Of a stretch of 45,170 bases of DNA, positions 1-45,170 are shown piece by piece (the first letter of the stretch is position 1; every line of letters starts with the position of its first letter). The DNA comes from a virus. Below the pieces are notes generated by a model that was given only the letters and a program-made list of their open reading frames with translations, ran no database searches and had not been told where the DNA came from. Made by a program: the position numbers and the translations under genes. The stretch lies in the IMG/VR virus record IMGVR_UViG_3300037487_000837, positions 1 through 45,170 of that record, one strand, 5' to 3'.

Positions 1-13
1 TTGGGGTTGCCAT
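1..13 (-). CDS. 5' end of probable major capsid protein gene (partial)
   Basis: Only the first four codons (MATP) lie in the window, read leftward and cut by the window edge. A strong ribosome binding site (AGGAGGG) sits just upstream on the minus strand, so this is a real start. Its place directly after scaffold and decoration-like genes is where podovirus-type phages keep the major capsid gene. The identity is inferred from gene order only; no capsid sequence is visible. Confidence 0.5.
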
Positions 14-26
14 TTTTTAGCCCTCC

Positions 27-632
27 TTAGATTGACGCTGTTGGATACTTGTAGGCGTGTTCGTTGATACGACACACAGCAACTACATAAGCATCTGTTA
101 GCGATTGGTTAATGTTAGTGGCAAAACCAGTGATTTGGAACTGACCTGTACCTGAACCTTCTAATGCAGCCAAAGATGCATTTGAAAGACCTGTACGAGT
201 AGAACCGCCTGGAGCTAAGAAGCCTGTCCAGTCACATTGTTCGCCCACGGAAGTTTGAACAGAGTCTGTGCCTGGTGTACCTGGGTTGGTATACTGAGCA
301 TCAAACAATGTTTCAGGATCATCGTATACAAAAGCTGAAATTTCTGTAGCTGTTGTGCCACCGATCCAAAATGGTGAGATTGAAGGTTTACCTGTTGAAT
401 CACGATACTCAACACCAGCTAGTGTACCCAAAAGAGTAACTCCACCTGTTGTACCTGTGCGTGAACCATCAGATGTACCAAGTTGAACTGTACCAGCATC
501 TACCAATTTAACTGGGTCACCAGAGAAAATGTTTGTAGCGTAAGTGCTAGCGATTGTGTAAGCCTTAGGACGCATCTGACCACTGTTGTGGTAAGAAGGA
601 ACGAAGCCAAACGGTGCGCTTGTAGAAGACAT
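27..632 (-). CDS. Capsid decoration-like / head-stabilising structural protein
   Basis: A 201-residue protein rich in Gly, Thr and Ser with no charged helical stretches, as expected for a beta-rich virion protein. The N-terminal segment (AFGFVPSYHNSGQMRPKAY-like, then YAT-IFSGDPVKL) resembles a family of phage head proteins found just before the major capsid gene, thought to decorate or stabilise the shell. The start has AAAGGAG upstream. It follows the 180-residue protein and precedes the probable capsid gene by 13 bp. The structural role is supported by position and composition; the decoration function is inferred. Confidence 0.6.
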   Translation of the reverse strand: MSSTSAPFGFVPSYHNSGQMRPKAYTIASTYATNIFSGDPVKLVDAGTVQLGTSDGSRTGTTGGVTLLGTLAGVEYRDSTGKPSISPFWIGGTTATEISAFVYDDPETLFDAQYTNPGTPGTDSVQTSVGEQCDWTGFLAPGGSTRTGLSNASLAALEGSGTGQFQITGFATNINQSLTDAYVVAVCRINEHAYKYPTASI

Positions 633-661
633 ATTGTCTCTCCTTTAATACTAATTTAAGG

Positions 662-1204
662 TTAGGTCAAGTCAAACTGAGCTCGACCTGCATTTTTCCT
701 CAAATCCTGCGTACCATCACCTTCAAACACACGACTGCCAGTGGTCGCTGCTTGCTGCTTAAGGAACTCGGAAGTATCCGTTAGCTTTTCTAGCTCACGC
801 AAAGGGGCATCGTGGTGCGCCTCTTGCATGTACTTCTCATAAAGAGAAAGTGGTAGCTTGAATGCAAGCATCTCATTAACTCCAATAAAGCCAATCCAAT
901 CACCTGTCTTAATAGATGTTGATTCCCAGCCAGGAATATCTTCCGGCTTAATGGCTTCGTAACCAAGCCTCATACGCATATTGATCGTATCTCGCGGGTT
1001 TGTTGTAGTCAACCAGCATACATGGTAACCAGGTATTGTTGGTAGATCAGGAAGTGAAGCTTGGAAGAACTGTTGCCGAAACATATCCAAACGGTCGGAG
1101 TCAGAGATTTCACGATTTTCCGCGACAGCACGATCTACCATCGCACGATCTCCACGACCATCACCTGCAGTTTTCTTTAAACGTTCATCATTTGTATTTG
1201 TCAT
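662..1204 (-). CDS. Conserved phage head-region protein, function unknown
   Basis: A 180-residue soluble protein. The N-terminal third is charged (Asp, Arg, Glu); the middle contains a conserved-looking segment 'GYHVCWLTTTN', then 'MRMRLGYEAI' and 'IGFIGVNEMLAFKLP'; the C-terminus is again charged and helical. A longer reading from 1216 is possible, but GGAG placed 6 bases before the ATG at 1204 favours the shorter start. It lies between scaffold and decoration-like genes in the head cluster, so a role in head assembly or as a minor virion protein is likely. No catalytic motif was recognised. Confidence 0.6.
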   Translation of the reverse strand: MTNTNDERLKKTAGDGRGDRAMVDRAVAENREISDSDRLDMFRQQFFQASLPDLPTIPGYHVCWLTTTNPRDTINMRMRLGYEAIKPEDIPGWESTSIKTGDWIGFIGVNEMLAFKLPLSLYEKYMQEAHHDAPLRELEKLTDTSEFLKQQAATTGSRVFEGDGTQDLRKNAGRAQFDLT

Positions 1205-1266
1205 TACTTGCTCCATTCAGCAATTGAAAAAATTATATTCCTAATTTGAAATAAAATAAACATATT

Positions 1267-2193
1267 TTAATTTCTATGTTCTTTATCATATTCAGCGTAA
1301 CGCTTAACGTATCGTTGACGTAGTACAGGGTCATCCCACACACCCGCTTCTTGCATTGCTGCTTTACGCTCAGGTGAGATATAGATCTCTTTACGTGTTG
1401 ATGATGGTGCATGCTCACGACCAGAACCTACTGCAGGTCCGCCTGTAGGTTTACGAGCAATAGGCTCTTTAAACTTCTCAGGTAGTCGACGTTTTACACG
1501 GTTGTGTAACTCATCCCAGTAATCTTCAGTACGTGGGTCAAACCCTTCCTGCGCCAATCGTGCATCAATTGCAAGCACAATCGCTGAGTCCTCGTCTTTG
1601 CCTGACGGGTCATACCATTTGTTCTCGGCTAAAAACTCTTTAGCGTAGTGCATGACTTCATTATCAGGAGCTTGTTTATTCTGTGCTGGTTGGTGCGTCT
1701 GTTGTTGCTTAGTCTGAGCAAGCTGTTGCGCTTTAGACATCGCTTGGTCACGATAACGCATCGCTTTAGCAACATCTTCACCATTACCCGCTTCAACAGC
1801 ACGAGCAATGATCTTCTCAGAAGTTTCAACTTCATACGTAGCTTGCTGTATTTGTTGGTCGATCTGACTGATGTTGCTCTGATATGCATGCGTCTCAACA
1901 GCACCAACACGACGCTCTAATTCATCGTTTCGATTTCGTAAGAAGTTAAGCTCTAACTTGTCTCGATTAATCGCTTTATCACGACGTTCTTTTCTATCAC
2001 GCTTTTCATCACGACGTCTTGCTCGGATTGTTTCAATGTCAACGCCTTCTTCGCCGTCTTTTGCTTTAAGGTCGTTCTCTTCATCGTCATCGTCATTCTC
2101 TGCTATATGATCAGCAGGCGTGTCAACGGCTACATACTCTGTGTTCTTACTGTCTTCTTCATCGTCCTCAATTAGTGCATTTTCTTGTGCCAT
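1267..2193 (-). CDS. Scaffolding protein
   Basis: A 308-residue protein with a very acidic N-terminus (runs of Asp/Glu in residues 7-50), a highly charged Arg/Lys/Glu coiled-coil region (about 55-165, including the RRRDEKRDRKERRDK segment), a Gln-rich linker, and a basic C-terminus ending in KRYAEYDKEHRN. This layout, together with its place between portal and capsid genes, is typical of podovirus scaffolding proteins, which organise the procapsid and bind coat protein through a basic C-terminal helix. The start has AAGGAG upstream. Assignment rests on composition and order, not on close sequence recognition. Confidence 0.75.
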   Translation of the reverse strand: MAQENALIEDDEEDSKNTEYVAVDTPADHIAENDDDDEENDLKAKDGEEGVDIETIRARRRDEKRDRKERRDKAINRDKLELNFLRNRNDELERRVGAVETHAYQSNISQIDQQIQQATYEVETSEKIIARAVEAGNGEDVAKAMRYRDQAMSKAQQLAQTKQQQTHQPAQNKQAPDNEVMHYAKEFLAENKWYDPSGKDEDSAIVLAIDARLAQEGFDPRTEDYWDELHNRVKRRLPEKFKEPIARKPTGGPAVGSGREHAPSSTRKEIYISPERKAAMQEAGVWDDPVLRQRYVKRYAEYDKEHRN

Positions 2194-2211
2194 ATCTAGC
2201 TCCTTAGTCAG

Positions 2212-2610
2212 CTATAAGAAAGCACGAATAGCCAATGGGTCAGCTGTTACTCGACCTATTAGATCCGTGTCTTTAAAGATTACAAACATTGCGGTCGTTT
2301 CCTTATCAATAGGAACTTCCCATCGATCACCGCCGTACTTAGCGACTCGTACAAAATCGCCCTTCTCGCACCAAGCACCCTCAGGCCATAACTCCATTGT
2401 ATTGCGGTTCTTGAATGCTAATGGTCCCATCGTGACTACTCGACCAACCTGCGTGTTCCACTTCTCGGTCTCTGTAGTATCACTTGATAAAATAATACCG
2501 CCTGCTGTTGTAAGTTTCGGCGCTCTAATCTGTACTAAGACATAGCTACCAAACGGTACTATGCCTGGGTCTGCGTTAGGGAACGCATCATTCAGCGTTT
2601 GTTCAGACAT
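2212..2610 (-). CDS. GroES-like co-chaperonin
   Basis: A 132-residue protein with the Cpn10 signature order: 'PFGSYVLVQI', then 'TAGGIILSSDT' (equivalent to the GroES T-x-GGI-L mobile-loop segment), 'GRVVTMGP', 'KGDFVRVAKYGG', and a C-terminal 'FVIFKDTDLIGRV'. Cpn10 proteins cap the GroEL chamber; phage versions such as T4 gp31 replace or modify host GroES to fold the capsid protein. It lies in the head cluster between portal and scaffold, which fits capsid folding. Three ATGs are stacked; AGAGG placed 6 bases before the third favours the start at 2610. It overlaps the end of the preceding 60-residue gene. Confidence 0.85.
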   Translation of the reverse strand: MSEQTLNDAFPNADPGIVPFGSYVLVQIRAPKLTTAGGIILSSDTTETEKWNTQVGRVVTMGPLAFKNRNTMELWPEGAWCEKGDFVRVAKYGGDRWEVPIDKETTAMFVIFKDTDLIGRVTADPLAIRAFL

Positions 2611-2785
2611 CATCATCCTCTTTATTTGTTGATAAAATTATTTCTACAGCACGCTCTAGTCCAGCGTACATTCCCACCATGCGTCCGTACTCGAACACAT
2701 CATGTGAACTCGGTGTCCGCATCGCAGTCGTTGCTACTTCTGACTGCGCTTGCGTTAATAAATTTAAGATCTTGTCAATGTTCAT
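2603..2785 (-). CDS. Small head-cluster protein, function unknown
   Basis: A 60-residue, helical, mildly acidic protein (MNIDKILNLLTQ...) ending in a Glu-Asp-rich tail. It overlaps the stop of the upstream 41-residue gene (ATGA) and its own end overlaps the co-chaperonin start, so translation is probably coupled. No family recognised. Confidence 0.6.
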   Translation of the reverse strand: MNIDKILNLLTQAQSEVATTAMRTPSSHDVFEYGRMVGMYAGLERAVEIILSTNKEDDDV

Positions 2786-2907
2786 GCTGGGATTGGTTTA
2801 GTAACAGGTGCTGTCCCAGGTAATGTCTTGCCGTTTAAGTTAGCACCCATTGCCATGCGTTGGTGCTGTGATACTGCTTGTGAATCTTTTTGATTAGGTG
2901 TTGCCAT
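2782..2907 (-). CDS. 41-residue small protein, function unknown
   Basis: A short gene (starts MATPNQKDSQAVSQHQR) between portal and the 60-residue gene. It has a good ribosome binding site (AAGGAG, 7 bases before the ATG), stays open for 41 codons, and its stop overlaps the next ATG. The product is polar with a Pro/Thr-rich C-terminal half and no membrane segment. Translation looks real; the function is unknown. Confidence 0.6.
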   Translation of the reverse strand: MATPNQKDSQAVSQHQRMAMGANLNGKTLPGTAPVTKPIPA

Positions 2908-2918
2908 TTTGTTTCTCC

Positions 2919-5504
2919 TTATGGATTAGGGTTTGGGTTAATACCTGTACCTGTAGTCATGCCGATCTTCTCGCCACTTAGTACTTCTACTGCCGCCAGC
3001 TCTTTAGCAGTTTTATTGTCTTCTTGGTTCATCTGCAAGCGTGCTGCTAGATCTGCTTGCTTACGTGCATCTTCACGGTCTTGTTTAAGCATCTCAGTTT
3101 GCATAGTGAGTTGCGCTTGGCGTTGTTGTAACTCAGCCTGCACTGCATCACGTTGCTGTTGTGTTTGTAGTTGTGCTTGATCACGTTGCTGTTGCACTTG
3201 TAGCTTCATTTGCTCAGTTTGTTGTGACGCCTGTAGCTTCATTTGATCAGACTGTAGTCTCGCCTGGTCAGACTGTGCACGTTGTTGTAGCGCCTGTTTC
3301 TGTATGTCTGCGTTCATTTGAGCGACAGCCATGGTTGGATCTTGTGGCCCTTGCCCTTGCATTGACATCACTTGTTGCTCAAGTTGTGGCATGATCTGAG
3401 CCATTGAGCCTAACTGTTGCTCAATTACTCTCAAGACTTGCGTTATTACTTGGACTTCTTTCTCTGAACTATCATCAATCATTTGGCTATCTTGTGCACT
3501 GTTAATAGCAGCATGTGCCTCTGCTAAGTAGTACTGAATAATATGATCACGTAAATGAGTGATAATCAAAGGTAGATAAGTACGTGCAATGACTGGATTC
3601 TGCCCAAACAACGGACTTTGTAAGTATGACATGTGCACATGAAGGTGCGCAATGTGATCTTGCTGTGGTAATACTAGGATTGGTCGTCCCATCGAGGCTG
3701 CCGCGTTCTCAGAGACAGGATCCATGTCTGACGGCTCTAGTTTCTCAACCAATAGCTCCTCAGAGTTAGGGATCTTGAGCTGTTTAAGGAACATCTCCTC
3801 GACTTTACGAATGTCATATACCTGTGGTAGCACCATTGCGCGTTGCTGTACTGCCTGAATCTGTGCAAATCGCTGTGTTTCACTGAAAATAGCTGGATCT
3901 GAGACAGGAATAACGTCCATCGGACCGTCAAAGTCACTCGGATCGACCATTTTCTCGCCAATTTCGTCTTTAACCATGTCCTCGGTGAGGTATGCGCTGT
4001 TCAAACGATGCATTACCTTCAATACTTGACCCATGGAGTTGTGCAATCTGCTATGAATCGAGCTAAATACCACCATACCTTGCTCAATTAACGCAAGAGT
4101 CGTGCCTACTGGTGCATTTGGGTTCTGGTCGTATAACTTCTCAAAGCTTGTTTGCACTACACCCTTACCTGCATCAACTAAGAAGCCTAGTAACTGCATC
4201 AGCACCGGACTAGGTGGGTTGAATGGGATCGGCATGGCAATCTTACGCACATCATCGATGTTAATACCGCCCTCAATCTCGACGACCTCACAGGGTTGCG
4301 GATTTAGGTTCTGACCGTTAGGCCCACCCTTGAGCTTCAACATCGTTGGAATATTTTGGATGTGCGCTGAGTCTAGCAACGCTCTCAAGGCACCAGTTGC
4401 AGCCCCTGATAAGCCACCAATCATGTGCGTTAATCCAATCGGATAAGCACCGCGCCATGGTATGAATGGGAACTCAACCATATTAGTTAAGTTAGCACGT
4501 GTCTCGTCATCTACTGCCCAGTTACGATACACCGCCAAGCACTTGCCTGTTGCCTTGTCGACCGAGATTAAGTACGGATCAAACTCATCGCCCTCTAAGT
4601 CAGCGTGTGTGTCAATCTCAAAGATCGTGCGTAGTCCGTCCTCGTTGTATGAGTTGTCCTCACGTCCCTCAATCTTGTCATTCGCCTTAGATGCTTTAGA
4701 GTACTCAATCTCATCAGGTAGACCTAGATCAACGTCACGGTACATGCCAGTGCTTACACGCTTCTCGTACTCATACTCAGTCACATACTGCACATGTGTC
4801 TTACGTTCAGCTGAGTAGTAGTTAGAGGCCGCGAAAGGTAGATACACGTCATCAACCGGTACGAACTCACTGGTGATGCGGTTCTTAGAGTGGTCAAAGT
4901 AAAGCTTGAGGTACTGCACGCCACCTAATGGTAGCTGTGTAAATAGTTGTTCAAGGTCAGAGCGGAACTCAGGCATCTGCTCAGTGAGTTGCCAGTTCAT
5001 GTAGTCAGCCTTACGCTCAGCCTTCTCTAGCTTCTTAACGTCCTTCTTACCGATGATCTTAGTGCGTACTGGGCCGTGTGGTGGGAATAGCTCCTTCATC
5101 GCCCGTGCTGAGAAGTCAACGCATGCCTCAGTCATCATTGGGTGCACAACCTTGTTAGCACCTGTGAACTGTGCACCACCTGGTGCATCATCGCCTAGAC
5201 CGGTACGACGGATGCCTTCTTCGTACTGCTCATCACGCTTCTTACGAGCTTCCTTGTCACGCTCGATCTTATCTAACAGATCCTCAACAAGTGTGTTTAA
5301 CAGCTTAGTGTCAATGTCCTCTACGATGTTGGCAAAGTGTTCTAGTTGCGTAGCTCGATCTTGCTCATTGTCTAAAGCAACCATCGCGCCACCATCATCG
5401 GTATCCGTTACGCCCGTGTCTTCCTCTTCAAGCTCAACGTTCTCACCCTTGTCGGTTTGATCTTCGCCTAGTATCTCTTCGTCAGCGCTAATTTTTTTAG
5501 CCAT
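2919..5504 (-). CDS. Portal protein
   Basis: An 861-residue protein forming the ring at the capsid vertex through which DNA enters and leaves. The N-terminus is acidic; the core (about 80-600) has segments typical of large podovirus (P22-like) portals: 'FSARAMKELFPPHGPVRTKI', 'EFPFIPWRGAYPIG', 'ALRALLDSAHIQNIP' and 'SDPAIFSETQRFAQIQAVQQ'. From about residue 690 it becomes a long Gln-rich coiled coil (repeated QMKLQ and QQQRD units), comparable to the barrel/crown extension of P22-type portals. GGAG 6 bases before the ATG at 5504 and an 8-base overlap with the upstream gene support this start over an ATG at 5525. It lies between the 1679-residue gene and the head genes. Confidence 0.85.
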   Translation of the reverse strand: MAKKISADEEILGEDQTDKGENVELEEEDTGVTDTDDGGAMVALDNEQDRATQLEHFANIVEDIDTKLLNTLVEDLLDKIERDKEARKKRDEQYEEGIRRTGLGDDAPGGAQFTGANKVVHPMMTEACVDFSARAMKELFPPHGPVRTKIIGKKDVKKLEKAERKADYMNWQLTEQMPEFRSDLEQLFTQLPLGGVQYLKLYFDHSKNRITSEFVPVDDVYLPFAASNYYSAERKTHVQYVTEYEYEKRVSTGMYRDVDLGLPDEIEYSKASKANDKIEGREDNSYNEDGLRTIFEIDTHADLEGDEFDPYLISVDKATGKCLAVYRNWAVDDETRANLTNMVEFPFIPWRGAYPIGLTHMIGGLSGAATGALRALLDSAHIQNIPTMLKLKGGPNGQNLNPQPCEVVEIEGGINIDDVRKIAMPIPFNPPSPVLMQLLGFLVDAGKGVVQTSFEKLYDQNPNAPVGTTLALIEQGMVVFSSIHSRLHNSMGQVLKVMHRLNSAYLTEDMVKDEIGEKMVDPSDFDGPMDVIPVSDPAIFSETQRFAQIQAVQQRAMVLPQVYDIRKVEEMFLKQLKIPNSEELLVEKLEPSDMDPVSENAAASMGRPILVLPQQDHIAHLHVHMSYLQSPLFGQNPVIARTYLPLIITHLRDHIIQYYLAEAHAAINSAQDSQMIDDSSEKEVQVITQVLRVIEQQLGSMAQIMPQLEQQVMSMQGQGPQDPTMAVAQMNADIQKQALQQRAQSDQARLQSDQMKLQASQQTEQMKLQVQQQRDQAQLQTQQQRDAVQAELQQRQAQLTMQTEMLKQDREDARKQADLAARLQMNQEDNKTAKELAAVEVLSGEKIGMTTGTGINPNPNP

Positions 5505-8500
5505 GTGTTGCTCCAAGTAGTTCATCTGCTAATCTATCTATATGCCGGTCGTCATAGTCTACTACACCACCTGCCGCAAAGCGTTTGCTATAGCTTATGC
5601 CTTTGTATGCAGGAGACATATCGACTCTCCATGATGACTGTTCTTTCGGGTTTGTGCGTGTAAGTGACACTGCTTTTTCACGAGGTCTCTTGCTTAATCC
5701 GTATTGTATACCTTCGTCAGTGTTATAACGTGCTCGTAACTCACTAATGTCATGAGGCTTAATTGTAGATCCTGGTAACTTAACAATAGAGCCTGACGCC
5801 GTAATACCTATCCCATATTTGCTAAACAGGTCCGCATCAGCATCGACTGCAAGCAAATCACGACCAGAAGGTCGAATATGAACATCACCACCGTCTTCCA
5901 TTCGTACAATGCCACCTTTGGCAAACCCAGCATCAGGCGCACTTACGAGCTCTTGTGCTCTGGTCGTCAACAACCGTTCCATCTCGCGGAATTGCTCATT
6001 GGTGAATGTAGTCCGTTCGTTGTGGATATAGTCAGCCATTTGTTGTAATACGTCTAGACTAGGTGCAGTCATAATGCCTTCACTAATAACACGTACTGCG
6101 GCAACTTGTTGAGTTGTCGGAGCAGGAAGTGCTGCTTGAGCTGGTGTGTGCGCTGCTTGAGCATTGTTTAATTCTTGCTGTGTTAAATTCTGCTGTGTTA
6201 AATTCTGCTGTCTTGTTGCAAGCTCTTCAGACAATGTTCCTAAAGTGTCAATGCTTAATTCTGCACCTAAATCGTCCATATAGCGTCTGATGGCATTCAG
6301 TCCTTGAGCCTCAGTCGCATTTCCTATCATCTCCCGAATTTGGGTTACATGAGCTTGCTCTGCTGGTGGAAGTGCTTGAACGTTAGCTGGGTGAATAGTA
6401 TCAAGATGCGCACGAACTTCGTGTATTAACGGGTCTGGCAACCCACGTATGCCGAACACATCTTCAGCAGTTGTCCTTCTGCCTATGAGATATGCCAACA
6501 AAGTAGGCGGTATGTCTGGGTTAAGCCTTGCAATTCTGTTAGCTATTTCAGCAGGCGTCTCTGCACCAGTGAAAGGTATAACATGAGGTCTTGCATTTGC
6601 GATGATCTCATCAGTAAGCGTATCAGTTCGTGCATACTGATCCATGTCTGGTCTTACCAACTGGGTCAAAGAGCTTAATTCATTGACAAGATCTGCCATT
6701 GCCGGTGCTGGTGCAGGCAACGTCATTGGAGGGTCTGGCTCCCAATCACCTGCTAGCTGCTCATTCTCTAATTGAGCACGGACTGTTTCTCTTAGACTTG
6801 GAATGCCGTTATAGTCATCTGGTGACATGCTATTAACGAAGTCTATAGCCCAGTCATCAGGTGCAGCAATTCCTTGTTCTCTAGCCCAGTCTGTCAGATG
6901 TTGAGTAATGTCGATGTCTTCCATATTGTTGATGTAGTGTGTTATGTCTGCATTTGATACAGTAAACAGCGGCTGATTAGCTACTGCAGGTGCATTTGCA
7001 CGTTCTGCTTCTAGTTCAACACGTACTGCATTTCTTACCCAAGGTATTGTGTCCCAGTCACCGTCTCTATCTTGCACTGCCTCTATTCTATTATCTGTCC
7101 AACCATTCTGCTCACCATATTCACGTATAATGTTTTCTATGTGCGCAGATTGGCCTGGGTCCATATCATTAATGTATTCGTCAATAGTTTGTTCAGATAT
7201 AGGAATGTTGTTAGCTATTTCATATGCAGCAAGTGCGTCTGGGTCATTAGGTATTGCAAGCGTATTAGCACGTGCATTAAGATGTGCAATCTCGTTGTCA
7301 ATCTCTTGTACGAGATCATCAAAGTTACCTGGAAGTACGTGTCTTAATGGCCCTGCAGGAGTAGGGTTTGTTAGTTCGTCTCGCAGAAACGTTAATCGTT
7401 CCGCTGAAAGATTTGGAATACGTAGTGCTTCTCGCACCATCTGACCTACTTGGTTTTCTAAATTAGACCGTGCGCTACTGTGTATGTCATGCAAATCGTC
7501 TTCCGACAGGTTTTCAGTCCAATGATCATACGCCATCGCGTTTGAATCCAGATCATCCAACACTGCGTTTAACTGAGGTATAGTGCTTGTGTCAGTTGTT
7601 GCAATCTCATGTGCATCAAAGAAGTCTGTAGGCGCAGGTTCTCTACCTCCTGCTATTCGATCAAGAATAGTTGCGCTTGGTGCGGCAGATCTTGTAGCAA
7701 CGGCAACAGACTGAGGCTTCATTGCTTTAACGTCAGCTGTTGTCACAAATCTTGATGTTTCAGGGTGCAAGGTTAAGTAGTCTCTAAGCTCTTGCTCTTT
7801 CATGCCTGCATCACGAGCTACATAGTACTGATGTTCAGGTACTTTTAGATCATATACGCCGTTCTTAACGAGGTTGCTACCTGGGCTCTTAATTGTCGTT
7901 GCTATACTGTTTAAGTAGTCTCTAAGCGCAGGTATTCCTTTAGGGTCCATTGCACCATTCTTAACGCCACTCACAAAGTCAAGATCGAACAACCCATTAC
8001 CACTTGGTACTCTCTTCACGGTGACGACTGGTTTACCTGTTGCTGTGTCTCTAATACTTGCGACATGAGCCCCGTTTCGCATAATCTGATCCATCTCATT
8101 GCTCACAGGCCCTCTAATGCCGTCTCTCATCTTGCCTGTTGCAGGATCCCATATACCAAAATGATCACCATTCTCGATGCCACCGGACCCTACACAGTGC
8201 TTAAGAATGTCTGAGTCAATACTTAGTCCTTTGCCTAGCTCTTCAGCTGACATGCTAGGGTCAAACTCAATAGCAGCGTAGTTACCGAATATCTTATCCG
8301 CCGGCGCTGCATTAACGTAGCTCATGTAGTTTGAATTCGTAAGCTCTTTTCGGTTGGCTTCTGCGATTTCTTTGTCGTCTCTAGTCTTCTTAAGGTCAAT
8401 AGCTTTTTGTCGAATGTACTGAATAGGCGACTTATCTGTTTTGCCTGCGTATATATCATTGGCGTAGTCTCTCATAACATCTTCTAGACCCGTTGCTTTA

Positions 8501-10536
8501 AGCGCCCATCTATGTGGTGACACTATCTGTTCGCTCTCTGGTGTTACTAACGTAGGCTTATTCTCATACAACGAAGGGCCGTAGTCTTCAAAAGGTCCTG
8601 TACCTTCAAGATAGTCTCTTGCATCTTCTCTCATCATTGGATGGGAACGTGGGTCAGCAAGCATGGCAGCTCGATCTCTGCCTCTTATCCCTAACCGCTT
8701 TGCAATGTCTTTTAGTGTTGCTTCATCATGGTCGTTAATTAGATCATCAATGTCTTCTCTAGTCGCTTTACGAGGCACCTCTTCCGTAATAGGCTTGCCT
8801 GTGACCGGATCTTTCTTAACTGCTATTTGAGGATAGAACTGATGTTGTGAGTACAGAAGTCCTTCCTTCATCTCTGACGGAGTCGTTGAATACGACACTG
8901 CCAGATCATGTAGTCCTTCTACTGCAGGTGCATTCTCCATTGCTTTAGCATGCTTTTGTAGCCGTTTCTTCTCGTCTGTTAGTTTTGTTTCTTTTCGTGT
9001 GAGCTCTTTATAGCCTTCAGGGGGTGGTTGAGTGTCTCGATCAGTCCATTGTTCTTCCATATCCCACTTAGTTCGAGTTAGATCCGCTAATTGTTGATCG
9101 ACATTTGTAATGTCTGCATTAATCTTATCAATCTCTTGCTGCTTAAGTCCTTCGACAGGTAGCCCTGCTGCTTCTCTAATCTTGGCTAAGTGCGCTTTGT
9201 GCGCAGGCATTAACGTGTTAAATGTACCTCTTAGTACTTCAGGGTTGTCAGTAAGTATGAGATCATGGCTTGCAAGATCAACTAGCTGATCGGCACCTGC
9301 CTGCCCTACGTACTTAGCAACCATATCAGGGTACGTTTTCTCTAATGCAGTGATTGCTTTATCTTCTCTAACCTTAAGCACATCTAAATCCGGCATACCA
9401 AGCGCATTAGTCTTAGAGAACTCGTCTAACCAGCTATGCAAGATGTCACGTTTTTCATCGCCTTCAAATGCCGCATCAAATGCACGTACTGCGTCAGCCT
9501 GTTCAGGCGCATCTGGATACATTTCATGCGCTTTAGTGCGCTTAAACTCATCCCATGCCGCTTTGACGCCACGTTGGTCTAAACCTAACGCAGGTGGGAG
9601 CTCTTCAATGTACTTTGCTATTTTAAGATGGGGTTTTACTGAATGCACACCTTCAAATCTAGGGAACGTGTCTGTGTCAGGGTGTGCTCTACCTTGTAGG
9701 TCAACTTTCTTGTTGACATTACGCTTAGGCGCGCCTTCTACGAATATAGCACCGGTTTGTTTGTTTAATGTTGAAGGAGCGCTTAAATTTTCTGCAGCTT
9801 TAGATGCTACATTAACAATAGGCTGTGCTTTGCGTTGCACAGTTGCGCCTAATGTAGGGTAGTCTTTAGTAATGCCTGATTGCGCATTGTAATAATCCGT
9901 GACAGGGTCGCCTACATACTGTTTAGTTCTACCATGCACTACACTTAAGTCGTCAGGTGTAAAGCGTCGCATGCCTTGTATTCCAGCAAGCTCTGGTATG
10001 CCAATAGGTGGGATCTTAGATGCTTCGAGTAATGACCCAATTCCCTCCATTGCTTCCTGCCCTGCTTTAAGCCGTGGCTGATATGTCATTGCCTGAGCCG
10101 CTTTAGCAGCTGCTTCATCGGCAATACGAACGCCTTCTTTAGTACCGAATTTACCGCTTGCTAAGTTGGCACCTATTCCGTATGCAGACCCACCTAGATA
10201 TGCAGGGATCATTGAACCTAGACTTGCTAGTGCTTCAATACCTGCTGCACCTAATCGAGGTATTGAATATTCGTATGGTTTGTTGTATTCGTGTTGAATT
10301 AAGTTGCCGTTCTCATCGTGAGTGGCGAAGTATGCGTCCATTTCTTCTTGTGATGGGCGTTCAGCTGTTACTTTTAACGGCGCTGTAGTCGTACTGCCAT
10401 AGTCTGGGTATTTAAGTCCACCTGTTTCGAAATTAACTCGACCACCTTTGGCTAGGCGTGCTAACCCAGGTTGTTTGCGAGAGGCACTCGGTTTGTTCCG
10501 CAGTGAAGTCAATGGTGCTTTTTGTTTTCTCGCCAT
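5497..10536 (-). CDS. Giant virion-associated protein with PcfJ-like segment
   Basis: A 1679-residue protein between terminase and portal. The N-terminus is basic with Gly-Gly tags (LAKGGRVNFETGG). A small-residue hydrophobic stretch (about 95-125, LGSMIPAYLGGSAYGIGANL) could enter membranes, and a charged coiled coil lies near 455-530. At about 740-890 there is a PcfJ-like pattern: HCVG (His780), then 'GAHVASIRDTATGKPVVTV'. About 1115-1262 holds two similar units of roughly 70 residues (YINDM... and YINNM..., each ending VR-x2-LE-x-E). The C-terminus carries two more Gly-Gly tags. Size and position suggest a virion protein ejected with the DNA, possibly enzymatic, but no catalytic motif is certain. 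The ribosome binding site is weak (AGGGTCTGG). Confidence 0.6.
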   Translation of the reverse strand: MARKQKAPLTSLRNKPSASRKQPGLARLAKGGRVNFETGGLKYPDYGSTTTAPLKVTAERPSQEEMDAYFATHDENGNLIQHEYNKPYEYSIPRLGAAGIEALASLGSMIPAYLGGSAYGIGANLASGKFGTKEGVRIADEAAAKAAQAMTYQPRLKAGQEAMEGIGSLLEASKIPPIGIPELAGIQGMRRFTPDDLSVVHGRTKQYVGDPVTDYYNAQSGITKDYPTLGATVQRKAQPIVNVASKAAENLSAPSTLNKQTGAIFVEGAPKRNVNKKVDLQGRAHPDTDTFPRFEGVHSVKPHLKIAKYIEELPPALGLDQRGVKAAWDEFKRTKAHEMYPDAPEQADAVRAFDAAFEGDEKRDILHSWLDEFSKTNALGMPDLDVLKVREDKAITALEKTYPDMVAKYVGQAGADQLVDLASHDLILTDNPEVLRGTFNTLMPAHKAHLAKIREAAGLPVEGLKQQEIDKINADITNVDQQLADLTRTKWDMEEQWTDRDTQPPPEGYKELTRKETKLTDEKKRLQKHAKAMENAPAVEGLHDLAVSYSTTPSEMKEGLLYSQHQFYPQIAVKKDPVTGKPITEEVPRKATREDIDDLINDHDEATLKDIAKRLGIRGRDRAAMLADPRSHPMMREDARDYLEGTGPFEDYGPSLYENKPTLVTPESEQIVSPHRWALKATGLEDVMRDYANDIYAGKTDKSPIQYIRQKAIDLKKTRDDKEIAEANRKELTNSNYMSYVNAAPADKIFGNYAAIEFDPSMSAEELGKGLSIDSDILKHCVGSGGIENGDHFGIWDPATGKMRDGIRGPVSNEMDQIMRNGAHVASIRDTATGKPVVTVKRVPSGNGLFDLDFVSGVKNGAMDPKGIPALRDYLNSIATTIKSPGSNLVKNGVYDLKVPEHQYYVARDAGMKEQELRDYLTLHPETSRFVTTADVKAMKPQSVAVATRSAAPSATILDRIAGGREPAPTDFFDAHEIATTDTSTIPQLNAVLDDLDSNAMAYDHWTENLSEDDLHDIHSSARSNLENQVGQMVREALRIPNLSAERLTFLRDELTNPTPAGPLRHVLPGNFDDLVQEIDNEIAHLNARANTLAIPNDPDALAAYEIANNIPISEQTIDEYINDMDPGQSAHIENIIREYGEQNGWTDNRIEAVQDRDGDWDTIPWVRNAVRVELEAERANAPAVANQPLFTVSNADITHYINNMEDIDITQHLTDWAREQGIAAPDDWAIDFVNSMSPDDYNGIPSLRETVRAQLENEQLAGDWEPDPPMTLPAPAPAMADLVNELSSLTQLVRPDMDQYARTDTLTDEIIANARPHVIPFTGAETPAEIANRIARLNPDIPPTLLAYLIGRRTTAEDVFGIRGLPDPLIHEVRAHLDTIHPANVQALPPAEQAHVTQIREMIGNATEAQGLNAIRRYMDDLGAELSIDTLGTLSEELATRQQNLTQQNLTQQELNNAQAAHTPAQAALPAPTTQQVAAVRVISEGIMTAPSLDVLQQMADYIHNERTTFTNEQFREMERLLTTRAQELVSAPDAGFAKGGIVRMEDGGDVHIRPSGRDLLAVDADADLFSKYGIGITASGSIVKLPGSTIKPHDISELRARYNTDEGIQYGLSKRPREKAVSLTRTNPKEQSSWRVDMSPAYKGISYSKRFAAGGVVDYDDRHIDRLADELLGATHG

Positions 10537-10616
10537 GTCCAGACCCTAGTTAACACAACACGCTATGTTTGTGTCATTGTACATATTACAAATAACTTGT
10601 ACACTATTCGTATTGC

Positions 10617-10775
10617 TTAATTATGTGGTAGGCTATTCAAATAGCGTCGGTTCTTATCCGTTGCCTTCTGTAAGTTGGTCTTTTCAGGCTTAGGGTCAAG
10701 CTCTTTTACGGTGCCACCGTTCTTAAGATATTCCTGCATAGCTAGTTCGTACTGTTTCTGTTGCTCTTTGTCCAT
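10617..10775 (-). CDS. 52-residue phage protein between terminase and portal region
   Basis: A short gene (MDKEQQKQYELAMQEYLKNGG...) with a GAGGA-type ribosome binding site. The motif 'EYLKNGGTVKELDPKP' resembles very small phage proteins of the 'FL-x-NGGKVTK-x-PP' type seen near head genes in many phages. It is soluble and charged. It lies 7 bp after the large terminase gene. About 80 bp of non-coding, AT-rich sequence separates it from the 1679-residue gene; nothing firm was seen there. Function unknown. Confidence 0.65.
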   Translation of the reverse strand: MDKEQQKQYELAMQEYLKNGGTVKELDPKPEKTNLQKATDKNRRYLNSLPHN

Positions 10776-10782
10776 GTTGTCC

Positions 10783-12210
10783 TCACGCTGCATAAGGGTT
10801 TTGTCGGGATTGTGGTGCTCGGTATGTGTCTTCGAACAAGGGCTGTATGTTATCTAATGACACAAAGCCCAAGTCTCTAAGTAATCGCAACGCCTGCGAT
10901 GTACTATCTACTATGTCATCATGACGCCCTGATGGGAAGGCGCACACTTCAGCCATGAAGACCTCAGCCCATTGTCTAAATGTGCCTCGTTTCTTAGCAG
11001 ATTCCGGTATGTGCACCAATCCCTTTTGGATAATAGGTGCCACTATGTTTAGTCGTTGGAGCTTATCCGCGTTGCCTGGGTTGTATGCTCTCACTGGTAG
11101 TCCTGCACGTCTAAGATCTTGGATCAAGCTTATGCCGGCGCTCTTATCCTCGACCAAGATCATATCGACTTTCTTGCTAGAACCGAACTCGTTCTCACCG
11201 CCATACTTAGATGCCCCGTCTTTAATGACACGTGACCGAAGTTCTGGGTACTGGATATGCTCAGACCAACAATCAATGAGCATGATACTCATAGGCGCTT
11301 CACGGCTTGGCTTAAAAACACCCCACACAGTACATGCCGTTGGGTCGTTTTGTGTCTTGTCTGATGTAGCACAGTCATACGATTGGACGATGTACTCAAA
11401 TGCAGGTATCTCTTTATCCGCGCTCCACATCTCAAACCATTTGCGCTTAACAATCCCGCTTTCTTCTGGGTCAATGATCTCGGCGTAGATCTCTTGGCGA
11501 CCGAACGTTGTACCCTCGTACTGTAATATCTGCTTACGGAACGTAGGCGCCAAGTTGTCTATGTTCGCATAAGTACTTGCTGAAACGTATGCCACGTCTT
11601 GCTTGTTTCGTGCCACAAGATCGGATATTAAGGGCTTTGGACGGGGTGTGGTCGTACATGCAAGCACTGGGTGACTGCCTAAGCGTAATCCGAGCTGCAT
11701 AATATCCCATGCCTCGTCAAGATAATCCCACGCAGCTAACTCGTCACACCAACCACCATGAAACTGAGGACCCCGAAACCGTGACGGCTCGGATGCAGGT
11801 ATGCCTTTGAGTGTTGATCCATTGATCAGTCGGATCTCTTGTAAGGTCTTGGAGTAGTTGTCTATGATCTCTAAGGGTATCACCGCCATGAGGCCTGACT
11901 CACCCTCAAAGCACACATCACGTACATCGGCATAGGTAGGTGCTGAGACTAACCACCTCGTATTAGGTGCTGTCCATGCTTCCCACCATAACCACTCCGC
12001 CGCCGACCGTGTCTTACCTGCGCCACGACCTGCTAACAATAGCCATGTGGTCCACCAATCACCCTCTGGCGGTATTTGATGCTTGTTCGCAATGGTGAGC
12101 CATTTAAGCCGCGCTTGGTACGCCGCTTTTTGTGGCTCAGGGAGCATGTTTAAGTCAGGCCCTGATTGGATCCGCTTAGCGAACTCATTTGCTATCGTCG
12201 GGTGTAACAT
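10783..12210 (-). CDS. terL: Terminase large subunit (ATPase/nuclease)
   Basis: A 475-residue DNA packaging motor. The ATPase half has Walker A GRGAGKT (61-67) and a Walker B-like WCDE (154-157) with the catalytic Glu; coupling motif-like 'ACTTTPRP' lies near 184-191. The nuclease half shows an RNase H-like acidic set: D279 in 'QSYDCA', 'LVEDKS' (352-357) and 'RHDDIVD' (429-435). The length is normal for a podovirus or siphovirus TerL. It cuts concatemers and drives DNA through the portal encoded nearby. The start overlaps the end of the small subunit gene by 26 bp, as is common for terminase pairs. Confidence 0.95.
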   Translation of the reverse strand: MLHPTIANEFAKRIQSGPDLNMLPEPQKAAYQARLKWLTIANKHQIPPEGDWWTTWLLLAGRGAGKTRSAAEWLWWEAWTAPNTRWLVSAPTYADVRDVCFEGESGLMAVIPLEIIDNYSKTLQEIRLINGSTLKGIPASEPSRFRGPQFHGGWCDELAAWDYLDEAWDIMQLGLRLGSHPVLACTTTPRPKPLISDLVARNKQDVAYVSASTYANIDNLAPTFRKQILQYEGTTFGRQEIYAEIIDPEESGIVKRKWFEMWSADKEIPAFEYIVQSYDCATSDKTQNDPTACTVWGVFKPSREAPMSIMLIDCWSEHIQYPELRSRVIKDGASKYGGENEFGSSKKVDMILVEDKSAGISLIQDLRRAGLPVRAYNPGNADKLQRLNIVAPIIQKGLVHIPESAKKRGTFRQWAEVFMAEVCAFPSGRHDDIVDSTSQALRLLRDLGFVSLDNIQPLFEDTYRAPQSRQNPYAA

Positions 12211-12628
12211 CGATCAGCTGTCCCTCCTGTTGGCGTGCGGTAAGCAACTGTTTAAGCATGTTCTCAGTGAATGACAGGCCTATCATCTCAATAGGCTGAC
12301 CTGGAGTACCGCCTATCTCAACCTTGGAATTGTCACGGTATTTGTTAGGGAACCGTGCCGCCATGGACTTAGCCCATAGTCCTGTGTTAAGCTTAGCTCC
12401 TTGCGGTTGCTCAATCATATAGTCAATGGCGAGTTTCTCGAAGAACGCCATCTCGTTAAGCTTAGCTTGCTGAAGCGCATCCATAAACTCTGGGTGCGTT
12501 CGTTCCCATAACTTACAGCCTGCCCATGTCATCTTGAGCTCCGCTGCAATCATCTCTAAGCTGTAACCCTTTGAACCAAGCTCAATTACTTTGGCGCAAT
12601 ACTCAGGTTTGTACTTATTGGCTGCCAT
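12185..12628 (-). CDS. terS: Terminase small subunit
   Basis: A 147-residue protein with an N-terminal helix-turn-helix ('AKVIELGSKGYSLEMIAAELKM'-type, about 11-35, shown here in part) followed by 'WERTHPEFMDALQQAKL', the arrangement of phage terminase small subunits that recognise the packaging site and load TerL. The C-terminal half ends in a short acidic tail. AAGGAGG 9 bases upstream supports the start at 12628; a longer frame from 12673 would add a hydrophobic run with no signal. It is the first gene after the GTTAC-repeat intergenic region, a possible target for its DNA binding. Confidence 0.85.
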   Translation of the reverse strand: MAANKYKPEYCAKVIELGSKGYSLEMIAAELKMTWAGCKLWERTHPEFMDALQQAKLNEMAFFEKLAIDYMIEQPQGAKLNTGLWAKSMAARFPNKYRDNSKVEIGGTPGQPIEMIGLSFTENMLKQLLTARQQEGQLIDVTPDDSK

Positions 12629-12700
12629 CTGGAACAACCTCCTTCTAATTATCAAAAATAATACCATCAACACACAAAATAGAACAACTACTTAAACCGA

Positions 12701-13000
12701 AAAGTAACAGTAGCGCAATAGTGTTTAAAATCAATATGTTATAGCACTTACTGTTACTTTTGTATTTTTTTTATTGTTTAAAATCAATATGTTAGACTAA
12801 AAGTAACAAAGTTACAGTAGATAACACACCCAAAAGACTATATACGGGCGTTATATGTATTCTATATATTCAGTATAATAGTTTATTTTTTACTGTTACT
12901 ACTGTTACTTTGTTACTTCTATAGATAATCCATTGATTCTAAACAGTATTCTCAACCAAAAAAGGTAACACCAAAGGTAACAGTACTTCAAAAGTTACAG
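12701..13000. repeat. Cluster of GTTAC/GTAAC repeats (iteron-like)
   Basis: Ten copies occur in 300 bp, in both orientations: 12704, 12753, 12803, 12811, 12895, 12904, 12912, 12965, 12977 and 12994 (start of each pentamer). Many extend to AAAGTAACAGTA or its reverse complement TACTGTTACTTT. One further copy (CACTGTTACTTTTGG) lies at 13091 inside the primase-helicase gene. About one or two would be expected by chance in this length. The binding protein is unknown. Confidence 0.75.
12722..12794. repeat. 20-bp direct repeat pair
   Basis: The sequence tgtttaaaatcaatatgtta occurs exactly at 12722-12741 and again at 12775-12794, 53 bp apart from start to start. Each copy is followed by GTTAC/GTAAC repeats, so the pair looks like part of one duplicated unit in the candidate origin/regulatory region. 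Confidence 0.85.
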
Positions 13001-13012
13001 TAAAACCTATCG

Positions 13013-15112
13013 TTATTGCCCGATTTCTGCTTCAACAGCACTTGCAGTGAGCGTCGCGACATGAACATGCTTGCCCCATCTTGCCTCACTGTTACTTTTG
13101 GTTAAAGGATCTGACACGGCAAACAACGTGTATCTAGTCGCTTTACCATGCACTTTGATCAACTTATTTAGCTCAAGCTCACCATGCGCAAGCATCGCCT
13201 TTCTTATATACTGGAGCCGAGGGCGCCGCTCATGTCCCCATAGCTCACATAGTACTTCCAACTGAGCAGGTGTGAATGCTGCAACTCCGTCCAGCTTCTC
13301 GGTCACCCACATAGTGAGCTCTTGTGCAAAGGCTTGGATCGGGCTCTTACTTGCATCAACAGCTGTTTGTTTGTACTTAGTATCAGGAGCAGCGCTCGAT
13401 GCATCATACTCTGATATATCTCGCTCATAGTACCAGTTCAAAACCTTGCCAAACCCGCCCGTAGATCGTGCCCACCGCATGAGTTTCACAACTTTTGGGT
13501 GAGTTTCCTTGTTAGTGAGTGTAATTGGCCGAAATATCGCTTCACGTCTTGAGTTATTAGACATCTTAGTAATGTACGCATCATTGGATGTCAGTACAAA
13601 GTTCATATGATTATCGATAACGTATTGAGCACCATACTTATTGTTAATCATGATCTCTTTACCAGTAACCATGTTCTTGAGTTGTTTACTATGATCCTCT
13701 CTATCACTGCTCGGTTCATTGACAACCACTAAGATCTTATTCTTAAGTACACCATTAAAGCTACTAAATAACTGATCAGGACCTGCAATGATAGCAGGCC
13801 CACGTTCACCTAGTCCCATCATCTCTGCTATGAACTCAGCAATAGCGGACTTACCTATTCCCTCGATCGCACTAACAAATTGTGGCATAGTGTAATTCTT
13901 TTTGTGCGGATACTGTATAATATTCGCCACCCAGTTGTGCCAATATTCCTCGAATGATGGTTCATCTCTAAAGAAGTACTTGCAAAACTCTAGGTAGGTA
14001 TCAACAGAGCCTACTATCGGTTCATGAGCCCATGCTTCAAGATAGTTATAGCACCCATCCGGCGTGACTGTGATCCCTTGGTACTGAGGATAGATGCCTA
14101 CCTCCTTAATATCACACCGTCTCCGCCACTTCTTATACTCATCGAGCATACATAGCTCTTTAGACACTACCTTTGGTGCACCTCCATTTAGCGCAGGAGT
14201 AGTAGTTGTAAGCACAAACACATGCTGAGCACTATCTATTTTAGCCTTTTGAAACGGCATGATATGCCCGTCCTTGAGCCTGATCACATCGCCGTTGAGC
14301 AACGCGTACTTAGTGCTAAACTCATGAAGTTTTACTTCAAGTGTGTCCACACCGTTCATCACCGCGGATGTTGCCATCATCACGTCCGACAGTGCGCCAC
14401 CGCTCAGTAGATGGTCATCGATCGCATACTTTTTAGCGCTACCTGTTCTGAACCGACCTACACGGCATAAATGCACTTCAGCGCCTAGACCTCTAAGCGT
14501 CACTGCTAATTTAGTCTCGGCTAATGCAACCTGATCATTAGGCTCACCGTCGTCTTTTGCGCCATCGTAGTCAAAAATAATATATACTTTTCTACTGGTG
14601 TGATTGAAATTGGTCTTACGAACCCATGCAAACTGCATCAGATCCGAATGTAAATGAAGTCCCTTCTTATCAGTCCATGAGGTCACACCTGCTAACCCAA
14701 TACATGCGGCTGATAATTTAGTGTCTTGTATCTCTCTTGTGATCGCCCACGACTTAAATTCACCTTCAGTAATAATCAGCGGAACGTTCACATCAGTGAG
14801 AATAGCAGACCAGTTCACAGATGGTGGAAAGTAGATATGAGAGCCACTAGCTCTGGCCTGAGAGTATTTCATCTTAGTAGTAGGCATGAGTAGCCTCACT
14901 CTAGAGAACGGTAACTCATTCCCATCGACATCGAAATAAGGAATCTTAATTGTCCATGCTGCCGTGTGCCCAAGAAGCTTTTTAGTGTCGGCAGGGTTAA
15001 GAAGTGTAAGACCTAGTGCTGTTTCATCGGTCTCTGTGAACTTACGTAGGTGCAGAAAGTCTGTATAGTATTGAGCAGGTTCGATCACATGTGCTTCAAA
15101 GCCTGATGGCAT
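13013..15112 (-). CDS. Primase-helicase fusion (TOPRIM-like/DUF3854 plus SF3-type helicase)
   Basis: A 699-residue replication protein. The N-terminal half has a TOPRIM-like/DUF3854 region: 'PLIITEGEFKSWA' (acidic Glu), 'CIGLAGVTSW', and 'VYIIFDYDGA' with a DxD, fitting a primase-type nucleotidyl transfer site. The C-terminal half has an SF3/D5-like helicase of the DUF5906 type: Walker A variant EGIGKSA (Lys421), Walker B 'KILVVVNEPSS', sensor-like 'NFVLTSND', and arginine-rich 'SRREAIFRP'. It should unwind and prime DNA for the phage polymerase. The ATG at 15112 has AAGGA 6 bases upstream; the ATG at 15118 would touch that site, so the shorter start is preferred. It is transcribed opposite to the other replication genes, from its own promoter. 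Confidence 0.85.
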   Translation of the reverse strand: MPSGFEAHVIEPAQYYTDFLHLRKFTETDETALGLTLLNPADTKKLLGHTAAWTIKIPYFDVDGNELPFSRVRLLMPTTKMKYSQARASGSHIYFPPSVNWSAILTDVNVPLIITEGEFKSWAITREIQDTKLSAACIGLAGVTSWTDKKGLHLHSDLMQFAWVRKTNFNHTSRKVYIIFDYDGAKDDGEPNDQVALAETKLAVTLRGLGAEVHLCRVGRFRTGSAKKYAIDDHLLSGGALSDVMMATSAVMNGVDTLEVKLHEFSTKYALLNGDVIRLKDGHIMPFQKAKIDSAQHVFVLTTTTPALNGGAPKVVSKELCMLDEYKKWRRRCDIKEVGIYPQYQGITVTPDGCYNYLEAWAHEPIVGSVDTYLEFCKYFFRDEPSFEEYWHNWVANIIQYPHKKNYTMPQFVSAIEGIGKSAIAEFIAEMMGLGERGPAIIAGPDQLFSSFNGVLKNKILVVVNEPSSDREDHSKQLKNMVTGKEIMINNKYGAQYVIDNHMNFVLTSNDAYITKMSNNSRREAIFRPITLTNKETHPKVVKLMRWARSTGGFGKVLNWYYERDISEYDASSAAPDTKYKQTAVDASKSPIQAFAQELTMWVTEKLDGVAAFTPAQLEVLCELWGHERRPRLQYIRKAMLAHGELELNKLIKVHGKATRYTLFAVSDPLTKSNSEARWGKHVHVATLTASAVEAEIGQ

Positions 15113-15147
15113 ATACATTCCTTGCGGTTAGTTGAAAAAGAAAATAC

Positions 15148-15176
15148 ATCATATACCTTTTTTTAATCGTTGTAAA
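15148..15176 (-). promoter_or_regulatory. Leftward sigma-70-type promoter for primase-helicase
   Basis: On the minus strand: -35 TTTACA (15171-15176), 17-bp spacer, -10 TATGAT (15148-15153), about 35 bp upstream of the primase-helicase start. Near consensus in both boxes and spacing. Confidence 0.65.
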
Positions 15177-15204
15177 AACTATTTACATAAAAAAGTAATA
15201 ATAA

Positions 15205-15233
15205 TTAACACTTTTTAAAGATTGTGTTACTAT
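15205..15233 (+). promoter_or_regulatory. Rightward early promoter
   Basis: -35 TTAACA (15205-15210), 17-bp spacer, -10 TACTAT (15228-15233), followed by an AAAGGA ribosome binding site and the ATG at 15261. It diverges from the leftward promoter 29 bp away, so one regulator could control both. Confidence 0.65.
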
Positions 15234-15260
15234 AACTCATAATTTAATAAAGGAACCATA

Positions 15261-15563
15261 ATGAATCCACTTCAATGGCATAGAAAGAGAACACAAGCAG
15301 GCCTCTCAGTCGTATCAGAGGCAATACTTGATGTGATCAGCCAAATAGGGTCTATGCCGGTCATGCCTTTAATTAGCCATGCCGTATCATTAAAGATCTC
15401 ATCACCTGCTACGGCGCATACAGCACTAAGACTATTAACAGCAAGTGGGTTCGTTAAAATAGCCCAAACAAAGGATCATCGCGTTAAAATCTGTACTATC
15501 ACTCAAAAAGGCAGAACGTATTTGTCTGCTACGAAAGGAAAACAAAATGAAATCGCTCTATAA
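15261..15563 (+). CDS. MarR-like winged-helix DNA-binding protein
   Basis: A 100-residue protein. Residues about 45-90 form a winged helix: recognition-helix region 'ISSPATAHTALRLLTASGFV' followed by a wing 'TKDHRVKICTITQKGRTYL', which matches the D-x-R-x4-L-T-x-KG pattern of MarR-type regulators. It is the first gene of the rightward operon and sits beside divergent promoters, so it may autoregulate and switch between leftward and rightward transcription (inference). The Shine-Dalgarno site is AAAGGA. Its end overlaps the MazG-like gene start by 17 bp. Confidence 0.65.
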   Translation: MNPLQWHRKRTQAGLSVVSEAILDVISQIGSMPVMPLISHAVSLKISSPATAHTALRLLTASGFVKIAQTKDHRVKICTITQKGRTYLSATKGKQNEIAL

Positions 15564-15924
15564 TGATGTAAAACAGTTTAGACAAAAGCTATTACTTCCC
15601 GTGTCTGACACGCCTGCTCTATTAGAATCAGTGCACTTAAGCTTTTATGCTCGGTTCTTGATGGAAGAGCTAAGTGAGCTACTTAAGGCGCATGAGCAAG
15701 AGAACCTCGTTGATGCAGCAGATGCTATTGCGGACTTAATATACGTCGCAATGGGTTGTGCTCATCACATGGGATTACCGCTCCCTCAAATACTTGATGT
15801 AGTGCACCAAGCAAACATGGGTAAAGTCCCAGGTGCAACACGCCGTGGCGTATCACAAGATGCACAAAAACCTGAACTCTGGGTTGGGCCAGAGGCACAG
15901 ATCAAAGTGTTACTTAATGCATAA
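15547..15924 (+). CDS. MazG-like nucleotide pyrophosphohydrolase
   Basis: A 125-residue all-alpha NTP-PPase-like protein. The metal-binding motif is visible as 'FLMEELSELLKA' (EExxE) followed by 'VDAADAIADLIYVAMG', and the C-terminal part has the usual 'VHQANMGKV' and 'DAQKPELWVGPE' segments. Such enzymes hydrolyse (d)NTPs to (d)NMPs and pyrophosphate; phage copies reshape the nucleotide pool or remove unwanted dNTPs. The length is normal for a single-domain dimeric form. AAAGGA upstream. It overlaps the dCMP deaminase gene (ATGCATAA), so the two are probably translated together. Confidence 0.8.
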   Translation: MKSLYNDVKQFRQKLLLPVSDTPALLESVHLSFYARFLMEELSELLKAHEQENLVDAADAIADLIYVAMGCAHHMGLPLPQILDVVHQANMGKVPGATRRGVSQDAQKPELWVGPEAQIKVLLNA

Positions 15925-16369
15925 CGTATTGAAATGGGACCATCGGTACTTGGAGATGGCGAAATTCATCTCTAAATGGTCTAAGGATCCTAGCACTCAG
16001 TGCGGCGCTGTGATCGTGAACGAGGACAATGAGATTGTGAGTGTCGGGTTTAACGGTCTGCCTAGAGGTGTTAAAGATACTGAGCATAGACTGCACACTC
16101 GACCTCTTAAGTATGCGATGACTATCCACGCAGAGCGGAATGCAATACTGTTTGCTAGACAATCACTGAAGAACTGCACAATGTACACGTGGCCTCTGCC
16201 TATGTGCTGTGAGTGCGCCGTAATGGCAATACAGGCTGGAATTACTAAACACGTGACTATTCACACTAACAATGAGCGATGGGTTGAGTCAATTGAGAAC
16301 ACATATCAGCTATGCAGTGAGGCTGGCGTTCAAGTGACGGAGTACGACACACTCATCGAACAAGACTAA
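15917..16369 (+). CDS. Deoxycytidylate (dCMP) deaminase
   Basis: A 150-residue zinc enzyme converting dCMP to dUMP, the substrate of thymidylate synthase. The N-terminal 'SKDPSTQCGAVIV' and 'GFNGLPRG' segments are standard for the family. The catalytic signature is HAE (71-73), and the zinc ligands are C97 and C100 in 'PLPMCCECA', where the usual Pro-Cys is replaced by Met-Cys. The start at 15917 overlaps the MazG-like stop. Its product would feed the divergent ThyX encoded further down the same strand. No clear allosteric insert was identified. Confidence 0.88.
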   Translation: MHNVLKWDHRYLEMAKFISKWSKDPSTQCGAVIVNEDNEIVSVGFNGLPRGVKDTEHRLHTRPLKYAMTIHAERNAILFARQSLKNCTMYTWPLPMCCECAVMAIQAGITKHVTIHTNNERWVESIENTYQLCSEAGVQVTEYDTLIEQD

Positions 16370-16377
16370 AATAAATG

Positions 16378-16405
16378 TTTACTTTGTTCGTAGAAAGGGT
16401 ATGAT
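16378..16405 (+). promoter_or_regulatory. Repeat-family promoter, copy A
   Basis: -35 TTTACT (16378-16383), 16-bp spacer, -10 TATGAT (16400-16405). It shares the AATAAATG...GTTTACTTTG upstream context with copies B (25139) and C (26623) but lacks their perfect downstream hairpin. It sits in the 84-bp gap between the deaminase gene and the gene at 16454. Confidence 0.6.
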
Positions 16406-16453
16406 GTGCTTACGAAGTTACTAAATACTTAAATTCTAAACCGGAGACATTGT

Positions 16454-16828
16454 ATGAAAATCAACGAGCTGATAAACGAGCTAGTTATAGTAAAAGAAAA
16501 AAGAGCAGTACTCACTGCTGAGGACAGTCTACTATCTAAACAGGCTGGTATTATCGAACAAGACATTATGAACTTAATGGCAGAAGCAGGGACTACTAGA
16601 GCAGCTTCTGAAGAAGGACATTCTGTATCAGTCACTAAAAAGCGGTACCCAACAATAGATAATTGGGACGAGCTTTACGAATACATCATCGCAACAAAAT
16701 CATTTGACTTACTTCATAAACGCCCAAGTATCACAGCGTTTAGAGATCGGTGGGAAGCAACCGAAACAATCCCAGGCGCTTCAGCTAGCGAAGTCTGGGA
16801 AATCTCATTACATAAATCACGTAACTAG
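16454..16828 (+). CDS. Conserved phage protein upstream of replication genes
   Basis: A 124-residue protein. Residues 1-45 are a charged coiled coil (MKINELINELVIVKEKRAVL...); the C-terminal half has 'TIDNWDELYEYIIATKSFDLL' and 'KRPSITAFRDRWE', a pattern I associate with small conserved proteins beside polymerase or single-strand-binding genes in other phages. It is first after promoter copy A and 9 bp before the next gene. No catalytic motif. A replication-accessory role is inferred from context only. Confidence 0.6.
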   Translation: MKINELINELVIVKEKRAVLTAEDSLLSKQAGIIEQDIMNLMAEAGTTRAASEEGHSVSVTKKRYPTIDNWDELYEYIIATKSFDLLHKRPSITAFRDRWEATETIPGASASEVWEISLHKSRN

Positions 16829-16837
16829 GAGCACTAA

Positions 16838-17587
16838 ATGGCTAAATCCGACGACAACACACAACTAATCTTATTTGAAAATGAACTTGAAGCTCTTGCT
16901 AAACTGGAGCAACAAGCCGAAAAAGCAACAGGACAGGTATTCTTAAGCACTAAAGGCGGTGTACTCTCATACAGAGACACACCAGTGGCAGGTAATGCAC
17001 TTGAGGTGGTCATCTTAGCATCACCCGTTGAGCGGTTATACTACACTACTCGGTACGACCCCACTAACCCTACAGGGCCTGTATGCTTTGCTATGAGTAC
17101 TACAACAACAGGTATGAAGCCAAGTGCATCATCCACTGAACCACAGTCAGAGACATGTGCTAATTGCCCTAAAGACATTTGGGGTAGTGCTCCAGGCGGC
17201 GGTAAGGGTAAAGCATGTGCCGAAAAACGTAGACTATTGATCATGACTGCTGACTCTACTAAGACAGCGTCTAGTGTTAATCTTGCAGAGGTTGCAGCAC
17301 TTAGAATTCCAGTCACAAGTGTGAAAGGATTTGCAACATACCTTCAGTCAATTACTACAGTGACTAAACGTCCTCTGTCTACAGTAGTGACTAAGATCAG
17401 TCTTATTCCTGATGCTAAGACACAGTTCAAATTACAGTTTGACTTTGTTCGTGTGATTGACGACATGGAAGTGGCTCGTGCTTTAATCGGTCGTGTAGAG
17501 CAAGAAGTATCCTCTGCAATGTCACAAAATACAGCTGATACAGGTGCTGAATCAACACCAGATGCAGCTACATCGAGCAAATTCTAA
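16838..17587 (+). CDS. Putative single-stranded DNA-binding / replication-associated protein
   Basis: A 249-residue protein with a beta-rich core ('GNALEVVILASPVERLYY', 'PVCFAMSTTTTGMKP'), a Cys-containing segment 'CANCPKDIWGSAPGGGKGKAC' that could bind a metal (four Cys including the next), and an Ala/Ser/Thr-rich tail. It directly precedes DNA polymerase, with overlapping TAATG, which suggests joint expression and use at the fork. Single-strand binding is inferred from position and general build; the tail is not the classic acidic tip, so another replication-accessory role is possible. AGGAG upstream. Confidence 0.5.
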   Translation: MAKSDDNTQLILFENELEALAKLEQQAEKATGQVFLSTKGGVLSYRDTPVAGNALEVVILASPVERLYYTTRYDPTNPTGPVCFAMSTTTTGMKPSASSTEPQSETCANCPKDIWGSAPGGGKGKACAEKRRLLIMTADSTKTASSVNLAEVAALRIPVTSVKGFATYLQSITTVTKRPLSTVVTKISLIPDAKTQFKLQFDFVRVIDDMEVARALIGRVEQEVSSAMSQNTADTGAESTPDAATSSKF

Positions 17588-19407
17588 TGGATCCTATCTT
17601 TCTAGACTTTGAAACGGCTGCCATTGGCCCTAGACCGCTAGAATACCCACCCAAGCCGGTGGGCTTAGCGGTTCTAGATAGGACTGGGCAGTTTAAATCA
17701 GGCTATTATTCATTTGGTCATCCTCGTGAGAACAATTGCTCATTTGACGACACTCGTAAGCTGTTAGTAGACATTTGGTCATCTAATCGACATATCTGCT
17801 TTCACAACACTATGTTCGATATGTCAGTGATCTATGAGAAGTATGATTTGCCTATCATAGATGCAACACGCCTTCACGATTCTATGGTGTTGGCGTTTTT
17901 ACACGACCCTTATGTTCGTAGCCTAGCACTTAAAGAGCTATGTAAGGAGTGGTTAGGTGTTAACCCTGATGAACGTGATATGCTGTTTGAGTGGATTGTA
18001 CAAAACGTACCTGCCGCTGCTAAGAAGCCTGCATCAGCAGGTGCTTATATCTCACTTGCACCAGGTCAATTGGCTGGTGAGTATGCAGAGGCAGATGTAC
18101 GACTAACAGCGCTGTTATGGGACTTTACTGCACATGTCAGAGAGACTATGCCTGATGCATACCTCAGAGAGATGTCATTAATGCCTATGTTACTTGAAAA
18201 CTCAAAGATCGGTGTTCGAGTAGACAGACAAGGGCTTATTGATGCATCGATTAAAGCTGATGCAGACATTGAGCTATGTGAAGTATGGTTAAATGAGTAC
18301 TTTAATACGACCGAGACTAACTATAACAGTGGCGCACAGCTCATTGAAGTGGTGAAGGCTAAAGGTTGCTATAATACAGAAGTGAAGTGGCCTGTCAGTG
18401 CTAAAGGCTCACTTCTATCTGATAAAGACACTTTACAAACCATGCTCACTGATGACATGCTATTATCAGTATTAAGACACCGTGATCTACTTGATAAGCT
18501 TAATGGCACATACATCAAGCCGTGGATTGACCAGTCTGAGTACACAGGTAGGATCTATACTGATTGGAACACAGTCCGTGGTGAAGTGAATGGCGGTACT
18601 CGAACAGGTAGACTATCATCTAAGCCTTCAATGCAAACGATGCCTACACGTGGGCCTAAAACACCACTACCTGAAATGCTCCAATCCATCACACTACCTA
18701 AGGTTAGAACATTCATACTTCCTGATGAAGGTCACATGATGGCTGCTGCCGACTTCCAAGCACAAGAGCTTAGGCTGTTTGCGCACTTTGAGGACGGTAA
18801 GTTAGCAGAGCAATACAGGCAAGACCCTAAAGCTGACTTACATGCCTTTGCTGCAGGTCTAATGAGTGAAAAAGCAGGTAGACCAATACTTAGAGACTAC
18901 GCCAAGACCATGTCATTTGGGATACTGTATGGGGCAGGACCTAAGAAGATTAGTGAGATGCTTGGTATCCCATACAATGAAGCAAAGCTTCTGATAGACC
19001 TCTACAAATCAGAGGTGGCACCTGGGTTAAATGGTGTTAATGATGATCTGCAAGCACGATATAGACTTAGAACACCTTTCATGACTATTGGTGGCAGACT
19101 TGTTAAAGGTGAACCGCCTAAGATGATTAACGGTAAACTTATGTCATTTGGGTTTAAGTCATTGAACACACTCATTCAAGGTAGTGGTGCTGATCTTACT
19201 AAACAGGCAATGATCGACTATTGGAAAGTTGCACAAGATAGCAGACTTCTGTTATCATTGCATGATGAGCTTATTATATCAGCCCGTGCTGATGTAGTAG
19301 AACGTGAAGCACAAAAACTGGAAGCATGCATGATCAATGCTATACTACTTGATGTACCCCTTATTGCAGAGTCTAAAATAGGGTCTAATTTTGGGGAAGT
19401 TAAATAA
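17587..19407 (+). CDS. DNA polymerase, family A, with 3'-5' exonuclease
   Basis: A 606-residue T7/Pol I-type polymerase. Exonuclease motif I is 'FLDFET' (D7, E9), and further exonuclease residues occur in 'CFHNTMFDMSVI' and 'YAEADVRLT'. Polymerase motif A is 'DFQAQELRLF' (D389), motif B is K440 to 'FGILYG' (444-449), and motif C is 'LHDEL' (H559, D560, E561). The length is slightly short of T7 gp5 (704 residues); no 5'-nuclease domain is present. The start overlaps the preceding stop. It is the replicative enzyme and would partner with the primase-helicase. Confidence 0.95.
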   Translation: MDPIFLDFETAAIGPRPLEYPPKPVGLAVLDRTGQFKSGYYSFGHPRENNCSFDDTRKLLVDIWSSNRHICFHNTMFDMSVIYEKYDLPIIDATRLHDSMVLAFLHDPYVRSLALKELCKEWLGVNPDERDMLFEWIVQNVPAAAKKPASAGAYISLAPGQLAGEYAEADVRLTALLWDFTAHVRETMPDAYLREMSLMPMLLENSKIGVRVDRQGLIDASIKADADIELCEVWLNEYFNTTETNYNSGAQLIEVVKAKGCYNTEVKWPVSAKGSLLSDKDTLQTMLTDDMLLSVLRHRDLLDKLNGTYIKPWIDQSEYTGRIYTDWNTVRGEVNGGTRTGRLSSKPSMQTMPTRGPKTPLPEMLQSITLPKVRTFILPDEGHMMAAADFQAQELRLFAHFEDGKLAEQYRQDPKADLHAFAAGLMSEKAGRPILRDYAKTMSFGILYGAGPKKISEMLGIPYNEAKLLIDLYKSEVAPGLNGVNDDLQARYRLRTPFMTIGGRLVKGEPPKMINGKLMSFGFKSLNTLIQGSGADLTKQAMIDYWKVAQDSRLLLSLHDELIISARADVVEREAQKLEACMINAILLDVPLIAESKIGSNFGEVK

Positions 19408-20057
19408 TGCTTAAAACATATTCATTCTCGGCACTTAAGCTATATGAGCAGTGCCCTGCTAAGTACAAATTCAGTCGTATTGATCGACTAGAAGAACCTA
19501 CAGGCAAGGCAGCAGAACGAGGCAAACAAATACACTCACAACTTGAAGGTGTGCTTAAGCGTGAGATAGAGCTTAGTGATGATACACCTGAAATCACATA
19601 TTTAAGTACAAACATAGCTAAATGGCAAGAACAGAATGCACAGTCGGAGATGCTTATTGCGGTAGGTGCTGATTGGACTAGTGCTGAGTATGATGATCCT
19701 ACTGCATTGTTTAGAGGCATCATTGATCTGTATTTTGAAGAAGATGCTGTAGCAACTGTGACTGACTATAAGACAGGTAAGTTACGTGACTATTCAGATC
19801 AGTTGGAAGTGTACTCAACGCTCGTGATGACTAATAAGCCACATATAGAAAAGGTCACGCCTATTATTGAGTTTATTGACCATAAGCGTACAATGCAACA
19901 TGCTATTATTCATAGAGCAAAACTACCTGTGCTACAAGATAAGTTAGTAGGCAGGCTTGAAGTACTGGATAAGGATCAAACGCATGTGCCTAATCCGTCT
20001 TATTTATGTAAGTTCTGCCACTTTAGAAAAGAGAACGGAGGCCCTTGTCAATGGTAA
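19407..20057 (+). CDS. Cas4/RecB-like PD-(D/E)XK nuclease with Fe-S-type cysteines
   Basis: A 216-residue nuclease. 'SFSALKLYEQCPAKYKF' is the usual RecB/AddB/Cas4 opening; the catalytic core is 'GIID' (D107), 'TDYKTGK' (D120, K122) and motif 'QLEVY'. One Cys near the N-terminus (C16) and three near the C-terminus (C201, C204, C214) match the four ligands of a 4Fe-4S cluster in Cas4 and AddB. It probably degrades or trims DNA ends during replication or recombination. It overlaps the polymerase stop and the VRR-NUC gene start. There is no CRISPR array, so adaptation is unlikely. Confidence 0.8.
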   Translation: MLKTYSFSALKLYEQCPAKYKFSRIDRLEEPTGKAAERGKQIHSQLEGVLKREIELSDDTPEITYLSTNIAKWQEQNAQSEMLIAVGADWTSAEYDDPTALFRGIIDLYFEEDAVATVTDYKTGKLRDYSDQLEVYSTLVMTNKPHIEKVTPIIEFIDHKRTMQHAIIHRAKLPVLQDKLVGRLEVLDKDQTHVPNPSYLCKFCHFRKENGGPCQW

Positions 20058-20347
20058 CCCGAGTGCTTGAACGTGACCTTGAACGGTTCTTTGCAAAAGA
20101 ATGCAAAAGACTCGGGTTAGTGACGCTTAAGCTCTCATTAAACTTTTCTACTGGATGGCCTGACAGACTTGTGCTATTGTCAGACAACCGAGTGCTATGG
20201 GTTGAACTAAAAACATTAACAGGTGTTTTATCACCTAGACAAGTAAGTGTACACAAGACAATGCAACAGCATGGTCACCACGTACTAGTCATTAGAACAA
20301 AAAAAGAGATAACAGATGCGTTGGACACCACACCAATATCAGCTTAA
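20051..20347 (+). CDS. VRR-NUC domain nuclease
   Basis: A 98-residue single-domain nuclease of the PD-(D/E)XK superfamily. The VRR-NUC pattern is visible as 'GWPDRLVL' (catalytic Asp), 'VLWVELKTLTGVLSPRQ' (E-x-K) and 'HKTMQQHGHHVLVI'. Stand-alone phage VRR-NUC proteins are thought to cut branched DNA such as Holliday junctions. The ATG at 20051 with GGAGG upstream is preferred over a TTG at 20045. It overlaps both the Cas4-like gene and the helicase gene, forming a nuclease-nuclease-helicase unit. Confidence 0.85.
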   Translation: MVTRVLERDLERFFAKECKRLGLVTLKLSLNFSTGWPDRLVLLSDNRVLWVELKTLTGVLSPRQVSVHKTMQQHGHHVLVIRTKKEITDALDTTPISA

Positions 20348-21713
20348 AGCTGTAGAGTTTGTACTTACTCGAGGGTCAGGACAGTTATGGCTAGACCCAG
20401 GATTAGGTAAGACAAGTATCATATTGCAAGCCATTAGATCACTATTAAATGCAGGCACTATTAAACGTGTGTTAGTGGTTGCGCCATTACGACCTTGCTA
20501 TGTAGTGTGGCCTGATGAAATCACTAAATGGGATAACTTTTCAAGCCTGTCTATTAGTGTGCTGCATGGCCCTGAAAAGAACAAGCGGTTAATGGACAAA
20601 TCATTGATCCATGTGATCAACTATGAAGGCTTACGATGGTTGTCTGCTACACTACGAAAAACAGGACAATCATTCCCGTATGACATGCTGATTGTTGATG
20701 AAATAAGCTACTTAAAAAACACTCGAACACAGCGATTTAAAACACTGGTGCCATTCTTAGACAAGTTTAGCCGTCGTATAGGGTTAACAGGGTCACCTGC
20801 GCCTAACTCATTGTTGGACATATTTGGTCCTCAATTAGTGATTGACAGAGGTGCAACGTTTGGTAAGTATGTCACTCATTTCAGGTCAGAATACTTTTAT
20901 GCAACAGGCTTTGGTGGGTATACATGGACACTGCAAAAAGATGCAGAGGATAAAATACATGCTAAATTAGCAGACAAAGTGCTTAGAATGAGTGCTGAGG
21001 ATTACTTAACACTACCTGAGATCACTACAAACAAGGTGTTCGTTGAGTTGCCAGCCAAAGCGATGAAGCTATACAAAGAGCTTGAAGATAATCTAATGGC
21101 TCAAATAGACAACAATGAAGTGTCTGCAGTGAACGCAGCAGTGGCTGTAGGTAAATGTCAACAGCTTGCCAATGGTGCAGTATACGTCGATGGTACAGAA
21201 CGTACTCATACTGTAGTGCATGATGAAAAGATCATCGCAGTTCGTGAAATTGTGGAAGAACTATCAGGACAGCCTTGCATTATTGGGTATCACTTTCAGC
21301 ATGACCTATTAAGACTTAAAGCAGAGTTCCCTAACGCACCAGTGCTAGGTGCAGGTGTTGATGGTGATGAGCTCATACAGTTGGTACAGTCATGGAATAA
21401 CGGTGAAATAGAGGTGCTATTAGCGCACCCTCGTAGTGCAGGACACGGACTAAACTTACAAGGCGCAGGTCATGCAGTGATCTGGTTCTCTAACACATGG
21501 TCACTTGAAACATACGAACAGTTTGTCCGAAGACTTTGGAGACAAGGACAACGAAACAATATTATTGTTCATCAACTAATTGCAAGGCACACTGTTGATG
21601 AAGCAATTGTAGCAGCACTTAAACGTAAAGATGGAACACAGCAAGCCCTTTTAAACGCAATTAGAGATTATCGAACAACAACAACAGGAGACCAACATGA
21701 TGCAAATAAGTAA
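20316..21713 (+). CDS. SNF2-type DEAD-box helicase
   Basis: A 465-residue superfamily 2 ATPase. It shows a Q-like 'HQYQLKAVEF', Walker A DPGLGKTS (27-34), DEIS box (128-131), motif III-like 'LTGSPAPN', and a second RecA domain ending in 'SAGHGLNLQGAGHAVIWF' and 'QFVRRLWRQGQ' (motifs V and VI). SNF2-like phage helicases such as T4 UvsW remodel forks and recombination intermediates. It follows two nuclease genes with overlaps and probably works with them. The start overlaps the VRR-NUC gene by 32 bp. Confidence 0.88.
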   Translation: MRWTPHQYQLKAVEFVLTRGSGQLWLDPGLGKTSIILQAIRSLLNAGTIKRVLVVAPLRPCYVVWPDEITKWDNFSSLSISVLHGPEKNKRLMDKSLIHVINYEGLRWLSATLRKTGQSFPYDMLIVDEISYLKNTRTQRFKTLVPFLDKFSRRIGLTGSPAPNSLLDIFGPQLVIDRGATFGKYVTHFRSEYFYATGFGGYTWTLQKDAEDKIHAKLADKVLRMSAEDYLTLPEITTNKVFVELPAKAMKLYKELEDNLMAQIDNNEVSAVNAAVAVGKCQQLANGAVYVDGTERTHTVVHDEKIIAVREIVEELSGQPCIIGYHFQHDLLRLKAEFPNAPVLGAGVDGDELIQLVQSWNNGEIEVLLAHPRSAGHGLNLQGAGHAVIWFSNTWSLETYEQFVRRLWRQGQRNNIIVHQLIARHTVDEAIVAALKRKDGTQQALLNAIRDYRTTTTGDQHDANK

Positions 21714-22158
21714 AACACCAAGAGTATATATTGCAGGACCTTTCTTTAATGAGCATCAGATTGAGACCATTGAGGACATAAAAGAGGTGCTTGACCATTT
21801 AGACCTGATCTACTTTAGCCCTATGGACGAATGTATGTATGTCCCAGGTGAAACACCTATTGATCAAATCCTAAGAGATAACGTTGAAGCCATGCATAGT
21901 GCTGATCTACTAATATGTGTGACCGACGGCAAGGACCCTGGTACAATCTTTGAAGCAGGTTGGTGTTATGCAATGGGTAAGCCAATTATTTATATCTGGA
22001 GGACACGACAAGAAGGTCAGAAGTTTAATTTAGTCCTTGCATCATCTGGGTCTGTTGTACAAACACTAGGGTCTCTAACCGAAGCGCTTGAAGATATTAT
22101 GACAGAAGGCGTGTTCATACAAAAGAACTACGACAATGAAGGTATGCATTATGAGTAA
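21697..22158 (+). CDS. Nucleoside 2-deoxyribosyltransferase-like protein
   Basis: A 153-residue protein with the family's N-terminal 'VYIAGPFF' strand-loop (10-17), a 'SADLLICVTDG' segment (D70) and the catalytic-Glu region 'DPGTIFEAGWCYAMGKPI' (E86). The family transfers deoxyribose between bases or hydrolyses (deoxy)nucleoside monophosphates. This fits salvage or removal of host nucleotides together with MazG-like, HD and phosphoribosyltransferase genes here. AGGAG precedes the start. The substrate is not predictable from sequence. Confidence 0.8.
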   Translation: MMQISKTPRVYIAGPFFNEHQIETIEDIKEVLDHLDLIYFSPMDECMYVPGETPIDQILRDNVEAMHSADLLICVTDGKDPGTIFEAGWCYAMGKPIIYIWRTRQEGQKFNLVLASSGSVVQTLGSLTEALEDIMTEGVFIQKNYDNEGMHYE

Positions 22159-23275
22159 ACGACAAAAGAAGGACGGGTTGTTTCGAGTGTATAAAATTGA
22201 GTGTATGGTGACAAGAAAGTGCTATATTGGGTTAACAAGTTTGCCGTTAAGTAGAAGATGGGATTACCATGTAGGCTATGCAGAACCTACTGCTAAAAGC
22301 CCATTACATCGAGACATTGATCTATTTGGGCCGGCAGCTTTTGTGATTACTGAACTTGATGCGCTTAAAGATAAAAGTGAAGCATATAAGATCGAAGAAC
22401 AATTTATTATCTCTTGTGGGACGTTACACCCGATGGGGTACAACAAAGGGATTACCGGACCTTGTAATAATGGACAACAACGCACTGTATATGAATACGG
22501 CTCTCCTGAAGGTGCAAAATATGCATACTTTTTTGTTACTGCAGAAGGGCAGCAAGTACTTGAAGAGCTAAAAGAAAACAAACAGCTTGATAAGTTCGAT
22601 AAAGCGCTACATAAACACCCTAAAATTAAAGAACAACAACGAATTCATAATGAACTAGAATCTACTCGACGAAAGCACATGCAATATGAATCATATATGC
22701 CACAAATTGACTCATACATGAAAAAGATCTACTCACTTGATTTTATTCATCGGTACCCAATGGTCCCAAGAGCGCATAAAGAGTCTGTTGCATCACATTC
22801 TTATTTTGTAGCAATGTATGTGCTACTATTGGATGATGTATATACGTTTAGTCTCGATAGAGCGTTACGAGCAGCAATTGTTCACGACGTGTTAGAAGCA
22901 GAACTAGGCGATATTTCATTTTCAACAAAGAAGCAGTTCCCAGATCTTGCAAAAGCAATACATTCGGCAGAAGTACAATGTCTTAAGTTGCAACCGGGCA
23001 AAATAAAAAGAGCATACAACACATTGAAACACAATACAGTAGAGCGAGACATTGTAAAATTAGCAGATCTGTTACAAGTTCGCCAATACGCTACTGTAGA
23101 GATGTCAATGGGAAACAAAGGGTACATTGAAGAAGTGTATTTTGGATCAAATCAAAGAATTAAAGAACTAGAAGAAAAATTAAAACCGCATAGACGATTG
23201 CATGGTCATTCTAAACGAACTATTGATAAGATGACTCCTAACATTTCAACTGATGAAGACGAGGAACTTAATTAG
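22151..23275 (+). CDS. GIY-YIG nuclease fused to HD-domain 5'-nucleotidase-like protein
   Basis: A 374-residue two-domain protein. Residues 10-100 are a GIY-YIG nuclease: 'VYKI' and 'CYIGLT' strands, Arg35/36, His40, 'LHRDIDLFG', Glu near 78, and 'GYN' (97-98 region). A charged linker follows (about 110-190). Residues 195-320 are an HD hydrolase like YfbR: 'RYPMVPR' (R201), H216 in 'SHS', H245-D246, E249, 'GDISFSTK' and D306 in 'LADLLQ', each lining up with YfbR metal or substrate residues. YfbR removes phosphate from deoxynucleoside 5'-monophosphates. The ATG at 22151 (GAAGG upstream) overlaps the preceding stop. The fusion is one uninterrupted frame. Both catalytic sets look intact. Confidence 0.82.
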   Translation: MSKRQKKDGLFRVYKIECMVTRKCYIGLTSLPLSRRWDYHVGYAEPTAKSPLHRDIDLFGPAAFVITELDALKDKSEAYKIEEQFIISCGTLHPMGYNKGITGPCNNGQQRTVYEYGSPEGAKYAYFFVTAEGQQVLEELKENKQLDKFDKALHKHPKIKEQQRIHNELESTRRKHMQYESYMPQIDSYMKKIYSLDFIHRYPMVPRAHKESVASHSYFVAMYVLLLDDVYTFSLDRALRAAIVHDVLEAELGDISFSTKKQFPDLAKAIHSAEVQCLKLQPGKIKRAYNTLKHNTVERDIVKLADLLQVRQYATVEMSMGNKGYIEEVYFGSNQRIKELEEKLKPHRRLHGHSKRTIDKMTPNISTDEDEELN

Positions 23276-23566
23276 ATGACTAACATTGATGAAATACTCG
23301 AAGAACGAGGCAGTAAATACGGTGACTTTGGTGCAGGATCAGAACTTGAAGCAAACATGCTGGAGATGATTGCAATCAACTGTGAAGTACAGACAGGCAC
23401 ACCTATGGATTTTAGATCACTTATATGGGTGTCTAAGATTATTATGAAACTATCAAGAATTTCAGTGACACCCTCACATTTGGATAGCTGGGTTGACATT
23501 GAAGGATATGCACGACTAGTAGTATTACAACTTAAAAAGGAGTTAGACAATGACCAAAGTAACTAA
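23276..23566 (+). CDS. DUF6378-like small phage protein
   Basis: A 96-residue protein with 'ILEERGSKYGDF' near the N-terminus and 'MKLSRI...DSWVDIEGYARLV' near the C-terminus, the pattern of small phage proteins of the DUF6378 type, often beside nucleotide-metabolism genes. It is helical, with acidic residues that could bind metal as in all-alpha NTP-PPases, but that link is uncertain. GAGGAA upstream; starts right after the previous stop and overlaps the ThyX-like gene. Confidence 0.65.
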   Translation: MTNIDEILEERGSKYGDFGAGSELEANMLEMIAINCEVQTGTPMDFRSLIWVSKIIMKLSRISVTPSHLDSWVDIEGYARLVVLQLKKELDNDQSN

Positions 23567-24488
23567 AGCACAAATGCCTCAGCTACAAAAGATGCACACA
23601 ACACTAAAGTTCGGTAACCCACTCACAGATGCCGAGTTTGTTAATCAACTAGAGGCGATTGATGTGCAGATAGTGCATGCACCTACAATAGAGCAGTTTA
23701 GAAAGACTATTGCGGTGTTCTTAATGAATACGTGGAATGACAAGATCCAGACTGAATTCGATGAAAATGATATTGATCAAACAATCGATGAGCTGTTTAA
23801 GTTTGAGTTGCTACCAACAGCAATGGAAACAATTGACATTACATGGTCAGTGAATGGCATGGATATGATTGACACTACGCACTTAATTAGACATAGACTA
23901 TTTAGCTTCTCTGCCCAAGTGCATGGTGACCGTGATATGAGAGATGATCGAGTGATGGTTAAACCAACTATTATGGCACAACCTGAGTTCTATGAGCGAT
24001 ATAAATTCATTACAGAAGCTGCTAGAGAGCTGTACGTGGACATGGTTGACAGTGGTAAGATACATGGGTTAGATGCACGTACAATTATGCCTAGAAACTT
24101 TGAGCACTTCTATATGGTGCGATGCAACATCAAAGATCTTATCGGATATTGTGTATTACGAGGAGATGAACAAATACAAACGACTGTAGATAACATCATC
24201 GCAATGAAGTTGTGGGTAGAAGTCCTCAAACTGTACCCGTTCTTGAAAGATCTTGTCGACTTTAGAAAGCCAGACGCATTTTATCAACGACAATGTGCTA
24301 AAGGCAAGACTAATATATTCCCACCAAACGCTAAGAATGATACATTCGACTGGTGTGAAGAACAGTTCTACCATAACAAAGGGCGCGATGAATATGTAGG
24401 CAGTGAGACATATTTAGCTATGCGTGAAGATCTATTAAATCAAATTGACAGTGTAGTGAAAGTACATACACATAAGTTAGGGGCATAG
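23550..24488 (+). CDS. Divergent ThyX-family (flavin-dependent thymidylate synthase) protein
   Basis: A 312-residue protein. ThyX features are visible: 'HLIRHRLFSFSAQ' (RHR at 114-116), a helical 'YKFITEAARELYVDMV' segment and 'IMPRNFEHFYMVRCN', equivalent to the substrate-binding Asn/Arg helix. ThyX uses FAD and methylenetetrahydrofolate to make dTMP from dUMP. The canonical RHR-X7-S motif is altered: position 8 after RHR is Val124, and the Arg expected two residues later is Gly126 ('VHGDRD'). It is also longer than the usual 220-250 residues. It may be a subfamily with a different product or substrate. AAGGAG upstream. A dCMP deaminase in the same block would supply dUMP. Confidence 0.75.
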   Translation: MTKVTKAQMPQLQKMHTTLKFGNPLTDAEFVNQLEAIDVQIVHAPTIEQFRKTIAVFLMNTWNDKIQTEFDENDIDQTIDELFKFELLPTAMETIDITWSVNGMDMIDTTHLIRHRLFSFSAQVHGDRDMRDDRVMVKPTIMAQPEFYERYKFITEAARELYVDMVDSGKIHGLDARTIMPRNFEHFYMVRCNIKDLIGYCVLRGDEQIQTTVDNIIAMKLWVEVLKLYPFLKDLVDFRKPDAFYQRQCAKGKTNIFPPNAKNDTFDWCEEQFYHNKGRDEYVGSETYLAMREDLLNQIDSVVKVHTHKLGA

Positions 24489-24489
24489 C

Positions 24490-24732
24490 ATGCAATGGCG
24501 ATCTTTAGCAGTACGTCTTGATCTACTTGACAAAGATCGTCGAGTAGATCTGTTTAAGACATTTAGAGCAAGGAGAACTAGATGGGCACCTCATACTATG
24601 GAGGTTGTTCGTCTAGCCGTCATAGAGCAAATGTCTCAAACTCAAATTGTTGAGCACTTATCTATGCATAAGCAAACAGTAAGCCGTGCAATTACTGCAT
24701 TCAAGCGGTCATGGGAGCAAGGCAATGGCTGA
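24490..24732 (+). CDS. Small KorA/TrfB-like helix-turn-helix protein
   Basis: An 80-residue protein. Its C-terminal half 'QMSQTQIVEHLSMHKQTVSRAI' forms a helix-turn-helix (about 45-66) similar to the TrfB/KorA type. It is basic overall, as expected for a DNA-binding repressor. It lies between the ThyX-like and phosphoribosyltransferase genes and overlaps the latter by 8 bp; AGGGG upstream. It may repress promoters downstream, such as copies B and C (inference). Confidence 0.6.
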   Translation: MQWRSLAVRLDLLDKDRRVDLFKTFRARRTRWAPHTMEVVRLAVIEQMSQTQIVEHLSMHKQTVSRAITAFKRSWEQGNG

Positions 24733-25129
24733 TAATAGTACGATGCTAAAGCATCTAACATGGTATGAGTTTGATCATGCAGTAAAGTCAATAGCCAGTA
24801 AGTGCCCTGCTGTTAACGGTGTGTATGGTGAACCACGAGGCGGTACTATTCTAGCTGTTGCATTGTCGCACCAATTGATGGTTCCATTCATTAAAGAGCC
24901 TAGAATTGGTGCACTATGGGTTGATGATATTATAGACACAGGTAAAACTATAGATGATGCGTTTAAAGGAATGACTTATGCTGCATGGTTTAATAAACGG
25001 CGTGATTACGACATCATCACAGGGCAGGAATGTGGTGATGAGTGGTTAGTCTTCCCATGGGAGAAAAGAAGTTATGCGGTCAAAGACAAGGAGCAGTATG
25101 ACTCTTCTCGTAGAACGAAAAATAAATGA
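24725..25129 (+). CDS. Phosphoribosyltransferase-domain protein
   Basis: A 134-residue protein with the PRPP-binding signature 'LWVDDIIDTGKT' (two acidic residues, then D-x-GKT) and an upstream 'YGEPRGGTILAVALSHQL' segment, the P-loop-like PPi site of type I phosphoribosyltransferases. Such enzymes join bases to PRPP in salvage. The substrate-specifying hood is small, so the substrate is unknown. It is the last gene of the nucleotide block and overlaps the HTH gene. Promoter copy B starts about 10 bp after its stop. Confidence 0.75.
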   Translation: MADNSTMLKHLTWYEFDHAVKSIASKCPAVNGVYGEPRGGTILAVALSHQLMVPFIKEPRIGALWVDDIIDTGKTIDDAFKGMTYAAWFNKRRDYDIITGQECGDEWLVFPWEKRSYAVKDKEQYDSSRRTKNK

Positions 25130-25138
25130 AATAAAGTG

Positions 25139-25166
25139 TTTACTTTGCCGAACTGTGTGATAAGAT
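25139..25166 (+). promoter_or_regulatory. Repeat-family promoter, copy B
   Basis: -35 TTTACT (25139-25144), 16-bp spacer, -10 TAAGAT (25161-25166). The 30 bp at 25118-25147 are identical to 26602-26631 upstream of copy C, starting inside the phosphoribosyltransferase gene. It drives the DUF932 gene. Confidence 0.65.
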
Positions 25167-25170
25167 GCTT

Positions 25171-25191
25171 ATGTGGTTACTTTGATCACAT
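25171..25191 (+). promoter_or_regulatory. 5' leader hairpin after promoter B
   Basis: Arms ATGTGGT (25171-25177) and ATCACAT (25185-25191) pair over 7 bp with one G-U pair around a 7-base loop. The hairpin begins at about the expected transcription start and is identical to the one after promoter C. It could protect the mRNA 5' end or act as an operator. Confidence 0.55.
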
Positions 25192-25207
25192 AACAGGAGA
25201 AATAAAG

Positions 25208-26179
25208 ATGGCACACGAAATAGCAACGATGATCGACGGTAGAAGTGCAATGGCTTATGTTGGTGATACACCTTGGCATGGTCTAGGCCAATCTCTTACA
25301 GTAGGCGCACCTTTGGAAACATGGGTAAAAGAAGCTGGCATGGATTTTAAAATCTCAGGAAGCCCAGTACTGTATCAAAAAGGATCTGAATATCTACAAC
25401 ATGGTTCTAAACAAGTGCTTTACCGCGAAGACACAGGTGCCGCACTTGGTGTAGTTGGCGATAAGTATAAAGTAGTACAACCTATCGAGATCTTAGAGTT
25501 CTTTCGCGATCTAGTTGAAGGACAAGGATTTGAACTAGAAACAGCTGGCGTTCTGTTCGGTGGTGCAAAATATTGGGCTCTTGCTCGTACTGGCAACACT
25601 GTTAAAATTGGTGACAATGATGTGCTAAAGGATTATCTAATGCTAGCTACTGCATGCGACGGTACTCTAAAAACTATAGCACGTAGAACGTCAATCAGGG
25701 TTGTTTGTAACAACACACTCAACTTAAGCAGTAAAGATAAAATGAACGATGTTCGTGTACCACATAGCACAACTTTCAACGGTGATAATGTTAAAACTGA
25801 ATTAGGTCTTCGACAAGAGGAATGGACAGAGTTCTCTGATCAGATCAATCTATTAGCAAACACTCCTCTTTCTGATGCTCAAGCAATTGCCTTTACTAGA
25901 AGCTTATTTAACGATGCTAGTGCAAAAGGCAGTGCTCAAGTGCTTAAAGTATTACAGCTCTATTCTGGTCAAGGCAAAGGCAGTGAATTCAAATCGGCAA
26001 AAGGTACTGCGTGGGGTTTATTAAATGCCACTACTGAGATGATGGATTGGCACCAAGGTAAAACTCAAGATCGTCGCTTAGAGACAGCATGGTTATACAA
26101 CGGCGTGAACATTAAACAATTAGCATTTGATGGTCTATTGGCAGTTGCTAATGACTCAAGTGTCTTGGTTGCGGCATAA
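25208..26179 (+). CDS. DUF932 (phage/plasmid-like) protein
   Basis: A 323-residue protein with the DUF932/TIGR03299 pattern: 'DTPWHGLGQ' near the N-terminus, 'YKVVQPIEILEFFRDL', 'ATACDGTLKTIARRTSIRVVCNNTL' in the middle and 'KGTAWGLLNATTEMMDW' near the C-terminus. The family is widespread on phages and plasmids; its biochemical role is not established. The start at 25208 has AGGAGA upstream; a longer frame from 25136 would run back through the promoter and hairpin. It is transcribed from promoter copy B. Confidence 0.85.
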   Translation: MAHEIATMIDGRSAMAYVGDTPWHGLGQSLTVGAPLETWVKEAGMDFKISGSPVLYQKGSEYLQHGSKQVLYREDTGAALGVVGDKYKVVQPIEILEFFRDLVEGQGFELETAGVLFGGAKYWALARTGNTVKIGDNDVLKDYLMLATACDGTLKTIARRTSIRVVCNNTLNLSSKDKMNDVRVPHSTTFNGDNVKTELGLRQEEWTEFSDQINLLANTPLSDAQAIAFTRSLFNDASAKGSAQVLKVLQLYSGQGKGSEFKSAKGTAWGLLNATTEMMDWHQGKTQDRRLETAWLYNGVNIKQLAFDGLLAVANDSSVLVAA

Positions 26180-26255
26180 CATGTTTGGTTCAATAAACTA
26201 CTGGGATGGAGGGCACATGATCGAAGACCCTCTATCTCAGCAAAGGAGAAATGCA

Positions 26256-26477
26256 ATGAATGATGAGCAAAGCAAGATGCTTGACAAGCTCTTAAAAATA
26301 GGTCCTGTTCCAGCTAAACTTCGTGAAATGGGTAGAAAAGTAACAATTACCGACCTCGGAAACAAAGCGACAACCGTAATGGTTAAAGGAATGTTCGGCG
26401 TCATCGCTGAAGTGGATAGAAGCCAGCTCGTTCTGGATACTAAGGCTATTCCTTACTACAGTAAACGTGCAAAATGA
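26256..26477 (+). CDS. Small phage protein, function unknown
   Basis: A 73-residue basic protein (MNDEQSKMLDKLL...) with beta-rich 'KVTITDLGNKATTVMV' and 'GVIAEVDRSQLVL' segments. AAAGGAG 7 bases before the ATG at 26256 supports this start; in-frame ATGs at 26217 and 26181 would give longer products (86 or 98 residues). No family recognised. Confidence 0.55.
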   Translation: MNDEQSKMLDKLLKIGPVPAKLREMGRKVTITDLGNKATTVMVKGMFGVIAEVDRSQLVLDTKAIPYYSKRAK

Positions 26478-26644
26478 TGGTAAATAGTTCATTCTTACCG
26501 TATAGGTTTATATTCGTAAGAAAAGATAATGTCACCGTGCATCACGCCGTAGGCCATTTTCTTGAACATCTGTGTAAAAATGAAATTATTTCAACAAAAC
26601 TAAAAATAAATGAAATAAAGTGTTTACTTTGTAGAACGACATGA
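26474..26644 (+). CDS. Possible 56-residue ORF running into promoter C
   Basis: An open frame starting MMVNSSFLPYRFIFV, with its ATG overlapping the previous stop (ATGA). Its last codons cover the -35 element of promoter C and stop just before the -10 box. There is no good ribosome binding site, so expression would depend on re-initiation. May be chance; otherwise the 26478-26601 stretch holds nothing recognisable. Confidence 0.25.
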   Translation: MMVNSSFLPYRFIFVRKDNVTVHHAVGHFLEHLCKNEIISTKLKINEIKCLLCRTT

Positions 26645-26650
26645 TACTAT
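26623..26650 (+). promoter_or_regulatory. Repeat-family promoter, copy C
   Basis: -35 TTTACT (26623-26628), 16-bp spacer, -10 TACTAT (26645-26650). The upstream 30 bp equal those of copy B. It drives the run of small genes from 26690. Confidence 0.65.
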
Positions 26651-26654
26651 GATT

Positions 26655-26675
26655 ATGTGGTTACTTTGATCACAT
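26655..26675 (+). promoter_or_regulatory. 5' leader hairpin after promoter C
   Basis: Same 7-bp stem and 7-base loop as after promoter B, within a 25-bp block (26653-26677) identical to 25169-25193. The ribosome binding site AAGGAG follows at once. Confidence 0.55.
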
Positions 26676-26689
26676 AAAAGGAGAACAAA

Positions 26690-26803
26690 ATGTTAAATTT
26701 ATTATTAGGCGCGGTACTTGGTGCAATTATTATGGATTTTGCTTGGGCTTATAAATTAGGTTACGTGCAACGCGTTTGGTCACGGATCAGAGGTTCAAAA
26801 TGA
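26690..26803 (+). CDS. 37-residue single-pass membrane protein
   Basis: Starts MLNLLLGAVLGAIIMDFAWA, a hydrophobic helix at residues 2-20, followed by a basic tail. AAGGAG is placed well before the ATG, directly after promoter C and its hairpin, so it is the first gene of this transcript. Its stop overlaps the next start (ATGA). Function unknown; a small inner-membrane effector is possible. Confidence 0.6.
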   Translation: MLNLLLGAVLGAIIMDFAWAYKLGYVQRVWSRIRGSK

Positions 26804-26964
26804 ACTACGTTCCAGATCCAAAGTCACAAATATGGGCAAGTGTCATGCCGTTCAAATATGTACCTGACACAATGCCTGAATTAACTCCACAACAACAAGC
26901 CGAAAATGCTGAATATGTAGCAGCGGCTATCGAAAATAAAGAAAGAGGGTGGTCAAATGACTAA
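26800..26964 (+). CDS. 54-residue protein, function unknown
   Basis: Polar protein starting MNYVPDPKSQIWASVMPFKY with an acidic helical C-terminal half. The start overlaps the previous stop, indicating coupled translation. A start at 26776 is possible but lacks a ribosome binding site. Confidence 0.5.
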   Translation: MNYVPDPKSQIWASVMPFKYVPDTMPELTPQQQAENAEYVAAAIENKERGWSND

Positions 26965-27103
26965 CCCTATCGACCCAGTTGTCCTAGATCTAAATGCACA
27001 ACTCGATGAAATTATCCGTCAATTACAATTAGCCCGTGAAGAGTTTGTCATACTTGAAGCTCGCATGGCACAAAGGGAGAAAGACAATGAGCCAATTCAT
27101 TGA
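26957..27103 (+). CDS. 48-residue coiled-coil protein, function unknown
   Basis: Starts MTNPIDPVVLDLNAQLDEII; residues 10-42 form an amphipathic, probably coiled-coil helix. AGAGGGTGG lies just upstream, and the gene overlaps both neighbours. Confidence 0.5.
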   Translation: MTNPIDPVVLDLNAQLDEIIRQLQLAREEFVILEARMAQREKDNEPIH

Positions 27104-27473
27104 AATAGCTAAGATGTACAACATCATCACCAACAAACTAAAACATTCACCTGTCGCAGTCTCACTAATGGACTTCCATGATATGGTAGAACTAGCTAAT
27201 GAGAAAGAAGTTCGCATTCGTGATTGTCTAAAGCAATTGCACAAAAAAGGACTGGTTCGTACTGTGCCGATCGTGCAGGTTAGTGGTCGTAGTCGAGTAG
27301 GGTATGAATGGGTCGGAAGTAAAGTACATGTTCCTGTCGAGTTAGTTAAAGCCATACAAGCTGCGCCACCGGTTGTACAACCTACAGATGACATTCGTAT
27401 TAAGGTGAATACCGACCATTCCGTCACTATTATAACCAAAGCAATTCGTATCACTATTGAGGTGCCAACATGA
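27087..27473 (+). CDS. Winged-helix-like small regulator
   Basis: A 128-residue protein. Residues about 25-75 look like a winged helix ('MDFHDMVELANEKEVRIRDCLKQLHKKGLVRTV'-type pattern, partly quoted), followed by an extended beta-rich tail ('IRIKVNTDHSVTIITKAIR'). AGGGAG-type ribosome binding site before the ATG at 27087. DNA binding is likely; target unknown. Confidence 0.5.
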   Translation: MSQFIEIAKMYNIITNKLKHSPVAVSLMDFHDMVELANEKEVRIRDCLKQLHKKGLVRTVPIVQVSGRSRVGYEWVGSKVHVPVELVKAIQAAPPVVQPTDDIRIKVNTDHSVTIITKAIRITIEVPT

Positions 27474-27658
27474 TAGACTTTGCAAAACAAATTGAAAACT
27501 TAGGGGCAGACATGTCCGATGCTGAAAGGCAATTAGCCATCATCAACGGCATTCAGAACAACTTAGGATCCATGATCCACCTAATGCAACAAATGGAGCA
27601 ACGCATTGTAGTTTTGGAACGTACAGTTACTTACTTAGAGGAGAAGGCAAATGAATGA
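27470..27658 (+). CDS. 62-residue coiled-coil protein
   Basis: Heptad-like helix over most of its length (ending RIVVLERTVTYLEEKANE). The ATG overlaps the previous stop. Small coiled-coil phage proteins like this can be multimeric adaptors; no specific family was recognised. Confidence 0.5.
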   Translation: MIDFAKQIENLGADMSDAERQLAIINGIQNNLGSMIHLMQQMEQRIVVLERTVTYLEEKANE

Positions 27659-27815
27659 CCAAAGATACCCACGCACTAGCCAAGAGGCGTTTGGTTCACG
27701 TTCTTATGCTGAGGACTTCGATGACTTGGATCCTGACACATTACGTTTATACACAGGTCGTTGGATCATGGTGTTACTAGTTGCGCTAGGGGCGTTACTA
27801 CTATGGGCCGCATAG
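27651..27815 (+). CDS. 54-residue C-terminal-anchored membrane protein
   Basis: Polar acidic N-terminus followed by a hydrophobic helix near the end (WIMVLLVALGALLLWAA, 38-54), so probably tail-anchored. AGGAG upstream, overlapping the previous stop. Confidence 0.55.
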   Translation: MNDQRYPRTSQEAFGSRSYAEDFDDLDPDTLRLYTGRWIMVLLVALGALLLWAA

Positions 27816-28168
27816 CGATGCAATTAGATGACGTTCGCACTGCTCTGTATTTAGAGATACTAGAGGCTAATCGTACTGCGACTAGTCTCATTGAGCAAGG
27901 GTACACCAGAGTGCATGTGCAGAAGTGCATGCCTATGTTAATTACAGCAGGGTTGATTTATAAGTACGGGCATGGCAAGTTCTCGTACTACTCCGTTGAT
28001 AAGTCTGAACCTACAGAGGTTCGTAATTACGCAAAGAAGGTTAACCCATTGGTGATAGCAGATGCGTACAAGCAGCACCCAGACCTTGCATTCCGGATGG
28101 GCTACACGGACATTGAGCCTATTAAGGGTAGAGTATTTAAAGGGGTACTACATGAGCAAAGACCGTAA
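27803..28168 (+). CDS. Winged-helix-like small protein
   Basis: A 121-residue basic protein. Residues about 10-60 ('LEANRTATSLIEQGYTRVHV...LITAGLIYKYG') form a helix-turn-helix plus wing pattern similar to the 27087 gene, so both may be regulators. AGGGG before the ATG at 27803; a second in-frame ATG lies at 27818. Confidence 0.5.
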   Translation: MGRIAMQLDDVRTALYLEILEANRTATSLIEQGYTRVHVQKCMPMLITAGLIYKYGHGKFSYYSVDKSEPTEVRNYAKKVNPLVIADAYKQHPDLAFRMGYTDIEPIKGRVFKGVLHEQRP

Positions 28169-28322
28169 TCCTATTACTGGTGACAAGATAATCAGCAAGA
28201 AAAGCACCACGGACTACACCGATAACTTTGATGCCATCTTTCGCCAACGTAAGGCTGAGATTGACGAGCAGTTAGCCGAAGCCGAAGTTGAGGACTACAA
28301 GGAGAACAAAGATGCCATGTAA
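28152..28322 (+). CDS. 56-residue acidic protein, function unknown
   Basis: Starts MSKDRNPITGDKII, then a charged helix ('FRQRKAEIDEQLAEAEVEDY'). AAAGGGG lies 7 bases before the ATG. The start overlaps the previous gene. Confidence 0.55.
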   Translation: MSKDRNPITGDKIISKKSTTDYTDNFDAIFRQRKAEIDEQLAEAEVEDYKENKDAM

Positions 28323-28461
28323 CGGAGATTGCCAACAGGGTAGAACCTGTAATTGTAGTAGATACACCGATAGAGCCACAGTAGTAATTGTAGTGGTGTT
28401 TGTTTTAGGCGTACTTGGCATGTTGTATGGTATGTATAAGTTACTTAGTGGGGTGATGTGA
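28312..28461 (+). CDS. 49-residue Cys-rich membrane protein
   Basis: N-terminus MPCNGDCQQGRTCNCSR has four Cys, followed by a transmembrane helix (about 23-43, VVIVVVFVLGVLGMLYGMY). The 'C-x3-C-QGR-x-C-x-C' start is a pattern I associate with small proteins of Betaproteobacteria phages and prophages. GGAG upstream; overlaps both neighbours. Function unknown. Confidence 0.6.
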   Translation: MPCNGDCQQGRTCNCSRYTDRATVVIVVVFVLGVLGMLYGMYKLLSGVM

Positions 28462-28700
28462 TGAAACATAAATGGCATGACGAGATTGTAGCTTGGGCAG
28501 GTGGGGCTGAGATTGAAATTTATATGCACGATAAATGGACTGATATAGATACTCCACAATGGCATCAAGATAATGAATACCGCATCAAACCACAACCAAA
28601 ACAGCCGAAGTATTTGTATGCGTACTACAGAGATAAAGTATATTTCTTGCAAGATAAAGATGCTTCTAATAGGTATTACATAGGAAAGATAGAGGTATAA
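28461..28700 (+). CDS. Small conserved phage protein (W...YRIKP type)
   Basis: A 79-residue protein with 'HDEIVAWAGGAEIEIYMHDKW' and 'WHQDNEYRIKP', a pattern common in small proteins of many proteobacterial phages; the family's function is not known to me. Start at the ATG following the previous stop. Confidence 0.65.
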   Translation: MKHKWHDEIVAWAGGAEIEIYMHDKWTDIDTPQWHQDNEYRIKPQPKQPKYLYAYYRDKVYFLQDKDASNRYYIGKIEV

Positions 28701-28701
28701 G

Positions 28702-29031
28702 ATGACTAAAGACGAAGCATTGCGTATGGCGATTGAAGCATTTGAGCCAGAAGAATCTACATGGTGGAGTCATACTAAAACGGCAAAAGCATATCAAGCC
28801 TGTAATGAAGCATTAGAACAGCCAGCACAAGAACCTATACATAATTGCCCTAATTGCAATAGTTTGTTCACTAAAGAAATTCATTCAATTCCTGCACCAG
28901 CATGGCAAGGATTAAGTGATGATGAAATATGGGATATAGCAAATTTTTTAGGCAAGAACAAAGAATGGGATTATCCAGTTATGTTTGCTAAAACTATTGA
29001 ACGAGCATTAAGGGAGAAGAACCATGAGTGA
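28702..29031 (+). CDS. Conserved phage accessory protein
   Basis: A 109-residue protein beginning MTKDEALRMAIEAFE, with 'QACNEALEQPAQEP', a CPNC pair and 'WQGLSDDEIWDIANFLG'. These are typical modules of shuffled accessory proteins in Burkholderia and enterobacterial phages. No catalytic role evident. Confidence 0.6.
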   Translation: MTKDEALRMAIEAFEPEESTWWSHTKTAKAYQACNEALEQPAQEPIHNCPNCNSLFTKEIHSIPAPAWQGLSDDEIWDIANFLGKNKEWDYPVMFAKTIERALREKNHE

Positions 29032-29269
29032 GTACATAGAAGAAAGTGCATTAGGTAATCACATGGGGATAGGTTGCTTGGTTAGAACATGGAAAGACGG
29101 AAGTAAACTTGAAATTGAATTTACAGACGCTAGCTATGACTGGCTAACCGACCCACGACTAGGCAGAGAGAACGGGGAGATTACCCCATGCGGTGAAATA
29201 AATAAACAGTACCTCTATAAAAAGCTAGGTGAGTTTATTGCTATGAAGTTAAAGGAGAAGAACGGATGA
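29024..29269 (+). CDS. 81-residue protein, function unknown
   Basis: Acidic, mixed alpha/beta protein ('LVRTWKDGSKLEIEFTDASY'). GGGAGAAG-type site upstream; overlaps the previous gene by 8 bp. Not recognised. Confidence 0.5.
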   Translation: MSEYIEESALGNHMGIGCLVRTWKDGSKLEIEFTDASYDWLTDPRLGRENGEITPCGEINKQYLYKKLGEFIAMKLKEKNG

Positions 29270-29394
29270 AATGGATAATTGCGTTATGTTGGTTTATTAC
29301 AATGCCTCTAGCTATTTTAAAAGTTAGTTATGACATAGCTTTATCTTTTATAGAAGTAAAAGCTGAAGAAAGTTTCAATGGAGAAATAAAATGA
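29266..29394 (+). CDS. 42-residue membrane protein
   Basis: Starts MKWIIALCWFITMPLAILKV, a transmembrane or signal-like helix, then an acidic tail. AAAGGAG upstream. Overlaps the next ATG (ATGA). Confidence 0.5.
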   Translation: MKWIIALCWFITMPLAILKVSYDIALSFIEVKAEESFNGEIK

Positions 29395-29579
29395 ACCCAA
29401 GCCAACAAGCTCTGTATGACGTAGTATCCATAGCCCTAGCCACGATGATGATGGTGATGATTGTAGGTAGGGCATGGGATAGTTATTATCCAACCGCAAC
29501 CAAAGTAGCCTGTGCAATTGACGTACAGTATGAACAAGCTAGAGTAACGTATTTAGGGACAGGAGTGGTGTATGAATAA
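29391..29579 (+). CDS. 62-residue single-pass membrane protein
   Basis: One hydrophobic helix at about residues 11-27 (VVSIALATMMMVMIVG) followed by a polar domain. GGAG upstream, coupled to both neighbours. Function unknown. Confidence 0.5.
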   Translation: MNPSQQALYDVVSIALATMMMVMIVGRAWDSYYPTATKVACAIDVQYEQARVTYLGTGVVYE

Positions 29580-29793
29580 TTACACTTTTGACACGGAAAG
29601 GCTGTCGGACTACTACAAAGATGCCTATGGCTTTCGCCCAGACTATGCTTATATGAAAGCATGGCATGACTACCAAGATGACTTTAAGCAGGTGATATGG
29701 GACAGAATATTAGTTGACCTTGCTCGTGCTGTTGAAGAGTCAAAGCAATATGAAGCAGACAAACAATATCAGGCGGATAAGGATGATGATTGA
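29572..29793 (+). CDS. 73-residue acidic protein
   Basis: Tyr- and Asp-rich ('YKDAYGFRPDYAYMKAWHDY'), helical, ending in a strongly acidic tail (KDDD). ACAGGAG upstream. Acidic small phage proteins sometimes mimic DNA, but nothing here proves that. Confidence 0.5.
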   Translation: MNNYTFDTERLSDYYKDAYGFRPDYAYMKAWHDYQDDFKQVIWDRILVDLARAVEESKQYEADKQYQADKDDD

Positions 29794-29956
29794 ACTCTGC
29801 CCTATCTGTTCAGCCAAGGATAAAGAGATGTACCATATGACTGCGCATATCGCAAGACTAACCCAAATGATGGCGCAGGATCATGATACAATTCAATCGC
29901 TCAAGTATGAATTACTATTAGAAAAGAACAAGCATGACAGACTATCAGATACGTAA
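29783..29956 (+). CDS. 57-residue protein with CPIC pair
   Basis: Starts with tandem Met and 'IELCPICSAKDK', one C-x2-C pair, then a long helix. The second half of a zinc finger is not obvious, though two His lie nearby. Overlaps the previous stop. Confidence 0.4.
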   Translation: MMIELCPICSAKDKEMYHMTAHIARLTQMMAQDHDTIQSLKYELLLEKNKHDRLSDT

Positions 29957-30101
29957 AGCATGGAGAATAAAATTGAACGATAAACGAAACCGTGATCGTG
30001 ACCATAGCGTAGCAAGGTATGATCATGACTCAAAGGTAATAAATCGAGCAATGAATATGTACAATATCACAGGTAGAGTTGCAACATGGGTTCGACATTA
30101 A
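29934..30101 (+). CDS. 55-residue basic protein
   Basis: Very rich in Arg, Lys, Asp and His ('KLNDKRNRDRDHSVARYDHD'), with no membrane segment. Overlaps the previous gene. The ribosome binding site is weak. Confidence 0.35.
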   Translation: MTDYQIRKAWRIKLNDKRNRDRDHSVARYDHDSKVINRAMNMYNITGRVATWVRH

Positions 30102-30114
30102 CAAAGGAGTCAGT

Positions 30115-30207
30115 ATGACTGAAGCACAATTACAGGAACTTAGAGAACTACTAATGAAAGCCCATCGTAAACAAGGAGCAATATCATGCCTACAAGACAG
30201 GAACTAG
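30115..30207 (+). CDS. 30-residue mini-protein
   Basis: A single amphipathic helix (MTEAQLQELRELLMKAHRKQ) with a strong AAAGGAG before the ATG. It overlaps the next gene. Confidence 0.4.
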   Translation: MTEAQLQELRELLMKAHRKQGAISCLQDRN

Positions 30208-30314
30208 TATTAAAATTTATGCTCGCATTGGCGGCTAATGCATCATGGCATGACTCTGAGCTTATTTTGGGTCTAGCAGGTGATTTAGCAGATGCATATC
30301 TAGCTAGTCTATGA
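30186..30314 (+). CDS. 42-residue protein, function unknown
   Basis: Starts MPTRQELVLKFMLALAANAS; helical, alanine- and leucine-rich. CAAGGAGC upstream, inside the previous gene. Overlaps the next ATG. Confidence 0.4.
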   Translation: MPTRQELVLKFMLALAANASWHDSELILGLAGDLADAYLASL

Positions 30315-30502
30315 ACAACCTAAAGCAGTTAATCGAAGACTGCAGGTCTGTAGGAATGGAGATTCCTGACACATTAAGCGAGAGCGACTATGAAGTGCTT
30401 TTTGCTATACAGTCGATCGTGTTCCTGCAGACTAATAGACATCATCCACGGATTAAACCGCCTGCTGATCACTTACCTGCTTCATCTTTTGACTTCCAAT
30501 AG
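30311..30502 (+). CDS. Last gene of the rightward small-gene run
   Basis: A 63-residue protein (MNNLKQLIEDCRSVGMEIPD). Its end overlaps the converging leftward gene by 34 bp, so there is no room for a conventional bidirectional terminator. Function unknown. Confidence 0.45.
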   Translation: MNNLKQLIEDCRSVGMEIPDTLSESDYEVLFAIQSIVFLQTNRHHPRIKPPADHLPASSFDFQ

Positions 30503-32430
30503 TCCATCAACTCTAAGATCAATTGGTCACCACCTGATATATCAGAACCTACTGTAGGTATTGCTGTACCGCCTTCTGTTCCTGCAATGACGCCTTGTGT
30601 AGTAGCCTGCACGACTTTGCCTTTGTAGTTCATGACCTTTTCACGTTTTTCTAGAGCACGTACAACAGCAGCAACTTCAGCAGGTGTGCCTTTGCTTAGC
30701 ATTTCAGCCATGTTGCCTATCACTTCAGGCGCTACCTTTTCATCATTGTGTAAGAAGTGAGTGACTAAACCAATCAGATCACCTTTGCCTTTAAGATACT
30801 GATCAGACGACATTGGCTCTTTTTCTAAAGTCTTTACAGCCTCCTGCTTAATAGCAGTGCGTGACCCTGTCAATGCTTTAGATGCACGTTGGTATAGTAA
30901 TGCTTCTTTGTCTATTGCTGCCTTCACCAGATCATACTCAGCAGATGTGTCGAACATTGACCGTAGTTTATCATTCATCTTTTCAGAGTTAACAATACGA
31001 CCTGCTGCATTAGGTCTGTCAAAAATAGTATTTTGAAGATGTCTCATAGCACCTGTTCTAAATGCTTGCTTTTCTGCTTCTGAAGCAGTAGCCATGAACT
31101 GTGTAATTTGCTCAGGGTCAAGTACATTAAACTCTTTCTTGCCCATATTAAGCGCATTCTTTACTTCAAGATCACCTGCATACTGAGCACGTGCAACCCT
31201 ATAGTTAGGGACAGCAGCATCAAGAGCGCTTAAGAATTCATTCTTCTTTTTAGCATATACACGACCAAGTGATGTTACTTTACCTGTAGTAGCATCAGTC
31301 TCTTTCTCAATTAAACGATCTAACCCTCGTTTTACTTGGTCCAACTCTTCTACTGTGTTTGTGTTTAACGGTACACTTCGTCCTTCTGCTTCAAGTAGAA
31401 TTTGTGCTTCTTTTCTAGCTTGCTTAAACTGTGGTAGAACAAGGAACTTAAGCACTTCAGGGTCGTTCACAGGCCCATGTAAGTAGGCAGCATCGTATGC
31501 AGTTTTTGCGTTGTCTCTAAGTGTTGCAGTGAGTGCGTCTTGGTCTGCATAGTAGTCAGTAGGCTTAAGCGCTTGTTTTAATCTTGACTCTACACGTTTT
31601 GTCTCGCCTGCTTGAGTGCTTGCTAGTTTTTGCTCTAGTTTAGCAACTTGCTTTGTACCACCTTTAGTAATCACAGCTTCTGTAGTTTCAGGTAAGTAAT
31701 GAGCAATAGATGAAGGAATGCCAAGCCGTTGGTAATCCTCTTTGCTCATTGACACTAAATCTTTAAGCGAAACCCCTGCATCTTTTGCAGACTGCAATAT
31801 CTTTTCTTTTGCTTTGTTCGCAAACACTTTTGCAGGAACACCAAGCAGATCTTCTGCAACATATCTACCTGCACGACCGATTATGCTGCCTACAACAGGT
31901 ATTGCTAATCCTATTCCTGCGCCACCTACTCCGCCGTACAGTGCGCCACCTAGTCTTGACCCAGGATCAGCAGTGCCTGCGCCACTTATTGTACCATAGG
32001 CAGCACCTGTTCTAACACCTCGTTGCACTGCGCCTACTTCTGGGTTGTATGCTAATGCTCGTTGTAGTTTAAGTAAAGGGGCAACAAGCCTTGGTGCTGC
32101 TGCTACTTCTAGAGGTGGGAACAGCGATGCTGCTGCTGTAGGGATTGCCGCGCCTGCAAACTCTTGGTATGCAGCATTAACAGGGTATTTAGTAGCATAC
32201 TCTTTAACATCAGCAAGTGCTCGTTGTCTGCCTTCTGCATACGGTGTTTTTGATAGTGTCGATTTAAGCCAACCCTCTAGCTCATCGCCCCATCCCATTA
32301 GTGCGCCTCCGATTAAAGTCCTAGGGTGAATAGGCGGTGTAGGACTGGCATCAATTCCTTCTGGGTTATATAGCCCTATAGTCCCACCAGGCTGTATACT
32401 AGGGTATTCTTGGTCATAGTTGTCTGCCAT
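30469..32430 (-). CDS. Internal virion / DNA-ejection-type protein
   Basis: A 653-residue protein. The N-terminal region 'LIGGALMGWGDELEGWL' followed by 'EYATKYPVNAAYQEFAGAAIPT' resembles large proteins of podovirus-like phages believed to be ejected with DNA. A Gly/Ala-rich hydrophobic zone (about 130-195, SGAGTADPGSRLGGALYGGV) could insert in membranes; the rest is helical and charged. It is the last gene of the leftward structural block, after three other large virion-type proteins. The ejection role is inferred. Confidence 0.6.
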   Translation of the reverse strand: MADNYDQEYPSIQPGGTIGLYNPEGIDASPTPPIHPRTLIGGALMGWGDELEGWLKSTLSKTPYAEGRQRALADVKEYATKYPVNAAYQEFAGAAIPTAAASLFPPLEVAAAPRLVAPLLKLQRALAYNPEVGAVQRGVRTGAAYGTISGAGTADPGSRLGGALYGGVGGAGIGLAIPVVGSIIGRAGRYVAEDLLGVPAKVFANKAKEKILQSAKDAGVSLKDLVSMSKEDYQRLGIPSSIAHYLPETTEAVITKGGTKQVAKLEQKLASTQAGETKRVESRLKQALKPTDYYADQDALTATLRDNAKTAYDAAYLHGPVNDPEVLKFLVLPQFKQARKEAQILLEAEGRSVPLNTNTVEELDQVKRGLDRLIEKETDATTGKVTSLGRVYAKKKNEFLSALDAAVPNYRVARAQYAGDLEVKNALNMGKKEFNVLDPEQITQFMATASEAEKQAFRTGAMRHLQNTIFDRPNAAGRIVNSEKMNDKLRSMFDTSAEYDLVKAAIDKEALLYQRASKALTGSRTAIKQEAVKTLEKEPMSSDQYLKGKGDLIGLVTHFLHNDEKVAPEVIGNMAEMLSKGTPAEVAAVVRALEKREKVMNYKGKVVQATTQGVIAGTEGGTAIPTVGSDISGGDQLILELMDYWKSKDEAGK

Positions 32431-32433
32431 GTC

Positions 32434-34569
32434 TTACTCCTGAGCTTTTTTCTTGTATGCGCCTGATAACAAGTCTTTGTTCGATTGAGAATAGAAGAGC
32501 GTGTTCTTAGTAAGACTGTCTTTAACACGACCAATGATAGCCTTACGTGATGCCTGTGAAGTCGCGCCAAGACCTTGTGTGAGCAATTGAACTTGTCGTT
32601 CGCCTTCTGTTGGATTGCCTCCAAACGATGCACGTAATCCTGCAAGACCGGACGTAGTTAATGTTTGTTCTAGTTGCTCAGTAGCAACAACACGAGGATC
32701 ATTTGGGTTTGTGTATCTAAGTTTATTGTAGAGAGCTTGATCAGCAGGAGACTTAGTAAATGCTGTATTTGAATATTTTAATGCTTCATCCATTAATGTT
32801 GATGCAGACTCACTATTTTTTAGTGCAAGTTTGTTCTCCATCAGTGTTTTTAGTTCTGTAGGATCTAATTCACTTGCTGCACGTTCTTCTTTCTTAGTTG
32901 CTAGTGCAAGATTACCTAACTGTGCTTGAGCGCCTACTAATGATGCATTAAGCGTTGCTAACTTGCTTTCTAGCAGGATCTTAGACTGCTTACCTACCTC
33001 TGCTTCGTAATCAGGCGTACCTACTTTAAATCCTAAGTCCTTGGCGATCTTACCTGCTTCTGACTGAGGTTTGCCTGAGTCTATCCACTCTTTAATGATA
33101 GACTTCACAACTTCACGTTTATCTTTCTTCTGTTCTGATTGTAAACCAAGCAATGTCTTCTCAGTGTCTTTAGCACCTTCAAGCGCAAGCTCTTGTTTCT
33201 TAAGCTCTGTTTGTGTCGATAGTGCACGATTAGCTTGTTTTGCTTTACGTAGATCACCTTGGTATGTTGCCATTTCCTCGCCTACTGGTCCCATACTTTC
33301 ACCAAATGAGCCATACTTAGTAGGCTTACCGAATGCACCCATTAGTCTGAAGTACATCTCAGCTTTTGAAGGACCTGTGTCTTGGTTCTTAGCAAGGTTG
33401 TCTAACGCAGTATTGAATGCAGTTTGTTGTGCTCTGCGTTCTGTTTGCGCTAGTTTTACGTCAGGACCGTAGTCATTTGAGTCAGTAGTGTACTGGCTAA
33501 GCATTGCTTGTAGTCCAGGCGGCATGCCTGAAATAGCCAATGGTTGTGTCTGAGGTTGTGGTACTGCACCGCCGCCTGTCGGCTCAACTTGTACTGCATC
33601 AACTTGTGGTGCAAAGTTAGGCGCAGGAACATCCATGTAGCCTTGTAAATTAGTAGGGTCATCAGCAGACACTAAGTCACCGCCAGCATAGCCTCGTACT
33701 GCGCCACCGTTGTAGAACGGTCTAGGCGCTTGTTGTGAGGGCAATGCATTTAATGGGCTAATAGACTGACGTGGAATGTTGTATTGCTGCATCATGTCTT
33801 GAACCATAGACTGTTGAGGTTGAACAACTCCGCCATTAGCATAGCCTTGCATTAAGCCACCGTCAGCTTTAGACACGAACTTATTGTAGTATGCATTTTG
33901 TACGACAGGTTTTGTGTATTGCTCAATAGGCTTATAGTATGTTTGAGGATTAGCTTGAACATCTGCCGCACGAGTATTATAGTCAGCTACATTAGTGTTA
34001 TACGTGTTCTGATTAGCAGTTCGACTAGCGTTGTACTCATCCACGATCTTTTGTTGTTCTGACGCAGCCGTTAAGTCGTTACTTGTGTTGTAGTTCTTAA
34101 TGTACTTGTTGTACATCGAGTCGTTAACAGCAGTCCTACCTGCGCCGTACTGAGCAAGTATTGCTGCTTGTTGTTCTGGCGTTACTGTCTTTTTAAACCC
34201 AGCTAAGTTAATATTATTAGCACTGTTATAGTTCTTAATGTAGTTGTCTAATGCTGCCTGATTAAATGTTGAGCTAGTCTTAGTAGGGTTACGTGTGTTG
34301 TAATCTTGAAGCACCGTGTTCGCATAAGCAGACGATGCAGCAGCAGGATCAGCAACATCATACCGTAATGCTGGTGGCTGACCGTTTCGTGTCATAAGCT
34401 GCTGCAACTCATACCCATAGCTAGGTGTAAACGGTCTAGCCTGTGTCTGATATTGTGCCGTCGTCGGATCTACATAATTAGCTAGTAACGTCTTCCAATC
34501 ATACGGATTAGGGTTGTACACATCAGCAGGAAGTGTTGCTCCTGTAGTGGTTGTAGTATTAGTGCCCAT
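32434..34569 (-). CDS. Large virion-associated protein
   Basis: A 711-residue protein. The first third is Asn/Tyr/Thr-rich with repeated 'YNKYIKNYN'-like units; then Gly-Gly tags ('KADGGLMQGYANGGVVQPQ', 'FYNGGAVRGYAGGDLV') similar to those in the 645- and 1679-residue proteins; the C-terminal half is a long charged coiled coil (about 400-620). It is 5 bp from the upstream gene and probably an internal or tail virion component. No enzyme motif seen. Confidence 0.6.
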   Translation of the reverse strand: MGTNTTTTTGATLPADVYNPNPYDWKTLLANYVDPTTAQYQTQARPFTPSYGYELQQLMTRNGQPPALRYDVADPAAASSAYANTVLQDYNTRNPTKTSSTFNQAALDNYIKNYNSANNINLAGFKKTVTPEQQAAILAQYGAGRTAVNDSMYNKYIKNYNTSNDLTAASEQQKIVDEYNASRTANQNTYNTNVADYNTRAADVQANPQTYYKPIEQYTKPVVQNAYYNKFVSKADGGLMQGYANGGVVQPQQSMVQDMMQQYNIPRQSISPLNALPSQQAPRPFYNGGAVRGYAGGDLVSADDPTNLQGYMDVPAPNFAPQVDAVQVEPTGGGAVPQPQTQPLAISGMPPGLQAMLSQYTTDSNDYGPDVKLAQTERRAQQTAFNTALDNLAKNQDTGPSKAEMYFRLMGAFGKPTKYGSFGESMGPVGEEMATYQGDLRKAKQANRALSTQTELKKQELALEGAKDTEKTLLGLQSEQKKDKREVVKSIIKEWIDSGKPQSEAGKIAKDLGFKVGTPDYEAEVGKQSKILLESKLATLNASLVGAQAQLGNLALATKKEERAASELDPTELKTLMENKLALKNSESASTLMDEALKYSNTAFTKSPADQALYNKLRYTNPNDPRVVATEQLEQTLTTSGLAGLRASFGGNPTEGERQVQLLTQGLGATSQASRKAIIGRVKDSLTKNTLFYSQSNKDLLSGAYKKKAQE

Positions 34570-34574
34570 GATTA

Positions 34575-35900
34575 TTATCCTCCAGTTGGTCTAGTCATAT
34601 TGTACAGACCAGCAACACCCGCTAATCCACCGGCTATTTGTGTTGCCACGCTAGGACCATAGCCAGTTCCTGTTTGCGTTTGAGATGTAGCTACATTAGG
34701 CGCCATGCCTCGTATTTGAGTATTGAGCCAATCAGCTTGTGTTTTAGGATAGTCTTGGGCTTCTTTCCATGAACCATACGCAGCATCTAATTGCTGTTGT
34801 TGCTGTGTTTGTTGTGCTGAACCAATTGATTGTAGTGCAGCTGCATCAGCAGACATCAACCCTTGTTGCTGTTGTGCTTGGTTGGCTAACTGTTGCAATG
34901 CTGATTGCTGACGTTGCGCTTCTGTACCAGACGTTGCCGCATACTGATTACCAATACCTGCTAAGTTCTGTTGTTGCTGACCTGTCAGTGTACCGTAGCT
35001 CTGACCGATATTTTGTTGTTGCTGTGCTGCTTGTAATTGAGAGGCGATATCTTGAGCACCTGTCGCACCATATTGCTGACCGGCTTGTAATATTGCTTGT
35101 TGCTGCGCATTAGTCAATGTACCTGCTGCTTGACCTACTTGAAGTTGTTTAGCAGCTTCTGCTTGTGCTGCACTCATTGCTTGACCATAGCCAGATTGTA
35201 ATGCTTGAGCTTGTTGCCCTAGCACTGCCTCTTGTGTATCACGTAAAGCACGTTCACCAAATACGCCCATGCCTTTAGACCCAAATTGACCCGCTCTAAT
35301 AAACTGATCTGAAACAGCCGGTAATAAGTTTTCTTGCAAGTTACGAGCGCCTAGCGTAGCAATCTGACCCGTTACTGCCTGATTGTACGGGTTCATGTAA
35401 TCTTGAATGTAGTTAGCTGATGACTGTCCTGCCGCACCTAAGTAAGGTTGTGCTGCATTAATCCCACTTGTTTGTTGCGCTTGGTTAAGATAACCCGTAA
35501 CTCCAGGTAGCATCTTTTGTCCGGCAGCATTTGATACTAATCCCGCTGATTGCTGTAAGTATGGATCAGCAGCAGTAACACCGTTTAATCCGGCAGCTTG
35601 TTGCATGTAACCTAGACCAGTGCCGACACCAGCATTCTGACCAGTTAAGGCTTGCGTACCTGTCATTGCTGTGTTCATTCCTTGCTGCCAAGCACCAGCA
35701 TTTTCACGTGTCATCTGATAAGCAGCTTCAGTGTCTGGTGTAGCAGTCGAAACACGTGGTTGCGTATACGCTTGATACGGCACGTTAGCAATCGTTGTTG
35801 CTGAGTTTATCTGATTATAGATAGCATCCTGCAACCACTTAGGCTGATCAGTGGTTGTCTTAACGTATGTAGGTGCTGGTGTTCCGCCAAAAATACTCAT
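34575..35900 (-). CDS. Gln-rich virion-associated protein
   Basis: A 441-residue protein extremely rich in Gln, Ala and Gly (runs of QQQQ in residues 230-370), with an N-terminal 'PKWLQDAIYNQI' segment and a central 'SDQFIRAGQFGSKGMGVFGERAL' that resembles phage proteins in the ejection/internal-protein region of podovirus-like genomes. It is probably an extended helical virion protein; role inferred from position between two other large virion genes. Confidence 0.55.
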   Translation of the reverse strand: MSIFGGTPAPTYVKTTTDQPKWLQDAIYNQINSATTIANVPYQAYTQPRVSTATPDTEAAYQMTRENAGAWQQGMNTAMTGTQALTGQNAGVGTGLGYMQQAAGLNGVTAADPYLQQSAGLVSNAAGQKMLPGVTGYLNQAQQTSGINAAQPYLGAAGQSSANYIQDYMNPYNQAVTGQIATLGARNLQENLLPAVSDQFIRAGQFGSKGMGVFGERALRDTQEAVLGQQAQALQSGYGQAMSAAQAEAAKQLQVGQAAGTLTNAQQQAILQAGQQYGATGAQDIASQLQAAQQQQNIGQSYGTLTGQQQQNLAGIGNQYAATSGTEAQRQQSALQQLANQAQQQQGLMSADAAALQSIGSAQQTQQQQQLDAAYGSWKEAQDYPKTQADWLNTQIRGMAPNVATSQTQTGTGYGPSVATQIAGGLAGVAGLYNMTRPTGG

Positions 35901-35901
35901 T

Positions 35902-37839
35902 TTATCTACTCCCTAAATAAGACAATGGGCTCTTGGCATTCGGGCTTATTTTACCCTTAGACAAATTCTTACCCTTGTGCATTCTAATTTGTTGTCTCAT
36001 GCGGTCAAGTCGACTCGCACCTTCATCTGTACTGCCGTCGCCTAACATAGCCACGGTCTCGGCGTCTATCACGTACTCACCATCACTTAGTCTAGCCTCT
36101 ATTGTATCATCACGACCCGATCCACCACCACGCGCTAGCATAGATAGCACACCGCCGTTGGCTTTACCTACTGGAACGTAAGCAGGAGTAGCATACTCAC
36201 CACCCGATACGTTACCCCAGTTTTGGGCTAACCACGTACCTAGTTGATTAGTGCTCTCTAAGTACTGACGTTGCTGTTGATCCATACCGCCAATCATGTT
36301 CATTAACTTACGTTGATCAGGATGACCTTCTTGCTGTGCAGTAGTAGGGATCTTCTTACCACCTAACATACCCATTCCAGCCAATCCAATTCCGCCGTAT
36401 TTAAGCATATCTGACCCAGACATACCGCCTGCTGCATTAGACAAGTGACCCAAGAAGCTAGTCGGAGTAGTAGGCGCACCTGTGTTAAAGCTAATAGGTG
36501 TTGCAGTACCTTGACCTGTTTGAACACCTGGTGCTTGACCTTGTACCTTACTAAAGTCAATACCGCCTAATGGCTGACCTTGTACAGTACTTGATGTCAT
36601 CGGTGAATTTAACTGGTTCGGTGTCATTTGATTTATGTCAATACCACCTACACCATTTTGTGCTTGAGGTGCTACATCAGCAGGAGGCACTGGCGTTTGC
36701 TGTAATGGACTGTAGTTAATCGGTTGCAGTAGTCGGTTATTAATCCCTTCTTGCGCAGTAGGTTGAAGTGCTTGCTGTACCGTAGGATCGGTAAAGTTCA
36801 TATTCTGTAGTGCAATGTTAGCCGCACCACCCATTGTGCCCATTGCCGCACCTGCTAGTGGGCTACCACCAATATTAGCTGCACTACCTGCACCCTGAAG
36901 TGCACTATTAGCTATCTTGTTAAGTGTGCCTTCACCCTTAAGGAAGTCAGCAGCCGGTTGATAACCTTGTAATAAATTGCCAGCTATATTAGTGGCACCA
37001 GCAGTTAGTGCCCCCTTAAGAGCGCCTTGTCCGGTAACAGCGCCTGCTAAGCCACCTGAAATACCTGCATTGAGTAATCCCTTAGTTGTAGAACTAAGAC
37101 CTGACGTAACACCAGCAGGTAGCATGTCGCCGAACCCACCAGCACCTGCGTAACCACCGATACCACCTAGCGCTGCACCTTTAAGTATGTTACCACCACT
37201 TAAGGCAGCCATACCGCCACCGATCACTGCTTGTCCTACTGCTGCCTGTACCGCCAATGACATAGTCGGGGCTAGTGTAGCACCTAACATGGGCGCAAGT
37301 TGCGGCATCATAACCATCAACCCTACTTGAAAGATAGGACTCTTAACAATACCCTTAGCAACTTTTACAACAGCTTTAAATGCTTTCTTAAGGAACTTGC
37401 CAAACTTAAACTCTGGTAGTCCAGTAGATGGATTAATCGTACCAGAGCCACCCATTCTCTTTAAGGCGCGCGCTTCCATTGGATTAATGTGTGCAAGAAT
37501 GGTGTCACCGCCGCGACCCTTAGCTTGTAATTGCTTTGCTGCTTTAGCAAGACCGCCGGCCTTGTAACCCACTTCAGCATTACGAGCTTCCATCTCTTTA
37601 AGTACGCCTAAGATAGCTGCAATTAATTGTGCGTCATACTCTTCAGGTAGATCACCCTCGTCAAGCACATCGCTTTCAATAGCTTGTTGCAGCACTTGAG
37701 CATACTGATCTGGGTGCTGAATAATGTACGTGAACATTTCATCAAGTTGCTTAATCTCCTCGTTCGACAAGTCTAAGCCTTCGATACCCTTGCGGATCTC
37801 TGCTTTGTACTGTGCTACTTGTTGATTATCTTGTTCCAT
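35902..37839 (-). CDS. Large Gly/Ala-rich virion protein, possibly membrane-active
   Basis: A 645-residue protein. The first 95 residues are acidic and helical; residues about 130-340 are rich in Gly and Ala with several hydrophobic helices ('FQVGLMVMMPQLAPMLGA', 'IGGGMAALSGG'), fitting a protein that enters the cell envelope during ejection. The C-terminus has 'ANGGVLSMLARGG', then 'DDTIEARLSDGEYVIDAETV', a module common in phage structural proteins. AAGGA before the ATG at 37839 favours this start over 37887. Confidence 0.6.
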   Translation of the reverse strand: MEQDNQQVAQYKAEIRKGIEGLDLSNEEIKQLDEMFTYIIQHPDQYAQVLQQAIESDVLDEGDLPEEYDAQLIAAILGVLKEMEARNAEVGYKAGGLAKAAKQLQAKGRGGDTILAHINPMEARALKRMGGSGTINPSTGLPEFKFGKFLKKAFKAVVKVAKGIVKSPIFQVGLMVMMPQLAPMLGATLAPTMSLAVQAAVGQAVIGGGMAALSGGNILKGAALGGIGGYAGAGGFGDMLPAGVTSGLSSTTKGLLNAGISGGLAGAVTGQGALKGALTAGATNIAGNLLQGYQPAADFLKGEGTLNKIANSALQGAGSAANIGGSPLAGAAMGTMGGAANIALQNMNFTDPTVQQALQPTAQEGINNRLLQPINYSPLQQTPVPPADVAPQAQNGVGGIDINQMTPNQLNSPMTSSTVQGQPLGGIDFSKVQGQAPGVQTGQGTATPISFNTGAPTTPTSFLGHLSNAAGGMSGSDMLKYGGIGLAGMGMLGGKKIPTTAQQEGHPDQRKLMNMIGGMDQQQRQYLESTNQLGTWLAQNWGNVSGGEYATPAYVPVGKANGGVLSMLARGGGSGRDDTIEARLSDGEYVIDAETVAMLGDGSTDEGASRLDRMRQQIRMHKGKNLSKGKISPNAKSPLSYLGSR

Positions 37840-37853
37840 ATTATTCCTTAACT

Positions 37854-38087
37854 CTATGATAATGTATCCACGAACCGTTCTGCCCAATCCTGCCAGTTAT
37901 TAAACTGATATGGGTTAGGTGGTGAATACGTGCCTAATCCGGTGTTGCCTACAAACTGTACTGCCCAATCCTGCCACTCGTCACTCTCTAACTTACCGAA
38001 TGCGCCTAAATCGTCTAGATCCAGTATTACTTGGTCTGCCCAATCGCGTAGCTCTAATCCCACGGGTAACGTAAGATGTATGCTCAT
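37854..38087 (-). CDS. 77-residue small structural-region protein
   Basis: Acidic, Trp-rich protein with a repeated motif: 'LRDWADQVILDLD', 'WQDWAVQFVGN' and 'WQDWAERFVDTL', i.e. three W-(A/V) repeats of about 25 residues. It starts on the stop of the gp10-like gene. Possibly an adaptor peptide for tail proteins; function unknown. Confidence 0.5.
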   Translation of the reverse strand: MSIHLTLPVGLELRDWADQVILDLDDLGAFGKLESDEWQDWAVQFVGNTGLGTYSPPNPYQFNNWQDWAERFVDTLS

Positions 38088-39709
38088 TATACACCGCCGA
38101 GTACCGTACCATCAGCTGGCTCAATGTGTGCAATAATTTGCCCCATTTGATAGTCACCACCAATGGTATTGCTCTCAAACCTGAACCGCATCTCACGTCG
38201 TATGTCTTTAAAGTACACCACTTGCTCAGGCACCGTTGCTGCTGAGTCCGCAAATACTTTAGGCTCACCCGTCACTTCTTTAGAACGAGCATTAGCTCGC
38301 CCTGTCACTTGTACTGTCATGTCACCTGACTGTACAAAGTCCGGCTCGATTAAATCAATACGTATAGACTTATTCATGGCGCCTTGCTGATTAACTAGCA
38401 ACGACATATCAGCTAACTCAAAGTAGGATTGTATCGGGAATATATTAGGACCATCAATCTCATCTACGCCAATCTCATGTCGCCATACTTTATAGCCATT
38501 ATTAGTTTCAGTACCACGAGTACGACCGTCTTGTGTGATACGAATATCGCCCTCTTCAGTGATACGAGTGTTTGACATATCTATATTAGTCACGCCAGTC
38601 ATTAACGGGCCATTAAATGCAGGGCTGTATTGACCAGCACTACGACCAGTATTAGGTAGTTCAGTGTCGTACCATGTGTTTTCACGGACGTTATAGACAA
38701 TAGCATGCGTACATTCTGTAGCATCGCCTCTTGGATAGCACCACCAGATCTCACCGAAACGTGGCACTTTAATCGCAAACACACGCATAAATGCACGACG
38801 GTTTACGTTATCAAAGAACCAATTAAAATTAAGCGGATTAGGTAATTCACGCACTACACCATTAAACATGTAGAAGCGGTCAACACCTGCCCAGTAGTAA
38901 ATACCGTCGTACTCAATAATCCCGTTAGGGGACATTACTGTAATGCCGTCTGATATCGTATCAAACTGGAATATAGTAGAACCGCCGCTAAATGTACAAC
39001 GGATTAAAGAGTCATACGCCCAGAATAGACCAGCAGGAGCAGAACCAGAGCCTGCCCGTAAGGTCATACCCTTAACAATCTTTTGTCCTGCAATACGTGC
39101 TAATCCAGAGCCCGCACCAGTTAAATCTGTAGGATCGCCTGCTACTGACCAGCCTACAACACCTGCCGTGCCATAAAAGAATAAGTACGGATGAAGTGCT
39201 ACGATGCCCCCTGATACGGTAATGTCTGGGGGTAGCGTAATAGGTGTCAGTGGAGAAGTGCCTAATAAGTTACCTATGAAGATAGCACCTGCCGTGTCAG
39301 AACAGATGCAATTAGCATTAGCTGTCACAAAAGCAACGAGTGCATTATCAGCAGATGATGAGTCGTAGAGTACATCAAACATCCAAGTGTTAGCGTCATT
39401 GGCTGTAAAGCCAGATGCCGGTGTTCTGTTAGATATGATCGAACTGTTGCCATTACCGTCTAGCGTAAACCGTTGTAAATAGCGTGATGAGCCAGAATGA
39501 CAGTACACAACTTGTTGTTGAGTAAAGTTAGTGAAGCCACGGCTAACTTCTACGAGGTACTTGTTAATAGAACGATAGCCCCAGATCTTACGAGGCAGTC
39601 CTCGTTGGAATCGTACCCACTGTCCATCAACATAATTATCCCCTTCATAGCGAGTCCCGTCCCGTTTAATACCAGGCAGTGACTTCAATATCATAGGGGT
39701 TGTAGTCAT
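38087..39709 (-). CDS. P22 gp10-like tail hub / DNA stabilisation protein
   Basis: A 540-residue beta-rich protein. The opening 'LPGIKRDGTRYEGDNYVDGQ' followed by 'WVRFQRGLPRKIWGY' resembles the P22 gp10-type packaged-DNA stabilisation proteins, which close the portal channel after packaging. A beta-propeller-like run (repeated 'GGIVALHPYLFFYG', 'YDGIYYWAGVDRFYMFNG') fits that fold. It lies between the adaptor-region and ejection-type genes and overlaps the upstream stop (TAATG). Confidence 0.7.
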   Translation of the reverse strand: MTTTPMILKSLPGIKRDGTRYEGDNYVDGQWVRFQRGLPRKIWGYRSINKYLVEVSRGFTNFTQQQVVYCHSGSSRYLQRFTLDGNGNSSIISNRTPASGFTANDANTWMFDVLYDSSSADNALVAFVTANANCICSDTAGAIFIGNLLGTSPLTPITLPPDITVSGGIVALHPYLFFYGTAGVVGWSVAGDPTDLTGAGSGLARIAGQKIVKGMTLRAGSGSAPAGLFWAYDSLIRCTFSGGSTIFQFDTISDGITVMSPNGIIEYDGIYYWAGVDRFYMFNGVVRELPNPLNFNWFFDNVNRRAFMRVFAIKVPRFGEIWWCYPRGDATECTHAIVYNVRENTWYDTELPNTGRSAGQYSPAFNGPLMTGVTNIDMSNTRITEEGDIRITQDGRTRGTETNNGYKVWRHEIGVDEIDGPNIFPIQSYFELADMSLLVNQQGAMNKSIRIDLIEPDFVQSGDMTVQVTGRANARSKEVTGEPKVFADSAATVPEQVVYFKDIRREMRFRFESNTIGGDYQMGQIIAHIEPADGTVLGGV

Positions 39710-40833
39710 TAGTAAGCGCCACCGTCAATAGGGTTAAGCCCTAAGTTAATACGAGCATTGGCAGCTGTAGTAGCACCTGTACCACCCTCTGCAATTGCAA
39801 TAGGGGATGATAAGCCACCTGTGTCAGCGGCCAGTACGTCAACACCATCACAATAGTTAATAGAACGAGCACCTTGCGCAATAGTGACGCCTAAGCCAGA
39901 TGCTGTCTTAACAGTTAACGTGTATGCGCCGGTCGTATTATTATCTACCCAGTACTGCTGAATAGTATTCGGCACGATAATGTTACGGTTGCCTGTTAAT
40001 AGACCTGTAAAGCTGTAAGCAATACGGTTTAACTCGGTAGTAGTTAATGTGTAGTTACCGGCACCAGCTACGTTGATTACGGTATAATCAAAGTCTACTT
40101 CAAGTGATGAGCTAAAGCCGATAGAGTACCAATCAGTGCCGTCCGTAATTAGGATCGCCGAGTCATTCGGCTGGAAGTTTAAGGTTAACCCACCATCAAT
40201 CAAGTTCGTACCTGACGGATTCACTGCATACACCCCAGCACCAGCATTCTTAACTTGTATAAAAAAGTTATTTCCCATCAATTGCGCTGACGGTAGAGTT
40301 AATGTACCAGCCCCACCTGTCCAGATAAACGTATAAGCACGGTCTGTCACTAGAACAGTATAATTAACTGACAGACTAATGTTAGGTTGAGCTGTTTGAA
40401 GTGTAGTGCTAATGGCAACTAAACCGTTACCGGCTAAAGTGGCTGCATTAGCTGATGATACTGAAGCACCAAATTGGTAAGTACGCCAAGTGCCTGACTG
40501 TGTACCATTATCCGTTAAATAAAGTTGCCATGCTGAACCAGCTACTGCTGCTAATAACGTAACACCCGTTGATGATTTAACGATAACGGTGTACGAACCA
40601 ATGTTATTGAATAGCGTAGTAATCCCATTACTCGCACTCATTGCGTTAGGCATGTAAATAACGCGGTTAGCTTGGTCAGTAATTACATCAATAATACTAG
40701 TGACGAGAGGTGCGCCTGGTGTTGCTTCTAAGGGCCAGAATAGAGTTTCATCAGCTGATAGATCTAGTGCACTGTATGAAACGTCTGACGGATAGACTGT
40801 AGTGCCGCCAAACACTTGTGTATAGTTAGTCAT
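39709..40833 (-). CDS. Tail-fibre-like structural protein
   Basis: A 374-residue, Gly/Thr/Asn-rich beta protein with no charged helices. The opening 'TNYTQVFGGTTVYPSDVSY' and the C-terminal 'IAEGGTGATTAANARINLGL' are typical of phage fibre or appendage proteins; the latter is a widespread trimeric fibre junction motif. Internal repeats such as 'NYTVLVTDRAYTF' and 'DYTVINVAGAGNYTL' suggest repeated beta units. Probably a tail appendage; whether it binds the host receptor is unknown. Confidence 0.65.
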   Translation of the reverse strand: MTNYTQVFGGTTVYPSDVSYSALDLSADETLFWPLEATPGAPLVTSIIDVITDQANRVIYMPNAMSASNGITTLFNNIGSYTVIVKSSTGVTLLAAVAGSAWQLYLTDNGTQSGTWRTYQFGASVSSANAATLAGNGLVAISTTLQTAQPNISLSVNYTVLVTDRAYTFIWTGGAGTLTLPSAQLMGNNFFIQVKNAGAGVYAVNPSGTNLIDGGLTLNFQPNDSAILITDGTDWYSIGFSSSLEVDFDYTVINVAGAGNYTLTTTELNRIAYSFTGLLTGNRNIIVPNTIQQYWVDNNTTGAYTLTVKTASGLGVTIAQGARSINYCDGVDVLAADTGGLSSPIAIAEGGTGATTAANARINLGLNPIDGGAY

Positions 40834-40836
40834 GAG

Positions 40837-41478
40837 TTATGCCTCTATCCTTTGCGCATTACGGTCAAGGATTTTAGATAGATCTTCACCGTTCAATGTT
40901 TGTGCAGCGCGGTCATAGAACCCCTGCCACATTTGAATACGATCATCTTGTTTTAAGAAAGGGGTTGCTTCAAGTAGTGCGCCATACGTTAGTAAGTTCG
41001 GCGCAAAGTCTGTCACCCAGTTTTGTTGGTTTTCATTATCAAGTAATGGTGGGAGTTCGTAGTACAGAATTTCAATGTCCGCATCAGCAGCAGGAGTAGG
41101 TACAATTAACCAGTGCATGTAGTCATAGTCGCAGTAGAACTGAGGCGTACCTGTCTGGGCTTCATCTGGCCAGTATGAACGGCAGTACTCATATGAACGT
41201 GTGAACAAAGGTGTCCGCTTTGTCGTACCATAGTTCATTGAGATGGTGTCACGCCAGCGATCTGGCTTTTCATACACTGAAACACCTGCTTGGAGAGGTG
41301 TAGTTACTACAGTTTGTAGGATCTGGACTTTAAGTTCACGAGCAATACGTCGCTCTGCCATGTTGATTAGGCGAGGGATCTGCTCATAAACAAGTGGGTC
41401 ATCTTCTACAGTGAAACCACGTTCGAGATAGCGTCGAAGGTCTTGTTTCAGCGAATCGAAAGTCATAACATAAGCCAT
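40837..41478 (-). CDS. Head-tail adaptor-like protein (tail tubular A type)
   Basis: A 213-residue mostly helical protein. 'FDSLKQDLRRYLERGF' and 'LINMAERRIARELKV' near the N-terminus resemble podovirus adaptor proteins (T7 gp11 / P22 gp4 class) that sit under the portal; the central beta part ('RWRDTISMNYGTTKRTPLF') and 'ILYYELPPLL' also fit. AAGGG 7 bases before the ATG supports the start. It is the first gene after a leftward promoter and 5' hairpin. Confidence 0.7.
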   Translation of the reverse strand: MAYVMTFDSLKQDLRRYLERGFTVEDDPLVYEQIPRLINMAERRIARELKVQILQTVVTTPLQAGVSVYEKPDRWRDTISMNYGTTKRTPLFTRSYEYCRSYWPDEAQTGTPQFYCDYDYMHWLIVPTPAADADIEILYYELPPLLDNENQQNWVTDFAPNLLTYGALLEATPFLKQDDRIQMWQGFYDRAAQTLNGEDLSKILDRNAQRIEA

Positions 41479-41498
41479 GTAAAATCCCTTAGTTACAT

Positions 41499-41517
41499 GA
41501 CTACTTGTACAGCAGTC
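41499..41517 (-). promoter_or_regulatory. 5' leader hairpin of the leftward tail operon
   Basis: On the minus-strand transcript the arms GACTGCT and AGTAGTC pair (7 bp, one G-U) around a 5-base loop, starting about 13 bases after the -10 box. As on the copies after promoters B and C, the hairpin lies at the expected 5' end. Confidence 0.45.
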
Positions 41518-41529
41518 GATTTTTTAATC

Positions 41530-41558
41530 ATTATAAACCCAAAGAATCAAATAGTAAA
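41530..41558 (-). promoter_or_regulatory. Leftward promoter for tail / ejection-protein operon
   Basis: Minus strand: -35 TTTACT (41553-41558), 17-bp spacer, -10 TATAAT (41530-41535), a perfect -10 box. It lies in the 82-bp gap between the Rz-like gene and the adaptor gene. Confidence 0.65.
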
Positions 41559-41560
41559 AC

Positions 41561-42040
41561 CTATTTAATTTCAGCGTTATTTTCATACCAGTCAATCAGA
41601 GCATTAAGTTGATCACGTACCTGCTTAGCTTGTTCAAAGTTTTCTATGACGTTGGTAAGGACTTGCTCATCTGTAACAGCGGTATCGGTAGGGGTGGGCG
41701 TTTTAGTAGTTCCTGTGGGGGCTTTGGGCAAGTCCCCCGTAAGAGCTGAGTTCCACACGCTGAGAGCAGCACTGTCATCAAAGCAAATACGATTATCCGT
41801 AACATGAGACACCTTACCTTTCAATGTTCTATATACAATTACTTGTTCCGCTTGTTGCTTGTCAAACTTAGCGACTACTTCTCTTGCATAGTTATCATAC
41901 GCTTGTTGTAGTTCTATGGTGTCCTGTAATGCTTTCTTTAGGTTTGCATCGTACTTCCAACCATGCACAGTCCAGCCAGTACAGAACGCTACAAAGATAG
42001 CACCACCTATTAGCATTAGTTTGACATTAAGCGGTAGCAT
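41561..42040 (-). CDS. Rz-like inner-membrane spanin subunit
   Basis: A 159-residue protein with an N-terminal signal anchor (MLPLNVKLMLIGGAIFVAFC, residues 5-25) and a periplasmic coiled coil rich in Lys, Gln and Glu. It is preceded by holin-like and endolysin genes, and an o-spanin gene is embedded in another frame. i-spanins join the outer-membrane partner to fuse both membranes at lysis. The start overlaps the holin-like stop (TAATG). Confidence 0.75.
   Translation of the reverse strand: MLPLNVKLMLIGGAIFVAFCTGWTVHGWKYDANLKKALQDTIELQQAYDNYAREVVAKFDKQQAEQVIVYRTLKGKVSHVTDNRICFDDSAALSVWNSALTGDLPKAPTGTTKTPTPTDTAVTDEQVLTNVIENFEQAKQVRDQLNALIDWYENNAEIK
41644..41805 (-). CDS. Rz1-like o-spanin lipoprotein embedded in the Rz gene
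   Basis: A 53-residue frame inside the Rz-like gene, shifted relative to it. It begins MLRIIVFALMTVLLSAC: a basic start, hydrophobic core and LSAC lipobox, with Cys17 as the lipidation site. The mature part is Pro-rich (CPKPPQELLKRPPLPIPL), exactly the layout of Rz1 lipoproteins. AAGG lies just before the ATG. Being fully contained in Rz is the classical arrangement in lambda. Short and overlapped, so easily missed by gene callers. Confidence 0.8.
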   Translation of the reverse strand: MLRIIVFALMTVLLSACGTQLLRGTCPKPPQELLKRPPLPIPLLQMSKSLPTS

Positions 42041-42228
42041 TATTTTGATATGCCTGTAGTTGTTCTAAATCTTAATATCACGTTAATGCCAGAGGTTACT
42101 CCAACCACTACTAAAAACACACGTGGGTCAAAATAACCTTCAATAAGCGATAATGATGCCTCAATAGCTGTACCCATTGCAACAGCTACATTAAACCAAA
42201 GTGTGCGAGATTTATACCACTTTTTCAT
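42040..42228 (-). CDS. Holin-like membrane protein
   Basis: A 62-residue protein starting MKKWYKSRTLWFNVAVAMGT, with two hydrophobic segments (about 11-28 and 35-52) and a basic tail 'ILRFRTTTGISK'. This is typical of a class of small phage holins next to endolysin genes. It overlaps the endolysin stop (ATGA) and the Rz start. A function in timing lysis is inferred. Confidence 0.7.
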   Translation of the reverse strand: MKKWYKSRTLWFNVAVAMGTAIEASLSLIEGYFDPRVFLVVVGVTSGINVILRFRTTTGISK

Positions 42229-42665
42229 GTTATACCCGTTGTGTAGTAAGTATGTCCATGCTCAAATCGTGCTGTTAATAACTGCCGTCTGTTCTGTGGG
42301 TCGCAACTAATATGTATCCATGCGTTGCCTTCGCATATTAGCTGGTCGAATTTCAAGTTACTTTCCGCTATTTTCTTCGCCACCGTAATAGGCGAGCCAA
42401 AAGATGGACAAGTGAAGTCAGCCGCCCAACCGCGAACGTGTGCAGACGTATCATTACTTCCAATGTGGCGATTAAGAGCAAGACTGCGATAACTACTGGA
42501 TATACGAATAGAACGGCTACCCAGAAGCTCGCGGACTTGCTCCAAGAGCGTAGCCAACATGCGAAGGTTCTCCACTGCCTTTGCGCTAGGGATGTTGTTG
42601 ATGTTGTGCCTAGTTGCTTCCTGTGATGCGGTAAGTTCATCTAGTGAAAAATGGGCAGATAACAT
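42225..42665 (-). CDS. Endolysin, M15-family peptidase
   Basis: A 146-residue enzyme of the Peptidase_M15_3 type. Zinc ligands and catalytic residues are visible: 'SAHVRGWAADF' (H76, D83) and 'WIHIS' (H118). It cleaves peptide crosslinks of peptidoglycan. It has no signal peptide, so the holin should release it. It overlaps the preceding and following genes, forming a compact lysis cassette with holin, Rz and Rz1. Confidence 0.88.
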   Translation of the reverse strand: MLSAHFSLDELTASQEATRHNINNIPSAKAVENLRMLATLLEQVRELLGSRSIRISSSYRSLALNRHIGSNDTSAHVRGWAADFTCPSFGSPITVAKKIAESNLKFDQLICEGNAWIHISCDPQNRRQLLTARFEHGHTYYTTGIT

Positions 42666-43048
42666 TATTTAGCATTTTCTAATATAAGTACACGTTTGTC
42701 TAATGATGAGTCTGACATATGAAGGCCCTTAATATCAGATAAGTACATACCCATAAAATATATTAAGCCTGCTTGCACTATGGCTAGGCAGACAGAGATG
42801 ACGTTCCACATCCCTCGACCTTTGTTAATCAAGGCATTGTTTTCTTCTGTGCGTTTAGCTACTTCATTCATGTGCTGTTTAAGTTGCTTATCGGTGTCAT
42901 TGACGGCTTGAGTATTTGCCATAAGACTAACGTTTATGTTCTGCAAGACAAGGAGTATCGCCCGTGTTTTAGGGTCGTTTTCTTGCTTGATTAAATCATC
43001 AATTTCAGTCTTACCACCGTCATCGTATCTTCTGTTATGTTCAACCAT
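42665..43048 (-). CDS. Coiled-coil membrane protein of the lysis region
   Basis: A 127-residue protein: charged coiled coil (about 20-75), one transmembrane helix (about 81-104, VISVCLAIVQAGLIYFMGMYL), then a short acidic tail. AAGGA lies 6 bases before the ATG. Position before the endolysin suggests an accessory holin or anti-holin, but this is inference. Confidence 0.5.
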   Translation of the reverse strand: MVEHNRRYDDGGKTEIDDLIKQENDPKTRAILLVLQNINVSLMANTQAVNDTDKQLKQHMNEVAKRTEENNALINKGRGMWNVISVCLAIVQAGLIYFMGMYLSDIKGLHMSDSSLDKRVLILENAK

Positions 43049-43079
43049 TTTTAGTCCTTCATCGTTCTTTTTATTTTTG

Positions 43080-43163
43080 TTAAGTCTGCCTTTGTGTACG
43101 TCTGATAGCTTCTTTAAATGCGGCTTTGTGTAGTTCTTTTTGTTCTTCTGGTGTCATAACCAT
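43080..43163 (-). CDS. 27-residue mini-protein (tentative)
   Basis: Starts MVMTPEEQKELHKAAFKEAI and continues as a basic helix. It follows the next small frame by 2 bp. The ribosome binding site is weak. May be real as part of a tightly packed series; otherwise chance. Confidence 0.35.
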   Translation of the reverse strand: MVMTPEEQKELHKAAFKEAIRRTQRQT

Positions 43164-43165
43164 TC

Positions 43166-43249
43166 TTAAGGTTTGGTTGGGTAAGTTACATCAAATGGAA
43201 AGCCTACTTGTAATGGTAAATCACGTTTATCTTGTTCATCCATAGCCAT
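43166..43249 (-). CDS. 27-residue mini-protein (tentative)
   Basis: Frame MAMDEQDKRDLPLQVGFPFD...; the ATG at 43243, with AGGA 6 bases upstream, is the better start. The pattern 'DLPLQVGFPFDV' looks like other tiny proteins near phage fibre genes. Function unknown. Confidence 0.35.
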   Translation of the reverse strand: MAMDEQDKRDLPLQVGFPFDVTYPTKP

Positions 43250-43251
43250 TC

Positions 43252-43443
43252 CTAAGCTAGTGCGTTAATTTGTGTTGTTAATGCTTGTACTTGAGCAAGT
43301 AATTCTTCTTTAGTTGGTGCAGGTGCAGGTTGAATAGTTTGTGCATTAGCTTTTCGTTCTTCTAACTCAATTAATTCTTCAGCAGTTAAAGGAATTTCTC
43401 TAACTTCACCTGTTTCTAAATTGCAAGTAATTTTAGTAGTCAT
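43252..43443 (-). CDS. 63-residue fibre-adjacent phage protein
   Basis: Starts MTTKITCNLETGEVREIPLT, then 'AEELIELEERKANA' and a coiled-coil end. This module is common next to phage tail-fibre genes, perhaps as an assembly chaperone or virion peptide. AAGGA upstream. Function unproven. Confidence 0.55.
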   Translation of the reverse strand: MTTKITCNLETGEVREIPLTAEELIELEERKANAQTIQPAPAPTKEELLAQVQALTTQINALA

Positions 43444-43452
43444 TATTTATCC

Positions 43453-44409
43453 TTAAATATACATAATGTTTATTGAGCCATTGTCAAAGGAATAGCCCTG
43501 AAAGCAATAAATTTTTAATTTATATAATGCCCCTGTTAATGTAGATTTAAATACCGAAACATTTGCCCCTGATTGTGAAATAGCATAAGCATTTATAATC
43601 CCATTCCCAGCCCATATATTGCTTGATGAATTTAATAAATTTAATGTAACTGAACCACTTACTGTTGCAACCTGACCGTTTGTATCCTTAGATAACAAAA
43701 TTGCTACATCAGATTTATCGTTTTGTGGGTCAATGGTTGTAATTGTAGTTACTGTACTTTCATAATTTGCTGTGACATAAGCTGAAGATGTGCCAAGTTC
43801 CATAACTAATCTAAACGCACCAGTATCGCAAGAAATTACATTAAAATTAATAATAACTTGTTTAGCAGTTGTTGGGATTCCTGTAAATTCAACAGTTGAA
43901 CCACTTGCAGATACTGGTGTGCCTAAGGTATAGCCACCACCAGCAGCAGTTGATGCCCAAGTAGTGCCGTTACTCGTTAAAACGTTACCTGAAGTACCTG
44001 GAGCTACCCCAGCTGCTAATAACTTACCTGTAGTACCACTATACAGCGGTACCGCATTCGCCGTAACAGAAGCTGGACCAACTACATCACCACTAGCGGC
44101 AGGTGCGGTTGATGCCCAAGTAGTGCCGTTACTCGTTAAAACGTTACCTGAAGTACCTGGAGCTACCCCAGCTGCTAATAACTTACCTGTAGTGCCGTCA
44201 TACAGCGGTACAGCATTTGCCGTAACAGAAGCTGGACCTACTACATCCCCTGCTGTCCCACTGGCGATCGTGACTACGTTACCGCCTGCGTCCTTAGTAT
44301 ATAACTTTTTATCGGTGACGTTAACTGCTAATTCACCTTGCGTTAAAGATCCCGCTCCAGGTACAGATGATGCGGTGGATGAGTTCTTAGTAATAATTGT
44401 GACTGACAT
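43453..44409 (-). CDS. Tail-fibre protein with internal repeats
   Basis: A 318-residue, Gly/Thr/Ser-rich beta protein. The N-terminal 'LTQGELAVNVTDKKLYTKDAG' is typical of phage fibres; two consecutive units of 53 residues carry 'GDVVGPASVTANAVPLY', 'GTTGKLLAAGVAPGTSGNVL' and 'TSNGTTWAST'. The C-terminal 160 residues form a distinct beta domain ending in 'YSFDNGSINIMYI'. Host receptor recognition is likely for the C-terminal part. The start overlaps the upstream stop (TAATG). Confidence 0.7.
   Translation of the reverse strand: MSVTIITKNSSTASSVPGAGSLTQGELAVNVTDKKLYTKDAGGNVVTIASGTAGDVVGPASVTANAVPLYDGTTGKLLAAGVAPGTSGNVLTSNGTTWASTAPAASGDVVGPASVTANAVPLYSGTTGKLLAAGVAPGTSGNVLTSNGTTWASTAAGGGYTLGTPVSASGSTVEFTGIPTTAKQVIINFNVISCDTGAFRLVMELGTSSAYVTANYESTVTTITTIDPQNDKSDVAILLSKDTNGQVATVSGSVTLNLLNSSSNIWAGNGIINAYAISQSGANVSVFKSTLTGALYKLKIYCFQGYSFDNGSINIMYI
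43949..44252. repeat. Tandem 159-bp coding repeat in the fibre gene
   Basis: Copies start at 43949 and 44108, so the period is 159 bp (53 codons). The first stretch of more than 80 bp is identical, then the copies diverge slightly (for example actatac versus gtcatac). It is in frame, so unit number can vary without breaking the gene. Confidence 0.8.
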
Positions 44410-45170
44410 TAGTATGTTCCTCCTGTTAAGGTGCCGGTGCAGTTTGAAAGATCACCGCTTGACGGCGTTCCTAGTGCGGGTGTTACAAATACGGGGCTAG
44501 TTACTCTTGCAAATACGCCCGTGCCACTACCTGTGTATTCTGCTAGCGTTGAATGATAAAACTCATCCGATGCCCCACCGTTTAAGCCACCAATCTGATT
44601 ATGCAGGATAGCTAGTGGGGATGCGATATGCGTATTTCTTAATGTGCCGTTATAGGTAGTGGTAACTGTACGAACCCCAGTAGAGGTAGCAAAAGTAATC
44701 GCACCTAACTTAGTCAATATCGATATAGTAAACGCAGGTTGTACTGAAATATTATCGTACTGCGTAATACTAGTTGTTAGATTAGGTGACGCCCCACCTG
44801 CAAATAATAATTTCCAGACTGTACCTGCTACTGCTGCCTCATTCACATAAGTAGTTAAGGTAGAAATCGTCACCACGGTATCAGATGTTCTAGCCGTGAT
44901 TTGGTACAGACCTTGTGGGGTTTGTAAGTATGATGCTAGGGTATTAGTCGCTGACGCAACAATCGCGGTTGTTGCAAACGGTGTCCCTGCTGATGCGGTA
45001 GCTGTTCTTGACGTACCTGTACCTGTCGTAGTGACTGTACCTGTTACGAACGGTAAGGCAGCATACATCTGACGAGAAACGGTAGTATTTACACCGCCTA
45101 TTGAACTTACGCTAGCGAATACTGTAAAATCCCATGTACCAGCATCAAGCGTTGTTCTTCCTAACGCAGT
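44409..45170 (-). CDS. Tail-fibre/appendage protein, C-terminal part (N-terminus outside window)
   Basis: The frame stays open to the window edge: before an internal Met at 45068 there are 34 more codons ('LDAGTWDFTVFASVSSIGGV'), so the true start lies beyond 45170. At least 253 residues are present. It is beta-rich (Thr/Ser/Gly), with 'LPFVTGTVTTTGTGTSRTAT', 'HIASPLAILHNQIGG' and a C-terminal 'FVTPALGTPSSGDLSNCTGT', a very common fibre end module. It overlaps the next fibre gene. Confidence 0.7.
   Translation of the reverse strand, partial: TALGRTTLDAGTWDFTVFASVSSIGGVNTTVSRQMYAALPFVTGTVTTTGTGTSRTATASAGTPFATTAIVASATNTLASYLQTPQGLYQITARTSDTVVTISTLTTYVNEAAVAGTVWKLLFAGGASPNLTTSITQYDNISVQPAFTISILTKLGAITFATSTGVRTVTTTYNGTLRNTHIASPLAILHNQIGGLNGGASDEFYHSTLAEYTGSGTGVFARVTSPVFVTPALGTPSSGDLSNCTGTLTGGTY

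Follow-up and report, generated by a model that had tools for sequence, protein, structure and literature searches.

The window we analyzed is a single metagenome-derived virus record of 45,170 bases that contains tailed-phage genes for a terminase, a portal protein, a DNA polymerase, and a primase. On its plus strand, positions 22151-23275 form one stop-free frame that codes for a protein of 374 aa, and the uninterrupted frame claimed in a preliminary description of this DNA holds, with no internal stop. The predicted protein joins a GIY-YIG catalytic domain (residues 11-98, 22181-22444) through a linker (residues 106-187, 22466-22711) to a YfbR-like HD phosphohydrolase domain (residues 188-345, 22712-23185). 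Immediately upstream on the same strand is its conserved partner, a gene for a nucleoside 2-deoxyribosyltransferase (NDT, 21697-22158; Pfam PF05014, 3e-17), whose stop overlaps the start codon of the fusion at 22151. Two plus-strand genes follow, one for a DUF6378 protein (23276-23566; Pfam PF19905, 8.6e-7) and one for a ThyX-like flavin-dependent thymidylate synthase (23550-24488, named from sequence alone), and both are downstream neighbors in related phages as well. The start at 22151 follows an AAGGT by seven bases, a better ribosome site than that of an alternative in-frame ATG at 22136. The ATGs at residues 177, 183, and 190, from which a stand-alone HD protein might be made, have no clear ribosome site. 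GC content and third-position GC of the GIY-YIG part resemble those of the neighboring genes.

The N-terminal half has the features of a GIY-YIG nuclease. The Pfam GIY-YIG model matched residues 13-86 with an E-value of 9.4e-5 and a score of 23.1 bits, which barely exceeds the cut-off of 22.6. In the PDB, a profile of this half hit the catalytic domain of I-TevI (5.6e-14) and aligned Y14, Y25, R36, H40, and N98. An alignment with 31 viral GIY-YIG sequences shows no variation at Y25, G27, R36, H40, or E82 and very little at Y14 and N98; E82, invariant in 32 sequences, aligns with the position mutated (E75A) in 1mk0. AlphaFold predicted a GIY-YIG fold for residues 11-98 (pLDDT 93-98), with I-TevI as the best PDB match (TM 0.81 by target). 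The domain thereby combines the Tyr-Tyr-Arg-(His/Tyr)-Glu-Asn set with the alpha/beta fold of the GIY-YIG nuclease superfamily, and the Pfam match, the I-TevI profile match, and the predicted fold all agree with the N-terminal GIY-YIG domain and His40 named in the preliminary description. The best matches of this half in PHROGs are homing endonucleases. After the catalytic Asn, the sequence reads 'GITGPCNNG' in place of the usual 'GGEG'.

A linker of ~85 residues joins the two domains. It is helical in the predicted models, and a long helix runs from it into the HD domain. We found no NUMOD or other DNA-binding Pfam domain in residues 99-187 at E-values up to 10, and the fusion shows no recognizable counterpart of the C-terminal NUMODs or HTH of GIY-YIG homing endonucleases. 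Active homing is doubtful for this reason, although 'unorthodox' GIY-YIG members without NUMODs exist and the module is not an absolute criterion (PMC1564403). An Rfam search detected no group I intron around the GIY-YIG part. Among related phages we found no stand-alone form of the same GIY-YIG gene. The GIY-YIG domain and linker used as one query returned no relatives, and none of the 80 loci kept from a narrower GIY-YIG alignment search had the HD domain or the linker. A phage tblastn match of Vibrio phage VP-1 to residues 8-231 was rejected as a second fusion, as it is supported only over the GIY-YIG domain (residues 8-98).

GIY-YIG domains also occur elsewhere in sister phages and in other phages. 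The sister phage records G002 and G003 each have a stand-alone GIY-YIG-like gene, in the minus frame (L264, ~1435-2050; L265, ~1453-2040); these two genes code for ~200 aa, have NUMOD3-like repeats by eye, and lie directly before a gene resembling that for the terminase small subunit. Terminase large-subunit ORFs of Vibrio phages contain a GIY-YIG domain (L084, 495-2711, MH363700.1; L170, MG592609.1), and the VP-1 terminase large-subunit ORF has a weak intein-splicing match as well.

The C-terminal half was assigned to the YfbR-like family with more room to spare. The Pfam YfbR-like model matched residues 189-341 well past its cut-off (E 6.7e-16, 58.9 bits). The profile aligns R201, H216, H245-D246, E249, D254, and D306 with E. 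coli YfbR, which bears out the preliminary alignment of H216, H245-D246, E249, and D306, and none of them varies across 23 HD sequences. The AlphaFold model is all-helical, with pLDDT mostly ~90 or more, and matched YfbR, lin2634, and 1xx7 in the PDB. This half thus has the H...HD...E...D...D metal site, the Arg, and the all-helical fold of PF12917. The preliminary description had proposed structure prediction as a check on both active sites; in our models, which were predicted from separate alignments for the two halves, each half keeps its fold and catalytic residues.

We examined which substrate the HD half might use. YfbR takes phosphate off dNMPs. The best PHROG match of the HD half is PHROG 7076, labelled dATP triphosphohydrolase (1.8e-20), and its sequence is nearer to YfbR (1.2e-12) than to DatZ (1.4e-5). 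DatZ takes the triphosphate off dATP and selects its substrate with the pair Trp20/Ile22 (PMC8065100). By count after the conserved Arg, the corresponding residues of the fusion would be Tyr202 and Met204. A homolog of PurA/PurZ (Adenylsucc_synt) was not found in the window or in 13 sister records, which are possibly fragments, while control genomes were positive. With the family closer to YfbR and no PurZ homolog found in these records, we rejected a DatZ role in a Z-genome. HD-family genes in unrelated phages lie beside or near genes for thymidylate synthase, pyrimidine hydroxymethylase, or NDT, and these genomic neighbors fit a predicted role in deoxypyrimidine metabolism. An unannotated stretch of Listeria phage LIS04 (L181, 301-819) contains an open frame for an HD phosphohydrolase.

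We compared the locus with those of related phages. A ThyX search gave 102 relatives, of which the best 80 (76-85% identical) were kept; wherever the contig reaches, these carry NDT, HD, DUF6378, and ThyX in that order. The same order was seen in ~80 loci found through the HD domain. The HD gene stands alone, at ~170 aa, in more than 100 related IMG/VR loci, and none has a GIY-YIG domain in front. The presence/absence polymorphism typical of homing endonucleases is therefore seen here, with the GIY-YIG domain missing from the same junction in all of these relatives. Among the relatives listed without an insert, the ATG of the HD gene overlaps the NDT stop (TATGARTRA); this in-frame overlap, TATGA[AG]T, was read from junction sequences and gap lengths, with 40 of 51 distinct junctions listed. 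The window keeps this overlap (TATGAGTAA, 22150-22158), but it is the GIY-YIG domain, not the HD domain, that starts there. Unrelated inserts of 190-450 nt occupy the NDT/HD junction in other relatives (L002-L004, L005-L006, and L107), which marks the junction as a place of gene insertion.

Other irregularities were seen in these loci. In one subgroup, inserts of ~240-1200 nt separate HD from DUF6378 (L070, 4400-5760; L071; L076; L074; L078), and at least the one in L070 contains repeated small ORFs whose shared start is 'EPVAW' and in which 'KAQEK' recurs at the end. The deoxyribosyltransferase match is ~100 nt longer in L035 (716-1246) and L036 (3154-3684) than in relatives, which suggests that the gene contains an insert in frame. 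NDT-HD-ThyX is also present on a contig from a Euryarchaeota MAG (L262, PBHZ01000014.1), which may be phage DNA that was binned with the archaeon.

The HD half does not share the history of its neighbors. At matched ThyX distance, the HD domain of the window is 40% (38-48) identical to those of relatives, whereas the relatives are 69% (62-80) identical to each other. No such gap appeared in the same comparison for NDT (53 vs 56) or ThyX (80 vs 84). In the NDT and ThyX trees, the window is nested among its relatives with L086 outside. In the HD trees, the window falls outside L086, and also outside L096 and L151 once these are added. An AU test on the HD tree rejected nesting of the window (p 0.009), though branches in this tree are long and the position of the window's HD is not fully secure. 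The conflict in tree position between the HD half and both flanking genes is strong but not final. The low identity and the discordant trees suggest that the source of the HD half, if not of the whole fused gene, was another phage lineage, and that the resident HD gene was probably displaced by a GIY-HD allele or by a foreign HD half. Fast evolution after the fusion could account for part of the outlier status of the HD half.

We searched for further proteins with this architecture. A broader HD pattern, which could miss HD domains with a diverged motif, retrieved 183 viral HD relatives. None of the best 80 of these matched the query before residue 159, and a second search gave the same result; a fusion outside the best 80 is unlikely because it would score higher. 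Scans of viral contigs with the fusion or HD alignments and a phage tblastn search revealed no second GIY-HD fusion. A search of 84,980 prokaryote genomes also found none, with one match that covers HD only. The preliminary description had called for a check of co-occurrence; both Pfam domains do occur in one 374-aa protein, and this is the one genome from which the fusion is known. We know of no described protein that combines GIY-YIG with a YfbR-like HD domain. None was found in the open-access literature, where absence proves little, and within the sequences and papers covered here the architecture appears to be unique and not yet recorded. Other fusions of GIY-YIG to unrelated domains have been described, and a survey of the family cautions that an isolated case may be a product of mobility rather than function (PMC1564403). 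Homing endonucleases sit near essential genes, and domains are shuffled between them and other genes, in phages too (PMC10448857).

We consider it probable that a GIY-YIG domain of the homing-endonuclease type was captured in frame before the HD domain of a conserved deoxynucleotide operon. Most likely, a mobile nuclease gene made this capture once, and the protein is not a new machine for recycling DNA. The GIY-HD allele would have arisen in another phage lineage, or in this one with a foreign HD half, and recombination in the flanks would have swapped it for the resident HD gene, possibly driven by the nuclease's own cutting. The HD part would still do its routine work, taking phosphate off dNMP or dNTP in a metal-dependent reaction, and could feed deoxynucleosides to the NDT/ThyX pathway. 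The GIY-YIG part would be a selfish passenger that may still nick or cut DNA, or that may have lost its target, as the lack of a recognizable DNA-binding module would allow. Fusion would shield it from loss, because deleting the GIY-YIG domain also deletes the start of the HD gene. Read as a capture, the locus would show clearly how the start codon of a metabolic phage gene can pass to a mobile-nuclease domain, while more than a hundred sister loci still keep the ancestral arrangement. It would illustrate how parts are swapped among phage nucleotide operons and how the deletion of a selfish nuclease can become difficult.

The preliminary description had offered two readings, a homing endonuclease captured beside a nucleotidase and a protein that cuts DNA and dephosphorylates the released dNMPs. 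Capture is the better supported of the two, given the I-TevI/Seg type of the GIY-YIG half, the insertion point at the junction, and the stand-alone GIY-YIG genes in sister phages. As endonucleases, GIY-YIG enzymes set no dNMPs free, none of the other genomes found pairs the two domains, and HD stands alone in all relatives; the second reading is not supported. The same facts, with no second case in the search that found the viral HD relatives, make it unlikely that selection acted on the fusion as a whole, with the nuclease cutting host, competitor, or plasmid DNA while the HD domain acts on nucleotides in the same place. Such a bifunctional enzyme would agree with the completeness of both catalytic sites and with an operon that handles deoxynucleotides, and YfbR and DatZ form high oligomers (PMC8065100), so that the fusion could present several nuclease domains together. 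We likewise regard as unlikely an HD phosphohydrolase oligomer that carries several GIY-YIG domains and both cleaves DNA, such as that of the host or of a competing phage, and controls the nucleotide pool locally. Coupling of nuclease and nucleotidase is a weak idea with no support beyond the fusion itself, but linked activities would make the protein a new kind of phage DNA-metabolism enzyme.

It is conceivable, though doubtful, that the GIY-YIG domain has lost its ability to cut or target DNA and is simply tolerated as an N-terminal extension of the HD enzyme. The linker without a recognized DNA-binding module, the marginal Pfam score, and the altered motif after the catalytic Asn point this way, but the fold and all GIY-YIG catalytic residues are kept, which would be unlikely long after function was lost. 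An assembly or binning artifact, with a GIY-YIG stretch that is foreign to the genome or not really in frame, is highly improbable. The fusion comes from a single metagenome-derived record with no second copy; against an artifact, the frame is open over 1122 bases, the GIY-YIG domain begins precisely where the expected gene would, and its base composition is like that of its neighbors. Both flanks and the downstream HD domain are those expected at this locus, which makes it unlikely that the assembly is chimeric at the fusion.

We compared the fusion to known systems. Like the YfbR-like HD 5'-deoxynucleotidases (E. coli YfbR, PF12917), it has the HD fold with all metal and phosphate residues aligned, and like the phage members of that family it sits in a nucleotide operon. 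It differs from YfbR in having Tyr202 where YfbR has a Trp after the conserved Arg, and in its extra N-terminal domain. The fusion resembles DatZ from phages with 2-aminoadenine DNA by its best PHROG match and a fold match, but DatZ is encoded with PurZ and the sequence of the fusion is closer to YfbR. With the I-TevI and Seg homing endonucleases it shares the catalytic domain, its residues, the I-TevI fold, and a position at the border between genes of a nucleotide operon. Unlike them, it has an enzyme as its C-terminus in place of a detectable DNA-binding module and is not intron-borne. ICP1 Odn (Gp88) is a chimeric phage nuclease of the GIY-YIG superfamily (PMC8263062). Odn and the fusion both combine a homing-endonuclease-type domain with a captured foreign domain at a locus with alternative genes, but the partner in Odn is a DNA-binding domain that provides the target, whereas the partner in the fusion is a metabolic enzyme.
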